Source: a virus. Taken from it: 35,892 nt of DNA. Made by a program: the position numbers and the translations under genes. Of this stretch, positions 1 through 35,892 are shown piece by piece; position 1 is the stretch's first letter, and the number at the start of each line of letters is the position of its first letter. The stretch spans positions 1 to 35,892 of IMG/VR virus record IMGVR_UViG_3300042549_000661; one strand, written 5' to 3'. The notes below the pieces were generated by a model. The model was not told the origin of the DNA. It searched no databases and saw nothing but the letters and a program-made list of their open reading frames with translations.

Positions 1-211
1 AACTCTCGACAGAGCAGTCGTCACGCTTTTTGATCCGCGCAACAGTGACGTTGATAGGCTTACCGGCTTCTGCCGTGATCTTGAAGTTCTCAGGCGACCA
101 CTCAATGATGGCCCTGTCAAGCCAACCAAACTTGTCGGCCAGCGTGTAGCTGCCGCCTAGCGCGGCAACGCTTGCGGCAACTGCTCCGATGGCTTTGGTA
201 AGGTCAACCAT
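1..211 (-). CDS. Hypothetical membrane-anchored phage protein (3' part missing)
   Basis: The reading frame opens with an ATG at 211-209 and runs off the left edge, so only about 70 residues are visible. It begins MVDLTKAIGAVAASVAALGG: a short polar start followed by a hydrophobic stretch (about residues 8-25) that could be a single membrane anchor or a signal sequence. A soluble part follows, with a Lys/Arg-rich patch and one cysteine near the cut. The start is supported by an AGGGG ribosome site inside the end of the upstream gene and a 3-nt gap from that gene's stop. Its position directly after a holin-like gene suggests a lysis-associated or membrane role, but that is inference from neighbourhood. 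No family is recognised with certainty. Confidence 0.7.
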   Translation of the reverse strand, partial: MVDLTKAIGAVAASVAALGGSYTLADKFGWLDRAIIEWSPENFKITAEAGKPINVTVARIKKRDDCSVES

Positions 212-214
212 AAC

Positions 215-457
215 TTAGTGCCCCTTGATCCAACTTAGGGCAAACCCTACCCCGCTGGAAATGATAGAAACAAAAGCCATTCCAGCCCAGAACCCACCGC
301 GCCCCTGGTTGGCAAGCGCCACCAGCTTCTCAACGTTGGACTCCATTTTGTCCATCTTGCTGGACATCTCGTCAAACCGGCGCTCGTAGTTCTGCACACG
401 CTCCCAAAGCACTCCATACTTCACTGGGTCGATCTCATTGGCCATAACTGCATCCAT
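215..457 (-). CDS. Holin-like / XhlA-like small membrane protein
   Basis: This is an 80-residue protein. Residues 10-50 are charged, with heptad-like spacing (VQNYERRFDEM...KMDKMESNVEKL), and predict a short coiled coil. Residues 55-77 form one hydrophobic segment (GGFWAGMAFVSIISSGVGFALSW) ending in a positively charged tail. A soluble coiled coil followed by one C-terminal membrane helix is the plan of XhlA-type holin accessory proteins. It would sit in the inner membrane and help time lysis, although no endolysin is in the window to confirm a lysis cassette. A GGAA motif precedes the first ATG. A second in-frame ATG four codons later is a possible alternative start. The gene is last but one in the visible leftward late block. 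Confidence 0.7.
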   Translation of the reverse strand: MDAVMANEIDPVKYGVLWERVQNYERRFDEMSSKMDKMESNVEKLVALANQGRGGFWAGMAFVSIISSGVGFALSWIKGH

Positions 458-489
458 GATGAAAGGTTCCGTATTTTAACTAATTTGTA

Positions 490-2871
490 TTAACGTGCAA
501 GGGCGTTTTGGTTTTCCGACTCACCAGCTAGAGCGTTGGTGGGTGTAACGGCGCTTGTTGCGGCACGAGCACCAGCAGCACCCTTAGCGCCCCACGTCGA
601 GGGGTTATTTAACATGCGAAGCACCGCACCCCGCTCAACAGCGGGCAAAGTGTTCAGCATTTCCAACGCACTCTTACCGGACACCATGCCGCTTTTCAAC
701 TTGGCTGCAACCTTTGGTCCAAGTCTGCCCTCCAACTCATCCATCGTAAGATTGGCAAACGTGATTTTGGGGTTGAGTGTGTTGCGGATGCGGGGGAAAG
801 TTCTACCCGCCCGTTCAATTATTGCGGCAAGCTCTTCCTTACCGAGTGCTGCTGCGGTTTCCATACCGGCAGTGCGATCAATGTTTGACGCCAGTTTTTC
901 CAAGGTGGGCATTTTGCTGCCCATCTCTTTAAAAATGTCGTAACTGCCAGGGCCAAAAATGGCCTCTACGGCGTCTGTGTTGTCGCCGCGCACAAGGCGC
1001 ATGTATTCCTGCGGAGAATCCTTGAACAACTTTGCAGCTTCAGCAGCCATTGCTTTTTGGTCGATAGCTTGCATTCCTTGGGAATAGGTCTTGAGGTAAT
1101 TGCGCCAGCCTGGACCGCCCGGCCCCGCAGCTGTCTCAATCGCATCGTCAATCAACGGCCGAATGTCTTCCAACACTCGACGGGTAACTTTAGCGCTAAT
1201 CTTAGGGTCTGTCTGTCCCATGATCTGCGCGATGCGCTCGTTGATACCTTCTTTGCGCAAGGTGTACAGGTCGTTGGCGTCGATGACGCCGCCGCCTTTG
1301 GCGGTCAAATTGGCAATATCACCTTTAATCGCTTCCAAAACTTTGACGACATTGGGGCTGGCGCGTAGGCCTGGTTGCGACAATCGGGCGTCAATTGCGC
1401 CAATGATCGAACCAGCGTCCAAAGGTCGCAGGCCGTAATCTTCCAAACTGCCGATCTGACGCTCGATAAAGCCTGCTTCGGCACGGCGCTGTTTTGCGAT
1501 GTCAGCAAAAATGTCAGACGTTTCCTGCCATTCTTTTGCGCGATCACCAGCCGACAAGAAGCCGGGCTTACCTTTGGCAGCTGTGGCGGCTTGTTGCGCG
1601 GCTTCGGTGGTGGGCGAAACCACAGCTTGACCCGGCAATGCAGCACCAGCTTGACCTACTGCGGGTCTACCTACTTGCATTTCCAACGGACCAATTCGCC
1701 GAGCTGCTTCTTGAGGTTGAGAAACAGCGCCTGTGGGCATACCACCGCGCAATGCGTTGACCATCGACGCTTCACGTTGCTGCAACTGTGGAGCAAGTCG
1801 GTTTGCCGTTTGAGCAGCTTGGTTGGCTGCTTGCAACTCGACGTTGCGCATATCGGCAGTTAACTGGTTGAGGCGTTTAATCGACGCCTCATATGCAGCA
1901 CGAGCTTCGGTGGCGTTACCGCCTTCCATCATCCTCTGCAAGTCGGCAAAATCCGCAGCAGCCTGCTGCTTGAGTTTGAGCGACATTTCATCCGTGCGAC
2001 TGGCAAATTTACCCAGTGCTTGAAAAGCATTTTTCTGCACACCAGCCGTAGCCTGCGCTGCCGTCAGGTCATCAGGCGCGGCGGCTAATGCTGCACGAAT
2101 GGTTGCAATTTGGTCACCTGCGACATCACGCGAAATCTTGCCCGCTTTGACAGCAGCAAGTTGACCTGTAAAAGCGTCTTTGAGAAAACCCGCACCTTTG
2201 GCAAGAGTTTTTACGATTGGAGGTGCTACAAGCGCCGTACCTGCACCAAATAGAGCACCTGATTCAGCTTCTTCTGGGTTAATCAGTGCAGCCGTTGCGC
2301 CACCGGTTGCTGCGCCGCCTGCTGCACGAAGGGCAATATCGCCAGCGCGGGTAGCCAGCGGGGCGTTAGCCACTGCTCGACCAGTAGAAAATCCACCAGT
2401 GCGAACAGCTTGTGCCAAAGCCGGGGCAAATTTTTTCAAGGGTGCTGCAATTGCACCACCGACCGGAAGTGTGCCTACAACTTGACCACCTACACGTCCA
2501 ACTTCACCCCCAACCGTGCCGCCGTACTGTTGTTCAAATTGTGCTTTTTGACGCGCAGATTCTTCTCTTGCGCCCTTGATGCCCATCGCTTCTGTGGCTG
2601 CAATATATGCAGTATCGGTAATGTCTTGCAAACCCCGATACGCCCCCACAAAAGGCGAATACAACGCCTTAAGCGTTGGGTTTGATGGTGCGGCTGCGTA
2701 TGGTGATGGACCGCTACGGGGGCCGGGAACCTCGCTTGCCGCGGCAGGCGCTGGCGCGGTAAACAACTTTTGCGCTTGGGCAATAACCTCATCATCACTT
2801 GCGCCAGCCGGGCCTTTAATTTCCCGGATGTTGCCTTGCGGGTCGCGTACTTTGTAGATTTGGTCTGCCAT
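490..2871 (-). CDS. Large Ala-rich internal virion / DNA-ejection-type protein
   Basis: This 793-residue protein starts MADQIYKVRDPQGNIREIKG and continues to GASDDEVIAQAQ, an N-terminal module common at the start of large phage structural proteins. After an Ala/Pro-rich linker, residues about 115-245 hold several glycine- and alanine-rich, weakly hydrophobic stretches (GGEVGRVGGQVVGTLPVGG, AAGGAATGGATAALI, GALFGAGTALVAPP). Such stretches suit insertion into or passage through a membrane. The remainder is Gln/Ala-rich and helical. It is the last of three tandem proteins downstream of the tail genes, where P22 keeps its ejected proteins gp7, gp20 and gp16. I infer a role in the ejection channel by position and composition; I see no enzymatic motif. 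A GAGG site 5 nt before the ATG overlaps the previous gene's end. Confidence 0.65.
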   Translation of the reverse strand: MADQIYKVRDPQGNIREIKGPAGASDDEVIAQAQKLFTAPAPAAASEVPGPRSGPSPYAAAPSNPTLKALYSPFVGAYRGLQDITDTAYIAATEAMGIKGAREESARQKAQFEQQYGGTVGGEVGRVGGQVVGTLPVGGAIAAPLKKFAPALAQAVRTGGFSTGRAVANAPLATRAGDIALRAAGGAATGGATAALINPEEAESGALFGAGTALVAPPIVKTLAKGAGFLKDAFTGQLAAVKAGKISRDVAGDQIATIRAALAAAPDDLTAAQATAGVQKNAFQALGKFASRTDEMSLKLKQQAAADFADLQRMMEGGNATEARAAYEASIKRLNQLTADMRNVELQAANQAAQTANRLAPQLQQREASMVNALRGGMPTGAVSQPQEAARRIGPLEMQVGRPAVGQAGAALPGQAVVSPTTEAAQQAATAAKGKPGFLSAGDRAKEWQETSDIFADIAKQRRAEAGFIERQIGSLEDYGLRPLDAGSIIGAIDARLSQPGLRASPNVVKVLEAIKGDIANLTAKGGGVIDANDLYTLRKEGINERIAQIMGQTDPKISAKVTRRVLEDIRPLIDDAIETAAGPGGPGWRNYLKTYSQGMQAIDQKAMAAEAAKLFKDSPQEYMRLVRGDNTDAVEAIFGPGSYDIFKEMGSKMPTLEKLASNIDRTAGMETAAALGKEELAAIIERAGRTFPRIRNTLNPKITFANLTMDELEGRLGPKVAAKLKSGMVSGKSALEMLNTLPAVERGAVLRMLNNPSTWGAKGAAGARAATSAVTPTNALAGESENQNALAR

Positions 2872-2878
2872 ACTTACC

Positions 2879-4255
2879 TCATTTCACTACGGACCAGCCG
2901 CCAGTTGCACCACCAGCAGCAGGCGCAGCGCCTTCCGCAGCCATGTCGCCAGTTGCAAACTGACCCTTGCGCTGAACCATCAATCGCCGCACAGTCTTAC
3001 CGGCTTCTTTTCTAATCTTCGTCGGCAGTGTGGGATCGGCCAATTGACCGGCAGCTTCTTTGTACGATGCGGTGTCCCTGTCGGATTGCGGTCCCTCAAA
3101 ACGAGGAATCATTTTCAATGCCAAATCAGAGACAGGCGCAATCTTACCAATGGCAATTGCGCCCGGTGTTGCTTGACCAACAAAACCTGCACCAATGTCA
3201 AACAATCGACCTGCGCCGCTGCCGGTAGATTGGTCAATCAAACCGCCATCTTTTGTAATGTCGCCCAGTTCCTTAATCGCAAAATCAAGGTCTTTGCCCA
3301 TTTGAGTTCGTTGCGCTGCGGCTTTTTCAGCAAACGCAGATGGTTTACCTTTAACGGGAGCACCACCTTCACCAGTGACTGGTCTTGCAACAGGTGCACC
3401 GCCCGCAGCTAGCCGCGAAGGTAGCGCCACGAGGTTGCCCTGCGCATCCTGTTGATACGTTACACCTTGCGCGTCTTGCGCCAATCGTTGCTGCGCCAAA
3501 CTGAGTTGACCTTGAGACACGCCCAGTTGTTTTTGCGCAGTGGTTTCGCCGATGGTTGCCGTTTTGTCTAATCTGGTTGGCTTGCCAATGGGGACGCCTT
3601 GCGCATTGTAAGTTTGGCGCTCAATGTAGCCTCCTCGATCTGTGTCTTTAGTGGTGACCGCACGTTGCTCAAGTTTGCCCTTAGCATCTAAAGTTTTTGC
3701 AATTGCATTGTTTAAATATGCGTTAAATTCTTCAGGTTTAGTCATAGACGCCAGCAATTGAAGGTCTTCAGCAACTTCCTCAACTTTAAACACTCCGCTT
3801 TTAACGCCCTTATTAAATTCAGCAATTGCCTTTTGAGGAGACGTTGAAGAGCCTATAACATCCCACGCAGCCTTTAATCTTTTGTTTTGCAGGTCAAATG
3901 TATTTTTGTCAATCTCACTCCTAGTTTTTTCTTGCGTTAGTTTAGCTGCTTCTGCCTCGGCTCTAGTTTTTAAGATGCTAGGAATTTGCGCACCGCCGCC
4001 ACGTTGTGCAAGCGAGGGGATCAGTTTGTTGTAATCAACTTCACCTTTTTCATTAAGCGAAGAAGCGTAGGCGTCTGTCAGTGCGTTCTGCACACTTTCA
4101 GCACGTTTCGCTGCGTTAAGCTGGAACCGCGCAAGCTCTTGCGCCTGCTGACCGCCTTGGATTTGCTGCATTTGCGCATACTCAGCCATTGCGTTCCGGG
4201 GCTTGAACTCGGACTGGCGAAAACTCATTGCGATGTCGGGGTTAACAAGTGCCAT
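2879..4255 (-). CDS. Helical internal virion / ejection-type protein
   Basis: This 458-residue protein begins MALVNPDIAMSFRQSEFKPR. Residues 20-150 are strongly helical and Gln/Ala/Glu-rich (MAEYAQMQQIQGGQQAQELARFQ, then repeated QNA, RAEAEAAKL, RSEID runs), consistent with a coiled coil. The middle has another Gln-rich segment (QLGVSQGQLSLAQQRLAQDA), and the C-terminus has a mixed domain ending in a Gly/Ala-rich tail. This Gln-rich N-terminal helix is typical of phage internal or ejected proteins next to the tail genes. An AAGGA ribosome site overlaps the stop codon of the upstream gene, so translation is probably coupled. The role as a P22 gp20-like ejection protein is inferred from position; sequence alone does not prove it. 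Confidence 0.6.
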   Translation of the reverse strand: MALVNPDIAMSFRQSEFKPRNAMAEYAQMQQIQGGQQAQELARFQLNAAKRAESVQNALTDAYASSLNEKGEVDYNKLIPSLAQRGGGAQIPSILKTRAEAEAAKLTQEKTRSEIDKNTFDLQNKRLKAAWDVIGSSTSPQKAIAEFNKGVKSGVFKVEEVAEDLQLLASMTKPEEFNAYLNNAIAKTLDAKGKLEQRAVTTKDTDRGGYIERQTYNAQGVPIGKPTRLDKTATIGETTAQKQLGVSQGQLSLAQQRLAQDAQGVTYQQDAQGNLVALPSRLAAGGAPVARPVTGEGGAPVKGKPSAFAEKAAAQRTQMGKDLDFAIKELGDITKDGGLIDQSTGSGAGRLFDIGAGFVGQATPGAIAIGKIAPVSDLALKMIPRFEGPQSDRDTASYKEAAGQLADPTLPTKIRKEAGKTVRRLMVQRKGQFATGDMAAEGAAPAAGGATGGWSVVK

Positions 4256-4264
4256 GATTAATCC

Positions 4265-5431
4265 TTAGCGAACCATGTAGGAAGGTGTGTTGGTAAAACC
4301 TTCTTCGGACGTATATCCCATGCCGCCATCGCGTTGAGATAAGAGACGATTGAACATTTCGTTCTGCTGTTGCTGTTGGTTGTAGTTCATGTACTGACCC
4401 AACGCGCCGCTTAGTGCGTTAGCCCCACCCATGTAACCAGATGCGCGAGCCTGCGCTGAAGCGCCCATTGCTTGCCCCACATTACTTGCCATTGTTTGAC
4501 CGGCTGCGCCCAACTGAGTAGTTGACGTTTGACCAATACCAGCCAGCGATTGCAACGGATTTAAACGCGCGTTGCGTTCAGTTTGGTAACGGTTAAAAGC
4601 GTTTGTGTATTCTTGCGATCCAAGGTCTTGCCCGAAGCGTTGAATGCCTTTGAGTGTTGCGCCCGACAGCAGACCACCACGGGCCGCAGCAGATCGCTCC
4701 AAACCCTTCATACCTTCGGACATGCGGAAGGCATAGCCGGGGTCAGCTTGAAACTGCTCCATGCCAAATGGCGTATACCTAGACGCTGCCTCAAGTTCTG
4801 GCAACGCACGCACGCCAGCCTCGCGGAACGGGGCTTGCAATTGAAGTTGGCGTTCAAACTGCTGATTTTGCAAATCCGCAGCGTATCTCGCAGCATCAGA
4901 CTGCACGCCAGCAGCCTTGTTTGCAGAATATGCTCCAAGTAGCGCGTTTCCTCCTAGCGCAAGTGGGGTTGCGTATTTACCCAGCGTACTCATAAGACCA
5001 CCAGCACCGGCGGCTCCGATACCTGCGCCGATACCAGAGGCTGCCCCCGCACCAAGACCTTGAGCACCGCCCATGCCTGCCAGACCAGTTCCAATACCCG
5101 AGCCAAGCCCTTGAGCGCCGCCCATACTAGCAAGGCCAGCGCCGCCACCCGCGCTAAGACCTTGAGCACCACCCATACCCGCAGCGCCAGAACCAGAGCC
5201 AAACATGCCGGTAATACCGTCTAGCCCACCAAGAGCTTGATACCCATAATAGCCAGCGGCCAGAGGAATAGCTGCGTTGTAAAAACCGATTGCGCCCCCA
5301 CCGCCGGGGTCCATGCCTAAAACGTCATCGGCAATCTTGTCACCCAGCACATCTCGGGCCACGCCGTATATACCGCCACCGCCTGGGTCAAGGCCAAGAA
5401 TATCGTCGGTAAGTTTGCTCCAAAACCCCAT
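4265..5431 (-). CDS. Gly-rich putative ejection protein (P22 gp7-position)
   Basis: This 388-residue protein has a duplicated N-terminal motif (DDILGLDPGGGG at 9-20 and DDVLGMDPGGGG at 35-46). Next come a hydrophobic segment (about 52-68) and a glycine/alanine-rich tract with three 17-residue repeats centred on MGGAQGL at 86, 103 and 120. From about residue 160 a helical region rich in Gln and Ala takes over (SDAARYAADLQNQQFERQLQ), followed by a module with the RYTPFGMEQFQADPGYAFR pattern common in phage DNA-transfer proteins. It is first of three large ejection-type genes after the tail hub, matching P22 gp7 in position. The repetitive glycine tract may be a flexible or membrane-active part. 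Function is inferred. Confidence 0.65.
   Translation of the reverse strand: MGFWSKLTDDILGLDPGGGGIYGVARDVLGDKIADDVLGMDPGGGGAIGFYNAAIPLAAGYYGYQALGGLDGITGMFGSGSGAAGMGGAQGLSAGGGAGLASMGGAQGLGSGIGTGLAGMGGAQGLGAGAASGIGAGIGAAGAGGLMSTLGKYATPLALGGNALLGAYSANKAAGVQSDAARYAADLQNQQFERQLQLQAPFREAGVRALPELEAASRYTPFGMEQFQADPGYAFRMSEGMKGLERSAAARGGLLSGATLKGIQRFGQDLGSQEYTNAFNRYQTERNARLNPLQSLAGIGQTSTTQLGAAGQTMASNVGQAMGASAQARASGYMGGANALSGALGQYMNYNQQQQQNEMFNRLLSQRDGGMGYTSEEGFTNTPSYMVR
5024..5176 (-). repeat. Three tandem 51-bp in-frame repeats
   Basis: Three copies of a unit of about 51 bp encode MGGAQGL followed by roughly ten Gly/Ala/Ser residues, inside the Gly-rich ejection protein. The copies differ at many synonymous positions, so they are not a recent slippage product. 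Gain or loss of a unit would stay in frame and change the length of the flexible tract. Confidence 0.8.
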
Positions 5432-5441
5432 AGCGTTCTCC

Positions 5442-5777
5442 TTAGGTCACTTCGCGGCCAGAAACCCGCATGTTGATGGCGGTGGCGGTTCCAGCGATTG
5501 TACTGATGAAGTCGCCAGGATTCAAAACCTGTCCGACCAACTCGGGAAACGTGTAGACCTCGGACGGCTGAAGCGTCTTGGTCTTGGTGATCAGGTTGCT
5601 GTTGCCAGCGGAGAACGACACAGTGACCAAGTTGACCGCGATCGTGGCAGCACTGGCGCTGTAATTGGTCGCAGTGAACTTGTCGATGATCGTGGTCACA
5701 CCGTTGGCGGTGTACTGGGTTGTCTGGCTGTTTGCCACATCTTTCGATGGCACCAGATTCTTGACGATGACGGTCAT
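5442..5777 (-). CDS. Small beta-rich structural protein, unknown
   Basis: This 111-residue protein is rich in Thr, Val, Ser and Ala with alternating hydrophobic positions (TIAVNLVTVSFSAGNSNLI, VYTFPELVGQVLNPGDFIST) and lacks cysteines. It is predicted to be an all-beta, jelly-roll-like fold. The pattern of a Pro-Ser-Glu-Val-Tyr segment followed by LNPGDFIS resembles small virion proteins that sit near the tail hub or decorate particles. It lies between the needle-position gene and the first ejection gene within the leftward late block, with a good ribosome site (AAGGAGAAACCC) before ATG. I do not recognise a named family. A virion role is inferred from context. Confidence 0.65.
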   Translation of the reverse strand: MTVIVKNLVPSKDVANSQTTQYTANGVTTIIDKFTATNYSASAATIAVNLVTVSFSAGNSNLITKTKTLQPSEVYTFPELVGQVLNPGDFISTIAGTATAINMRVSGREVT

Positions 5778-5789
5778 TAGGGTTTCTCC

Positions 5790-6206
5790 TTATTCAAGCA
5801 TCAGGTAGCTGCGGGAGTCTTGCTTCCACTTACCTAGGGTTGCATCGTAGATCAGCTTGTCGCCGTCCGATGGGTTCATGGCGCTCACATCGGCCAATTG
5901 AGCCAGCATAGCGGTTACTTGGGCAGGTATCAACGACAACGCCTCAATCTGCTTTTGCATCTCAGCCACTTGCGACACTAGATCGCTGGAGCTTGGCTGT
6001 GTCTGCACTTCCTGCGTTAGCGTCTGAAGCACTGCGTCATAGCTGGCAATCAGCGACTCAGCACTAGGACCGACAACGGGGTCGTTTACGACATCGTTCG
6101 CTACGTTGTTCAGCGACAAGAAGAACAAGTACCACGCCCTGCTAATCAAGCCCGTGTTGGGGTCAACCAGCGGTTCCCGTGGAGGCGTGATGATGGGGTT
6201 AAGCAT
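5790..6206 (-). CDS. Tail-tip/needle-position protein with coiled coil
   Basis: This 138-residue protein starts MLNPIITPPREPLVDPNTGL, an N-terminal peptide frequent in podophage tail proteins encoded next to gp10-like genes. An aromatic helix (WYLFFLSLNNV) follows. Residues about 55-105 form a Gln/Leu-rich coiled coil (LVSQVAEMQKQIEALSLIPAQVTAMLAQL). The end holds a small fiber-type motif, GDKLIYDATLGKWKQ. In P22 the needle gp26 follows gp10 and is also a coiled coil with a short N-terminal plug motif, so position and plan fit a tail plug or needle. The gene overlaps the upstream gp10-like gene by 8 nt, implying translational coupling. The assignment is inference. Confidence 0.65.
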   Translation of the reverse strand: MLNPIITPPREPLVDPNTGLISRAWYLFFLSLNNVANDVVNDPVVGPSAESLIASYDAVLQTLTQEVQTQPSSSDLVSQVAEMQKQIEALSLIPAQVTAMLAQLADVSAMNPSDGDKLIYDATLGKWKQDSRSYLMLE

Positions 6207-7674
6207 TGGTCGGACTCAGGATCAGTTCTGCGCCCATGATGGCGATCTTTACGGGGTCGGTGCCCGACACCTCGTAGACGCGATCACGCAGCTTCAGAGT
6301 CATGCCCAGTCTGCGCCAGATGGCACGGCGATAGTACTCACCGATCTTGCCGATGCTGATCCAGTGCTCGTTGGACCATGTGTGCCCACCATCGTCGCTC
6401 CATCGCAGCATGACCTGTGGGTCGCTGCCTTGCGTGATAACTGTTTGCTGTTCCGCAATAAGTCTGTCATCAGCCTCGGTGACTAAGTAATCGTCCGATT
6501 CGGTTTGCAGATAGATATTTTCAACCCTTGTAAATCCATTCAAACCAGTACCCGACTCGCAGTCAAGCTGGAGGCTGTGGTGCGCGGTGCGCTTCAGATT
6601 GTTCTGACCGGTGGGCAGTGCTCTCCACGAGCGCAGCCACTTTTGGATCTGCCCGTTGTCCGAGTAGTCTTCCAAGTCAAACGAGTAAATGTTGCCGTTC
6701 TCAAAGTCACCCACAACGATCTTGTTGTTAAACGACATCTGGCAGTTGCTGCGGTGACGGGTAAACGCACCATTGACAAACCCTGCCCTCTCGTGCCATG
6801 CCTGTGTGGCGGCATCGTACACCCATGTGGTGTTGGCCGTGGGAAAGATGAGCACGTAGAAGTTGTGGCCGTCTTGCTGGTACGTGTACCCGATGGCGTC
6901 AGTGATGTCAGCGTACTGCTGAATTTGCCACTCGACAGCATGTGTCGAGATGCGCTGACCAGCGTAACCGTTGGCCCGGTAGACCATGCCTTGCCCACGG
7001 CGGTCACGGCCAAGCCAGAACAGGCCGTTGTCCATCTTGGCGATAGAGTAGGGGGCAGCGCAGCCCAACTCATTGAATGCGCCGGGGATGCGCTCAAGAG
7101 GGAAGTCAAGCGCACCGGTGTCAGACCAGACTTCAATTGAGTTCGTGCCAAAGGCCCAGACCTCGCGGAAGTTGGCAATCACAGCCACCAGGCCGTCAGG
7201 TGACCCTTCGGTGCTGGCAAACTCCAGTGGGTCGATGGACGTACCGTCCAAAAGGGCTGTGACCCACATCTTCTGGCTGTTCGGCTCGTTGAACACAAAG
7301 TAGCCGTCCAGATAGGCCACAGTCACTGCACCAGGGAAGTCCGGGTCAGTGATCTGACCAAATGCGTTTGTGTCGGCGTTGTAGATGAAGCTGGGGCCAT
7401 TGCAGGCAATGAACAACTGTGTGCCGTTGTCGGCCATGCTGACAGGGCCAGTTCCTGCCACGTTGCCGATCAGTGTGGGGGTGTAGGCGTTGTCGATCTT
7501 GAACAACTGGGTGCCCGACACCACAAAGCCTGTGCCATCGTTTGACGAGAATGCCCACAGGCCACGGATCGGGCCATTGCCGATCGTGTTGAGCAGGTTG
7601 AGGCCGGGGGCGCGGTTCAGGAACGCAGGTTCTTTGCCAGCCTCGGGCACAATTTCTGGGAACAGGTTGACCAT
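6199..7674 (-). CDS. Tail hub / DNA stabilization protein, P22 gp10-like
   Basis: From the first ATG this is a 491-residue beta-rich protein with repeated blades (GLWAFSSNDGTGFVVSG, TQLFIACNGPSFIYN, YLDGYFVFNEPNSQKMW). It matches the phage stabilization protein family that closes the portal and holds the tailspikes. Members normally begin with a short peptide of the type SPILGSSYVTRSINAADAR just ahead of MVNLFPE. Here that peptide is present in frame upstream (7737-7675), but its start codon reads ATA, with an AGGAG site (7748-7744) 6 nt ahead of it. The protein may therefore start at ATA 7737 (512 residues) or be shortened at the 5' side. The damage lies next to an inserted endonuclease gene. 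The 3' end overlaps the next gene by 8 nt. Confidence 0.88.
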   Translation of the reverse strand: MVNLFPEIVPEAGKEPAFLNRAPGLNLLNTIGNGPIRGLWAFSSNDGTGFVVSGTQLFKIDNAYTPTLIGNVAGTGPVSMADNGTQLFIACNGPSFIYNADTNAFGQITDPDFPGAVTVAYLDGYFVFNEPNSQKMWVTALLDGTSIDPLEFASTEGSPDGLVAVIANFREVWAFGTNSIEVWSDTGALDFPLERIPGAFNELGCAAPYSIAKMDNGLFWLGRDRRGQGMVYRANGYAGQRISTHAVEWQIQQYADITDAIGYTYQQDGHNFYVLIFPTANTTWVYDAATQAWHERAGFVNGAFTRHRSNCQMSFNNKIVVGDFENGNIYSFDLEDYSDNGQIQKWLRSWRALPTGQNNLKRTAHHSLQLDCESGTGLNGFTRVENIYLQTESDDYLVTEADDRLIAEQQTVITQGSDPQVMLRWSDDGGHTWSNEHWISIGKIGEYYRRAIWRRLGMTLKLRDRVYEVSGTDPVKIAIMGAELILSPTNA

Positions 7675-7734
7675 GCGGGCATCCGCAGCGTTGATGCTGC
7701 GGGTGACGTATGACGATCCAAGTATAGGGGACTT

Positions 7735-7762
7735 TATGATATACTCCTACCGCAGCAAGGAG
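7735..7762 (+). promoter_or_regulatory. Endonuclease -10 and RBS overlapping the gp10-like start
   Basis: On the plus strand TATGAT (7735-7740), or alternatively TATACT (7740-7745), can serve as a -10 box. A weak ATGACG lies 19 nt upstream at 7710-7715. AAGGAG (7757-7762) is 7 nt before the endonuclease ATG. On the minus strand the same bases contain the AGGAG site and the ATA that stands where the gp10-like ATG is expected. The promoter call is tentative; the ribosome site is clear. Confidence 0.45.
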
Positions 7763-7769
7763 CCACACT

Positions 7770-8396
7770 ATGATTGAATGGAAACCACTTGTAGGACATG
7801 ACAGCGACTACGAGGTAAGCAACGAAGGAATTGTACGCCGGGTCAGTTCCCGAGGGAAGTTTCACCAGCGGTTTACGCCAGATCAATTGGAGGCAATTAA
7901 GACCAGTTACACCAAGGAAAAAAGCCAGCGAAAAGTAGCTGCGTTGTTTGGTGTTAGTCAAATGACCATAGGAAAGATTGTTCGTGGGCTTGCTTACGTG
8001 GACGCCAACCATGTGCTTGCGCCCGCGCTGCGCAAAGATGGTTACTGGTTTGTTACTTTGTCGGTCGATGGGGAGCACACTCACAAAGCCATTCATACCG
8101 CAGTTGCTGAAGCGTTTTTGGGCGGCAGACCACACAATGCTTGGATAAATCACAAAGACGGCAACAAGGCTAACAACTGCGTCAAAAATTTGGAATACAT
8201 GTCGCCCGCAGGAAATAGCCAACACGCGCTGTATGAACTTGGCAAGTCGAAAAAATTGAGTTTTGATCAAGCCAAAGACATCTGGTACGCAAAACAAAGA
8301 GGCGAAAAACGCAAAGACATTGCGGCCAAGCACAACGTATCCATCCACATGGTCACTGCCATATGGATGGGTAAGTCGTGGTGGCACGCTAGATGA
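7770..8396 (+). CDS. NUMOD4/HNH homing-type endonuclease with two HTH segments
   Basis: This 208-residue protein has a NUMOD4 start (WKPLVGHDSDYEVSNEGIVR, residues 4-23). An HNH nuclease core follows at about 88-153, with H109 in HTAVAEAFLG, the NHKDGNKANN segment at 127-136 and NLEYMSPAGN at 140-149. A helix-turn-helix (about 36-75) interrupts the usual NUMOD4-to-HNH path, and a second, similar one forms the C-terminus (163-205). Such proteins are mobile endonucleases that cut an empty allele to spread. It is the only plus-strand gene in the first 23 kb, and it fits tightly between the gp4-like stop and the gp10-like start. No intron or inteling signal is visible, so it is free-standing. Target site unknown. 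Confidence 0.9.
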   Translation: MIEWKPLVGHDSDYEVSNEGIVRRVSSRGKFHQRFTPDQLEAIKTSYTKEKSQRKVAALFGVSQMTIGKIVRGLAYVDANHVLAPALRKDGYWFVTLSVDGEHTHKAIHTAVAEAFLGGRPHNAWINHKDGNKANNCVKNLEYMSPAGNSQHALYELGKSKKLSFDQAKDIWYAKQRGEKRKDIAAKHNVSIHMVTAIWMGKSWWHAR

Positions 8397-8407
8397 ATAC
8401 ATACTTG

Positions 8408-9121
8408 TTAAAAATTTCCAGCGTAGATGTTGAAACGCTGACGCGAGGCCACAATGGCGTACGGCAGGCTCATGATGTCATCAGGGTTGTTGATGCGCTT
8501 GAGGTCACGCTTGCTGGTCATAGCGATACGCATGACCTGTGGGCTTGGCTCGACGCCAAACTCAGGGGCGATCTCCATCGCCAAGTTGTAGGCAAACGCA
8601 CGCAGGTAACCTGGCGGGAAGAACAAATCTGTCGCCAAGGTGGCGGGGTTGTCCAGCTCTTGCACCGACACAAAGTGCCACTCCAAGTCTTGAGTGGGCC
8701 GGGGGTAAATAAACATCTCCGCATTGGGATACGTCATGTTGACGAAGATCACCTGCGGGTATGTAGACGTTACCGTCTTGACCGCAATGCCGTTGTACTG
8801 CTGCTGGTTAATGAACTTGACGCCATACGACACGCCGTTGGGCGCTTTGAAATATGTAGAGTCATCGAACAAAACTGGGCGAAGGCCCACAAAGTCACCA
8901 GACGGGCCAAGGGTGCGGCTCAGAAGACCAGACGGCCATGTGAAAACTTGATCCTGGGTGCAAAAGACCGACAGACGTTCGGTGTTCCACGACTCAATCA
9001 TTTGCTGCATGGCCATCAAGGCGTCTTGCGACATGGAGGCAGATGGCGTTTCACCTTCGGCAAGAATGCCAAGCAAGCGGAATGCTCGATTGATTTGGTC
9101 GCCAGCGGTGTAGATTGCCAT
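8408..9121 (-). CDS. Tail accessory factor, P22 gp4-like
   Basis: This 237-residue protein starts MAIYTAGDQINRAFRLLG. The helical opening, the MIESWNTERLSVF segment (about 42-54) and the FPPGYLRAFAYNLAMEIAPEFG segment in the C-terminal third are characteristic of the P22 gp4 head-to-tail accessory family. Twelve copies would assemble under the portal ring and connect it to the gp10-like hub. It is longer than P22 gp4, as is usual for relatives outside the enterobacterial group. In order it follows the coat and decoration genes and precedes gp10, as in P22, but the endonuclease gene now separates it from gp10. The ATG lies 2 nt downstream of the previous gene's stop, which suggests coupling. 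Confidence 0.85.
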   Translation of the reverse strand: MAIYTAGDQINRAFRLLGILAEGETPSASMSQDALMAMQQMIESWNTERLSVFCTQDQVFTWPSGLLSRTLGPSGDFVGLRPVLFDDSTYFKAPNGVSYGVKFINQQQYNGIAVKTVTSTYPQVIFVNMTYPNAEMFIYPRPTQDLEWHFVSVQELDNPATLATDLFFPPGYLRAFAYNLAMEIAPEFGVEPSPQVMRIAMTSKRDLKRINNPDDIMSLPYAIVASRQRFNIYAGNF

Positions 9122-9123
9122 GT

Positions 9124-9315
9124 TCAGACTCCTTCGGTTTCAGCTTTGCGCGTGTATTTGCGCTTCACAACGAGTGTGTTGGCCGCTTCTTCGGGAGCCG
9201 AAGGCGTGTCTGGATTGTATCGCACCCAGCCATTTTTTTCATCTGCTTCGGCTTCAGCTTCCATGTTGGCAACTTTTGCCCCATGAATTTCATGCGTCAT
9301 GTAAATTACAGGCAT
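9124..9315 (-). CDS. Conserved small phage protein preceding gp4-like gene
   Basis: This 63-residue protein begins MPVIYMTHEIHGAKVANMEA, continues with an acidic run and NGWVRYNP, and ends with a basic tail (VVKRKYTRK). The opening HGAKVA...E...GWVRY pattern recurs in short proteins encoded ahead of the tail accessory gene in many podophages, but no biochemical role is known to me. A good AAGGA site lies 5 nt before the ATG, just downstream of a hairpin. The two-part charge layout (acidic middle, basic end) suggests protein or nucleic acid contacts, which is speculation. Confidence 0.7.
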   Translation of the reverse strand: MPVIYMTHEIHGAKVANMEAEAEADEKNGWVRYNPDTPSAPEEAANTLVVKRKYTRKAETEGV

Positions 9316-9328
9316 TTCTATCCTTCAA

Positions 9329-9353
9329 AAATGGGGGTGATTAGCCCCCATTT
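9329..9353 (-). terminator. Hairpin with T-run between structural genes
   Basis: A 9-bp perfect inverted repeat (AAATGGGGG / CCCCCATTT, loop 7) is followed on the minus strand by a run of about five T. It would act as a leaky terminator or attenuator between the beta-rich protein gene and the downstream tail genes. Confidence 0.7.
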
Positions 9354-9357
9354 GACT

Positions 9358-9771
9358 TTACAGAACGTGGAGCACAGCAAAGTTGATTACAAAAGCCTCA
9401 GACAGCGAACCGCCCGAAAGGTTGCGAATTGTGATTACGCAACTTCCAGTGGTTTTGCTAGAAATCCAGCAGTTGTATGCACCAGCAGTAGCACCAGACG
9501 AAACGCTCAAAATAATAACGTCTTTTACGCTGATTGTGCTGTTGGTCAAAGTGAACGACACGTTTGTGATGTTAGCCAACGCCGCATTGTTCAAAGTGAT
9601 CTGACCGGCAGATTTGTTCAGAGTTACCCCTGTAGACTTGTCTGTCAATTGAGTCACTGTGCCGCTTGCTTCTGCGGTGTAGCCCAACTCGCCACCAGCC
9701 AGTACAAAGTTAGACCCAATGATGTCTTGGTCTTCAAAAGCAACGCCAATTGATTTGGTGTTAGAGGTCAT
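9358..9771 (-). CDS. Beta-rich probable capsid decoration protein
   Basis: This 137-residue protein has a beta-sandwich pattern: GTVTQLTDKSTGVTLNKSAG, then QITLNNAALANITNVSFTL, and an end SLSEAFVINFAVLHVL. This signature is frequent in small proteins encoded near phage coat genes and in particle-decorating proteins; the exact role here is inferred. No signal peptide or membrane segment is seen. It is flanked on both sides by strong hairpins, a layout that would give it its own transcript level in the coat gene region. An AAGGAAAC ribosome site precedes the ATG. Confidence 0.65.
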   Translation of the reverse strand: MTSNTKSIGVAFEDQDIIGSNFVLAGGELGYTAEASGTVTQLTDKSTGVTLNKSAGQITLNNAALANITNVSFTLTNSTISVKDVIILSVSSGATAGAYNCWISSKTTGSCVITIRNLSGGSLSEAFVINFAVLHVL

Positions 9772-9785
9772 GATGTTTCCTTGTA

Positions 9786-9809
9786 AAACGGGGACCGAAG
9801 CCCCCGTTT
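9786..9809 (-). terminator. Hairpin after decoration-type gene
   Basis: AAACGGGG / CCCCGTTT form an 8-bp stem with an 8-nt loop, and T residues follow on the minus strand (CCCCGTTTTAC). The core GGGGACCGAAG-CCCCGTTT is nearly the same as in the hairpin at 10257-10272, so the two are related elements. Probably a weak terminator or mRNA-processing/stability structure. Confidence 0.65.
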
Positions 9810-9813
9810 AGGT

Positions 9814-10221
9814 TTAGCCAAGACGATACACAACGTAAGTGCCGTCACCGGTCTTACGGAAGCGGAACAACTGGCTGGTTGTCACAGCAATGGCAACCAA
9901 AGCGTTGCCGCCATCGGTCACACCAGTGTTGACAGCCAAAGTCACTGCACCGGACGAAGTGCCGATGTTGACAATTGCCAAGTCAAATGTGCTACCAACA
10001 GCGGCGTTGGGAACAGCAGCGTCAATTGCAGTGCCCAAAGGCAGCGTGTATGTTGCAGCAGAGGTGGAGGGGTTAGCCACCAACATCTGATTGCAAATTT
10101 GTGCTGCTGTCAGGGTTGCAGTAGCCGTAGCTGTCTGAGGGGCAGCCATTGCGCCCATGATAGTTTCTTGGCGGTTGCCTGCACCAACTTGATAACCGCC
10201 TGCGCCGTTAGGGAGAGCCAT
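9814..10221 (-). CDS. Small Ala/Thr-rich virion protein, probable decoration
   Basis: This 135-residue protein begins MALPNGAGGYQVGAGNRQE. A long Thr/Ala/Val-rich beta region follows (TATATATLTAAQICNQ, ATYTLPLGTAID, TFDLAIVNIGTSSGAVTLAV). It ends with LFRFRKTGDGTYVVYRLG, the pattern of a beta-sandwich closing strand found in phage surface proteins. The gene comes directly after the coat gene and a UUCG-type hairpin, the usual slot for a head decoration or cementing protein. I infer that role; no catalytic residues are seen. The stop is followed by a second related hairpin. Confidence 0.65.
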   Translation of the reverse strand: MALPNGAGGYQVGAGNRQETIMGAMAAPQTATATATLTAAQICNQMLVANPSTSAATYTLPLGTAIDAAVPNAAVGSTFDLAIVNIGTSSGAVTLAVNTGVTDGGNALVAIAVTTSQLFRFRKTGDGTYVVYRLG

Positions 10222-10256
10222 GATAATTTCCTTTAAAAAGATAAAAACGAGTGAAA

Positions 10257-10272
10257 GGGGACCGAAGTCCCC
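10257..10272 (-). terminator. UUCG-capped hairpin after coat gene
   Basis: On the minus strand GGGGAC-TTCG-GTCCCC forms a 6-bp stem capped by a stable UUCG tetraloop, extended by GAAA/TTTC flanks with a bulge. It starts 8 nt after the coat protein stop codon. T-rich sequence follows at some distance. It probably limits read-through or protects the 3' end of the coat mRNA. Confidence 0.65.
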
Positions 10273-10280
10273 GTTTCAAT

Positions 10281-11489
10281 TTAGCCCCACATGCGGACGG
10301 CCATTTGTGGGCGAATCACGCTGTAGCCGTACAAAACGTCAATACGGCAAGGCAGGCGGTCGTTGTTGATGTCGTACTGGCGCACGATACGCAGGCTGAT
10401 ACCGTTGTGCACAGCGCGAGCAGCCATGTCAACACCTTGTGGCAACAGCAAGTCGGCTGTAGCGAAGGTAATGGCATCCTTGTGGTACACCAAGTTCTGA
10501 GCGTACTGGCTAGAAGCAGCACCCACGAACACGACAGCTTTACCGCTTTGTGGCAGAACGTCCACGGTAGCAAGTGCGTTGCTGGCCGAGTACATAGGAG
10601 CCACAGTGATGGTGCCAGCGCCGGAGCCGTTCAGGGTCACATCAGCAACAGCGACGAACTGGAACAACGAACCAGTGGACTCACGGGTCTGTGGGTTCAC
10701 AGCGAAGCAGTCAGCCACGGTGAACACATCGCCCAGCTTCACGGTGTCGTTTGCACCAGCGCCGGTCACAACAATAGATGTTGCGCCTTCAGCGGTCACA
10801 GCAGCGGACAAAGTGCCGCCAGTAGCGTCACGCGAGCCGGTAGTGAACTGCTTGATCGACTGAGACATGTTGATCTCGTTCAGACCCAACACGCCAGTGC
10901 CCATCATGCCGTTCTTGAATTGCTTGCTGATAGTGTCTGTTGGGTTGAACAGACCTTTCAAGCCTTCAACCAAGCCAGCGTTAGCAGCAGGGTTCACGGT
11001 TGCGTAACGTGGGTCCATCACAGCAGCGTTCTCGTTCAGCTTCTGCTGGGCTTGCAACAGCACCAAAGAAGTCGAAGGAGTGGTGCCAGGTGTACCAACG
11101 GTGTTGCCGATGTACTTGTAGCTGTTGGCCACATCGGCGTCGATAGACGATGCCAACTGGCTGATACGAGGCTTCAAGACACGCTCTGCGAAGTCGTCCA
11201 ACTGCATGGTCAATTCAGCGGATGTGAAGTTGACGCCGATGTGCTTTTGGCTGGAGACAGTCAAAGTGGTGAACTGTTCGTTGTCGTCCTGAACTTGCAG
11301 GGCGGCACCGTCAGTCACCAGAGCGCGGTCGGGCAGGCGAATACGCAGGGTAGAACCGATCTTCGCACCTTCAACAGCGAAGCTGTCGTCGTACTGGCGG
11401 TTCACGTTGCGGGTGATCACGAGGTTGTTTTCAAGTATTTCCAAACTTTTTCTTGTGATCATGTCGATCGTCAGGATAGAGTTACTCAT
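10281..11489 (-). CDS. Major capsid (coat) protein, P22 gp5-like
   Basis: I place the start at the ATG at 11489-11487 (MSNSILTIDMITRKSLEILE), because an AAGGAA site lies 8 nt upstream and this is where the family begins; an earlier in-frame codon at 11531 adds 14 unlikely residues. The 402-residue product has the P22 coat features: a helical N-arm, the QYDDSFAVEGAKIGSTLRIR segment, a HIGVNFTSAELTMQLDDFAERVL helix pair, and a beta-rich insertion region (SGAGTITVAPMY). It ends with RIDVLYGYSVIRPQMAVRMWG. About 415 copies would form a T=7 shell in a P22-like particle. The gene follows the scaffold gene and is flanked downstream by a stable hairpin. Confidence 0.92.
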   Translation of the reverse strand: MSNSILTIDMITRKSLEILENNLVITRNVNRQYDDSFAVEGAKIGSTLRIRLPDRALVTDGAALQVQDDNEQFTTLTVSSQKHIGVNFTSAELTMQLDDFAERVLKPRISQLASSIDADVANSYKYIGNTVGTPGTTPSTSLVLLQAQQKLNENAAVMDPRYATVNPAANAGLVEGLKGLFNPTDTISKQFKNGMMGTGVLGLNEINMSQSIKQFTTGSRDATGGTLSAAVTAEGATSIVVTGAGANDTVKLGDVFTVADCFAVNPQTRESTGSLFQFVAVADVTLNGSGAGTITVAPMYSASNALATVDVLPQSGKAVVFVGAASSQYAQNLVYHKDAITFATADLLLPQGVDMAARAVHNGISLRIVRQYDINNDRLPCRIDVLYGYSVIRPQMAVRMWG

Positions 11490-11552
11490 TTTGACATTCC
11501 TTATTTCAATGGTAAGATGAAGTCTTTGCAATCATCCAGATTACAAATTGAC

Positions 11553-12338
11553 CTAGCGGTACTGCGCTTGCTGCTTCTTTATCTGCCTTGCACGTTCCGC
11601 TTCAATCCACTGCGAGGTCGTCATGCTCTTGATAGAGCGTGGGTCCGTAGTGTCATGTGACGGCGCTCCAGAGGAGCGTGCAGTAACAGGTGAAATCGGC
11701 GCTGGCGCAGATGTGGTTCTTTTCACCGGGGGATCGTTAGACAACTTGGCCTCAATCTTCCCGATTTCTTTCGCCTGTGCGAGTGGCGACAAGCGAGATA
11801 TGCGATCAGCTTCCTTGGGGTTACTACCTAGCCAATAGGCCAGATCAGGTCCAAGGTCAGACGCTTTGATGGTTTCAGCCATCGCATCGGTGACTCGAAG
11901 ATTCGGGTTATACGCAACTTGGTCAAAGTCATCGTATTTAGACCGGGCTTCTTCCTCACGCTCTGCAAAGGTTTCTTCAATCTCAGCGCGTTGATTCTGG
12001 ATTTCCCGATGTTGGACCAGCTTTTCAGCTTCGGCACGGATGAAATCACCGTATGCCTGTGGGCTGTCAAATTGATCTGCTGTCGGAATATCCGTTGGCA
12101 TTGCTGGCACGGGTGCCTGCTTTGCCTGCTGCTCACGTTCCCATTTGCGCTGTTCTCTTGCGAGGCGCTTGCCAATCATCGCGTCGATTTCAGCCTGCGA
12201 GTACTTCTTTTCCTCTTGGGTGCTACCGTCTTGATTCTCAGCTACTACCGGCGCATTTTGTGCATTGTCCGTGGTGGCCGTCACCTCGGGTGCTTGCGCG
12301 GAGTCAACTTCCGCTAAGGCTTGGACTTCATCAGTCAT
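11553..12338 (-). CDS. Capsid scaffolding protein
   Basis: I start this at the ATG 12338 (MTDEVQALAEVDSAQ); an upstream GTG at 12371 would lie inside a hairpin and lacks a ribosome site. The roughly 261-residue protein is charged, low in aromatics, and predicted disordered at its N-terminus (AQAPEVTATTDNAQNAP). A long helical middle follows (SQAEIDAMIGKRLAREQRKWEREQQ, then RAEIEETFAEREEEARSKYDDF). A short basic helix at the end (WIEAERARQIKKQQAQ) resembles the coat-binding helix of P22 scaffold. Location just upstream of the coat gene supports the call. The scaffold would direct procapsid assembly and leave. Its leader holds two hairpins that could control its translation. Confidence 0.85.
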   Translation of the reverse strand: MTDEVQALAEVDSAQAPEVTATTDNAQNAPVVAENQDGSTQEEKKYSQAEIDAMIGKRLAREQRKWEREQQAKQAPVPAMPTDIPTADQFDSPQAYGDFIRAEAEKLVQHREIQNQRAEIEETFAEREEEARSKYDDFDQVAYNPNLRVTDAMAETIKASDLGPDLAYWLGSNPKEADRISRLSPLAQAKEIGKIEAKLSNDPPVKRTTSAPAPISPVTARSSGAPSHDTTDPRSIKSMTTSQWIEAERARQIKKQQAQYR

Positions 12339-12342
12339 TTTT

Positions 12343-12374
12343 AACTCGTGTGAGTTCCCGGTGAACCTCACCGG
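12343..12374 (-). promoter_or_regulatory. Twin hairpins in scaffold-gene leader
   Basis: Two adjacent inverted repeats precede the scaffold ATG: CCGGTGA-acc-TCACCGG (12358-12374) and AACTC-gtgt-GAGTT (12343-12356). The second ends 4 nt before the start codon and includes the only ribosome-site-like GAG, so folding would hide the start. No T-run follows either, so termination is unlikely. Confidence 0.6.
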
Positions 12375-12399
12375 TACGGTTGGGTTATCTTACAGCAGA

Positions 12400-12645
12400 T
12401 TACTCTGGCTGTGCAAGAGCAGCTTTGTATGCGGCCACAACGTCAGCAGTGTGCATGGCAGCGCAGATGGCCTTTACACGGGCATCTTCGGCGCTGTAAT
12501 CATCGCCGGGGGCAATAACGTGGCGGTGAAACTTGCTGCTGATTTCAACGCTATCTTCTTTGATAGCGGTCTTGGTGCGAACTTGAATGCAGTGGTTTTC
12601 TAGCACTTCAATCAGATCGACAGTTACAATTTTTTTGAGAGACAT
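12400..12645 (-). CDS. Conserved small phage protein, unknown
   Basis: This 81-residue protein begins MSLKKIVTVDLIEVLENHCI. It has a beta-rich first half with a charged middle (RTKTAIKEDSVEISSKFHRH) and a helical second half (SAEDARVKAICAAMHTADVVAAYKA). This SFHRHVIAPGDDYSAED-type pattern is found in small proteins next to phage tail fiber genes, but I know of no assigned function. It sits between the tailspike and the scaffold genes. Because fiber-adjacent small proteins often assist fiber folding, chaperone work is possible, but this is a guess. Confidence 0.65.
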   Translation of the reverse strand: MSLKKIVTVDLIEVLENHCIQVRTKTAIKEDSVEISSKFHRHVIAPGDDYSAEDARVKAICAAMHTADVVAAYKAALAQPE

Positions 12646-12663
12646 GATGTTTCCTTGTTTCCA

Positions 12664-12710
12664 GCCTGACTATCCAGTCAGGCATTAAGGTTTCCAGTTG
12701 TCCGAACTGG
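12664..12710 (-). other. Two hairpins downstream of tailspike gene
   Basis: Two perfect inverted repeats follow the tailspike stop codon: CCAGTT-loop-AACTGG (12694-12710) and GCCTGAC-loop-GTCAGGC (12664-12683). Neither has a T-run, so they are more likely stabilizing or processing structures than terminators. Confidence 0.6.
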
Positions 12711-12716
12711 TACGGG

Positions 12717-14234
12717 TTAATTTAATGCAGCCCACTGGTTAATAACTAAACCAAACGATTTGTACCATTTGTTGTTTGTTGTATCTAAACATTCCTCACC
12801 AACGTAATTTGGTGTCAGGTTGTTATTTGGATTTCCAGCAAAATTCAACATTTTTCCCGGCACAAAAGAAACATTAGTTTGTGGGCCGCTAAACAATGTT
12901 GTTGTTGCGGCAGTGAAAAATTGTGGGTGAACAAAAATGTCGGTTAACGGGAAAGTGGAAGAAAACAAAATTGCAGTAGAAGCATCGCCACCGTCAGTTT
13001 TAAAATGATTTGGATAAATTGACACCTGAGCGCAACTTGCAAGCGCAATTCCAGTTGCGCCATTTCGCAAATAGAACAAGTTACCACCAATGGTAAGATC
13101 CTCTAAATAAGTTGCTGCGGTAGCCCCATTAACTAAAACGCCTGTACATGCTGGTGATGTGACAATAATATTGTCTTCAATCAAAACCATTGAAAAGGTT
13201 GTATCAGTTAAGCGTTCAAACGAGATGTTAGCGACTGTACATTGATCAAAACTGTTGTCGCTAATAATTAGCTGACCTGTGCGATCTACAAAACCACTGT
13301 TGTAAATACCCCGGTAGTTGTAATTACCACCTAAAAATTTGTTGTTTGTAATTCTCAATCCACCAGAAGTGTTTTGAAGAATTGCAGTCCCTGTACCATT
13401 GTTGAATGTGCAGTTTGTAATAATGCTGTCACCACCATCAGGCAGCAAAGCGTTGGCAATTACAATTCCTGTATTCGAATATCGATTGAAATAGCAGCTA
13501 TCAAAAATCATGAACGCGCTATCAATGCAAGTTACGGCAGAAAAACAATTGTTAAAAGCTACCCTAACTATTTTGGAGTACTGATTTGAAAAACTAACTG
13601 GGTCAAACAACAAAAAGCTACCGCCTGTCATTGCGCCCAAGCTGTCTCTTACACCAAAAGATAAATCGTAAATTTCTACTGGTTCGACAGCAGTAATTGA
13701 TACAAGATTGGTATTTGTGTTTAGGGTTTTAATCATGGTATTTTTCATACCAGAACCCTTGATGACAATAGGATGCGTGATCGTCAAGTTGTTAGTGTAG
13801 TAAACACCAGCACTGAATTTGACTGGAACTCGCAGCGTTGTGCCCTCGTTTAACGCAGTTGTGGCGTTCAACGTGGTTGTACTATCAATTGCAGCCTGAA
13901 TTGCCGTAGTGCTATCAAAGAAAGCAGCATCTGCTTCTGGTTTAGCGCCAAACCATTCAGGGTAAACTTCAACAACTGATTGAAGTCCAAACTTAATGTT
14001 TGCAGAGCTGTTGAATACTTTATACAGGCCAGCTATAAACGGAACTGTGATTACAACGCTTGATGTTACGTTGTAATAAACCGACGGTTTTGGAAAATAA
14101 ACTGCATTTCCAGTATTTATAGCCGCTTGAATTGCCGCAGTGTCATCCGTTGTACCATCACCAACAGCTCCATAATCCAGCACGTTGGCCGAAGACCCAG
14201 TAATCATTGAATATGAAACTTTAGTTAACGACAT
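12717..14234 (-). CDS. Tailspike with pectate-lyase-type beta-helix
   Basis: This 505-residue protein carries the pectate_lyase_3 opening NVLDYGAVGDGTTDDTAAIQ (residues 17-36), followed by AAINTGNAVYFPK, and then many short Asn- and Val-rich rungs (ITNCTFNNGTGTAIL, ITNNKFLGGNYNYRGIYNSG, LIISDNSFDQCTVANISF). The repeated pattern is a right-handed parallel beta-helix. Such tailspikes trimerize and bind or cut surface polysaccharide. The N-terminus lacks a P22-type head-binding domain; an adjacent gene (14876-15376) carries one, so the adhesin may be assembled from separate chains. The substrate cannot be told from sequence. The C-terminal NNKWYKSFGLVINQWAALN segment looks like a small capping domain. 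Confidence 0.85.
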   Translation of the reverse strand: MSLTKVSYSMITGSSANVLDYGAVGDGTTDDTAAIQAAINTGNAVYFPKPSVYYNVTSSVVITVPFIAGLYKVFNSSANIKFGLQSVVEVYPEWFGAKPEADAAFFDSTTAIQAAIDSTTTLNATTALNEGTTLRVPVKFSAGVYYTNNLTITHPIVIKGSGMKNTMIKTLNTNTNLVSITAVEPVEIYDLSFGVRDSLGAMTGGSFLLFDPVSFSNQYSKIVRVAFNNCFSAVTCIDSAFMIFDSCYFNRYSNTGIVIANALLPDGGDSIITNCTFNNGTGTAILQNTSGGLRITNNKFLGGNYNYRGIYNSGFVDRTGQLIISDNSFDQCTVANISFERLTDTTFSMVLIEDNIIVTSPACTGVLVNGATAATYLEDLTIGGNLFYLRNGATGIALASCAQVSIYPNHFKTDGGDASTAILFSSTFPLTDIFVHPQFFTAATTTLFSGPQTNVSFVPGKMLNFAGNPNNNLTPNYVGEECLDTTNNKWYKSFGLVINQWAALN

Positions 14235-14242
14235 GATTTTCC

Positions 14243-14866
14243 TTAAACTTCATACGCTATTGCGAGCGTTAATGTTGTTCCTGTGGCAAATACTGTGGGT
14301 GAAATACTTGTTATTCCAGCACCTAAAAAATCTGTTGTTACAGCTAACGAAGCTATATTATTTTCCAAAAATGACAGAATGTTAAACCAACCCACGTTTG
14401 GCTTAAAAACTGAACCCATTGCCATCTGGAATGTGTTTGCGGCAGTATTTGCGGCAGCAAATGGAAGTGATATTGCACCAATACTTCCCGTAATCGCCGA
14501 GGTTGATCCATAAACAAACCCGCATTGGATATGTACGATTCTTCCAATCTTGGTATATCTACCAAATACAGAACCGTCACCAAGTGTAAAGTTTGCAAAA
14601 GAAGGGCTAAAAGTTCCTTCCTCATAATCGTTCAGCAACTCGCTTGTGCCTGTGCCCGATGTGGCAGAAAAGTCGATGCCTTGACCGCTGGCAACAATCA
14701 AATTACCTGTGGTCAGTGTCAATTGGGCTGCACTGATTGCACGGCCAGCAGTCAAGTTGGCAACGCTGACTTGTCTGGTTGTGCTGGACTGAACAATTGG
14801 CAGCACCTCGGTGCCAGCAAGCGGTGTTGTTGACGCGGGGAGTGCTGAGATTTTGGTGTCTGCCAT
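14243..14866 (-). CDS. Tail fiber-type protein
   Basis: This 207-residue protein begins MADTKISALPASTTPLAGTE, and its VLPIVQSSTTRQVSVANLTAGRAIS opening is typical of phage fiber proteins. The middle contains LLNDYEEGTFSPSFANFTLG, a widespread motif in phage fiber C-terminal domains, with beta strands to the end (LGAGITSISPTVFATGTTLTLAIAYEV). It has no catalytic motif. Position between the head-binding-like protein and the tailspike suggests it is one part of a multi-gene fiber/spike. The ATG is 9 nt after the previous stop and has an AAGGAAC ribosome site. Confidence 0.8.
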   Translation of the reverse strand: MADTKISALPASTTPLAGTEVLPIVQSSTTRQVSVANLTAGRAISAAQLTLTTGNLIVASGQGIDFSATSGTGTSELLNDYEEGTFSPSFANFTLGDGSVFGRYTKIGRIVHIQCGFVYGSTSAITGSIGAISLPFAAANTAANTFQMAMGSVFKPNVGWFNILSFLENNIASLAVTTDFLGAGITSISPTVFATGTTLTLAIAYEV

Positions 14867-14875
14867 GATTGTTCC

Positions 14876-15376
14876 TTAAACGTAGTTGACTTCAATTGAA
14901 GAATTAAGTGGGGGTGCTTCTGAGAATGTAAGAACAGCGCCAGCAATACTGTACGTGTTTTTCTGCTGGTACACCCCGTTGATGTACACGTTGGTTGAGT
15001 TTTCACCTGCGGGTGCGCTTGCCAACGTAAACGCAACAGTGGAACCATTGCCTGTAAAGTTTGCAATGATCGCCGTAGCGTTGAAGCTGCTGCCCACGTT
15101 GTCATACGTAGCAATGGTGACTTCTGCACTGGTCTTCAAGACAAACTTGTACAGTTGCAATGCGTTCCAAATTTCACCACCGGGCACTCGACCAGCGGCA
15201 TCCAGCACTATTGGGTTTGTGTGGGCTGTGTTGCCGGTGCTGGATGTGTACGTAGCCAGCGGCGTGGTTGTCCCCGCTTCGTAGGTGTAAATCTTGCCAC
15301 CGGACAGCGGGTTGCCGTTGTTGTCAAAAAATTGAGCACCAACGCCACCAAAAATTGAAAGAGACACAGCAGGCAT
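14876..15376 (-). CDS. Tailspike head-binding-like protein
   Basis: This 166-residue protein starts MPAVSLSIFGGVGAQFFDNN and continues GNPLSGGKIYTYEAGTTTP, LATYTSSTGNTAHTNPIVLD and AAGRVPGGEIW. This pattern resembles the beta-rich head-binding domain at the start of P22-type tailspikes and of many podophage fibers. The second half has a fiber motif (NGSTVAFTLASAPAGENSTNVYINGVYQQ). Encoded separately from the beta-helix protein, it could attach the spike to the tail hub. I cannot tell whether the two proteins bind directly. The genes are closely spaced and likely co-transcribed. Confidence 0.82.
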   Translation of the reverse strand: MPAVSLSIFGGVGAQFFDNNGNPLSGGKIYTYEAGTTTPLATYTSSTGNTAHTNPIVLDAAGRVPGGEIWNALQLYKFVLKTSAEVTIATYDNVGSSFNATAIIANFTGNGSTVAFTLASAPAGENSTNVYINGVYQQKNTYSIAGAVLTFSEAPPLNSSIEVNYV

Positions 15377-15385
15377 GTTAAACCC

Positions 15386-15874
15386 TTAGATGCTGATTGC
15401 AGCTACTTTGTCTTGGAACGCTTTGATACGGGCTTGCAGTGCAGCTTCTTGCTCGGCCAACACAACAGCACGGGCATCAAGTTCAGCTTGCTGGCGGGCC
15501 ACCAAAACAGCTTTTGCGTCAGCAGCTTTTTCGCTTTTTGCCACATCAGACTCACGTGTAGCCAAAGCAGCATTGACAGCCTTTTCTTGGGCTGCAACTT
15601 CTTTTTCTTTAACCACTGCACCATTCAAAGTAGCGTTGGCTTCAGTAAGCGTTTTAGCAGCTTCGGATTGAATTGCCGCAGCGTCTTCTTTGGCTTTCGC
15701 CAACTCTTGCTTGGCAACTTCACGGTCAGCTACAGCGTCTTTGGCGGCAGACAAAGCGCCTTGACGAATAGCCAGCTCGTCGCGCAGCATGGCCATGTTA
15801 GCCAAGTCAACGGGCAATTGCTTGGTGAAATACTCAACGTAATTCAGCGCAGGGGTGTCATTTGAAACTTGCAT
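15386..15874 (-). CDS. Long coiled-coil structural protein, unknown
   Basis: This 162-residue protein is almost entirely Ala/Glu/Lys-rich helix after residue 30 (VAKQELAKAKEDAAAIQSEAAKTL, ADAKAVLVARQQAELDARAVVL). It has regular heptads and few aromatic residues, predicting one long coiled coil. The opening is SNDTPALNYVEYFTKQLPVD. It lies between fiber genes and has no known family that I recognise. A stalk, a trimerization aid or a fiber assembly factor are all possible, none supported by a motif. Confidence 0.65.
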   Translation of the reverse strand: MQVSNDTPALNYVEYFTKQLPVDLANMAMLRDELAIRQGALSAAKDAVADREVAKQELAKAKEDAAAIQSEAAKTLTEANATLNGAVVKEKEVAAQEKAVNAALATRESDVAKSEKAADAKAVLVARQQAELDARAVVLAEQEAALQARIKAFQDKVAAISI

Positions 15875-15883
15875 TTTGGCCTC

Positions 15884-16189
15884 TTAAGAGTAGTAGGTGA
15901 TGTTCAATTTGGCACCGGCAACTTGCTCAATGAATTGAATTTGCGACAGATCGCCATCGTACTGCAATGTAACGCCAGCAGCCAAAGGCATACCGACAGA
16001 TGCTGTTGGGGCCACGTTGTCATCGCGCCAACGAACAGCCTGGCCTTCGGGGGTAATGATGGCGATGCGCGGTGTGCCTACCAAACCGTTTAGATCGCGT
16101 TGGGGCACGGTTAGTCGAGTGGCTGAACTCAGACTTGTGATCTGTTGATACCCCATTACGGAGGTAATTGCCTTGAGGTTGATCGCCAT
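15884..16189 (-). CDS. Conserved small structural protein, unknown
   Basis: This 101-residue protein begins MAINLKAITSVMGYQQITSL and contains RIAIITPEGQAVRWRDDNVAPTASVG and DLSQIQFIEQVAGAKLNITYYS, with a mixed beta pattern. It recurs near phage fiber genes in my general recollection, but I know of no assigned function. Its ATG is joined to the stop of the 38-residue gene upstream as TAATG, and its ribosome site AGGAG lies inside that gene, so expression is coupled to it. Confidence 0.65.
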   Translation of the reverse strand: MAINLKAITSVMGYQQITSLSSATRLTVPQRDLNGLVGTPRIAIITPEGQAVRWRDDNVAPTASVGMPLAAGVTLQYDGDLSQIQFIEQVAGAKLNITYYS

Positions 16190-16305
16190 TAAAATCTCCT
16201 TCTTTCGGTGAATGACCGAAGTTTAATCAACAATTGTTCAGCAGATTGTGCTATAGATTCAAAGAATCCACCAGCAAAAAATTCGCCGTTAAAGAATGGT
16301 CCCAT
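16189..16305 (-). CDS. 38-residue FF-rich microprotein
   Basis: The start ATG is at 16305-16303, one base after the stop of the upstream gene, and the TAA at 16191-16189 overlaps the next ATG as TAATG. The product starts MGPFFNGEFFAGGFFESIAQ and ends in a basic helix (KLRSFTERRRF). The repeated Phe-Phe-x-Gly pattern is unusual, and short FF-rich proteins of this kind occur in other phages near fiber genes. No function is known to me. The exact gene-to-gene packing is the main argument that it is real. Confidence 0.6.
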   Translation of the reverse strand: MGPFFNGEFFAGGFFESIAQSAEQLLIKLRSFTERRRF

Positions 16306-16306
16306 T

Positions 16307-16531
16307 TTAAGCACTTTCGGGGAGTTCAGATTCTGGTGCAAGCTCTAACACCCACACCTGCCGCCACACGCCATCAACATCTTGTTCTGGCGCTTGTTCA
16401 ACAGCCACCATGCCGCCTTCACGGGGCATAGGTGTAGGCATCACCAGTGGGATGCCAGCGGCTGTGAGCAGTTCAATATTTGCATTGGCAGGAACACTGC
16501 CATCGGGATTGAGTAGGAATTGTTTTGGCAT
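16307..16531 (-). CDS. Small conserved protein near fiber genes
   Basis: This 74-residue protein begins MPKQFLLNPDGSVPANANIE and has a Pro/Met-rich middle (GIPLVMPTPMPREGG) and a C-terminal beta segment (GVWRQVWVLELAPESELPESA). The pattern occurs in short proteins encoded with phage fibers; some of these act as fiber assembly chaperones, which is a possible role here. An in-frame ATG with only 7 nt after the adhesin stop supports the start. It overlaps nothing and sits 1 nt from the following microprotein. Confidence 0.62.
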   Translation of the reverse strand: MPKQFLLNPDGSVPANANIELLTAAGIPLVMPTPMPREGGMVAVEQAPEQDVDGVWRQVWVLELAPESELPESA

Positions 16532-16538
16532 ATCAACC

Positions 16539-17639
16539 TCAGAAGAATGTCACGACTCGGACGTAGCCGTTGCCGCCATTGCCACCAGCACCAGAGTTGA
16601 ATCCAGACAGGCAAGCGCCGCCGCCCCCGCCACCGCCACTCGGGTAGCCGCCGTTGCCGCCAGCACCGCCGTTTGCTGATGTAGATGCTGCACCGCCACC
16701 GCCACCGCTGCCGCCAAGATAGTAATTTACAGAGTTTGCACCATTGCCTCCGTTACCACCTGAAGACCCCGCGGTTCCACCGCCTCCGGTTGGTGCGGTT
16801 GTCGTTGAATCATCAACCCCAGCACCCCCCAAACCTCCTGTTCCGCCGTTTGTTGCTGTTGGCGTAGCGGTAATGCCACCACCCGCAGCTCCACCACCTG
16901 CGGCGTTACCGCCTTTACTCCCGTTACCTCCAGTGCCTCCTGCTGTACGAGTGCCTCCTGTACCTAAATAAAATGTATTTGTTGAACCTGAGGTAGAAAA
17001 AATTGCAGGCGCGTTTGCGGTATTTGCACTTGCTTGCCCTGAGTTTTGCGCTGCTGCTTGACCGCCACTCCCTAATGCACCGCCACGAGCAACGGCCCAA
17101 GAGCCAAAGCTGGTATTGCCACCAATCGTGCCGCTATTGCCGTTGCCAGATGTCGTTTGAGATGCGCCTCCAGTGCCTCCAGCACCAACTGTTACTGTTT
17201 CTGTTGAACCCAGAGATACAGCAGGAATCCAAAGTTCAGACCAGCCGCCGCCGCATCCACCCATACCGCCTTGGTTTGGGTTTACGGGGACTGCCAGTTG
17301 TTTGTGCCCAGAGCCACCCCCACCACCACCGCCCTGCATCAACACATAAACCAGCTTTGCGCCTGCTGGCTTAGTCCATGTGGATGTGCCTGTGCTGGTG
17401 AACTCTTGGATGTCCGCGCTGGAGATGCCACCACCGCCAGTAGAGTTAATGGTCTGGTTTGGAAAAGAGCCTGTAATGGTCACGTTTGTGCCAGCCACCA
17501 ATGACGGCGTTGCCGTTCCAGTTCCACCGTTTGCAACATCCACAATGCCCGTTAAAGCGTGGTCTGCGTTCCACGCAGCAGCGCCTGCGGCACTGAACGT
17601 GCCGTCTGCCGGTGTGGTGTGGGTAACAACAATAGTCAT
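16539..17639 (-). CDS. Glycine-rich tail adhesin
   Basis: This 366-residue protein has a fiber-type opening (HTTPADGTFSAAGAAAWNADHALTG, then VDVANGGTGTATPSL). The motif TWTKPAGAKLVYVLMQGGGG introduces a large Gly-rich domain from about residue 100. It contains long runs with Gly every two to three residues (GGTGGNGSKGGNAAGGGAAGGG, GGNGGNGANSVNYYLGGSGGGGG) and ends with a short beta strand (GNGYVRVVTFF). Gly-rich layers of this kind form a polyglycine-II stack in known phage receptor-binding adhesins, with host-contact loops between the layers. It would be a second receptor-binding protein besides the pectate-lyase spike. The 3' end is separated from a small protein by 7 nt. Confidence 0.82.
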   Translation of the reverse strand: MTIVVTHTTPADGTFSAAGAAAWNADHALTGIVDVANGGTGTATPSLVAGTNVTITGSFPNQTINSTGGGGISSADIQEFTSTGTSTWTKPAGAKLVYVLMQGGGGGGGSGHKQLAVPVNPNQGGMGGCGGGWSELWIPAVSLGSTETVTVGAGGTGGASQTTSGNGNSGTIGGNTSFGSWAVARGGALGSGGQAAAQNSGQASANTANAPAIFSTSGSTNTFYLGTGGTRTAGGTGGNGSKGGNAAGGGAAGGGITATPTATNGGTGGLGGAGVDDSTTTAPTGGGGTAGSSGGNGGNGANSVNYYLGGSGGGGGAASTSANGGAGGNGGYPSGGGGGGGACLSGFNSGAGGNGGNGYVRVVTFF

Positions 17640-17998
17640 GCCAAGAACCTCAATTTGTACAGTGTTGACAAGTACAACTCAATGATGTTGTCAATTAACT
17701 GCTGCAATGTTGAATCAGATTTGTCGCAAACCTCGTAACGACCCTTTTCAATCTCAGCAAGTTGGTCTTGCAAAAACTCAATGATGTTGGTTGTCTTCTT
17801 GGCCGCAGGCATGGCAATTGGGCCAATCAAACCGTTGCGGCCTTGGTAGGCTTCGGCAAACGCATCGGTCACATCAATCACATCTTTGTAGAAATGCCCG
17901 AGTGCCTTGTGCTTGCTGTAGCTGCGGGTGTTCAGATGCACCGAATGGGCCACATTGCGGCTCAAAAACAGCAGACCTATCAGTTGTGCGGCGGTCAT
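17636..17998 (-). CDS. DUF5856-like ferritin-fold protein
   Basis: This 120-residue, mostly helical protein has an opening (MTAAQLIGLLFLSRNVAHSV) and a HLNTRSYSKHKALGHFYKDV segment that match the pattern of DUF5856 phage proteins, which are predicted to have a ferritin-like helical bundle. Putative metal or binding residues (His/Glu/Asp) are scattered, and no catalytic role is known. The start overlaps the portal stop codon as ATGA and the 3' end overlaps the adhesin start, so it is translationally coupled on both sides. Its role in the particle or assembly is unknown. Confidence 0.72.
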   Translation of the reverse strand: MTAAQLIGLLFLSRNVAHSVHLNTRSYSKHKALGHFYKDVIDVTDAFAEAYQGRNGLIGPIAMPAAKKTTNIIEFLQDQLAEIEKGRYEVCDKSDSTLQQLIDNIIELYLSTLYKLRFLA

Positions 17999-20202
17999 TG
18001 TGGCATCTCCATTGGTGGCATTGGTTCCATAGGCTGTGGCATCTCAGGCATACCCTCCATGCCCACATCCATCTGCTGCTCTGGCATTTCAGGGATGCCG
18101 TTCAACTGGCCGTTGGATTCCATTGCCGCCGCCACCACGCCCATAGCGATGTCTTGGATCTGCTGCTCGTTCATGCCCGCCTGTGTGGCCGTGATGCGCT
18201 GGGTTTCAGCCTGGTAAGCCTTAATTTCAGCTTCGTAGTCCTTACGGCGCTGCTCTTGCACCTCAATGGACTTGCCCACGTTTTGCAGCATCTGGTGCAT
18301 CTGCTCCATTTCCTGCCCCATCGCCTGCATCTGCTGTTCGGCAGCTTGCAAAGCAGGTGACTTGTCGTCATCAGACATGATTGCTGGGTCGATGGTTTTG
18401 GCGAAACGCTTGGACATCTCTTGAGCGCCAGGCCAGTCCATGTTCTTGACAAACAGGTCACCAGCCACTTGCCACAGTGCGGGGTTACCCTGAAGCAATT
18501 GGGCCATAGCTTCCAATGCTTCTTGGCGCTTGGTGGCGTAGCCTGGGCCAGTAACAGCCACCACATCGTACTTACCAACAGACGGGTTGTAGACCTTTTC
18601 AATCACGATGCCCTGCTCGTCAACGATCTCGTTGATTGGCTCTGGCTGGTCAGGGTTAATCTTGACCATCTTTGTCTCGCCATCTTCGCCGATGATCCGG
18701 GCAATGCGCTGGGTGTCGTAAATCTTGGGGATCAGGTCTACCAATTGACGGGCCACATGGCGCACACCACGGGCGAGGTTGTCGCCGTAGTGGTAAGTAC
18801 CTACATCGCCCTCACGCTGGCGGGCAAGAATAGCTTTGCCAGAGCGTTCGTTAGAACCCATGCCAAGCGAGGCGTTGTACTGGCCTGTTGTGGCCTTGAT
18901 GTCTTCAGCAGCGCCCGCCTTGGCTTGCAGCAGGCCGCTGGAGGCCATTGGAGGCTGTGCCCGCTGGGGTAGTGGCAACACAGCGCCTTGGCCGTCTGTA
19001 ACATCTGGATTGACCTCCAGATACGGCCAGTTCTGGGTGTTGGCCGTCTTCCACTTTTCCTCGTAGCCCTCAAACTGACCGCCGTAGCCGATAAACGGCG
19101 CTTTGGGGGCCAACGCCAGCATCTCGGCTTCTTGGCTTACCCAATAGTTGTACATGCGCTGGGCATCTTTGGCGTTTCGCACCAAACCCGACACATACAA
19201 CCGGCCATCGACTTCAAACTCGTTGCCGACAATGCGGATCACGGGGATCCACTTGCCTGCCCACTCGCGTTCTTCCAGAATCTCGTAACCGTTGATCTTG
19301 CAATATTTGACCTTGGGGCGCTCAGAAATGCGGTTGTTTTTGGGCTTGCCAAACATCTCACGCAGCATCTTGTCTTCGGGCGTGCCCTCAAACGCAGTCT
19401 GGTTGCCGGGATACAGGTTTAGCGTGGCTTTGTCGTAGTCAATGTAGTAGTAATCCGCGAGTCGGATCGTGTCTTCATTGAGCCAGTTGGAGATCGACTG
19501 GTCGCCCACACCCAGCGACTGGAGCGTTGTGATGGGTGTTGAGTCTGGGTACATGCGCTCAAACTCAGCGCGGGTGACATCCTCAGTTACGAAGCACCAC
19601 TTGGCATCTGCGCCAGTGGGGTCTTGCATGGTGGGGTCCATGTAGACTGAAAAGCTGTTACGCACACGGCCAATCTTGATGTCTTGGTCGAACGTGTTCG
19701 CTTCGCAATACTCGGTCAGCAGTCGGATGTAGCCTTCACCAAAAGCGACCTGGTTCTCGCAGGCTGTGTCGTAGGCCACATCGGCGTCCGACATATATTC
19801 GATATGCCGGATCATGCCGTTGAAAATCTCGGCCACTTTAACGTCTGCCTTGTCGTCAACGGGGATCACCTTGGCACCAGGACGGTTTTGGCGCTGGTCG
19901 TTGGTGACTTGGTGAACGTGCTGGGGCAGCTTGTTGATCGTCAGGCAGGGACGGGCGTTGATGGTCTGACCTTGCACCGCACCACGGGTAGCCAGCACAT
20001 CTGCGGGCCACTGCCATGAATTGTCTGGACTTCCAGCGTAAAAACGCAAATCATCAATTTCGTCCTCCCGCGATTCGGCAAGCGCGGAAACGGCCAAATC
20101 AAGCCGTGACCTGGCGGTTGCCAGAATATCGGAGGCACTTTTCTTGGGCTTACCGCCGTTTGCCACAGCAGCAGCGGCAACCATGCCAGTTGGGTCAGCC
20201 AT
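17995..20202 (-). CDS. Portal protein, P22-like
   Basis: This 735-residue protein is similar in length to P22 portal (725). It starts MADPTGMVAAAAVANGGKPK. The family hallmarks are visible: DLRFYAGSPDNSWQWPAD (about 50-68), TINKLPQHVHQVTNDQRQNRPGA (about 85-108), FGEGYIRLLTEY, and the ATTGQYNASLGMGSNERSGKAI segment before the C-terminal helical barrel. The C-terminal tail is Met/Gln/Pro-rich (MEQMHQMLQNVGKS..., MPEQQMDVGMEGMPEMPQPM). Twelve subunits form the DNA entry and exit ring at one capsid vertex. The gene overlaps its co-chaperonin-like neighbour by 8 nt upstream and the DUF5856-like gene by 4 nt downstream. The annotation is firm. Confidence 0.94.
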   Translation of the reverse strand: MADPTGMVAAAAVANGGKPKKSASDILATARSRLDLAVSALAESREDEIDDLRFYAGSPDNSWQWPADVLATRGAVQGQTINARPCLTINKLPQHVHQVTNDQRQNRPGAKVIPVDDKADVKVAEIFNGMIRHIEYMSDADVAYDTACENQVAFGEGYIRLLTEYCEANTFDQDIKIGRVRNSFSVYMDPTMQDPTGADAKWCFVTEDVTRAEFERMYPDSTPITTLQSLGVGDQSISNWLNEDTIRLADYYYIDYDKATLNLYPGNQTAFEGTPEDKMLREMFGKPKNNRISERPKVKYCKINGYEILEEREWAGKWIPVIRIVGNEFEVDGRLYVSGLVRNAKDAQRMYNYWVSQEAEMLALAPKAPFIGYGGQFEGYEEKWKTANTQNWPYLEVNPDVTDGQGAVLPLPQRAQPPMASSGLLQAKAGAAEDIKATTGQYNASLGMGSNERSGKAILARQREGDVGTYHYGDNLARGVRHVARQLVDLIPKIYDTQRIARIIGEDGETKMVKINPDQPEPINEIVDEQGIVIEKVYNPSVGKYDVVAVTGPGYATKRQEALEAMAQLLQGNPALWQVAGDLFVKNMDWPGAQEMSKRFAKTIDPAIMSDDDKSPALQAAEQQMQAMGQEMEQMHQMLQNVGKSIEVQEQRRKDYEAEIKAYQAETQRITATQAGMNEQQIQDIAMGVVAAAMESNGQLNGIPEMPEQQMDVGMEGMPEMPQPMEPMPPMEMPQ

Positions 20203-20437
20203 TCAGGACTCCTAGTACGTGAGGCTCACGCATGACAACGTATTCTTTGCCGCCATGCTTGAATTCCTGCCCTACGCCAAAGTACAGATGGTCGCCCACC
20301 TTTAGCTCTTTGCAGTCAGGGCCAGCAGACACAACTATACCCGTTTCTTGTTTTTCTGTCGAAAGTAGCTCAAACATCGGGTGTTTTTCGACGTCTACCT
20401 CAATAATCAGGCAGTTCTGCATGGCCTTTAGGGTCAT
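20195..20437 (-). CDS. GroES-like co-chaperonin
   Basis: This 80-residue protein has the Cpn10-like core TGIVVSAGPDCKELKVGD, then HLYFGVGQEFKHGGKEYVVM and REPHVLGVL, where the conserved beta strands of GroES appear in order. It would help the host GroEL chamber fold a phage protein, most likely coat or portal, as the T4 gp31 co-chaperonin does. The mobile loop (residues about 22-32, STEKQETGIV) is short and has no obvious match to that of GroES, so how it binds GroEL is open. It lies between small basic proteins and the portal. Start ATG overlaps the previous stop as ATGA. Confidence in the fold is good; the folding role is inference. Confidence 0.78.
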   Translation of the reverse strand: MTLKAMQNCLIIEVDVEKHPMFELLSTEKQETGIVVSAGPDCKELKVGDHLYFGVGQEFKHGGKEYVVMREPHVLGVLNG

Positions 20438-20592
20438 TTTTTGTCTTTCTTAGCCGTTTTGGCCGACTCTTTGAAGTCTTTGGCTGTGGGCGCTGCTTTG
20501 CTGCCCACTTTGTTCATCTTCTCGCCAGAACCAGCCTTGATTCGGGCCTGTTTGGCGTGAATATTACTGTACAAGCCGGGTTTAGTAGCCAT
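20434..20592 (-). CDS. 52-residue basic phage protein
   Basis: This frame begins ATG 20592 (MATKPGLYSNIHAKQARIKA), continues GSGEKMNKVGSKAAP and ends AKTAKKDKK. The TGA stop overlaps the ATG of the co-chaperonin gene as ATGA. The protein is strongly basic and low in hydrophobics. Closely similar short peptides, with the GLY-NIHAK-RI--GSGEKM signature, are common between terminase and portal in other phages. It may bind DNA or RNA, or aid packaging, but nothing in the sequence settles it. Confidence 0.72.
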   Translation of the reverse strand: MATKPGLYSNIHAKQARIKAGSGEKMNKVGSKAAPTAKDFKESAKTAKKDKK

Positions 20593-20595
20593 GAT

Positions 20596-20856
20596 TTAAC
20601 ACTTCCATCGTTTGAGCGCCGCTTTGGCGCGTTCGCCGTCTTTGGCGTTAGCCGCAACGGCACCCATTCTCGCGCAAAATGAATCTTTGCGCCCCTGATC
20701 TGCTTTGGTATTAGGACTTGGTGCTGGCGCTTTGAGGTTTGAGCCAGTTTCCCGGTTGTACTTCTCACGGCCTTTGGCTGTCAAGCCAGCACCCTTGGAC
20801 ACCGGCAGCTTCTCGCCGCGACCTACACTAAGAGACACACTTTTCTTAGTAGCCAT
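20596..20856 (-). CDS. Small basic phage protein (DUF6321-like)
   Basis: I start it at ATG 20856 (MATKKSVSLSVGRGEKLPVS), 2 nt after the terminase stop; an in-frame ATG six codons upstream overlaps the terminase end. The 86-residue protein has the signature KGAGLTAKGREKYNRETGSNLKAP, followed by a KDSFCARMGAVAANAKDGE segment and a basic tail (RAKAALKRWKC). The arrangement resembles the DUF6321-type small phage protein, which I recall as widespread next to terminase genes; the name is from memory. It is highly basic, so nucleic acid contact is likely. Role unknown. Confidence 0.72.
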   Translation of the reverse strand: MATKKSVSLSVGRGEKLPVSKGAGLTAKGREKYNRETGSNLKAPAPSPNTKADQGRKDSFCARMGAVAANAKDGERAKAALKRWKC

Positions 20857-20858
20857 AG

Positions 20859-22403
20859 TCAAGACCCCATCCAAGATGATGATACAGCGCCTCTGTCCAT
20901 GCTGACTGAGCGCGTTGTGGTTCGAGAATTGTACTCCCGATGTGCCACAGGGTACGCAAAGGTTACAGCGATGGCGTCAGCCGCATCGGGTGATGCAACT
21001 CCACGCGCTTTCATCTCTTTCTTGCCTTCCAAAAAGATGGTGCCAGCCGAGTTAGGCTTCTTCATCGGGCCGATCAGGTCGGACTTGAGCATCCTGTCCT
21101 GCGGGATGCTGGCGGTCTTGAGCCAGTCGCGCATCGCACCCCAAATCTCAGCCCGCTTGTTGCCCCACATCGTTGGGTTCTTGGCCTTCCAGCCGAAGTT
21201 GACCCCGCGCACTTTGTACTTCTGCTCGGTCAATCTGTCAAGGATGCCGTACCCCAGACCACCCTCGTCAATCACGGTCAACGCTGGCCGGTACTCCTCG
21301 ATGGCGTCGATGACGTGGCCCACCACGCTCATGGTGTCCTCACCCTTGAACCGCTTGATCGCCACGATGTCACGACCTTGGCGCACGGCAATCACGGTGC
21401 TGTCCATGCCGCCCCGGGCCGGGTCCACGCCGATGATGATGGGCGCGGTCATGTCTTTGTACAGGGGCCGCTTGATGGCATCGTCCACAACGTGCGGCGT
21501 GATGAACTGGTCCTGGCCCGACTTGGGGAAGTCGCCATAGACCTCGACCCGCGCCTCGTCCGAGTCCTCACCGTACTCGTTGATGATCTGCTGGTAGATG
21601 GTCTTGTCGGTGCCCTCAACTGTGCGGGCGTCGATCTTCTCGCTCTCCCAGAACTCCCGCTTGCTCCCGTCCACCGCCTCGTAGAAGTACCCGGTGTTGC
21701 GACGACCGTTGCTGAACGCCAGCCAATACCGGTCCAGGATGTTCTCGGTAAAGAAGCCCGCAGCCACGGACCAGATGCTGTCCGGGATACCGCTGGCCTC
21801 GTCAAAGATCACCATCATGCCGTCCATGTTGTGCACACCGGCGTAGGCGTCTGGGTTCTCCTCGCTCCACAGCTTCCCCTCGGCTCCCCAGTACCGGGTG
21901 CCTTTACGCAAGTCACGCTCAACCAGATCGGTCAACCAGTTGGCCGGGTTCAGGCTCGTGGCCGTGGGTTCCCACCAGTGGGCGTTGAGCGCCATCGTGA
22001 CCCACTTAGTCAACTCACCCCATGTCACCTTGCGCAACTGGTTCTCGCTGTTGGCCGATACGATGACTGAACTACCTATGCGAGTGGTCAGCATCCACAG
22101 GATCAACCACGACACCAGTGCTGACTTGCCCACACCTCGGCCTGAACTCACGGCCCTGCGCATCGCGTCGATCAACTCCTCGTTACTCAGCTTCCCCCGG
22201 TTCTCTTTGATGAAGTCCCGTATCCTGCGCAGCGCCCTACGCTGCCATGTGCGGGGGGCTTTGAAGTGTTCGAGTGGGGTGTTCTTCTGCCCCCAAGGGA
22301 ACAGGAACAAGACAAACGCTTCGGGGTCATCCTTCAGGGCAGGACTCCAAAGCTGGCTCATCAGGGTCTGCTCATCTTCTGGGCTGTACCGGGGCTTCTG
22401 CAT
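20859..22403 (-). CDS. Terminase large subunit
   Basis: This 514-residue protein has a Walker A-like SSGRGVGKSA at 86-95 and a Walker B MMVIFDEA at 196-203, forming the packaging ATPase. The C-terminal nuclease follows: GVDPARGG (D327), VIDEGGLGYG (D379) and SPDAADAIAV (D473), the three acidic positions of an RNase H-like fold. It pumps DNA into the procapsid through the portal and cuts concatemers. Its ATG overlaps the small subunit stop by one base (TGATG) and its stop is 2 nt before the next gene. The catalytic residues all look intact, so I see no sign of decay. Confidence 0.95.
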   Translation of the reverse strand: MQKPRYSPEDEQTLMSQLWSPALKDDPEAFVLFLFPWGQKNTPLEHFKAPRTWQRRALRRIRDFIKENRGKLSNEELIDAMRRAVSSGRGVGKSALVSWLILWMLTTRIGSSVIVSANSENQLRKVTWGELTKWVTMALNAHWWEPTATSLNPANWLTDLVERDLRKGTRYWGAEGKLWSEENPDAYAGVHNMDGMMVIFDEASGIPDSIWSVAAGFFTENILDRYWLAFSNGRRNTGYFYEAVDGSKREFWESEKIDARTVEGTDKTIYQQIINEYGEDSDEARVEVYGDFPKSGQDQFITPHVVDDAIKRPLYKDMTAPIIIGVDPARGGMDSTVIAVRQGRDIVAIKRFKGEDTMSVVGHVIDAIEEYRPALTVIDEGGLGYGILDRLTEQKYKVRGVNFGWKAKNPTMWGNKRAEIWGAMRDWLKTASIPQDRMLKSDLIGPMKKPNSAGTIFLEGKKEMKARGVASPDAADAIAVTFAYPVAHREYNSRTTTRSVSMDRGAVSSSWMGS

Positions 22404-22987
22404 CAGTCGTTCTCCAGTCTTGGTGTCACGTCGATCACCTCACCCTCGATCACTCTAGCCTGTGCCTGCGCCAGCGCCTCGGTGATAGAGATGGTGCCAC
22501 CGAGTTCAACCTGCTTGATCTCGCCGTAGCGTTTCTTGTTGTGTGCGCTCATGAGCCACTTGCGCGTGTCGATGCGCAGCTTGTCCCTGTTCACCGTATC
22601 GTTCGATGTGGGGTCCACCGCTTCGACACCATCGGCAATCTCTAGGATTTCTCCCGCAAGAAACTCAGTGCGCATCTCCTGCGCTTCTTTGAATCGCTCG
22701 TGGCGGGTGGGTTCACGCTTGACCCAGCGCAGGAAGTCCTCATACGAGATGGCCCTGTGGTCATCCTCAATCAGCGATTGCAGGGACCGGCCACGGTAGA
22801 TGTCCTCCACGACTCTCTCGAAGATTTGCTCATATTCGACATGCAGCAACGCCCTTGCCTCCTTCGAGGTTCTGAGGGGTTCTGGGTCAGGCACGGACAG
22901 CCAGTTGGGCAGTTGATTCTCACTGGCGACAGCCGTGCCTACAAACGAGGTGTTCTCTTGTTTCATAGTGTCCTCAGTGTAAGGCAT
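22403..22987 (-). CDS. Terminase small subunit
   Basis: This 194-residue protein has a helical middle rich in charged residues (SLQSLIEDDHRAISYEDFLRWVKREP) and a segment (MRTEFLAGEILEIADGVEAV, DTVNRDKLRIDTRKWLMSAHNKKRYGEIKQVEL) typical of small terminase subunits of the P22/Sf6 type. It recognises the packaging site and activates the large subunit. An AGGAA site precedes the ATG at 22987; a second ATG seven codons in also has a GAGGA site, so the start is uncertain by seven residues. It is the first gene of the leftward late block, facing the palindrome array. Confidence 0.9.
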   Translation of the reverse strand: MPYTEDTMKQENTSFVGTAVASENQLPNWLSVPDPEPLRTSKEARALLHVEYEQIFERVVEDIYRGRSLQSLIEDDHRAISYEDFLRWVKREPTRHERFKEAQEMRTEFLAGEILEIADGVEAVDPTSNDTVNRDKLRIDTRKWLMSAHNKKRYGEIKQVELGGTISITEALAQAQARVIEGEVIDVTPRLEND

Positions 22988-23028
22988 AACGGATTCCTGC
23001 GCAATGTTGGGGGTTGTGGGGATAGGGA

Positions 23029-23552
23029 ACCCATTGGGTTTCTGATTTTCTAAAAAATTTTCAGAGGATTCGTGATGCTTACGTAGCCGTGACCATCGGG
23101 CGCTCGGCCCTCCCCCCTCCCCCCCGGATTAAACGCACCATTTAACCCAGTGGGTCTGCACCATGACGCACCCGCACCCAATGGGAACCGCTACCCAATG
23201 GGGTAAACAACCCAACGGGTCAGGGGTTCAGGGGTCAACCCATCGGGTCATTGGGGCAAACCCACTGGGTCAGGGGTCATGACCCAACGGGTCAGGGAAT
23301 AACCCGAATCCTTGACCCAGTGGGGTAAAACAGGGGGTTTTGGGGCCGATTGTGACAATGTGCTCTTTCGCGCAGGCAAGGCGAAAAAATACATACTTTC
23401 TAAATTGCACAAGGATTAAGCAAACTACAAAATGAACCCCCAGCGACAAAAGGGCACTTTGTCACCAGAGGTAAAAGTGCATACCCAATGGGTTAGGGAA
23501 AGTACCTAGAAGATATTTTCGTGTAGGCTATTGACACACTGACCCAATGGGT
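23029..23552. repeat. Eleven-copy palindrome array (ACCCANYGGGT)
   Basis: Copies occur at 23029, 23145, 23176, 23193, 23210, 23238, 23260, 23282, 23315, 23483 and 23542. Most read ACCCA-(A/T/G/C)(T/C)-GGGT, with one-base variants at 23176, 23193 and 23315. Intervals of 17, 17, 28, 22, 22 and 33 bp mark the dense part, where several equal about two or three helical turns. The array fills the divergent non-coding gap between the late block and the early operon. A further copy (23799-23809) lies just after the first early gene. The symmetric sites suggest a dimeric DNA-binding protein; origin iterons are an alternative. The rest of 22988-23599 holds a C-rich run, an AT-rich patch (23386-23435) and no gene. 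Confidence 0.9.
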
Positions 23553-23558
23553 TAGAAT
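23531..23558 (+). promoter_or_regulatory. Early rightward promoter with operator in its spacer
   Basis: TTGACA (23531-23536) and TAGAAT (23553-23558) are 16 bp apart, and the palindrome ACCCAATGGGT (23542-23552) fills the end of the spacer. A sigma70-type promoter is therefore likely, and a bound palindrome protein would block it. The sequence after it (TCACATCAACAAC, 23562-23574) is repeated downstream of another promoter at 35662-35674. Confidence 0.8.
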
Positions 23559-23576
23559 TGATCACATCAACAACCC

Positions 23577-23597
23577 GTAACCTGTAACTGGAGATCA
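23577..23597 (+). repeat. Repeated leader cassette, copy 1
   Basis: A 21-bp sequence starting GTAACCTGTAACTGGAG and ending ATCA precedes the first early ATG, and an identical copy occurs at 23826-23846. It includes the ribosome site (TGGAG). Related looser versions precede the starts at 24410, 29155, 31088 and 35688. Confidence 0.8.
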
Positions 23598-23599
23598 TC

Positions 23600-23797
23600 A
23601 TGACAAAGCAAGAGCAAAAGCAAATCGACCGTGCAACAGCCCAAGGACGTGGAGCATTGCTTCGCACACTGGCAATCATCCATCGTGCAGGCAGCAGCCG
23701 CACACAAAAGGCTGTCGAGCTTCAAATTGAGTTAGGCAATGCTTGGGATGAATTCACAATGGTCAATGGTGCATTGCTGCATAACAGCGAAGTCTAA
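23600..23797 (+). CDS. Small early protein, unknown
   Basis: This 65-residue protein begins MTKQEQKQIDRATAQGRGAL. It has a helical, charged first third, and its second half (SRTQKAVELQIELGNAWDEFTMVNGA) is amphipathic. It has no recognisable family and no membrane segment. It is the first gene after the early promoter, a position often used by phages for host-takeover proteins, but nothing in the sequence points to a target. The leader cassette supplies the ribosome site 8 nt before the ATG. Confidence 0.7.
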   Translation: MTKQEQKQIDRATAQGRGALLRTLAIIHRAGSSRTQKAVELQIELGNAWDEFTMVNGALLHNSEV

Positions 23798-23803
23798 AAC
23801 CCA

Positions 23804-23821
23804 GTGGGGCGCAAGCCCCAC
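23804..23821 (+). other. GCAA-capped hairpin after first early gene
   Basis: GTGGGGC-GCAA-GCCCCAC forms a 7-bp stem with a GNRA tetraloop. There is no T-run, so it is more likely an RNA stability or processing element than a terminator. It overlaps a twelfth copy of the palindrome (23799-23809). Confidence 0.6.
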
Positions 23822-23825
23822 ATCT

Positions 23826-23846
23826 GTAACCTGTAACTGGAGATCA
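23826..23846 (+). repeat. Repeated leader cassette, copy 2
   Basis: This is an exact copy of the 21-bp cassette at 23577-23597, placed directly before the second early gene. It gives the same ribosome site and spacing. Confidence 0.8.
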
Positions 23847-23848
23847 AA

Positions 23849-24070
23849 ATGCAAACTGAACAATTCGCCCTCATCGTGTGGCATAACGATGACGTGAGCG
23901 GCACTCATCAGCGAGTGCTTACCCGTGGTCACACTGCTGATCGCGTGATGCTCGATTTCGCTAAATACTTGCAGCGCCCCGTGTGGTGCCGCAGCTTCAC
24001 TGGCAAAAACAAAGTGCAGCTTCATGGGCCTGATGGCCTGATCTGCGACTTGCCAGCACTGGAGGGTTGA
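23849..24070 (+). CDS. Small early protein, unknown
   Basis: This 73-residue protein begins MQTEQFALIVWHNDDVSGTH. It has short beta-type segments and ends with KNKVQLHGPDGLICDLPALEG. One cysteine pair position (C47 and C65) is possible but does not form a recognised metal motif. It has no known family to me. It belongs to the early rightward operon and has an identical leader cassette to the first gene, implying matched translation. Confidence 0.68.
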   Translation: MQTEQFALIVWHNDDVSGTHQRVLTRGHTADRVMLDFAKYLQRPVWCRSFTGKNKVQLHGPDGLICDLPALEG

Positions 24071-24073
24071 ACC

Positions 24074-24172
24074 ATGACCCGCGAAACCCTCTTAGATATC
24101 GCCCTCGCCGTGCTTATTGGCTTGGCACTGTGCGCCCTGGTGCTGCACGGGCTTGATGCTCTTTTTCTGTAA
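24074..24172 (+). CDS. 32-residue single-helix membrane microprotein
   Basis: The frame opens with ATG 24074 (MTRETLLDIALAVLIGLALC) and ends at TAA 24170-24172. Residues about 6-25 are a nearly continuous hydrophobic helix (LLDIALAVLIGLALCALVL) followed by a short polar tail. It starts 3 nt after the preceding stop. A tiny inner-membrane protein is likely; similar one-helix proteins occur among phage early genes with toxic or exclusion roles, but that is conjecture. Confidence 0.6.
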   Translation: MTRETLLDIALAVLIGLALCALVLHGLDALFL

Positions 24173-24191
24173 CCACTGAAAGACCCTAACC

Positions 24192-24329
24192 ATGAAATAC
24201 GTCACCGTCACCGTTTATGGCCGCGAATATCGCGCCTTGCTGCTCGCATCGCATAGCTGCGGCACTGTTGATGTGCAACTGCCTTCCGGTCGCTGCTTCC
24301 GCGTCTCGGGCTTGAACGTCAAGGGATAA
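24192..24329 (+). CDS. 45-residue early protein, unknown
   Basis: ATG 24192 starts MKYVTVTVYGREYRALLLAS, continuing HSCGTVDVQLPSGRCFRVSG, and it ends at TAA 24327-24329. The alternating hydrophobic pattern predicts a compact beta fold, with two cysteines (C26 and C37 by my count). It starts 19 nt after the preceding stop in the same operon and has a CCCTAACC leader, the pattern of this operon rather than a classic ribosome site. No family is recognised. Confidence 0.58.
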   Translation: MKYVTVTVYGREYRALLLASHSCGTVDVQLPSGRCFRVSGLNVKG

Positions 24330-24337
24330 CCCAGCCT

Positions 24338-24356
24338 AAAGCCCGTCCAGGGCTTT
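24338..24356 (+). other. Hairpin after 45-residue gene
   Basis: AAAGCCC-GTCCA-GGGCTTT forms a 7-bp stem. The following bases are GGGG and not T-rich, so it is an imperfect terminator at best; partial attenuation of the operon is possible. Confidence 0.5.
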
Positions 24357-24409
24357 GGGGTGCGCATCTCGCCACCGTGTAACCCTGTAACCCGTTAAAG
24401 GATCAAACC

Positions 24410-24700
24410 ATGACTACTCGAATTACCCGCGCATTTCTTGACGCCAAAGTCGCCACACTCAACAGCATGACGAAATCACCGTCCGAGCCATACCGCACCG
24501 TTGACGGTAAAGCCGTTGCCAACAAAGGTAATTACCACATTAGCGGCGCTTATGGCGGGTACTGCCTGCACCGTATGTGCAATGAGGGCGGCGGCGTGTC
24601 TGATGTGTTCAGCATCGGCCACGTTTCCACCCGTGAATTGGCCGGGTTGATGTCTGCCTATATGGCCGGACTGTATGACGCAACAAGGGGCGCAGCATGA
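24410..24700 (+). CDS. Conserved phage/plasmid early protein, unknown
   Basis: This 96-residue protein has the pattern VATLNSMTKSPSEPYR, GNYHISGAYGGYCLHRMCNEGG and GVSDVFSIGHVSTRELAGLM. The GNYH-SGAYGG...LHRM-N-GGGV core is found in small proteins of phages and plasmids, but I know of no assigned function. Two cysteines flank the core. The ribosome region is a leader-cassette variant (GTAACCCTGTAACCCG, then AAAGGATCA). Its stop overlaps the next gene's ATG as ATGA. Confidence 0.7.
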   Translation: MTTRITRAFLDAKVATLNSMTKSPSEPYRTVDGKAVANKGNYHISGAYGGYCLHRMCNEGGGVSDVFSIGHVSTRELAGLMSAYMAGLYDATRGAA

Positions 24701-24987
24701 TCAATACGCCCCTCGAATGGCAAGCCCTTTGGGACGCTATGGACGCAAACCCGGACGCATGGATCCCCACCACTGAAAAAATGTACTGGGACATGCTGGA
24801 AGTTTTGCCGCCTGAAAAGATGCTCGGGCGCAATTTCCTTGTCGGTGAACCCTTGCGAAGCAATGAACAAGGCGAATCGGTCTATTCATGCTTCACCCAG
24901 TTCGGCGACACCTACAAAGCCAAAAATTTAACAGTCGCTGAGTTCATGCGTGAGCATGGACACACCCCAGCCCGTGACTTACGTTAA
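24697..24987 (+). CDS. Early protein, possibly DUF1419-like
   Basis: This 96-residue protein has EKMYWDMLEVLPPEKMLGR followed by NFLVGEPLRSNEQGESVYSC, a pattern that resembles DUF1419 (EVLPP...FLV-EP...). That match is weak and from memory. It is neither membrane-bound nor rich in cysteine. Translation is coupled to the upstream gene by ATGA. It ends about 14 nt before the next start, preceded by AAAGGAG. Confidence 0.55.
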   Translation: MINTPLEWQALWDAMDANPDAWIPTTEKMYWDMLEVLPPEKMLGRNFLVGEPLRSNEQGESVYSCFTQFGDTYKAKNLTVAEFMREHGHTPARDLR

Positions 24988-25001
24988 AAGGAGACAACAC
25001 C

Positions 25002-25334
25002 ATGATCAATTTCAAAGTTAAATCAACCACGTTCAAAGTGGAAACCCCTGAAAAACAGGCATTGATTGAGGCGTATTGCAGCAAGATCAAAAGAGGAACC
25101 GGGCGAACAGCGCATAAGCTGGACAGCTTCGCAAAACGTCATTCAAGCAACCCGGTTCACCCTCGTTTCATGGAAGGCACAAGCACCGCTTTTTATGTGC
25201 GTGAGTACGAACGGGCGAACGCTTACCGCTTCGGGGGTAATTACAGCGAACCGTCAAGCCTATTTGACACCTTGTCAACGAACCCGCAATTTACCCAAGA
25301 CGACACACACATTGAGGAATTGAACCATGATTGA
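25002..25334 (+). CDS. Early protein, unknown
   Basis: This 110-residue protein begins MINFKVKSTTFKVETPEKQA. The middle is basic (KIKRGTGRTAHKLDSFAKRH) and the end is acidic (TQDDTHIEELNHD). It has no recognised family. The charge split suggests it could bind nucleic acid, but this is only composition. The last codons overlap the next gene by 8 nt. The ribosome site AAGGAG lies 10 nt before the ATG. Confidence 0.65.
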   Translation: MINFKVKSTTFKVETPEKQALIEAYCSKIKRGTGRTAHKLDSFAKRHSSNPVHPRFMEGTSTAFYVREYERANAYRFGGNYSEPSSLFDTLSTNPQFTQDDTHIEELNHD

Positions 25335-25596
25335 CTTGTCCAAACTTGACCCCTCCGAAGCCGAACGCATCGCCCACGCTGAGGGCTTCACAGGGGTATC
25401 CGCCCTGTATGCCCGACTGTCTGACGCTGATCACTTAGCCAGTGTCCAAGCGGATGAAATCGAATCGCTCAAAGACACGCTGTTGCAATGCCTCCCATTC
25501 TTTGAAGACTGGAAGGATGAGGACGGGATTTATAAGCCCCGCACCATGACCTTCATGATCCGCATCATTCGTAAATCGTTGGGAGAAAAAGCATGA
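25327..25596 (+). CDS. Early protein, unknown
   Basis: This 89-residue protein begins MIDLSKLDPSEAERIAHAEG, has an acidic helix (DADHLASVQADEIESLKDTLLQCLPFFEDW) and ends with a basic helix (TFMIRIIRKSLGEKA). No family is recognised. It overlaps the previous gene by 8 nt and the next by 4 nt (ATGA), so it is coupled to both. It has no membrane segment. Confidence 0.65.
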   Translation: MIDLSKLDPSEAERIAHAEGFTGVSALYARLSDADHLASVQADEIESLKDTLLQCLPFFEDWKDEDGIYKPRTMTFMIRIIRKSLGEKA

Positions 25597-25769
25597 AAAC
25601 ATTTAAATGTGTCTGCGGTCATCTGGCCTACAAATTACCGAAGCGCGGCTGGCTTTGCCATTGCTCAAGCCCTAAACCGCAACCCGCACCAATTGATCGA
25701 AGGGTTATTCAACCCGATGAAATAAATGTCGCCCGACTGGTTGCTGACATCGAATGTCGGGGTGATTGA
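25593..25769 (+). CDS. 58-residue four-cysteine zinc-ribbon-like protein
   Basis: ATG 25593 begins MKTFKCVCGHLAYKLPKRGW and continues LCHCSSPKP. Cysteines 6, 8, 22 and 24 form a C-x-C...C-x-C pair spaced like a small metal knuckle. The rest is a basic, Pro-rich linker and a short acidic tail. It overlaps the previous gene's stop as ATGA and its own stop TGA is one base before the next ATG. The metal-binding reading is inference; there is no recognised family. Confidence 0.62.
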   Translation: MKTFKCVCGHLAYKLPKRGWLCHCSSPKPQPAPIDRRVIQPDEINVARLVADIECRGD

Positions 25770-25844
25770 ATGATAACCGCCCTACTGATAGCCGTGGGGG
25801 TAGCCGTGGCGATTCCCCTACTCGAACGCTTTTTCGATTTGTAA
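25770..25844 (+). CDS. 24-residue single-helix membrane microprotein
   Basis: ATG 25770 begins immediately after the stop of the preceding gene. The peptide runs MITALLIAVGVAVAIPLLER then FFDL, a hydrophobic helix with one charged pair near its end. It closes the early operon before the terminator at 25866. It is very short, so the call relies on position and coupling, but a second hydrophobic microprotein in the same operon makes it more credible. Confidence 0.5.
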   Translation: MITALLIAVGVAVAIPLLERFFDL

Positions 25845-25865
25845 CCCCTAACCCTTGAAACCCGC

Positions 25866-25896
25866 AGCCCCTGACACCCCGTCAGGGGCTTTTTTT
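25866..25896 (+). terminator. Strong rightward terminator of early operon
   Basis: AGCCCCTGAC-ACCCC-GTCAGGGGCT is a perfect 10-bp stem, followed by six more T. This is a textbook intrinsic terminator. It lies 21 nt after the last small gene and 27 nt before the HTH gene, so HTH expression depends on read-through or antitermination. Confidence 0.92.
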
Positions 25897-25923
25897 GACC
25901 TTACCCTTAGGACACCCCTAACC

Positions 25924-26256
25924 ATGACACAAACCGCCCCCAAACAACCCAAAACCCCCGCCCACGGTACAGTGGCCCAACGGGTTCGCCAAACCGTTGA
26001 CCGTTTGAACCTTGACGAAGGGCAGGCCGCTGCCTACTTCGGTGTTCCCGTGTTCACCGTTCGCAAATGGCTCACGGGTGAACGTGAACCAGGGGCAGCG
26101 GTAACCCGTCTGCTTGAAGTCCTGGGCATGATCGAAGCCCTAGCCCCCGACCTCCATCACTCGTTTCTGCCCCGTCTGACCACCCGGCCTACCCGGGGTA
26201 GACGTGATACCCCCTCCCCTGCCCATAATTCGGTCATGTCAGAAAATCCCGTTTGA
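25924..26256 (+). CDS. Small HTH DNA-binding protein
   Basis: Starting at ATG 25924 (MTQTAPKQPKTPAHGTVAQR), the 110-residue product has one helix-turn-helix, about residues 25-65 (LDEGQAAAYFGVPVFTVRKWLTGEREPG). It fits an XRE/HigA-like fold; Phe-Thr-Val-Arg-Lys is the probable recognition helix. A basic, Pro-rich tail follows. An earlier TTG start at 25855 would lie within the terminator, so I reject it. This is a plausible protein for the palindrome array, as the only classical HTH regulator in the early region, but the pairing is inferred. The gene runs between two terminators. Confidence 0.75.
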   Translation: MTQTAPKQPKTPAHGTVAQRVRQTVDRLNLDEGQAAAYFGVPVFTVRKWLTGEREPGAAVTRLLEVLGMIEALAPDLHHSFLPRLTTRPTRGRRDTPSPAHNSVMSENPV

Positions 26257-26275
26257 AAGAGTCAACCATCAAAAC

Positions 26276-26304
26276 AAAAAAGCCCGGTCAATCCGGGCTT
26301 TTTT
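26276..26304. terminator. Bidirectional terminator between convergent genes
   Basis: AGCCCGG-TCAAT-CCGGGCT (26281-26299), with an A-run before it and a T-run after it, works on both strands. It separates the HTH gene from the converging primase gene, whose stop codon begins at 26304. Confidence 0.92.
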
Positions 26305-28802
26305 CATTCGTCCATGTCCGGGGTGTACCCCTTGACCAGCTTTCGGTCGTACCCCTTGGCCGTGGCGTGGCGGTAGATGTAGTCAGCGTGGCGCTGCTTG
26401 GCCTTGATGACCGTCTGCCGGTAGTCCTTGAACATCTCGGGCAGCGTGGGGTTGATGGCCCATGTGACCTTCTTTTTGTGCAGTTCACTCTCGATCTGCA
26501 CCGCCCAACCAGCCTGTTCGATGACCAGCATGGCGTCCATGATCGCCTGATCCTTCTGCCAGTCTGTTTTACCCTCCAGTGGCCTACGGGCCGACCGTTT
26601 GAGGCTGCGCAGGTCAACGGTATGCACCTCGCCGCTGATCTGCACAATGTAGTCGATCATCCACTGATCAAACGTGTCAGTGATGACCCCACCCACCTCG
26701 CCTAAAGCGTAGCGGTAAGCCGGGATGATGTACCCCCGCACCAAACTGACGACCCTGTGGACAACATCGACCGACACCACGGGGTTGAAGGGCGACTCGA
26801 TGACGTGGAACATGAGGATCAGTCGGCCAGCCAAACCCTCCAACTTGCCGAAGGCCGTCATGTACTCTGTGCCGCTGTCCAGCACCCTCTCGTCTTGCTT
26901 GGCCGACTCGTACCACTGCTGGAACTCCCTGAAGGCTGTGTACGCTTCTGTGGATAACTGGTACGTCTGCACGGGCAGCGCGTAGGTCAGGCGCAGGGTG
27001 TTCTCCCATGCCCCGGCGCTGGTCAGGTACTCGGGGATGGGCTGGCCCAGCTTGGTCTTGTTCCCGCGCAGAATAGCGGGGATAAACCGTTGCAGCAGGC
27101 CGTCAGCCGACAGCGCGGCCAGATTGGCCTTGAACACTTGGGGCTGAATGTTGCCGTAGATCGACACAGCGAGGTTCTCGGCATAGATCGACCCAGCGCC
27201 CACTCGGTCCATCTCGTAGTGTTCTGACTCGTAGCTGACAACCCACGCTGATCGGTCCTCGCCGCTGCTCTTGTCTGTTAGCTTGCGCACCCAACTGTTC
27301 ATCTCATCGAGGTAGCACAGCAGGCCACGGGGACGGTCTGCCGCTTGGCGCACCAGCTTCTGACTCGTGATGTCGCTGACCGTGATCTTCAGGGGTACGG
27401 GCTGCGTTGACAGGTCGGGCACAAGCGGTGCCTGATCCCCGCCCAGCATGGCCTCAGTAGACGATGACCATTCGAGGAATGCCTTTTTGGCGCTGGCGTG
27501 TTGGGCCTCTCTGCCCTCCCAGTCGAGCAGTTCCTTGCCGTAGCGGGGCCGGTCCTCTGCTTCGATGTTCTTCAATGGCGACAGCATGGGCCGCGAGCCG
27601 GGTGACTTCTTGTCCGCTGGGTCGCCCAAAGTCATGAGCCACAGCACCGGGGGCACACGAAACCCCGGCATGAGTTCCAACCGAATGCGGGCATCAATCA
27701 CCCCGCAGACAGCGGCCAACCCAGCGAACAAAGGGACCAAAGGGTCACAGCCCACGCTTTCTGAAATCTCAGTGGATCGGGTCTTGAGGATGTTGGGCCA
27801 CAGTGACAGGTCCATCTCGGGTGGCTTGGGCCGCAGGCCGTCCATCACGCTCAACGGCTCCATCACGGGGATGTCGATCTTGCTGAACAACTCGGACGCA
27901 TCGGGCATGGGCCGGGTCCAGCCGTGGGACTTGGCGATGTGAAAGAGTGTCCCCAACTTGACAGCCGTGGCCTTGTCAGGTTTGAAGCTGATCCACTGCG
28001 TCAAGATCTCACGCTCCCCAGGATACTTGGTCTGGGCCGTGGCGCTCCACTCGTTCCACAGCGCCAGCGCCTGCTCAAGCTGATCGGTCTGGGTGCCTGC
28101 CCAGTGCAGCGCCATGCCGATGCCCACCCACTCGTCACGGGTGCAGTCAGCGGGCACCGCATCGAGGGCTTGCCTGATCTCCTCCCATGAGGCATCAACC
28201 GAGCCGTCTGTGGCAATTGTGCGCTCTTTGTCCTGCGACAGCATCCCACTCCACAGGTCCAGCAGGGCTTGGGGGATCACCGGCATCCGGGTCCAATGGC
28301 CGTGGCCCGCCCAGTGGTAAGGCTGGCGTGTCTCGGGGTGGATCGACGGGGGCAGCACGTCCTGCACCGTGAGGCCGCTGACCGTGGCGCAGCGCAACTC
28401 GTAGGCTGTGATGCCGCTGTGCATGATCTTCTTTGATGGCAGTGCAGCGCCGAAGGGCATCGCATACAGCAGCTTGCCGTGCCCGGGCTTGCCCGAGTTG
28501 ATGACCACGGCGTCAGGCGCATCGTAGAGGGCTTGCAGGTCAATGCCGTGCTCGGCCAGCAGGCTGGTGGTCACGGTCCAGTTGTCGATGTCAAGGGCCA
28601 TCGTGCCGCTGTACGCATGGGCCAAGCCGATGCCGTAGCCGTGGGGTAGGTCGCCCTGGGCCTTGAGGGCGTTCTGTTTAAGGTTCCAGCCCGGGGTGCG
28701 TGGCCCCTTGGTGTTGGCTGGGATGGGTACAAGTGACCATCCGTGTCTGATGTAGGCGTCAACTGACGCAGGATGAGATTGCACAGTCTGTGGCGCTGTC
28801 AT
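26304..28802 (-). CDS. Primase-polymerase/DUF3987 replicative protein
   Basis: I start this at ATG 28802 (MTAPQTVQSHPASVDAYIRH), which overlaps a leader peptide; an upstream frame start at 28949 would run through the promoter. The 832-residue protein has a bifunctional primase-polymerase domain at 10-165, with the catalytic-type D71-I-D73 and H108. A PriCT_2-like region follows at about 205-270 (ALDAVPADCTRDEWVGIGMA), then a DUF3987-type helicase region from about 330. Where a Walker A is expected it reads GDPADKKSPG (393-402), lacking the usual glycine before Lys-Ser. It would prime and unwind DNA for replication. It is the only leftward gene in the right third and may be controlled by the palindrome at 28922. 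Confidence 0.85.
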   Translation of the reverse strand: MTAPQTVQSHPASVDAYIRHGWSLVPIPANTKGPRTPGWNLKQNALKAQGDLPHGYGIGLAHAYSGTMALDIDNWTVTTSLLAEHGIDLQALYDAPDAVVINSGKPGHGKLLYAMPFGAALPSKKIMHSGITAYELRCATVSGLTVQDVLPPSIHPETRQPYHWAGHGHWTRMPVIPQALLDLWSGMLSQDKERTIATDGSVDASWEEIRQALDAVPADCTRDEWVGIGMALHWAGTQTDQLEQALALWNEWSATAQTKYPGEREILTQWISFKPDKATAVKLGTLFHIAKSHGWTRPMPDASELFSKIDIPVMEPLSVMDGLRPKPPEMDLSLWPNILKTRSTEISESVGCDPLVPLFAGLAAVCGVIDARIRLELMPGFRVPPVLWLMTLGDPADKKSPGSRPMLSPLKNIEAEDRPRYGKELLDWEGREAQHASAKKAFLEWSSSTEAMLGGDQAPLVPDLSTQPVPLKITVSDITSQKLVRQAADRPRGLLCYLDEMNSWVRKLTDKSSGEDRSAWVVSYESEHYEMDRVGAGSIYAENLAVSIYGNIQPQVFKANLAALSADGLLQRFIPAILRGNKTKLGQPIPEYLTSAGAWENTLRLTYALPVQTYQLSTEAYTAFREFQQWYESAKQDERVLDSGTEYMTAFGKLEGLAGRLILMFHVIESPFNPVVSVDVVHRVVSLVRGYIIPAYRYALGEVGGVITDTFDQWMIDYIVQISGEVHTVDLRSLKRSARRPLEGKTDWQKDQAIMDAMLVIEQAGWAVQIESELHKKKVTWAINPTLPEMFKDYRQTVIKAKQRHADYIYRHATAKGYDRKLVKGYTPDMDE

Positions 28803-28843
28803 AGAATAAGCCCGTTGGTGATTGCAGTTGCCGACTTTTTCAT
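28799..28843 (-). CDS. 14-residue leader peptide of primase gene
   Basis: AGGAG (28853-28849) is 5 nt before ATG 28843. The peptide is MKKSATAITNGLIL, and its TGA stop overlaps the primase ATG as ATGA. The primase itself has a poor ribosome site, so its start probably depends on ribosomes that finish the leader. The codons show no run of one amino acid, so classical amino-acid attenuation is unlikely. Confidence 0.65.
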   Translation of the reverse strand: MKKSATAITNGLIL

Positions 28844-28856
28844 GTTTTCTCCTTTT

Positions 28857-28890
28857 AAGCCCCGGTCTAACCACCGGGGCTTTTCTTTTT
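28857..28890 (+). terminator. Hairpin in primase leader; rightward terminator
   Basis: AAGCCCCGG-loop-CCGGGGCTT (28857-28882) is followed on the plus strand by TTCTTTTT, a good rightward intrinsic terminator. For leftward transcripts the same stem sits in the primase 5' leader with no T-run, and would be a stable 5' structure just before the leader-peptide ribosome site. Confidence 0.75.
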
Positions 28891-28911
28891 GCAAAATAAT
28901 TTTTAAACCAG

Positions 28912-28942
28912 TTGCACAATCGTATCACAGTGGTGATACACT
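28912..28942. promoter_or_regulatory. Divergent promoter with palindromic operator
   Basis: The palindrome GTATCAC-AGTG-GTGATAC (28922-28939) contains TGATAC on each strand. Rightward, TG-A-TACACT (28934-28942) is an extended -10 with a possible TTGCAC at 28912-28917. Leftward, TG-A-TACGAT ends at 28919. The same 10-mer GTGATACACT is found at 35648. A single bound protein could shut off both the primase and the second rightward operon. Confidence 0.65.
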
Positions 28943-28967
28943 GCGTCATCGGTCAAGGAAATTATTT

Positions 28968-29177
28968 ATGACACAAGCATCCAAATCAGCGTTCATGTCT
29001 GTACGAGTGACAGACAAGACGCGCATCAAGTTTCATGAGAAAGCACGAAAGCTCGGAACCCCGAGTGAGGTGCATCGTGAAATCGTAGAGGCGTTTGTTG
29101 AAGACCGCCTCACAATTCAACCCCCTGTAATCCGTAACCCTCTGGAGAAACTTTATGTCAATCGAACAGAAAATTGA
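28968..29177 (+). CDS. Ribbon-helix-helix-like regulator
   Basis: From ATG 28968 (AAGGAA site 7 nt upstream) the 69-residue product starts MTQASKSAFMSVRVTDKTRI. The SVRVTDKTRIKFHEKARKLG segment gives a short strand plus helix, then TPSEVHREIVEAFVED gives a second helix, a CopG/Arc-like ribbon-helix-helix plan. Such proteins bind palindromes as dimers, so it may bind the operator 29 nt upstream of its start and regulate itself and the primase. That link is inference. Its 3' end overlaps the next gene by 23 nt, whose leader cassette is embedded in it. Confidence 0.7.
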   Translation: MTQASKSAFMSVRVTDKTRIKFHEKARKLGTPSEVHREIVEAFVEDRLTIQPPVIRNPLEKLYVNRTEN

Positions 29178-29562
29178 AGCCCTGACCGCTGCCGTGGTTG
29201 CCCTGACTGCCCAACTGCAAGCTGGCAATGTATCAGCACCCGCACCTGTTGCGCCAACACCCGCCCCTGTGGTACAAGCTGCCCCCGTTGCAGCACCTGT
29301 CACTGTGTCTGTGACCGCTGCCCCGGCCATGCCAGCGCCTCCCTCATTCGTGATGCCTGCACCAGCACCTGTTGCCAGTGGCGCACCGTTCACTGACGGC
29401 AAGGGTCTGATTGACTATGTGATGGGTGCCTACAAGGCTCTTGGCCCACAAAAGGGTGCCATGATCCAAGGCGTCTTGACTGGTCTGGGTTACCAGAACA
29501 TCAACGATGTGAAGCCCGAGCACTACGCTGCACTGCACACTGGCGTTGAGGGGCTGAAGTGA
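29155..29562 (+). CDS. Coiled-coil plus Pro/Ala-linker phage protein
   Basis: This 135-residue protein opens with a coiled-coil-like helix (MSIEQKIEALTAAVVALTAQ) and has a long Pro/Ala/Val linker (VSAPAPVAPTPAPVVQAAPV and so on to residue about 75). A C-terminal domain GKGLIDYVMGAYKALGPQKG then continues AMIQGVLTGLGYQNINDVKP. It is common in this type of replication operon as an unnamed protein. The tail domain is compact and could bind a partner; no function is proved. A leader-cassette variant with TCTGGAG supplies the ribosome site. Confidence 0.65.
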   Translation: MSIEQKIEALTAAVVALTAQLQAGNVSAPAPVAPTPAPVVQAAPVAAPVTVSVTAAPAMPAPPSFVMPAPAPVASGAPFTDGKGLIDYVMGAYKALGPQKGAMIQGVLTGLGYQNINDVKPEHYAALHTGVEGLK

Positions 29563-29780
29563 GCACCGACACAAACACAGGTGGGCCAGCGTTTCCGTCA
29601 GCTTTTACCGGGCAAGACGAAGGTATGAGCCTGCGCGACTACTTTGCAGCCAAGGCGATGCCAGTCGCATGGGGTATGTATGAGGAGTTGTACGACTGCT
29701 CCCCGGAAGATGTGATTCCATTTGTGGCTGATTACGCATACGACTTGGCAGACGCCATGCTGAAAAGGAGGGGAGCATGA
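29559..29780 (+). CDS. Small conserved phage protein with GMSLRDYFAAKAM motif
   Basis: A GTG start (29559) overlaps the previous TGA as GTGA. The 73-residue protein includes GQDEGMSLRDYFAAKAMPVA, a motif found in many small phage proteins, and then an acidic/aromatic helix (YDCSPEDVIPFVADYAYDLADAM). Its role is unknown; I see no catalytic residues. Its end overlaps the next start as ATGA, so it is coupled to the DUF2800 gene. Confidence 0.72.
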   Translation: MSTDTNTGGPAFPSAFTGQDEGMSLRDYFAAKAMPVAWGMYEELYDCSPEDVIPFVADYAYDLADAMLKRRGA

Positions 29781-31072
29781 GCGATCACGCCAAGCTGTCC
29801 CCATCGAAGCGCAGCCGCTGGGCCTTGTGCCCCGGCAGCATTCGGGAGGAGGCCAAGTACCCTGACACCGGTAGCGGCCCCGCTGCTGCCGATGGCACAC
29901 ACTCGCACACGCTGCTTGAGCACTGTATCAAGAACGGCTTGTCGGACCCAATGGATCAGGTGGGGGAAACCTTCACCGATCACGAGGGCACGTTCAAGGT
30001 GGACGCTGACCGCGCTGCCCGAGTCAAGACCGCCATTGAGTACATCCGTGAGGAGTCGGTTGGTGGCATGTTTAAGGTCATCTCTGAGCAACGGGTTGAC
30101 CCCGAGTTTCTGCTGGGTCGCAAAGACTTGTCGGGTACGGTGGACTGTCAAATCATCGGTGGTGACATCCTTGAATTGATCGACTACAAGGACGGCATGG
30201 GCATCGTCGCAGCCGAAGGCAACATGCAGCTTGAACAGTATGCCTACGGTGTGCTGGCTGGCTACAAGCTGCCCGTGAATGGTGACTATCCGTTCAAGAC
30301 GGTTCGCATGACCATCATCCAGCCCAAGCTGGCGCTGCGTGGGATGCCTGCCATCACATCGCACGATGTGTCTGTGCGCTCTTTGTTGGACAACATGGGT
30401 ACAATCATCACGCAAGCTGCTGCCACTGACAAACCAGACGCACCGCTTGTACCGGGTGAAAGTCAATGTAAATTCTGCCGCGCTAAAGGCTCATGCAACG
30501 CGCTGGCAAGTAACGTAATGAAGGAGGTCGGAATCATGTTCCAGCCTGTCGTAACTCAAACACTCGATGTCGCGCAGCAATCTGCCGATAAAGACCCATC
30601 CACGATGGATGACGCCCAGATCGCTCAGATCATGGAAGCCGCCCCCTTGATGCGCCAACTCCTCGAAGGTGTGGAGAAGGAAGCCCTGCGCCGTCTTGAA
30701 GCTGGTCAAGTCATCCCAGGCTTGAAGCTGGTCAATGGTCGTGGCTCCCGTGCATGGGCGCTGCCTGAGGACGACATGGCCGAGAAGCTGGTCAAGATGG
30801 GCATCCCCAAATCCGCTGTCTACGAAACCAAACTTGTTACACCCGCCAAGGCTGAAAAGCTGACGTGGGAAAAGAAAGACGGCACCAAGGTTGCACTGAC
30901 CGAGCGCCAACTCAAGCGCATGGAGCAAGAGTACGTGGTCAAGCTGGCTGGCAAGCTAACCGTAGCCCCCGAATCTGATGGCCGTCCGGCTGTCATCACC
31001 AATGCTGCGCCGCTGTTTAGCGCAGTAGAAGCAGCACCCGCTGCCGAATCCCTGCCCTCGTGGCTTTCTTAA
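29777..31072 (+). CDS. DUF2800 protein, Cas4/RecB-like nuclease
   Basis: This 431-residue protein carries PD-(D/E)XK-type motifs: H42/H44 near the start (DGTHSH), GTVD (D123), IDYKDG (D136 and K138), and the QLEQYAYG segment (about 151-158). Cysteines at 18, 231, 234 and 240 match the spacing of a Cas4/AddB-type iron-sulfur cluster. DUF2800 proteins belong to phage replication or recombination modules and would process DNA ends. It follows the GMSLRDYF protein with an ATGA overlap, and precedes the single-strand DNA-binding protein. The second half (270-431) is charged and less conserved. Annotation of the family is strong; exact activity is inferred. Confidence 0.9.
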   Translation: MSDHAKLSPSKRSRWALCPGSIREEAKYPDTGSGPAAADGTHSHTLLEHCIKNGLSDPMDQVGETFTDHEGTFKVDADRAARVKTAIEYIREESVGGMFKVISEQRVDPEFLLGRKDLSGTVDCQIIGGDILELIDYKDGMGIVAAEGNMQLEQYAYGVLAGYKLPVNGDYPFKTVRMTIIQPKLALRGMPAITSHDVSVRSLLDNMGTIITQAAATDKPDAPLVPGESQCKFCRAKGSCNALASNVMKEVGIMFQPVVTQTLDVAQQSADKDPSTMDDAQIAQIMEAAPLMRQLLEGVEKEALRRLEAGQVIPGLKLVNGRGSRAWALPEDDMAEKLVKMGIPKSAVYETKLVTPAKAEKLTWEKKDGTKVALTERQLKRMEQEYVVKLAGKLTVAPESDGRPAVITNAAPLFSAVEAAPAAESLPSWLS

Positions 31073-31087
31073 ACTGGAGTAAATGTA

Positions 31088-31780
31088 ATGTCTGAAATCA
31101 TCTTTTTGTCGAACGTCCGTCTTGCTTTTCCAAACATCGCTGAACCACAGCGTCAGGTCAATGAGTTGACTGGTGTTGAACGACTCTCGTACAACTGCGA
31201 ATTGTTAATGCCCCAAGACCACGCTGGCTTTCAGCAGTTCATGGCACGTTACGGTGCCTTGGCGCTGGAGAAGTGGAAAGAACACGCTCAAGCCATCATG
31301 GGAATGATTCAAAATGAACGCAGGATGCGTTGTTTTGGTCGTGGTGAGGAAAAAATTGCCAAGAAGACACTCAAGCCTTATGACGGTTATGCAGGTAATC
31401 TTTACATCACTGCCGGTCGGGATACCGCCCCTCAAATGATTCAACCTGACGGCTCACCTGTTGACCCATCAAACACGATGGCCTATCAGCAACTGGCCCG
31501 CAAGTTGTACGGCGGTTGCCGTGTCAACGCTGCCGTTAAGCCTTGGCCCCAAGACAACAAGCATGGACGTGCAATCCGTTGTGATCTTGTTGCTATTCAA
31601 TTTGCCGCTGACGATACCCCATTCGGTGAAGGAGCCGTTGATGCGTCTGGGATGTTTGGTGCGGTGCAGCAAGCAGCGGCTATGTCAGGTGCTGTCTTCC
31701 CATCGGCTGGTCAACAGACTGCAATGCCTGCCGCACCATTTGGCGCACCTGCTGGCTTGCCTTCGTTCTTCGGCCAGTAA
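31088..31780 (+). CDS. DUF2815 single-strand DNA-binding protein
   Basis: This 230-residue protein starts MSEIIFLSNVRLAFPNIAEP, the usual start of DUF2815, which is an OB-fold single-strand DNA-binding family in phage replication modules. The segments LSYNCELLMPQDHAGFQQF and DGYAGNLYITAGRDTAPQMI fit it, as does the C-terminal end (GLPSFFGQ), where a short hydrophobic tip could contact partners. It would protect single strands for the adjacent family-B polymerase. The ribosome site ACTGGAG sits 8 nt before ATG. A predicted structured RNA follows the stop codon. Confidence 0.9.
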   Translation: MSEIIFLSNVRLAFPNIAEPQRQVNELTGVERLSYNCELLMPQDHAGFQQFMARYGALALEKWKEHAQAIMGMIQNERRMRCFGRGEEKIAKKTLKPYDGYAGNLYITAGRDTAPQMIQPDGSPVDPSNTMAYQQLARKLYGGCRVNAAVKPWPQDNKHGRAIRCDLVAIQFAADDTPFGEGAVDASGMFGAVQQAAAMSGAVFPSAGQQTAMPAAPFGAPAGLPSFFGQ

Positions 31781-31787
31781 TTGAATC

Positions 31788-31868
31788 GGGGATGGGTGAT
31801 CATTAAGGGGCACCCGTAATCATCCGGGCAGGGTGACCGAAAGCGCCGTCCGTGAGTATCCCATCCCC
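31788..31868 (+). ncRNA. Candidate structured RNA, three-way junction
   Basis: A 9-bp outer stem (GGGGATGGG 31788-31796 with CCCATCCCC 31860-31868) encloses two hairpins. Hairpin 2 pairs GATCATTA (31798-31805) with TAATCATC (31817-31824), with one mismatch and an inner GGG/CCC. Hairpin 3 pairs CGGGC (31825-31829) with GTCCG (31848-31852) around a CGAAAG loop. The block lies between the DUF2815 stop and the polymerase ATG, 19 nt before the latter. It looks like a cis-regulatory RNA. The similarity to any known family has not been tested here. Confidence 0.55.
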
Positions 31869-31887
31869 ACCTAACCCGGTAACCGTA

Positions 31888-33741
31888 ATGAGTAACGACT
31901 ATGTATTCGACATCGAAACCTATCCCAACGTGTTCACGCTGGCAGTGGAACATGCAGACTCGCCGCTTCAGTGGATGTTTGAGATCAGCGATCACCGCAA
32001 CGACTCGCGTGAGATCGTCGCGTTCCTTCAGTATCTGAAAGACACCGATGCCCGCATGATCGGGTTCAACAACCTTGGCTTTGATTACCCCGTGGTGCAC
32101 ACTCTTGTGCGCATGGGTCACAGTGATGCCAACACGCTGTACCAAAAGGCGATGGCGATCATCAACGCGCAAGACGATGATGGTGGCCGTTGGATGCACC
32201 TCGTCAAGACCTTTGACCAGTTTGTCACGCAGATCGACCTGTTCAAGATCCACCACTTTGACAACCGTGCCCGGTCCACCAGCCTCAAGGTGCTGGAGTT
32301 CAACATGCGCAGCGACACGATTGAAGACCTGCCGTTCCCCGTGGGCACGATGCTGAACCGCACACAAATCGAAGTGCTCAAAGAGTACAACAAGCACGAT
32401 GTGGCGCAGACCAAGGCGTTCTATCACCACACGCTTGACATGATCCACTTCCGTGAAGAACTGACGCGCAAGTATGCCCGTGACTTCATGAACCACAACG
32501 ACACCAAGATCGGCAAAGACTACTTCACCATGAAGCTGGAAGAAGCCGGTGTCGCCTGTTACGACTTTGGCCCCAAGGGTCGCACACCCAGGCAGACCAA
32601 GCGCCCAATGATCGCGCTCAAGGACGCCATCCTGCCGTGGATTAACTTCGAGCACCCTGAATTTAACCGGGTGATGAACTGGCTCAAGGCCCAGACCATC
32701 ACCGAAACCAAGGGGGTCTTCACGGACCTCACAGCAACAATCAATGGCTTTACTTTTGTCTTCGGCCTTGGGGGAATCCACGGCTCCATCGAGTCAGAGG
32801 TCATCGAGTCTGACGGTGAGTACGTCATCGTGGACTTGGATGTCACTTCATACTATCCAAACTTGGCAATCACGAATGGGTTTCACCCGGCCCATCTCGG
32901 AAAAGAGTTTGTCAGCATCTACAAGCACCTGTTTGAGCAGCGCAAGTCGTACCCAAAGAAGTCAGCAGAAAGCGCAATGCTGAAGCTGGCGCTGAACGGC
33001 GTCTACGGTGACAGCAACAACCAGTTCAGTGTGTTCTACGACCCACTGTTTACCATGTCGATCACGCTCAACGGTCAACTGCTGCTGTGCCTGCTGGCCG
33101 AGGGGTTGATGCACATCCCCGGCCTGCGCATCATCCAGGTCAACACCGATGGCCTGACAGTGCGTGTGCCCCGCAGCCACAAGATGCTGGTCGATCTGGC
33201 CCGCGCTGCATGGCAGTCGCGCACCGGGTTGAACCTTGAGGAAGCCGTGTACAAGGCCATGATGGTGCGCGATGTCAACAACTACATCGGCGTGTTTGAG
33301 AACGGTAGCACCAAGCGCAAGGGTGCTTACGAGTACGACATGGAGTGGCACCAGAACGCTGGTGGCTTGGTGATTGCCAAGGTGGCCGAGAAGGTGCTGG
33401 TCGAGGGTGCTCCCATCCGCGAAACCATCGAGCAGTGGCCCGACATCATGGACTTCATGTTGCGCACCAAAGTGCCCCGGTCGAGTCACTTGGGCATTGA
33501 GCGTGACGGCGTGACATCGCAGCTTCAGAACACCACGCGCTACTACGTGGCCGAGGGTGGTGGGCAGTTGGTCAAGTACATGCCACCGCTTGCGAAGAAG
33601 CCCGAGCAGTGGCGCAAGTTTGCCGTTGAGAGTGGCTGGGGTGTGCAGCCTTGCAACGACATCAAGGACGCTGGCAAGCTGCCAGTCAATTTCGATTACT
33701 ACGTCAAAGAAGTGGAAAAATTATGCCTAAGCTTGAAGTGA
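31888..33741 (+). CDS. Family-B DNA polymerase
   Basis: I start this at ATG 31888 (MSNDYVFDIETYPNVF), because an upstream GTG at 31852 lies inside the structured RNA. The 617-residue enzyme has a 3'-5' exonuclease with D8/E10 (FDIET), N61...D66 (GFNNLGFDYP) and Y167/D171 (YNKHD). Polymerase motifs follow: motif A D318-VTSYYPN, motif B KLALNGVYG (366-374), and motif C VNTDG (N419-T420-D421). The usual first Asp of motif C is Asn here. It would copy the phage genome with proofreading. No terminal-protein-priming insertion is evident. It overlaps the downstream DUF3310 gene by 19 nt. Confidence 0.92.
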   Translation: MSNDYVFDIETYPNVFTLAVEHADSPLQWMFEISDHRNDSREIVAFLQYLKDTDARMIGFNNLGFDYPVVHTLVRMGHSDANTLYQKAMAIINAQDDDGGRWMHLVKTFDQFVTQIDLFKIHHFDNRARSTSLKVLEFNMRSDTIEDLPFPVGTMLNRTQIEVLKEYNKHDVAQTKAFYHHTLDMIHFREELTRKYARDFMNHNDTKIGKDYFTMKLEEAGVACYDFGPKGRTPRQTKRPMIALKDAILPWINFEHPEFNRVMNWLKAQTITETKGVFTDLTATINGFTFVFGLGGIHGSIESEVIESDGEYVIVDLDVTSYYPNLAITNGFHPAHLGKEFVSIYKHLFEQRKSYPKKSAESAMLKLALNGVYGDSNNQFSVFYDPLFTMSITLNGQLLLCLLAEGLMHIPGLRIIQVNTDGLTVRVPRSHKMLVDLARAAWQSRTGLNLEEAVYKAMMVRDVNNYIGVFENGSTKRKGAYEYDMEWHQNAGGLVIAKVAEKVLVEGAPIRETIEQWPDIMDFMLRTKVPRSSHLGIERDGVTSQLQNTTRYYVAEGGGQLVKYMPPLAKKPEQWRKFAVESGWGVQPCNDIKDAGKLPVNFDYYVKEVEKLCLSLK

Positions 33742-33986
33742 CAATGGAAGAAACTGAAGCGTTTGACGCACTGACTAAACAGGTTGCTGGCAACCACTAC
33801 AAGGACTTGCCGATCCAGCCAGTCGAGTTCATCCATGCCAACGCGATTGGCTACTTTGAGGGCAACGTGATCAAGTACGTTTCCCGCTGGCGCAAGAAGA
33901 ACGGCATTGCTGATCTGGAAAAGGCCAAGCACTACATCGAGTTGTTGATCGAACTGGAGAACCGCCGTGCTGGAAAAACAGATTGA
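33723..33986 (+). CDS. DUF3310 protein, T7 gp1.7-like
   Basis: Starting at ATG 33723 (MPKLEVTMEETEAFDALTKQ), the 87-residue protein has the DUF3310 core NHYKDLPIQPVEFIHANAIG, then FEGNVIKYVSRWRKKNG and a final helical tail (DLEKAKHYIELLIELE). DUF3310 includes the T7 gp1.7 nucleotide kinase, so a nucleotide-handling role is possible; kinase activity in this one is not shown by the sequence. It overlaps the polymerase end by 19 nt and the VRR-NUC start by 20 nt, so the three are tightly packed and coupled. Confidence 0.88.
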   Translation: MPKLEVTMEETEAFDALTKQVAGNHYKDLPIQPVEFIHANAIGYFEGNVIKYVSRWRKKNGIADLEKAKHYIELLIELENRRAGKTD

Positions 33987-34251
33987 ATCCAAGGTCTGCG
34001 ACTACGCCAAGACCAAGGGTGTGCTGGCGTACAAGTTCACCAGCCCTGCCCGTGCCGCTGTGCCTGATCGTCTGTTCATCGGACCTGATGGGCGCATGTG
34101 GTTCTGCGAGTTCAAGCGCGAGGGTCAAGTACCCACGCCTGCGCAGTACCGGGAGCACGAGAAGCTGCGCCAGCAAATGGTCAACGTGTTTGTCATTGAC
34201 AACGTGGTCGAGGGTAAGTTGATGGTTGACGTGATGGTGATGGGATGCTGA
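33967..34251 (+). CDS. VRR-NUC nuclease
   Basis: A GTG start (33967, with GGAG 7 nt upstream) opens a 94-residue protein. It contains the VRR-NUC motif: VPDRLF (D34), FCEFKREG (E48 and K50), and a Q58 in TPAQYREHEKL, the fold of small PD-(D/E)XK nucleases that act on Holliday-type or flap DNA. The stand-alone phage form is a single domain, as seen here. It would resolve or trim recombination intermediates during replication, and is flanked by polymerase and helicase genes. Catalytic residues look complete. Confidence 0.9.
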   Translation: MLEKQIESKVCDYAKTKGVLAYKFTSPARAAVPDRLFIGPDGRMWFCEFKREGQVPTPAQYREHEKLRQQMVNVFVIDNVVEGKLMVDVMVMGC

Positions 34252-35651
34252 CACCTGACTTACTCCACGACTACCAAAAGAAAGCCGTCAACTTTCAATG
34301 CACTCACGCCAACTCAATGCTCTGGTTAGATATGGGATTGGGGAAGACCGTGATCACACTCACAAGCGTGGCCCACCTCGTTAAGACCGGGTTTTTGCGC
34401 GGCGTAATTATTGTTGCGCCCATCCGAGTGATCCGTCTTGTGTGGCGTCAGGAAGCGGCCAAATGGAATCACACAAGCGGGTTGAAATTTAGTCTGGTGA
34501 CCGGCACCAAGGACCAGCGCACCCGCGCTCTCCTGCGCCCTGCGGACATTTATTTGGTGAACTATGACGTGCTTGGCTGGCTGGCCGAAACGCTGCAAAC
34601 CTATTTCGTCAAGAAGGACCGCCCGATGCCGTTCAACGGAATCATCTGGGACGAGATCAGCAAGATGAAGAACAGCGCCACAAACCGGGTCAAGGCGTTT
34701 CGCAAGATTGCAAACCAGTTTGACTGGACCACGGGCTTGACCGGCACCCCTGCCAGCAACGGGTACAAAGACCTGCACGGTCAGTTCCTCGTGGTGGACA
34801 AGGGTGAGCGTCTGGGCACCAGCAAGACAGCGTTCCGCACTCGGTTCTACAAGAAGGTCGGACCCTACAAAGAGGTGGCGTATGAGGACACCGAGGACAC
34901 GATCAAGAAGCTGATCGGGGACATCACGCTTGAGATGTCAGCCGAGGACTACAACCCGCTGCCTGACTTGATCGTCAACAACATCGAGATCGAGATGCCT
35001 GACGAGTTGCGGGCCAAGTACGACAGGCTGGAGAAAGAGTTCTTCATGGTGCTGGACAGCGGCAAAGAGATTGAGGCGTTTAACCAAGCTGCCTTGACCA
35101 ACAAGTGCTTGCAGTTCTCCAACGGGGCCATGTACCCGATTGCCGGGATGCCGCTGTGGGAGCCGGTGCATGACATGAAGCTGGACGCGCTGGAGGACAT
35201 CATCGACGAGGCCCAGGGGTCACCCATCCTGTGCGCCTATGCGTACCGGTCAGACGCTGCCCGCATCATGGAGAAGTTTAAGGCGCTGCGCCCCATCAAC
35301 CTGACCGAGTGCAAGACCGAGGCATCGCTGACCAACGCCATGCACCGCTGGAAGACTGACGACTGCGCCCTGATGATCGGTCACCCGGCCAGCATGGGCC
35401 ACGGCATCGACGGGTTGCAGAACAACGGCCACATCCTCGTGTGGTATGGCCTCAACTGGTCGCTGGACCTGTACGAGCAGTTCAACGCCCGTGTGCGCCG
35501 TCAGGGCCAAGGGGCACCCGTCATGTGCCACCGCATCCTGATGCAAGACACATTGGACCAAGCACAAGCAATGGCGCTTGACCAAAAAGCAACAACTCAG
35601 GCCGGATTGCGCAACGCTGTAAAACAATACCGCATATCTAAAAATGTGTGA
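34245..35651 (+). CDS. SNF2-type DEAD-like helicase
   Basis: This 468-residue protein has Walker A DMGLGKT (29-35), a DExx motif WDEIS (135-139), TGLTGTPASNG (163-173), and a motif VI-like QFNARVRRQGQ near residues 406-416. These are the SNF2/DEAD ATPase order. Phage versions drive DNA strand unwinding or translocation in replication and recombination. The two-domain plan is complete, including the C-terminal RecA-like half (CAYAYRSDAARIMEKFKALRP). It overlaps the VRR-NUC gene by 7 nt. The last codons precede the next promoter, whose -10 begins near 35652. Confidence 0.9.
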   Translation: MLTPDLLHDYQKKAVNFQCTHANSMLWLDMGLGKTVITLTSVAHLVKTGFLRGVIIVAPIRVIRLVWRQEAAKWNHTSGLKFSLVTGTKDQRTRALLRPADIYLVNYDVLGWLAETLQTYFVKKDRPMPFNGIIWDEISKMKNSATNRVKAFRKIANQFDWTTGLTGTPASNGYKDLHGQFLVVDKGERLGTSKTAFRTRFYKKVGPYKEVAYEDTEDTIKKLIGDITLEMSAEDYNPLPDLIVNNIEIEMPDELRAKYDRLEKEFFMVLDSGKEIEAFNQAALTNKCLQFSNGAMYPIAGMPLWEPVHDMKLDALEDIIDEAQGSPILCAYAYRSDAARIMEKFKALRPINLTECKTEASLTNAMHRWKTDDCALMIGHPASMGHGIDGLQNNGHILVWYGLNWSLDLYEQFNARVRRQGQGAPVMCHRILMQDTLDQAQAMALDQKATTQAGLRNAVKQYRISKNV

Positions 35652-35674
35652 TACACTTGTGTCACATCAACAAC
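35648..35674 (+). promoter_or_regulatory. Extended -10 promoter with repeated leader
   Basis: The 10-mer GTGATACACT (35648-35657), shared with 28933-28942, provides a TG-n-TACACT extended -10. It is followed 5 nt later by CACATCAACAAC (35663-35674), which is also found after the early promoter at 23563-23574. It may drive the last gene of the window and those beyond it. Confidence 0.65.
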
Positions 35675-35687
35675 TGGAGTAACTGTA

Positions 35688-35892
35688 ATGATCCGTCAAA
35701 CCATTGAGTGGGTGAAAAGCGCCTACGCCACACCGACCGCTGAATCGCTGGCGCTGCGTGAACTTGAGGACAGCAAGCGCAGGCTGCTGGAGGCCCAGAC
35801 AGCGCGTGAATACGCTGACAGCATGTGCAAGTACCGCGAGGCGCAGATCAAGCGCCTGACGGCCTATTTGCACAAGGCCACTGAGGAGCAGG
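35688..35892 (+). CDS. Coiled-coil protein, unknown (3' part missing)
   Basis: ATG 35688 (GGAG 8 nt before) begins MIRQTIEWVKSAYATPTAES and continues LALRELEDSKRRLLEAQTAR and onward in a charged helix to the window edge. The long Glu/Arg/Lys/Leu-rich stretch predicts a coiled coil. The last visible residues are HKATEEQ. No family is recognised. It is the first gene after the promoter at 35648. The only visible part is about 68 residues. Confidence 0.75.
   Translation, partial: MIRQTIEWVKSAYATPTAESLALRELEDSKRRLLEAQTAREYADSMCKYREAQIKRLTAYLHKATEEQ

Follow-up and report, generated by a model that had tools for sequence, protein, structure and literature searches.

The described systems closest to the arrangement considered here are of three kinds. 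T4-like phages have free-standing homing endonuclease genes, seg and mob, which stand alone between essential phage genes, must fit the gene programme of their host and have their own promoter near a flanking gene, with T4 segD also being antisense (PMC2988022). Consecutive frames whose stop and start overlap, as in ATGA or TGATG, are coupled by termination-reinitiation that is efficient and falls sharply with distance (PMC6728339; PMC10666635). Lastly, infC, ccpN, citZ and cvfC1 start at AUA or AUU, with an extended Shine-Dalgarno for infC, ccpN and cvfC1, and in Staphylococcus aureus AUA starts with a strong Shine-Dalgarno work at 10–30% of AUG (PMC13009471), though as a counterpoint IF3 in vitro rejects weak third-base pairs (PMC10158994).

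The locus at issue is in a window of 35 892 nt, the whole stretch of DNA analysed (IMG/VR virus record IMGVR_UViG_3300042549_000661), whose minus strand carries a podophage-like block of late genes. In contrast to the seg and mob cases, its endonuclease gene is antisense to a putatively coupled gene pair, has an open complement strand and is followed on that strand by a stop overlapping a start that may be AUA or AUC; the consulted sections of the review of T4-like homing endonucleases describe no comparable arrangement (PMC2988022). Unlike in known termination-reinitiation, a mobile gene would here supply the upstream frame, on its antisense strand, and AUA or AUC may stand as the start; unlike in infC, ccpN, citZ and cvfC1, the gene is a structural phage gene and its start codon change tracks a neighbouring mobile element. 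An antisense insertion into a translationally coupled operon would not be expected to be tolerated.

The endonuclease genes and the junction they occupy

The endonuclease-like gene of the window (7770–8396, plus strand; 208 aa) has an AAGGAG Shine-Dalgarno at 7757–7762 and comprises NUMOD4, HTH and HNH_3, the HNH_3 and NUMOD4 matches being over their curated cut-offs (29.9 versus 24.8 bits and 25.0 versus 23.4 bits). Such genes are at one fixed site, present in some relatives and absent from others, and that of the window appears to be a free-standing HNH homing-endonuclease-like gene whose cleavage and homing are putative. An intron- or intein-encoded enzyme was considered and rejected: a search for an Rfam intron around the endonuclease gave no match and only about 45 nt of the insertion is outside the ORF, which leaves no room. 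The gene and its 16 relatives at the same junction make up family A (17 loci). Family B (69 loci; NUMOD4 and HNH_3, about 180 aa) and family C (38 loci; HNH_3 and a weak AP2, about 160 aa) bring the total to 124, all of them antisense between gp4-like and gp10-like genes. The IMG/VR contigs are metagenomic, and the relatives from genome collections sit in assorted bacterial assemblies. Three other loci (L036, L028 and L052) have other sequence, including sense-oriented reading frames, inserted between the same two genes, and the junction therefore looks like an insertion hot spot.

Upstream on the minus strand is the gene for a P22 gp4-like tail accessory factor (8408–9121; Pfam PF11650 at E=0.0013, below the curated cut-off), which ends with TAA at 8410–8408. 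Downstream is that for a P22 gp10-like packaged-DNA stabilisation protein (6199–7737, minus strand; 512 codons counted from ATA), with 80 relatives and a PF11134 match at E=7e-10 (38.6 bits against a cut-off of 25). Where no endonuclease is present, TA or TG immediately precedes the gp10 ATG in 68 of 69 loci, the TAATG/TGATG overlap signature, which suggests that the two genes are natively coupled via a one-base stop/start overlap. One locus with an ATC start, L095, has just before it, between the endonuclease start and gp10, the mini frame ATG AAA ACT CCA ATA AGT TGA (MKTPIS), which resembles the native gp10 start, as a remnant of the gene's former beginning would.

Start codons of the gp10-like gene

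On the minus strand the gp10-like start reads TAG GAG TAT ATC ATA (7737–7735) AAG TCC CCT ATA CTT GGA..., then in frame SPILGSSYVTRSINAADAR-MVNLFPE. An in-frame stop is a few codons 5' of the ATA, the AGGAG Shine-Dalgarno (7744–7748, minus strand) is 6 nt ahead of it, and ATG, GTG, TTG and CTG are all missing from the frame before codon 22. The initial annotation had recognized the in-frame N-terminal peptide, the well-spaced AGGAG, ATA in place of an expected ATG and the lack of any conventional start before MVNLFPE, all of which the window sequence bears out. Its further proposal, that phages bearing this endonuclease have lost the ATG, fits the distribution in relatives: ATG is the start in 69 of 69 endonuclease-free loci, while family A has 13 ATA, 3 ATC and 1 ATG. 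The N-terminal peptide is conserved, as it had stated. The sequencing error at 7735 that it had wished to see checked is excluded by the presence of ATA in independent metagenome contigs, one of them from a different phage.

That phage, with 77% gp10 identity, is one of only two with ATA among 80 IMG/VR relatives whose gp10 start was aligned, the other 78 having ATG; both bear the endonuclease of the window. In the 77% case the sequence agrees with the window over the leader on the endonuclease side and the opening codons of gp10 and diverges beyond, like a co-converted tract. A DNA scan with the leader yielded further gp10-like ATA loci, every one behind an endonuclease. Among all endonuclease-bearing loci 18/124 have ATA and 3/124 ATC, compared with 0/69 for either in endonuclease-free loci. 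Does insertion as such then cost the ATG, as the annotation had implied? The counts do not support this: at the same junction, most loci of families B and C retain ATG (60 of 69 in B, beside 5 ATA and 4 GTG; 32 of 38 in C, beside 3 GTG and 3 TTG), and on these alignments ATA is a conserved trait of some endonuclease lineages instead of a general result of insertion. The lone family-A locus with ATG, L205, has a weak Shine-Dalgarno and an endonuclease only 45% identical. A strong Shine-Dalgarno precedes gp10 in 21/21 ATA or ATC loci versus 5/69 endonuclease-free loci. In L470, in an Acidimicrobiales assembly, upstream of position 3001, the gp10 start is ATA and the family-A endonuclease frame ends after 90 codons, so that ATA seems to persist there behind a truncated endonuclease.

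Non-AUG initiation on the gp10-like gene is the likely consequence of ATG loss. Were gp10 to start instead at the internal ATG (7674), which is codon 22 of the frame in the window and also occurs in many relatives, the upstream peptide would be untranslated. This we regard as very improbable: that ATG is missing in L090–L094, with L093 being devoid of any alternative start before codon 40, no alternative start is common to all ATA and ATC loci, no Shine-Dalgarno is ahead of the internal ATG, and the supposedly untranslated peptide is conserved in ATA and ATC loci, where its codon differences are synonymous in 829 cases and replacements in 552.

The strand opposite the endonuclease and a proposed route to reinitiation

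The complement of the endonuclease gene in the window is an open frame (7734–8402, minus strand) that begins with ATG at 8402–8400, runs for 222 codons antisense to the endonuclease and ends with a TAA at 7736–7734 that overlaps the ATA (A-TAA). In every family-A locus there is such an open complement frame from a start codon beside the stop of the upstream gene, gp4 or other, to at or near the gp10 start, and over the three families the complement strand is stop-free in 119/124 loci. Codons whose complement is a stop (TTA, CTA and TCA) number 7/22 067 at the junction, against 95/5213 in endonuclease genes elsewhere, a control that is of family C only and has 20 of its 30 genes sense-oriented; for leucine, TTA plus CTA number 4/1615 versus 46/319, for serine TCA numbers 3/1007 versus 49/283, and in-phase antisense stops per gene come to 0.06 versus 3.17. 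Fisher's test on the leucine and serine codons gives 5e-63 with no account taken of the relatedness of the loci, which are not phylogenetically independent rows. Counting only distinct leucine and serine codon states over alignment columns, 4/446 are complement stops, and representatives of family A (clusters at 75% nucleotide identity) have none where the probability of having none at the codon usage of the window is about 1e-8. Of the seven exceptions, two, in L257 and L258, are in the last endonuclease codons, before the run-through ATG; one, in L295, precedes gp10 by 66 nt; and the remaining four are inside the run-through frame of one pair of loci, L325 and L328.

Generic avoidance of A-ending codons is rejected by the controls, with GTA, ATA, ACA, CCA, GGA, CAA and AAA being in normal or frequent use, and the depletion is restricted to the codon-matched antisense frame, the remaining two antisense frames being unaffected. 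Nor is openness general to antisense endonucleases, because 5/6 antisense cases at other loci contain stops. In-phase antisense frames are often open in this phage anyway (13% of 208-codon windows in the genes of the window). A 416-codon late gene at 10281–11531 (minus strand) has a codon-complementary antisense frame that is fully open, and long open antisense frames can thus arise from codon bias alone in this phage.

What is kept is openness itself, and not an antisense protein: four-fold sites vary without evident constraint, and for every pair compared the antisense translation has a lower identity than the endonuclease (e.g. 0.73 versus 0.94). A functional antisense overlapping gene was accordingly dismissed, its sequence being unconserved and without a Pfam match. 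So was fusion of the antisense ORF with gp10 by a −1 frameshift, since a slippery site is lacking and L094/L095 differ in relative frame.

Antisense insertion of an HNH homing-endonuclease gene into the stop/start junction of coupled late genes should both break coupling and expose long untranslated message, and an open strand would mend both. We think it probable, with a good measure of confidence, that this is why the complementary strand has been kept stop-free. Ribosomes leaving gp4 would start at the ATG beside its stop, read through some 220 antisense codons, terminate at the stop overlapping the gp10 start (A-TAA in the window, ATGA in most relatives) and reinitiate there with the aid of the strong Shine-Dalgarno. 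Since ribosomes would be delivered to the site, start codon identity could be relaxed, with AUA or AUC having taken the place of AUG in family A, and ATA in some of B. That the run-through ORF is translated, that ribosomes reinitiate and that AUA serves as the start in vivo we infer from the arrangement of the sequence. The contact between stop and start is itself plain: in most of the 124 loci the run-through frame ends at +1 of the gp10 start, the rest ending mainly at −2, −4 or −12 to −18. In ATC loci the stop either precedes the start by 15 nt or falls about 8 nt inside gp10, a position likely to be less ideal for reinitiation.

Alternatively, the open strand may serve transcription only, antisense translation preventing Rho-dependent termination within the otherwise untranslated insert while gp10 initiates independently at AUA via its strong Shine-Dalgarno. 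For this, openness alone suffices, all 21 ATA and ATC loci have the Shine-Dalgarno it calls for, and isolated AUA starts with a strong Shine-Dalgarno exist (PMC13009471). It does not predict the precise coincidence, seen in most loci, between the end of the frame and the gp10 start; in its favour, AUGA or AUAA stops in one frame arise automatically if the second codon begins with A. We consider it a minority prospect, and retain termination-reinitiation as the preferred explanation.

What may have favoured ATA

The initial annotation had proposed that the G-to-A change makes a −10 box for the endonuclease by turning CATGAT into TATGAT on the plus strand, with the gp10 AUG as the cost. The substitution is as it described, and by turning CATGn into TATGn it fits the TRTG motif of an extended −10 at −17 to −14 (PMC2613000). 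The box itself has fared less well: no −35 partner for TATGAT was found, which disposes of a sigma-70 promoter with −35 at that place, and the conserved element is instead an extended −10, TGn-TATACT, 5 bp offset from TATGAT and equally present with ATG (CATGCTATACT). In the window this candidate promoter is TATGa-TATACT (TRTGn plus −10; 7735–7745, plus strand), and its first base, at −17, is the complement of the third base of the start codon. Matches to TGnTATAAT at ≥4 of 6 positions overlap the gp10 start in 17/17 family-A and 56/69 family-B loci versus 3/69 endonuclease-free loci. Promoter improvement could explain ATA, which gives T at −17, but not ATC, because that puts G there, and most B loci have the same element with ATG. 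Selection for a stronger promoter is accordingly a tentative proposal, with a benefit of the change to the mobile gene being possible for ATA only.

Avoidance of self-cleavage would cover both codons, if an ATG beside the gp10 coding half were to recreate the homing site. The first gp10 codons are also altered, in a form common to divergent endonuclease-bearing phages, like a co-converted tract. Against this, L205 retains ATG despite its related endonuclease, and B and C live with ATG; escape from cleavage could explain ATA and ATC in family A but not these, and we hold it to be no nearer certainty than the promoter.

A third candidate is RNA structure. A hairpin pairs the two divergent Shine-Dalgarno regions. 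B loci with ATG have a strong form of it that conceals the start (mean probability of the start being unpaired 0.16); in ATA loci it is weaker at the start (0.46 in A, 0.74 in B), and the hairpin of the window does not exceed shuffles in strength. It is a possible tuning element. In the family-B leaders of L232, L226, L256 and L257, where mononucleotide shuffles give a z of about −5 to −6, a strong hairpin joins the region of the endonuclease start to the Shine-Dalgarno and AUG of gp10, which suggests that the two divergent starts are switched together. Candidate causes of the G-to-A change are a stronger endonuclease promoter (T at −17), avoidance of a recognisable homing site, and freeing of the start from the hairpin or expression tuning, with no preference among them.

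The open complement strand and the stop overlapping the start, both absent from the initial annotation, would explain the tolerance by gp10 of a weak start. That the three families share a two-strand design, with the enzyme on one strand and a stop-free ribosome track on the other making antisense insertion tolerable and freeing the start to become AUA or AUC, is in our judgement somewhat better than an even prospect. In three families and >100 phage contigs, the need to keep certain words off the opposite strand seems to govern which synonymous codons a selfish gene uses. If so, gene callers misplace the gp10 start in phages with this arrangement, a structural gene would have natural AUA and AUC starts, the loss of TTA, CTA and TCA only would be a signature for finding such cases elsewhere, and the junction would illustrate how a mobile gene can come to do no harm to an essential operon.

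Follow-up and report, generated by a model that had tools for sequence, protein, structure and literature searches.

The intergenic gap that separates the leftward packaging genes from the rightward early genes of this phage holds eleven copies of an 11-bp palindrome (23029-23552). The window analysed is the whole of one virus record, 35,892 bases. The palindrome array is real and very probably provides operators for the phage's own HTH repressor, forming an off-switch on the early promoter. Comparison with related phages establishes that the array exists and is conserved, that it is coupled to an HTH gene, that operator specificity has switched and that one site overlaps the promoter.

The palindrome array and its conservation

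The gap is bounded by terS (22403-22987, leftward) on one side and by the first rightward early ORF (23600) on the other. The original prediction had placed eleven palindromes within about 520 bp at this divide, and all eleven were recovered: eight are exact copies of ACCC-N3-GGGT (form ACCCANNGGGT) and three, starting at 23176, 23193 and 23315, differ by one end base. Operator 1 (23029-23039, ACCCATTGGGT, exact) is isolated and is the site closest to terS. Operators 2 (23145-23155, ACCCAGTGGGT, exact), 3 (23176-23186, ACCCAATGGGA, one mismatch) and 4 (23193-23203, ACCCAATGGGG, one mismatch) follow; the position and mismatch of operator 3 are identical in close relatives, in which operator 4 is also kept. 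Operators 5 (23210-23220) and 8 (23282-23292) both read ACCCAACGGGT and enclose operators 6 (23238-23248, ACCCATCGGGT) and 7 (23260-23270, ACCCACTGGGT). Operator 9 (23315-23325, ACCCAGTGGGG, one mismatch) closes the cluster. The last two, operator 10 (23483-23493) and operator 11 (23542-23552), share ACCCAATGGGT and are 59 bp apart.

Every exact copy in the window is located in the terS-early gap. Chance was modelled with 5000 sequences of 613 bp, generated by a first-order Markov model with matching composition. They contained on average 0.057 exact sites (at most 2) and 0.90 near sites (at most 5), compared with 8 and 11 seen. A twelfth near match, at 23799, coincides in part with a hairpin of terminator type (GTGGGGC..GCCCCAC) and is probably a terminator stem rather than an operator. 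A further near match, GCCCAACGGGT at 25975-25985, sits within the HTH coding sequence and is probably due to chance.

Queries with TerL, TerS and the HTH protein returned about 350 loci, 142 of which were left after dropping gaps more than 90% alike. Loci are the unit of counting, and all p-values are inflated by relatedness. Among named genomes the closest is that of Phage DSL-LC05 (OR003940), an uncultured lake phage; its gap aligns with that of the window at 73.5% and bears the same array. No mention of the array was found in the DSL-LC05 paper under the terms looked for (PMC10611076). The terminase, head-closure, ejection and scaffold genes are similar to those of P22/Sf6-like podoviruses. 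A search of related phages for the same motif in the same gap, proposed with the original prediction, found at least four sites at 96 non-redundant loci with enough flank. Gaps in relatives hold 8.6 sites on average (range 4-13). The consensus of 816 sites in relatives is A(0.93) C C C A(0.85) N T(0.78) G G G T(0.88). The predicted motif, ACCCANYGGGT, was right as to the palindrome and is better written ACCCA-N-TGGGT, the T sometimes being C.

The order of sites in the gap is also typical: close to terS a lone site, next a group of about 5-8, then a site-free interval of about 155-180 bp and finally a pair. The isolated site, the counterpart of operator 1, recurs 20-45 bp from the terS reference point, and the members of the terminal pair are usually 58-61 bp apart. 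Spacings of 17, 22, 27-28, 33-34 and 59 bp recur. The suggestion that the sites are set at near-integer helical turns did not hold up, since adjacent spacings follow no 10-11 bp phase as a rule (75 relatives, R about 0.08).

The early promoter and the HTH protein

Only one good sigma-70-type match was found in 22950-26500. It consists of TTGACA (23531-23536), a 16-bp spacer and TAGAAT (23553-23558), has 11 of 12 consensus bases and is assigned as the early promoter (23531-23558, + strand). Operator 11 fills the spacer between the -35 and -10 elements and abuts the -10; a protein bound there should block the polymerase. Among the 61 relatives with a promoter of at least 10 of 12 consensus bases, 55 have a whole site in the spacer, against 9% expected (p about 1e-50, uncorrected for phylogeny), and in 50 the distance from site to -10 is zero. 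In many relatives a sigma-70 promoter cannot be recognised at this position, and no leftward sigma-70 promoter was seen at operator 1.

The predicted array-binding repressor is an HTH protein of 110 residues (25924-26256, + strand), encoded about 2.4 kb downstream of the promoter on the same strand. It matches the transcriptional repressor family phrog_2328 (E 4e-5). The best relative of solved structure is MqsA, a weak match (profile E 0.008). The MqsA antitoxin family PF15731 scores 19.9 bits against a Pfam cut-off of 30 and aligns with the HTH part only, not with the whole protein. The AF2 model is a five-helix HTH with pLDDT above 90 over residues 11-80. Foldseek searches with this model were not decisive, as all E values were above 0.1; the top hits include MqsA and HigA2. 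The PADLOC defence-protein search with the HTH protein gave no match.

The HTH gene is present at all 96 non-redundant loci that have at least four sites and enough flank, and no array locus was found without it. HTH absence was scored only at loci with at least 4.5 kb beyond terS; all five HTH-less loci have zero sites. The co-occurrence of array and HTH gene gives a Fisher p of 4e-5, or 4e-7 when any site is counted (both uncorrected for phylogeny). The gene is also found at nine loci with one to three sites and at three with zero CCC-type sites. In the terminase (TerL) tree the array-less loci L195 and L303 sit in separate array-bearing clades, with moderate support for L195; this suggests two joint losses of HTH gene and array.

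Residues F44 and K48 of the HTH protein align in the PDB profile match with Asn97 and Arg101 of MqsA, which contact DNA and read the palindromes ACCT-N3-AGGT and TAACCT-N3-AGGTTA (PMC4901048). Where residue 44 is F, Y or H and residue 48 is K (96 loci), the arms are CCC-N3-GGG and there are 7.0-8.5 sites per gap. The S44-H48 clade (5 loci) has GCC-N3-GGC arms, 4.0 per gap, and zero CCC sites. Recognition helix and operator covary naturally, although the clean S44-H48 case is a single clade and thus one event. Partial changes in other lineages back the switch less cleanly. With F44-H48 (L233 and L235) CCC is retained, the sites being fewer and less symmetric; with T44-N48 (L053) there are about a dozen asymmetric AACCCATTG copies; and with T44-K48 (L232) the HTH gene is kept and there is no symmetric CCC site. 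Altered recognition residues would account only in part for loci with an HTH gene and no array. In L053 one AACCCATTG copy is located inside the -35/-10 spacer (TTGACA-17-TACACT) and another overlaps the -35. The HTH protein is the likely binder of the array: the two co-occur, residues 44 and 48 covary with the arms, and the MqsA operator is ACCT-N3-AGGT. The choice of this protein as candidate binder is supported by both the co-occurrence and the specificity switch.

Other candidate binders and the conserved 113-bp element

A second candidate named at the outset was an RHH-like small protein (28968-29177), whose gene is divergent from the primase gene and occurs in many relatives, array or not. 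RHH repressors often bind tandem palindromes, and the clean specificity switch is one event only; the RHH protein or a host factor might then bind the array and the HTH gene merely travel along. We regard this as most improbable. The array-less L195, L303 and L232 also encode the RHH protein, with a similar DNA-binding strand, and it was rejected as binder on that ground. A host factor would leave unexplained both the joint loss of array and HTH gene and the change of arms with residues 44 and 48.

Between the operator cluster and the promoter is a conserved element bracketed by GTGACA...TGTCAC (23352-23465); it contains a GC-rich block, CGCGCAGGC, and its middle is rich in T. It measures 105-117 bp, mostly 111-116, and occupies the same position in many relatives, including the array-less L195 and L303. 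Searched as RNA, the element gave no Rfam match above chance and no consensus structure. It is a possible origin or packaging signal. The distances from cluster to promoter pair bunch near 156-160, 165-168 and 176-178 bp (at 10.5, R is 0.42). We dropped this bunching as evidence of looping; it is uncorrected for kinship and the 113-bp element inside fixes much of the interval. A second conserved stretch, beside terS (23040-23112), reads leftward GGCCCT...GGCTACGTAGGCATCAC...GTGAAAATTTTTTCAAAA and is also found in the array-less L047; it does not look like a sigma-70 promoter or like a fixed contig end. A cos end ahead of terS was considered and rejected: the ends of several contigs fall 65-140 bp upstream of terS, though at differing bases.

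The original prediction also allowed for a replication origin, with the palindromes as iterons read by the phage replicase. The many sites in a single intergenic gap, the adjoining 113-bp element and the nearby PrimPol-helicase gene fit such an origin. Iterons should be conserved with their replicase, whereas L195 and L303 lack the array and keep both a primase-helicase 65-71% identical and the 113-bp element. Moreover, the site sequence follows the HTH recognition residues, one site is within the promoter spacer, and GC skew makes no sharp turn at the array. With the sites tracking regulator and promoter in this way, an iteron origin is disfavoured and appears very improbable.

Proposed mechanism, lifestyle and known systems

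In the operator reading that we prefer, an HTH dimer would bind each ACCCA-N-TGGGT palindrome; the earlier view of a symmetric site for a dimeric repressor is in keeping with the comparisons above. Bound at the last site, within the early promoter, the dimer would be a direct block to RNA polymerase. The operator lying 59 bp upstream, together with about eight more in the cluster, would raise occupancy, perhaps by cooperativity or by looping across the 113-bp element. Spreading of the repressor, raised in the original prediction, is conceivable too.

The promoter is followed by short early ORFs (23600-25769, + strand) up to the terminator that precedes the HTH gene. These lie on the same strand, are taken to belong to one operon; the ORFs among them that were scanned gave no informative family match. 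The HTH gene closes this rightward block behind a strong intrinsic terminator directly upstream (25866-25890, + strand, a 10-pair stem and T-run). Another terminator hairpin (26276-26304), called on the - strand and with T-runs on both sides, marks the junction with the convergent primase gene. A terminator-like site near the HTH start is found in 86 of 108 relatives, compared with 11 control windows. The T-run ends about 25-30 nt from the HTH start codon in the window, with similar values in relatives. As this short spacing leaves little room for a separate promoter, read-through expression with a delay is the simplest reading. Read-through would let the repressor accumulate gradually until it turns the early promoter off. 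The conserved terminator thus suggests delayed negative feedback through the HTH gene. Exclusion of related phages is a possible added role.

It is also conceivable that the HTH protein is an immunity repressor of the lysogeny type, which together with the array would silence the phage during a carrier or plasmid-like existence and shut out superinfecting relatives, after the fashion of the stoperators in cluster A mycobacteriophages. Temperate phages are known for many-operator arrays (PMC6550527), and DSL-LC05 carries the annotation 'repressor protein C'. We nevertheless consider this unlikely. None of 18 near-complete genomes yielded a tyrosine integrase, a serine recombinase or ParA when searched for integration and partition functions (PF00589, PF00239, PF13614). 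A TerL scan of genome contigs, which reaches close relatives only, returned only two metagenome-bin contigs, and DSL-LC05 is termed lytic in its paper (PMC10611076). The repressor gene is on the strand and in the block that it would repress, and no divergent repressor promoter was seen.

It is chiefly in lysogeny that phages are known to use multi-site repressors. When a whole phage group with no lysogeny genes in view keeps a dense array, one may ask what makes a lytic phage shut its early promoter so tightly. We tentatively suggest, as an idea still short of probable, that an extensive podovirus lineage, apparently virulent, times a purely lytic cycle with a dense multi-operator array and a dedicated autorepressor, and that the terS-early gap is a modular slot in which regulator and array are exchanged together. 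The slot variants would be the ACCC and GCC arrays with their HTH variants, and others in L195, L050 and MW202483. The HTH-less L195, which has no ACCC array, carries ten AAACATC/GATGTTT repeats in the same gap, 238-630 bp beyond terS, two of which flank a TTGACA-TACAAT promoter. In L050, palindromes of the TGACC-N4-GGTCA type replace the ACCC sites upstream of terS, and the regulator is beyond the contig. The gap of L157 (MW202483.1, 3221-3590) holds palindromes of the form GTTTA-N2-TAAAC together with ATGTAAAC half-sites; a stand-alone HTH protein of the DnaA domain IV kind, 98 aa long (6424-6720), occupies the place of the window's HTH gene. The natural switch of arms along with two recognition-helix positions puts a two-by-two test of specificity within easy reach. 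The array also provides a simple signature in the DNA by which to find and group these uncultured freshwater phages.

Among known systems, lambda-type CI and Cro resemble the array in that an HTH dimer binds palindromic operators overlapping an early promoter. The lambda type has three operators per control region, a divergent repressor gene and an integrase, none of which is found here. The earlier remark that the sites outnumber those of classic phage switches is borne out, with 11 in the window and a mean of 8.6 per gap in relatives.

MqsA of E. coli (PMC4894380, PMC4901048) has the closest solved HTH by sequence, with contact residues that align, and its operator ACCT-N3-AGGT has the length and geometry of ACCC-N3-GGGT here (816 sites; PMC4901048). 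By these comparisons both the HTH sequence and the geometry of the operator are MqsA-like, yet the protein is not a member of PF15731. The zinc-binding N-terminal half and the MqsR toxin partner of MqsA are not seen here, and MqsA has two sites, as against many at a phage early promoter.

Like the present protein, Aca autorepressors are small phage HTH proteins encoded in an early operon, with an inverted repeat between the -35 and -10 of a strong early promoter (here at 55 of 61 loci); autorepression has been reported for them (PMC9410906, PMC8434428). At Aca promoters the inverted repeats number one or two (PMC9410906), in contrast to 4-13 over about 500 bp here. In acr-aca operons aca accompanies an anti-CRISPR (acr) gene, and no acr gene is known here; sequence searches with the HTH protein returned no Aca family.

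In the Rep/stoperator system of the cluster A phages L5 and Bxb1, as proposed here, one repressor serves many sites, one of which is the early-promoter operator, and repressor and site sequences co-diverge (PMC6550527). Stoperators are asymmetric 13-14 bp monomer sites, with 20-30 genome-wide, in temperate phages (PMC6550527), whereas the sites described here are symmetric, packed in one gap and apparently not tied to lysogeny.
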